This document shows, one piece after another, positions 1 through 6,776 of a stretch of 6,776 bases of DNA. The DNA comes from an uncultured Lachnospiraceae bacterium (GTDB lineage Bacteria > Bacillota_A > Clostridia > Lachnospirales > Lachnospiraceae). The position numbers were made by a program, and so were the translations under genes. The notes beneath the pieces were generated by a model that was given only the letters and a program-made list of their open reading frames with translations, searched no databases and was not told the DNA's origin. The stretch is taken from contig CAMOFS010000085.1 in the NCBI GenBank assembly GCA_946613735.1, positions 1 through 6,776 of the forward strand, written 5' to 3'. Position 1 is the first letter of the stretch. Every line of letters starts with the position of its first letter.

Positions 1-913
1 CTTTGTCAAGGTGGAGAGTGAAAAGGGAAGCGGTACCATGGTTCGTGCAACCATACCCCAAAAGGTGGCCAATGCCGCACCCTGCCTGTCTCTTTCCGAC
101 AGCTTCAAGGGAGATATCCTCTTCCATGTGAGGTCCGACAAATATGAGGTTCCCCGTGTCAGGGATTATTACCGTTTTATGGCTTCCAATCTGGCTTCGG
201 CTATCAGGGTGCCTCTGTATTCCGCTGAGACAAAAAAGGATATAGAGCGCCTTATGGAAAAGCTGGATGTCACCTATATCTTTATGGGCCAGGAGGAGTA
301 TGAAGAGGATCCGGAGTACTTTGACAACCTCAGTCAAAAGGAAGTGGTGGTTGCTGTTTCCGCCTATGCAGGCTTTAAGCCCAGTCCGGGCAGCAGGGTC
401 GTATCCATGCCCAAGCCCCTATATGCCTATCCCGCACTCAAGATTTTAAACGAGGGACGGGATGCGAAAAATATCGAGTATTCGGATAGTGTCACCAGGC
501 CTGTCTTTTCCGGCATAAAGGCTCTTGTGGTAGATGATGAGCCCATGAACCTTGTGGTGGCAAGGAGCATCTTCAGTGAATATGATATGGAGATCGATAC
601 TGCCGACAGTGGCAGGGAAGCTATCGACAAGTTCCACGCGGGCGACTATGACGTGGTCTTTATGGACCACATGATGCCGGAGATGGATGGCGTGGAGGCT
701 ATGAAGCGCATCAAACAGATGGCACAGGAACTGGGCAGGAAGACCGCCGTGGTGGCCCTTACCGCCAATGCTGTTTCCGGTGCCAGGGAGATGTTTATCA
801 CAGAGGGCTTTGACGGATTTATCGCAAAGCCTGTTAATACCCAGGATTTTGAGAGGACCATGCTTTCCGTCCTCCCCGAAAAAGATGATTCACAGGGAGG
901 AAAGAGGGCATGA
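1..913 (+). CDS. Hybrid histidine kinase, 3' part only (end of HATPase, pseudo-receiver, receiver)
   Basis: This is the C-terminal part of a sensor kinase whose 5' end lies left of the window; the first full codon is at position 2. The opening residues, FVKVESEKGSGTMVRATIP, match the last strands of a HATPase_c domain (the 'S..G.GS.F....P' end after the G2 box), so the GTG at 11 is not a real start. A receiver-like fold follows at about 107-451 that lacks the acidic pair and phospho-acceptor Asp but keeps a K-P motif. A complete receiver follows at about 515-880: acidic pair DD at 533-538, phospho-acceptor Asp at 665-667 in MDHMMPEMDG, conserved Thr at 761-763 and Lys at 827-829 in AKPV. No HPt or DNA-binding domain follows. 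It probably autophosphorylates and passes phosphate to its own receiver, and then perhaps to the HPt of the next gene. Its stop overlaps that gene's start (ATGA), indicating translational coupling. The sensor part and the HisKA domain cannot be seen. Confidence 0.9.
   Translation, partial: FVKVESEKGSGTMVRATIPQKVANAAPCLSLSDSFKGDILFHVRSDKYEVPRVRDYYRFMASNLASAIRVPLYSAETKKDIERLMEKLDVTYIFMGQEEYEEDPEYFDNLSQKEVVVAVSAYAGFKPSPGSRVVSMPKPLYAYPALKILNEGRDAKNIEYSDSVTRPVFSGIKALVVDDEPMNLVVARSIFSEYDMEIDTADSGREAIDKFHAGDYDVVFMDHMMPEMDGVEAMKRIKQMAQELGRKTAVVALTANAVSGAREMFITEGFDGFIAKPVNTQDFERTMLSVLPEKDDSQGGKRA
895..903 (+). promoter_or_regulatory. Ribosome binding site of the second kinase, inside the first kinase gene
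   Basis: A purine-rich GGGAGGAAA lies 6 bases before the ATG at 910, with the GGGAGG core ending 9 bases before it. It sits in the last codons of the upstream gene. Together with the ATGA stop/start overlap, this supports ATG 910 as the start and coupling of the two kinases. Confidence 0.7.
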
Positions 914-3900
914 AAAAGTTGGCAAAGCTTTTAAAAGACTATAGAGCTGCGGCATATGATCCAAGCCGTCCCTTTAACGAGAGGGTGTTTTTGGTATTGT
1001 CCCTTGTGGCAGAGATGGTGGTCATCATCGCTCTCATAGGTGATATCATCACTCACGAGGACATAAGGGAGATCGTGCTGATATCCGCAGTGATCATATA
1101 TGTCCCCATTGCCACGATATTTGGCTTATACAAAAACAAGCTCAAGCCTATTATGGCTACCATCGCCATCGGACTGGTATTTGTGGTCACACCGGGGCTG
1201 TACTTTTTTGGAGGAGGTATGTACGGTGGAGGCGTATACTGGATCATCTTCTCGTTTTTGTATATCGGCCTTATTATGACGGGCAGATGGCGCACGACAC
1301 TTTTTGCCTTACTCGCTTTGGAGGCATGGGGTTGCATCCGCTTATCATACAAGCATCCGGAGTATGTTGCGGGACATACGCGCAGCATGCATTATGTGGA
1401 CGCATTTATATCCATTATCCTGGTAGGTATGGTCGGCTTTTTGATGACCTGGTTCCAGAATCTTTTGTTCAAGGATGAAAACCAACGTGCCCAAAAGGCG
1501 GCAGAAAAGGCCGAGGAGCTGGGCCGTGCGCAGAACAGGTTTTTCTCCAGCATGAGCCACGAGATCCGTACTCCCATCAATTCGATCCTGGGTCTTAATG
1601 AACTGACTCTCAGGAATATGGGTGCTACGCCGGACATCATAAAGGATGCGATGGGCATCCAGGGAGCAGGTAAGCTTTTGCTTGCCCTCATTAATGACAT
1701 CCTGGATTTTTCCAAGATGGAGGCCGGCAGCATGGAGATAATCCCGGTGGATTACAGGGTGGGAGACATGATATCCGAGATCGTAAACATGATCTGGATA
1801 AAGGCCCACGACAAGGGACTTAAGTTTGATGTCAGCATCGATCCCGATGTGCCCTCTGTGCTTTACGGAGACGAGGTCAGGATCAAGCAGATCATAATCA
1901 ACCTTCTAAACAACGCTGTAAAGTACACCAAAGAGGGTAGCATCTCACTTCACATAGAAAGCGAGACCCAGGAGGACGAAAAGACGACCCTTTTAAATAT
2001 TTCCGTGACGGATACGGGAATGGGTATAAAAAAGGAGGCTCTGCCGGAGCTTTTCAATGCCTTTAAAAGAGTGGATGAGGAAAAGAACCGTAACATCGAG
2101 GGAACCGGCCTGGGACTTTCCATTGTAAAGCAGCTCATCGACCTTATGGAAGGCGATATCAAGGTCAGCAGTGTATACGGTGAGGGCTCCACCTTTACGG
2201 TCACAGTAAAGCAGGGTATATCCGATGCCACCGAGATCGGGGATCTCAACATTCACAATATACAGGTTCTAAAGAGGGAAAAATACGAAAGCAATTTCAA
2301 GGCTCCCGAGGCCAGGATCCTTATCGTGGATGACAATGAGATGAACCTGGAGGTGGAAAAAAAGCTCCTTGCCGATACACAGATGACCGTGGATCTGGCA
2401 AAAAGCGGCCGGGAGGCCTTGGAGAAATCGGAGTCTGTTAATTATGATGTGATACTCATGGATCATCTCATGCCGCAGATGGATGGTATAGAGTGCCTTG
2501 AGAGACTTCGCAGCCAGACCGGCGGACTCAACCGCATGACTCCCGTGGTGGTGCTTACAGCCAATGCAGGCAGTGATAACAGGGACCTTTACAACAGGGC
2601 AGGCTTTGATGGATATCTGGTAAAGCCCGTATCCGGAGAGACCTTAGAGGACACCCTGATGAAGCATATCTCAAAGGATAAGCTTATCATAACAAGCCGC
2701 GGCATGAGCATGCGGGAGGATATCAGTGCCACCTCTGGTTATACCAGAAAGGCTCCGGTGATGGTCACCTCCACTACCCTGTGCGACCTGCCTACTTATG
2801 TGATAAAAAATCTCAAGCTTTCTCTTTTGCCGTTTTTGATCCAGACAGACGAGGGTGTCTTTAAGGACGGGATCCAGATGGATTCCTACGAGCTGATCCG
2901 CTATCTGAGCAAAGGGAAGAATGCAATATCATCTCCTCCCGACGTAAAGACCTACACGGAGTTTTTCTCCAATGCTCTAAGACGGGCCCATCATCTTATA
3001 CATATATCCATCACCTCGAGTATGAGTGATGACTATAAGATAGCCATGGAGGCGGCAAAGGCCTTTGACAATGTGACGGTGATCAATTCCGAGAGCATTT
3101 CATCCTCCACGGGTCTTTTGGTGATGATAGCCCACAGGCTGGCACAGCAGGGTATCCCCGTGGATGAGATGGTTTCCGAGCTGGAGGAGGTCAAAAAGCG
3201 CCTGCGCTGCAGCTTTGTGATAGAGAATACCTCCTACATGGCTAAAAAGGGCCTTATCAACCGCAGGGTTCACGATATAGCAAGGGCACTAAGCCTGCAT
3301 CCCACCCTCCGCCTTAACAATAACAGAGCTGGGGTGGGCGATATAGCCATAGGAAGCACAAGAAGGGCATACAAAAGATACATACGCAAGGTCATTCCGG
3401 TGGACATAATCCCTGACGAGGAGGTCTGCTTTATCACCTATGTGGACATCCCCACAGAGACACTGGAGTGGATCAAGGAAGAGATAAGCAAGATCGTCTA
3501 CTTTAAGAATGTGGTATTCAAGCAGGCGTCGGCAGCAATATCCTCCAACTGCGGTCCGGGAGCCTTTGGTATCATATATTTTGTCAAGTCCAATAAGTCA
3601 TATAATCTGGGTGCCTATGTCGAGCGGCCGGAGGCTGATGAGGCTGATGCAGTTGCCGCGGCCTATGACGCAGATGAGGCAGCTTCTGATGATGAATTAC
3701 AAGAGGAAAAATGGTATCGGGGCATACCCTTTATCGATGGTGATGCGGCCATTAAAAACAGTGGCTCGGAGGATGCCTTTAAGTCAGTGCTCCAGATCTA
3801 CTATGACTCCATCCCTCTAAAGTCCTCGGAGCTTAAGGACTTTTATGACAGGGGTGACTGGGAGGATTATACCATCAAGATCCACGCCTTAAAGAGCTCG

Positions 3901-4296
3901 GCCAAGCTCATTGGAGCCATCGAGCTTTCCGAAAAAGCCTATAAGCTGGAAATGGCCGGTAAGGAGGGCAACGAAGAATATATCAGGGAACACCATGATG
4001 CCTTCATGGAGGAATACTTAAGGACCGGGGATTATCTCAAGCCTGTCTTTTCAGACGGGCAGGATGAGGAAGCCGGGTCGGACAAGCCCGTAGCTGACGA
4101 GTCCATTATGGCAAGTGTATTTGATGGCATAAAGGAGGCCGCCGAGAGGATGGACTGCGATGCCATAGAGGAGATACTCGAAGAACTTTCGGATTATCAG
4201 ATCCCGGACAGTTGTAAAGAGAAGTATGATGCGGTCATTGGAAGGTTTGAAGCCTTCGACTACGACGGAATATCTGAGGTGCTTAATGCTGAATAG
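910..4296 (+). CDS. Membrane hybrid histidine kinase with embedded DegV domain and HPt (6TM-HisKA-HATPase-REC-DegV-HPt)
   Basis: This is a complete 1128-residue sensor kinase. Residues about 26-183 hold roughly six hydrophobic segments, with a glycine-rich GGGMYGGG loop at 101-108; there is no large extracellular domain and no HAMP. A charged helix (186-208) leads to the HisKA H-box FFSSMSHEIRTP with catalytic His217. The HATPase domain shows the N box (NLLNNAVKYT, 331-340), the G1 box (DTGMG) and the G2 box (GTGLGLS). The receiver (about 467-588) has Asp474/475, acceptor Asp518, Thr550 and Lys572. Residues about 616-900 read as a DegV/EDD domain. An acidic Ala/Asp/Glu linker (905-935) follows, then an HPt domain (about 950-1037) with His992 in IHALKSSAKL, then a short helical tail (1063-1128). 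It should run a His-Asp-His relay from the inner face of the membrane. It is cotranslated with the kinase before it and the symporter after it. The ligand is unknown. Kinase, receiver and HPt calls are firm; DegV is assigned from its motif order. Confidence 0.93.
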   Translation: MKKLAKLLKDYRAAAYDPSRPFNERVFLVLSLVAEMVVIIALIGDIITHEDIREIVLISAVIIYVPIATIFGLYKNKLKPIMATIAIGLVFVVTPGLYFFGGGMYGGGVYWIIFSFLYIGLIMTGRWRTTLFALLALEAWGCIRLSYKHPEYVAGHTRSMHYVDAFISIILVGMVGFLMTWFQNLLFKDENQRAQKAAEKAEELGRAQNRFFSSMSHEIRTPINSILGLNELTLRNMGATPDIIKDAMGIQGAGKLLLALINDILDFSKMEAGSMEIIPVDYRVGDMISEIVNMIWIKAHDKGLKFDVSIDPDVPSVLYGDEVRIKQIIINLLNNAVKYTKEGSISLHIESETQEDEKTTLLNISVTDTGMGIKKEALPELFNAFKRVDEEKNRNIEGTGLGLSIVKQLIDLMEGDIKVSSVYGEGSTFTVTVKQGISDATEIGDLNIHNIQVLKREKYESNFKAPEARILIVDDNEMNLEVEKKLLADTQMTVDLAKSGREALEKSESVNYDVILMDHLMPQMDGIECLERLRSQTGGLNRMTPVVVLTANAGSDNRDLYNRAGFDGYLVKPVSGETLEDTLMKHISKDKLIITSRGMSMREDISATSGYTRKAPVMVTSTTLCDLPTYVIKNLKLSLLPFLIQTDEGVFKDGIQMDSYELIRYLSKGKNAISSPPDVKTYTEFFSNALRRAHHLIHISITSSMSDDYKIAMEAAKAFDNVTVINSESISSSTGLLVMIAHRLAQQGIPVDEMVSELEEVKKRLRCSFVIENTSYMAKKGLINRRVHDIARALSLHPTLRLNNNRAGVGDIAIGSTRRAYKRYIRKVIPVDIIPDEEVCFITYVDIPTETLEWIKEEISKIVYFKNVVFKQASAAISSNCGPGAFGIIYFVKSNKSYNLGAYVERPEADEADAVAAAYDADEAASDDELQEEKWYRGIPFIDGDAAIKNSGSEDAFKSVLQIYYDSIPLKSSELKDFYDRGDWEDYTIKIHALKSSAKLIGAIELSEKAYKLEMAGKEGNEEYIREHHDAFMEEYLRTGDYLKPVFSDGQDEEAGSDKPVADESIMASVFDGIKEAAERMDCDAIEEILEELSDYQIPDSCKEKYDAVIGRFEAFDYDGISEVLNAE
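2755..3609 (+). other. DegV/EDD-type (fatty-acid-binding-like) domain inside the second kinase
   Basis: Residues about 616-900 follow the DegV motif order. VMVTSTTLCDLP matches the N-terminal 'VTDSTCDLP' strand, and LLPFLI with FKDG matches the 'vvPL.v...y.DG' region. ISSPPDVKTYTEFF stands where 'TSQPS...f...f' is usual. HISITSSMSDDYKIAMEAA matches 'I.iSs.lSGTYqsA..A', and VINSESISSSTGLLVMIA matches 'viDS...s.G.g..v..a'. SFVIENTSYMAKKGLINRR matches the 'yL.kGGRi' region, and SSNCGPGAFGIIYF matches the C-terminal 'HTGPGalgi.f'. DegV/FakB proteins are known to bind long-chain fatty acids and, in the FakAB system, present them for phosphorylation. Here the domain lies between a receiver and an HPt, so a sensory role is inferred. 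Several usual ligand-contact positions are changed, notably His to Asn880, so the ligand may differ or be lost. Confidence 0.82.
3631..3648 (+). repeat. Two tandem copies of the 9-base unit GAGGCTGAT in the linker
   Basis: GAGGCTGAT is repeated directly, encoding EADEAD. It lies in the acidic, Ala-rich linker between the DegV and HPt domains of the second kinase. In-frame slippage here would alter only linker length. Two copies alone are weak evidence of instability. Confidence 0.6.
4275..4281 (+). promoter_or_regulatory. Ribosome binding site that sets the symporter start
   Basis: TGAGGTG lies 4 bases before the ATG at 4286, within the last codons of the second kinase. It favours this ATG over the in-frame ATG at 4226, which would add 20 charged residues in front of a transport protein and lengthen the overlap with the kinase gene to 71 bases. 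Confidence 0.6.
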
Positions 4297-5812
4297 TATA
4301 ATAGAGATCGATAGCGCCATAAATGGCTTTGTATGGGGCACCTTTGGACTCGTCCTGCTTTTGGGGACAGGCCTTTTATGCACCATTGTCACAGGCTTTT
4401 TCCAGATAGTCCACATCAGGCACTGGATCAGTAAGACCTTTGGCATCATCAACAAAGAGGGCAGGGTCATAAATGATGCGGGAGCCCTGTCACAGTTCAG
4501 AGCCTTTTGCACAGCCCTTACCGCCACCATCGGGACGGGAAATATAGCCGGTGTATCCACAGCCATCTGCGTGGGAGGTCCCGGGGCAGTGTTCTGGATG
4601 TGGGTGGCCGCATTTTTCGGTATGATGCTTAAGTTCTCGGAAAACGTTCTGGGAATATACTACAGACGGAGGAATGCAGAGGGAGCCTGGTCAGGCGGTC
4701 CCATGTATTACCTCCAGGATGGCCTGGGCTCCATGAAGCACTGCAGGATCCTGGGAAGAGTGATGGGTATCCTCTTTTGTATATTTATGGTGCTGGCTTC
4801 TTTCGGTATCGGCAACATGGGTCAGATCAACAAGATCACTATCAACGTCAGGTCCACCTTTTTATCGGGGACGGACCTGGGAACAGCCTTCGGGATACCC
4901 ATGGAAAGCTGGGCTATCGGTTTTTTACTTATGCTGGCTGCGGCACTGATCATCCTGGGCGGCTTCAGGCGACTGGCCGTCGTATCAGAGAGACTGGTGC
5001 CTTTTATGTGCATAGCCTATGTGGCAGGCTGCCTTTTGATCATCATCATCAACTACAGGATGCTGCCGGAGATCATTGCCTCCATCTTCAGATTCGCCCT
5101 CGGCCCCAGGGCCGTGGTGGGAGGAACTGCCGGGACGGCTATACAGCTTGCATTAAATACCATTAAAAATGGCTGCAAGAGAGGAGTATTCTCCAACGAG
5201 GCAGGACTGGGGTCATCGGTGATAGTGCATAGCAACACCTGTGCCAGGGAGCCGGTAAAGCAGGGACTCTGGGGTATAGCAGAGGTGTTTTTGGACACCA
5301 TGGTGATCTGCAATATGACGGCCCTGGTGGTTCTGGGCTCCGGAGCCATAGACCTTTCCACGGGTCTGGTGGCAGAGGGCACCAATGATACCACTTTGGT
5401 GGCAAAAGCCTTTGGGGCGTCCCTTGGTACGGTGGGCGAGCTTTTTGTGGTGCTGGCCATTGCCCTTTTTGCCTTTACCACTGTTATGGGCTGGTCTTAC
5501 TATGGAGCCAAGGCTACGGAGTATCTCTTCGGTGTGCGATGGGCCAAGGTATACAGGGTGGTCTTTATCATGCTTATTGTATTGGGCGCTGTCATGGAGT
5601 CCAATCTGGCATGGGATATCAGTGATACCTTTAACGGGCTTATGATGATCCCGAACCTTATCGGGCTTATCGCTCAGACACCGCTTATCATCAGGCTGAC
5701 CCATAATTATATCGACCGTAGGATAAGAAAAAAGGATGTAAGGCCCCTTTTGTCCTATGATCCCAATATCCAGAGGGATGCGCAGATTGCCATAGAAAAA
5801 GGAATGGATTAA
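4286..5812 (+). CDS. Amino acid:sodium symporter, AGCS family (alanine/glycine type)
   Basis: This is a 508-residue polytopic membrane protein that most likely imports alanine, glycine or a related small amino acid with sodium. Family hallmarks are clear. There is GTGNIAGVSTAICVGGPGAVF at about 83-103, continuing into FWMWVAAFFGMMLKFSE, then SGGPMYYLQDGLG at about 136-148, and GVFSNEAGLGSS at about 300-311, which is the conserved helix of AGCS carriers. Many hydrophobic segments fill the rest, consistent with the family's roughly 10-11 helices. The length is at the upper end of the usual range (about 450-500), the extra residues being a charged tail (RRIRKKDVRPLLS onward). ATG 4286 was chosen for its nearby TGAGGTG and the short 11-base overlap with the kinase gene. 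The overlap points to cotranslation with the sensor kinases, which suggests related regulation or function. The exact substrate cannot be read from the sequence. Confidence 0.93.
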   Translation: MLNSIIEIDSAINGFVWGTFGLVLLLGTGLLCTIVTGFFQIVHIRHWISKTFGIINKEGRVINDAGALSQFRAFCTALTATIGTGNIAGVSTAICVGGPGAVFWMWVAAFFGMMLKFSENVLGIYYRRRNAEGAWSGGPMYYLQDGLGSMKHCRILGRVMGILFCIFMVLASFGIGNMGQINKITINVRSTFLSGTDLGTAFGIPMESWAIGFLLMLAAALIILGGFRRLAVVSERLVPFMCIAYVAGCLLIIIINYRMLPEIIASIFRFALGPRAVVGGTAGTAIQLALNTIKNGCKRGVFSNEAGLGSSVIVHSNTCAREPVKQGLWGIAEVFLDTMVICNMTALVVLGSGAIDLSTGLVAEGTNDTTLVAKAFGASLGTVGELFVVLAIALFAFTTVMGWSYYGAKATEYLFGVRWAKVYRVVFIMLIVLGAVMESNLAWDISDTFNGLMMIPNLIGLIAQTPLIIRLTHNYIDRRIRKKDVRPLLSYDPNIQRDAQIAIEKGMD

Positions 5813-5821
5813 ACATATCAT
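5793..5821 (+). promoter_or_regulatory. Possible weak promoter for the two-receiver gene
   Basis: TAGAAA (5793-5798, 4 of 6 matches to TTGACA) and TATCAT (5816-5821, 5 of 6 to TATAAT) are separated by 17 bases, across the end of the symporter gene. A transcript would begin near 5828, inside the palindrome at 5824-5841. Matches this good arise by chance fairly often, so this is only a candidate; read-through from the kinase operon is equally possible. Confidence 0.3.
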
Positions 5822-5823
5822 AC

Positions 5824-5841
5824 AGATCAGGCGGATGATCT
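5824..5841 (+). repeat. Perfect 6-bp inverted repeat between symporter and two-receiver gene
   Basis: AGATCA and TGATCT flank the 6-base centre GGCGGA in the 48-base gap. It could form a small hairpin or act as an operator beside the candidate promoter. The run after it is TTAAC rather than a T-tract, so it does not look like an intrinsic terminator. The remainder of the gap holds only the ribosome binding site. Confidence 0.45.
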
Positions 5842-5847
5842 TAACAT

Positions 5848-5853
5848 AGGAGG
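5848..5853 (+). promoter_or_regulatory. Strong ribosome binding site of the two-receiver gene
   Basis: A perfect AGGAGG lies 7 bases before ATG 5861, which fixes the start. It is the strongest such site in the window, suggesting that this protein is translated more than the kinases upstream. Confidence 0.85.
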
Positions 5854-5860
5854 AACAAAA

Positions 5861-6670
5861 ATGAATGAAGAAAAACGCGTTGTTGTAGTCAGGGACAAGG
5901 AGAGTGTCGTAGTCCGTGGCATAGAAAGAAAGCTCAAGGAAAATGAATATTTTGTATTCATGTCCGGCATTGCAGAAGACGAGATACGCGGTAACGTGGA
6001 GAGGGCTGCTATGTTTATCACCTACCTTCCCGCGGATATCATTGATAATATCAAGGAGATCAGGAGACTGGAGACCATGTGCTCCCTGATAAGCGAAGGA
6101 AAAAGGCGGATGGTGGTCATCGGCGAAAAGAAGTATCATGATGAGCTTTTAGCCAAGGTTCCTGCTATAAGGGCCCATCCCTGGATCGACCGACCCCTTG
6201 ATATGGATGAGCTTATGAGTGTGATGGAGGGCGAGCTCAACAGAAAGGATGAGCCTGTAGTTGCACCTGTAGTTGACGATGCTGCTTCTTCAAAAGGCGA
6301 AAAGCGTATCCTCGTAGTGGATGACGATCCCGCATACGCAAGGATGGTCAGGGAGTGGCTGAAGGACATTTACAAGGTGGATATCGTTACCGCCGGTATG
6401 CAGGCCATCACCTTTTTGGCAAAGAACAAGGTGGATATGATCCTTTTGGATTATGAGATGCCCATCGCTGACGGGCCCCAGGTGCTTGAGATGCTCCGCT
6501 CCGAGCCGGCTATGGCAGATATACCTGTCATCTTTTTGACCGGCGTAGGGGATCTGGAGAGCGTAAAGAGGGTAATGGCTCTAAAGCCCCAGGGGTATAT
6601 TTTAAAGAGTACCACAAAGGAAGATCTTCGGAATACGATTAAGACCAATTTTGAGAAGCTGTCGTCATAG
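5861..6670 (+). CDS. Response regulator with pseudo-receiver plus receiver and no output domain
   Basis: This is a 269-residue soluble protein. The C-terminal domain (about 147-268) is a standard receiver: KRILVVDDDP with Asp154/155, acceptor Asp197 in LLDYEMP, Thr227 in FLTG, and Lys249 in YILKS, where the usual Lys-Pro is Lys-Ser. The N-terminal domain (about 4-127) has the same strand pattern (RVVVVRDKES, AAMFITYLP, RRMVVIG, PWIDRPLD). However, it lacks the phospho-acceptor Asp (Ile or Thr stands at the site), has a single Asp in the acidic pocket, and has Arg111 where the Lys should be; this makes it a degenerate receiver. A Val/Pro/Asp-rich linker (about 128-146) joins the two. There is no DNA-binding, GGDEF or other effector domain. 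It could be a relay intermediate, a phosphate sink, or a regulator acting by protein contact. Its place 48 bases after the symporter suggests that it is a partner of the two kinases. Confidence 0.88.
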   Translation: MNEEKRVVVVRDKESVVVRGIERKLKENEYFVFMSGIAEDEIRGNVERAAMFITYLPADIIDNIKEIRRLETMCSLISEGKRRMVVIGEKKYHDELLAKVPAIRAHPWIDRPLDMDELMSVMEGELNRKDEPVVAPVVDDAASSKGEKRILVVDDDPAYARMVREWLKDIYKVDIVTAGMQAITFLAKNKVDMILLDYEMPIADGPQVLEMLRSEPAMADIPVIFLTGVGDLESVKRVMALKPQGYILKSTTKEDLRNTIKTNFEKLSS

Positions 6671-6686
6671 CCCTTTGATGGAGGGT

Positions 6687-6715
6687 TTGACTTTGTACCC
6701 GAAAAATGGTATATT
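6687..6715 (+). promoter_or_regulatory. Sigma-A-type promoter of the tRNA-Arg gene
   Basis: TTGACT (6687-6692) and TATATT (6710-6715) each match the consensus at 5 of 6 positions and are exactly 17 bases apart. Transcription would begin near 6722, about five bases before the tRNA 5' end at 6727. The tRNA is thus independent of the signalling genes, with a very short leader for RNase P to remove. Confidence 0.8.
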
Positions 6716-6726
6716 TACAGTCGTTT

Positions 6727-6776
6727 GTAGGCGTAGCGTAGCTGGATAACGCATCAGACTCCGACTCTGAAGATCG
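6727..6776 (+). tRNA. tRNA-Arg, anticodon CCG, 3' end beyond the window
   Basis: The 5' part of a tRNA folds cleanly. The acceptor strand is GTAGGCG (6727-6733), followed by TA. The D stem is GCGT/ACGC (6736-6739 with 6749-6752) around loop AGCTGGATA. The anticodon stem is TCAGA/TCTGA (6754-6758 with 6766-6770), with loop CTCCGAC placing CCG at 6761-6763. Variable bases AGATC follow, and the first base of the T stem is the last base of the window. CCG reads the arginine codon CGG. The T arm and the 3' acceptor strand are missing because the window ends; an intact gene should close with CGCCTAC. Confidence 0.93.

Follow-up and report, generated by a model that had tools for sequence, protein, structure and literature searches.

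RpfC is a membrane histidine kinase with the layout HK-REC-HPt, and RcsC–RcsD is a pair of membrane proteins in which the relay passes through one HPt on one partner, the kinase core of RcsD itself being degenerate. To our knowledge, neither RpfC nor the SaeRS kinase contains a DegV domain. RpfC is reported to be activated by a fatty acid signal and to bind DSF through a 22-residue N-terminal region (PMC5391125, in excerpt). In S. aureus, fatty acids and Fak influence the two-component system SaeRS, the effect being ascribed to the free fatty acid pool (PMC5539427, in excerpt). DegV proteins include FakB1, in which Thr62, Ser95, Ser171 and His270 form a network that binds the carboxylate of the fatty acid, and in which Arg173 and Arg205 are described as completely conserved and essential, with roles in catalysis and in docking to FakA and the membrane (PMC8892158, in excerpt). 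DegV has also been linked to hemolysin III, only as a gene neighbour in the excerpt available (PMC3146951), and no description of a DegV–kinase fusion was found in the titles and abstract openings listed from the literature on DegV and kinases.

The window analysed here, the whole stretch of 6,776 nucleotides, contains four genes, all on the + strand: the 3' end of a hybrid kinase, an 1128-residue DegV hybrid kinase, a symporter and a receiver protein. Their features are as follows.

2–913 (+): upstream partner kinase (HKup), 3' part, with an unmatched domain (83–520) and a receiver (524–850), without HPt
910–4296 (+): DegV-containing hybrid histidine kinase, 1128 residues, intact ORF (profile search)
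910–1479 (+): its N-terminal region, residues 1–190, predicted long helices (AF2 model), putatively membrane-spanning from hydrophobicity judged by eye
1528–1728 (+): HisKA with phospho-acceptor His217 (codon 1558–1560); profile match, His invariant in a 106-row alignment
1867–2214 (+): HATPase_c (profile match)
2317–2655 (+): receiver domain with Asp518 (codon 2461–2463); profile match and alignment
2755–3609 (+): DegV domain, residues 616–900 (profiles, structure alignment, predicted fold)
3787–3981 (+): HPt domain with His992 (codon 3883–3885); sub-threshold profile match, invariant His in the alignment
4087–4293 (+): C-terminal helical domain, 3' of the HPt (AF2 model)
4226–5812 (+): sodium:alanine symporter family protein (profile match), the true start probably lying downstream of 4226
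5861–6670 (+): response regulator, an N-terminal part without Pfam match and a C-terminal receiver (profile search)

According to the profiles and the model, the DegV kinase is therefore ordered as membrane helices, HisKA, HATPase, receiver, DegV, HPt and C-terminal helical domain. Judged by sequence, it carries the HisKA His, HATPase, REC Asp and HPt His of a hybrid kinase with HPt, the HPt scoring below the profile threshold in the window and above it in the homologue in locus L001. An assembly or frameshift artefact was ruled out, as the ORF is intact and the order is common to hundreds of homologues.

The DegV domain matches PF02645 across its full length (119.5 bits against a cut-off of 27) and TIGR00762 with 134.8 bits (cut-off 99.7). 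Its identity is further supported by alignment to solved structures, and residues 616–900 are predicted to adopt the DegV fold in models of both the full-length protein and the domain; the scores and the predicted fold together rule out a chance match. The sequence-only reading, which had described a DegV domain built into a hybrid kinase between REC and HPt and had supposed that similar fusions may occur in related Clostridia, is thus confirmed for the window, and a database survey found further proteins with HisKA, HATPase, REC, DegV and HPt. The domain shares the fold and a full-length profile match with FakB/DegV proteins (PF02645, TIGR00762; FakB1 5uto, FakB2 4x9x, 1pzx). However, FakBs are standalone carriers, whereas the window domain forms part of a kinase and is without most of the residues that define FakB; it scores 55.2 bits against the NCBIfam FakB1 equivalog cut-off of 350. 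From its sequence, then, the domain is a member of the DegV superfamily and is not a FakB. A mobile lid like that of FakB1 was considered but not adopted: residues 151–200 are the least confident of the domain model and are confident in the full-length model (block means 84–92).

A protein search with residues 616–1030 (E ≤ 1e-5; candidate lengths set by the full protein) matched at least 434 proteins, the window's own included; among the 120 matches listed, HisKA, HATPase, REC and DegV are all present in 115, the other five being shorter and without the kinase parts. A scan of genome contigs gave 403 relatives, 80 of which were retained for comparison. These are labelled Lachnospiraceae or Butyrivibrio, with single records of Lachnospira, Clostridiaceae, Clostridia and uncultured bacterium, and according to the record labels are often from rumen samples. 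Of the 80, 74 have the six parts complete and in the same order; the N-terminal region (residues 1–190) has low identity, about 35–54%, in most of these loci. Close relatives of the window kinase are Lachnospiraceae, with a best DegV identity of 69%, and databases already label such proteins 'DegV family protein'.

Ten genomes chosen for carrying this long (HPt-bearing) type contain four to nine DegV matches each, in total 31 in long frames, 45 standalone and two partial. A second class among the long frames is about 900 residues long, with the order HisKA-HATPase-REC-DegV, DegV at the C-terminus and no HPt. A query from this class matched at least 525 proteins at E ≤ 1e-10, which may include the long type (candidates of 493–1570 residues). 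The 120 matches listed are this class or fragments of it (506–918 residues), none listed with an HPt domain; where named they are mostly Lachnospiraceae, with a few from Butyrivibrio, Eubacterium, Ruminococcaceae, Oscillospiraceae, Clostridiales or Saccharofermentans. In locus L116 a DegV-HPt protein of 485 residues has no receiver or kinase of its own. Frames of at least 500 residues with a DegV match were found in 34 of 200 genomes of the family and in ten of 391 genomes of the class, or nine without genome G244, whose 469-residue candidate (L167) was rejected as a fusion, being a standalone DegV whose open frame extends far 5' and which keeps all five FakB-type residues.

The gene next to that of the DegV kinase almost always encodes the same partner kinase, which the sequence-only reading had not mentioned. 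This partner, HKup, has about 683 residues comprising HisKA, HATPase, an unmatched middle domain and a receiver. The middle domain (83–520 in the window) gave no Pfam match and looks like a degenerate receiver; an ADP-ribosyltransferase match in the HKup of L032 was below threshold (19.7 against 23.4 bits) and was taken as spurious. Across the 80 long-type loci, HKup lies directly upstream in 72 of the 73 with room for it, and its stop overlaps the start of the DegV kinase by 4 bp in 60 of these 72, as in the window (910–913). A query with the HKup middle domain in the ten genomes gave 31 matches against 31 fused DegVs; 30 pair by coordinates, and the leftover of each (G010, contigs C65 and C51) lies close to the end of a contig. 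With the thresholds used, and in these ten genomes, all selected for carrying the long type, neither turned up without the other inside a contig.

The position of the HPt was read in all 139 loci with small HMMs built for each domain. In the 122 loci with a called upstream neighbour, pairs of related rather than independent sequences, the HPt lies on exactly one side in 119: in all 76 cases where the DegV protein bears an HPt, its neighbour lacks one (that in L042 not being a typical HKup), and in 43 of the 46 where the DegV protein has none, the neighbour bears it. The HPt model included the tails of seven HPt-bearing partners, and a model from the long type alone returned the same protein set save L114_5 and L158_7, both outside the counted pairs. 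Five of the 122 neighbours are cut at the locus edge, away from the HPt-bearing end. The count leaves out 11 rows with less than 600 bp upstream and six with no neighbour called in the search interval; the rows left out include L132, L133 and L158, whose loci do encode a REC-HPt protein, and the non-fusion L167. Of the three exceptions, L021 has a DegV protein that stops early near a contig end, with the HPt in the open frame that follows; the partner tails of L143 and L152 look like an HPt by eye and are unrecognised by the model. An apparent HPt on both sides in L140 and L168 was an artefact of picking by length, as partner and DegV protein are equally long.

The location of the HPt changes at least three times on the DegV tree, with modest support near those nodes, and the one-HPt rule is therefore unlikely to reflect one frozen event. 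The rule is a separate sign that the two adjacent kinases may act as one machine. RcsC–RcsD is similarly a two-protein relay with one HPt, but the present system differs in containing a DegV domain and in its motifs: of 130 DegV proteins with both a kinase and a receiver domain, 128 retain the kinase His and the receiver Asp motif. The partner HPt has no recognisable His in L114, L117, L120 and L158, and given also the unrecognised tails of L143 and L152, some relays may not run through the partner HPt. In L114 (207–2687, +) and L120 (134–2614, +) the loss of this His is accompanied by the DegV motif IHGSG, not NCGPG; this subgroup is possibly rewired.

We then compared the DegV pocket with that of FakB. 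Ser674, Thr702, Leu782, Ile814 and Asn880 of the window align with Thr, Ser, Arg, Arg and His of FakB2 (4x9x), at motif positions that we take to be 61, 93, 170, 202 and 266. With FakB1 numbers assigned to the motif positions by inference, and the Ser171 position not scored as such, the window keeps two hydroxyls of the carboxylate network (Ser674 and Thr702), has Asn880 for the His, and has Leu782 and Ile814 at the positions of Arg173 and Arg205. Asn880 is invariant across the 106-row alignment. Among 68 fused DegV domains, the Arg202-type residue, the FakA-docking Arg, is kept in two and the Arg170-type in 28; the His position is His in one and Asn in 60, and none has both Arg residues plus His or Tyr. 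Hydroxyls are often kept, although 21 of 68 have Ala at the Ser93-type position. Standalone DegVs of the same ten genomes (the 30 best-scoring of 45, a choice that favours canonical ones) keep Arg170 in 30 of 30 and Arg202 in 29 of 30, with His (17) or Tyr (8) at the His position in the 25 that are readable. As the FakB residues are replaced in the fused domains and kept in the standalone DegVs, the fused domain is unlikely to be a spare FakB. The changes at the His and Ser93-type positions suggest that the pocket may bind something else or nothing. Fatty acid occupancy, as suggested by the sequence-only reading, is hypothetical, and most of the residues that serve in FakB for carboxylate binding and FakA docking are replaced. 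A Cys-based covalent acyl sensor, drawn from an Asn-Cys beside the headgroup site, was rejected, the Cys being present in only 45 of 68 fused domains and also in four standalone DegVs.

The fused forms lie on one side of one branch in both DegV trees (22 of 54 rows in the first, support 100/100; 68 of 101 rows in the second, SH-aLRT 100). The split, in unrooted trees, would agree with a DegV domain having been captured once. Nearest to the fused forms in the first tree are three standalone Lachnospiraceae DegVs, L091, L097 and L101, with an HCGPG motif. The fused domain is under purifying selection, with dN/dS of about 0.11 from few readable pairs (ten close pairs, many unusable; n = 2 for REC).

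The known role of DegV domains is to serve fatty acid kinase as carriers; the large clade described here, mostly in Lachnospiraceae, lies inside signalling proteins with the carrier residues replaced. A DegV domain in paired sensor kinases suggests an unexplored sensing system. Our main reading, to which we give a probability of about one half, is that the DegV kinase and HKup work as an obligate pair, a single phosphorelay of two proteins with one HPt between them, in which DegV is a dedicated sensory module. No longer connected to the fatty acid kinase pathway, the FakB-like pocket would bind a hydrophobic ligand met in the cytosol or at the inner face of the membrane; binding would shift the balance between kinase and phosphatase activity, or phosphotransfer to the HPt that both proteins share, and from that HPt the signal would reach receiver proteins of nearby genes. 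Should the domain bind lipid, membrane or host lipids would be linked directly to a phosphorelay. The likeness to RpfC lies in a membrane histidine kinase and a lipid-type signal, the latter proposed here. The fuller picture of lineage-specific, lipid-sensing composite relays, with two co-translated membrane kinases, one movable shared HPt and a FakB-like pocket turned ligand sensor, is put forward more tentatively, as somewhat the less probable.

The same evidence could be read as a DegV fold kept without ligand binding, which would hold the two kinases and the HPt in register. The loss of the FakB headgroup residues fits such a scaffold, as does the presence of DegV whichever protein bears the HPt, and Gly, Phe, Ala and Asp positions, possibly structural, are frequent among the best-conserved columns of the fused domains. 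However, the near-uniform change of His to Asn at the headgroup site does not resemble random decay and the dN/dS is low, and we consider a scaffold unlikely, if the best of the alternatives. Less likely again is that DegV is an output domain, with the receiver switching lipid capture, release or membrane docking by phosphorylation. DegV directly follows REC, the usual place of an output in response regulators, is C-terminal in the 900-residue class and sits in proteins that look membrane-anchored; yet the L116 protein has neither receiver nor kinase, the FakA-docking Arg is almost always gone and the conserved HPt points to onward signalling.

The sequence-only reading had proposed a gate in cis, in which fatty acid occupancy of the intervening DegV blocks or allows transfer from Asp518 to His992. 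The REC-DegV-HPt order in the window and its relatives agrees with this, but as a general mechanism it does not hold up: the HPt is absent from 52 of the 58 fused proteins of L111–L169, and the 900-residue class bears it on the other protein, so that this placement is not needed for the role of DegV there. We regard the gate as improbable. The common denominator of the three architectures is DegV, HKup and one HPt, and ligand sensing in a two-kinase complex is therefore preferred. That the domain still hands fatty acid to FakA is very improbable, despite its family membership and the FakA-like_C found in ten of ten genomes, given the losses at both Arg positions reported as completely conserved and essential in FakB1 (PMC8892158, in excerpt) and the lack of any fused domain with both plus His or Tyr.

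The wider neighbourhood of the 80 long-type loci was described with Pfam names taken from one representative of each neighbour. A symporter is near the fusion in 66 and a receiver protein like that at 5861–6670, for which Pfam matched no output domain in the window, is near the pair in 63. A DUF6976 protein is found in 32, often before the symporter (for example L018, 9874–10836, +). A REC-GGDEF protein is nearby in 31, and the output of the relay may thus include c-di-GMP. Other HK-REC-HPt kinases are also common. One neighbour cluster of 33 kinases was not accepted as hydrogenase-like throughout, as a hydrogenase-like Fe-S kinase with REC and HPt occurs in only nine loci. In L040 (672–3317, +) this is an 882-residue kinase in which HisKA, REC and HPt are joined to 4Fe-4S and iron-only-hydrogenase C-terminal domains; its HATPase is unmatched by Pfam, and it is possibly a redox or hydrogen sensor. 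By eye, a sequence resembling the C-terminal helical domain of the window kinase also closes this protein.
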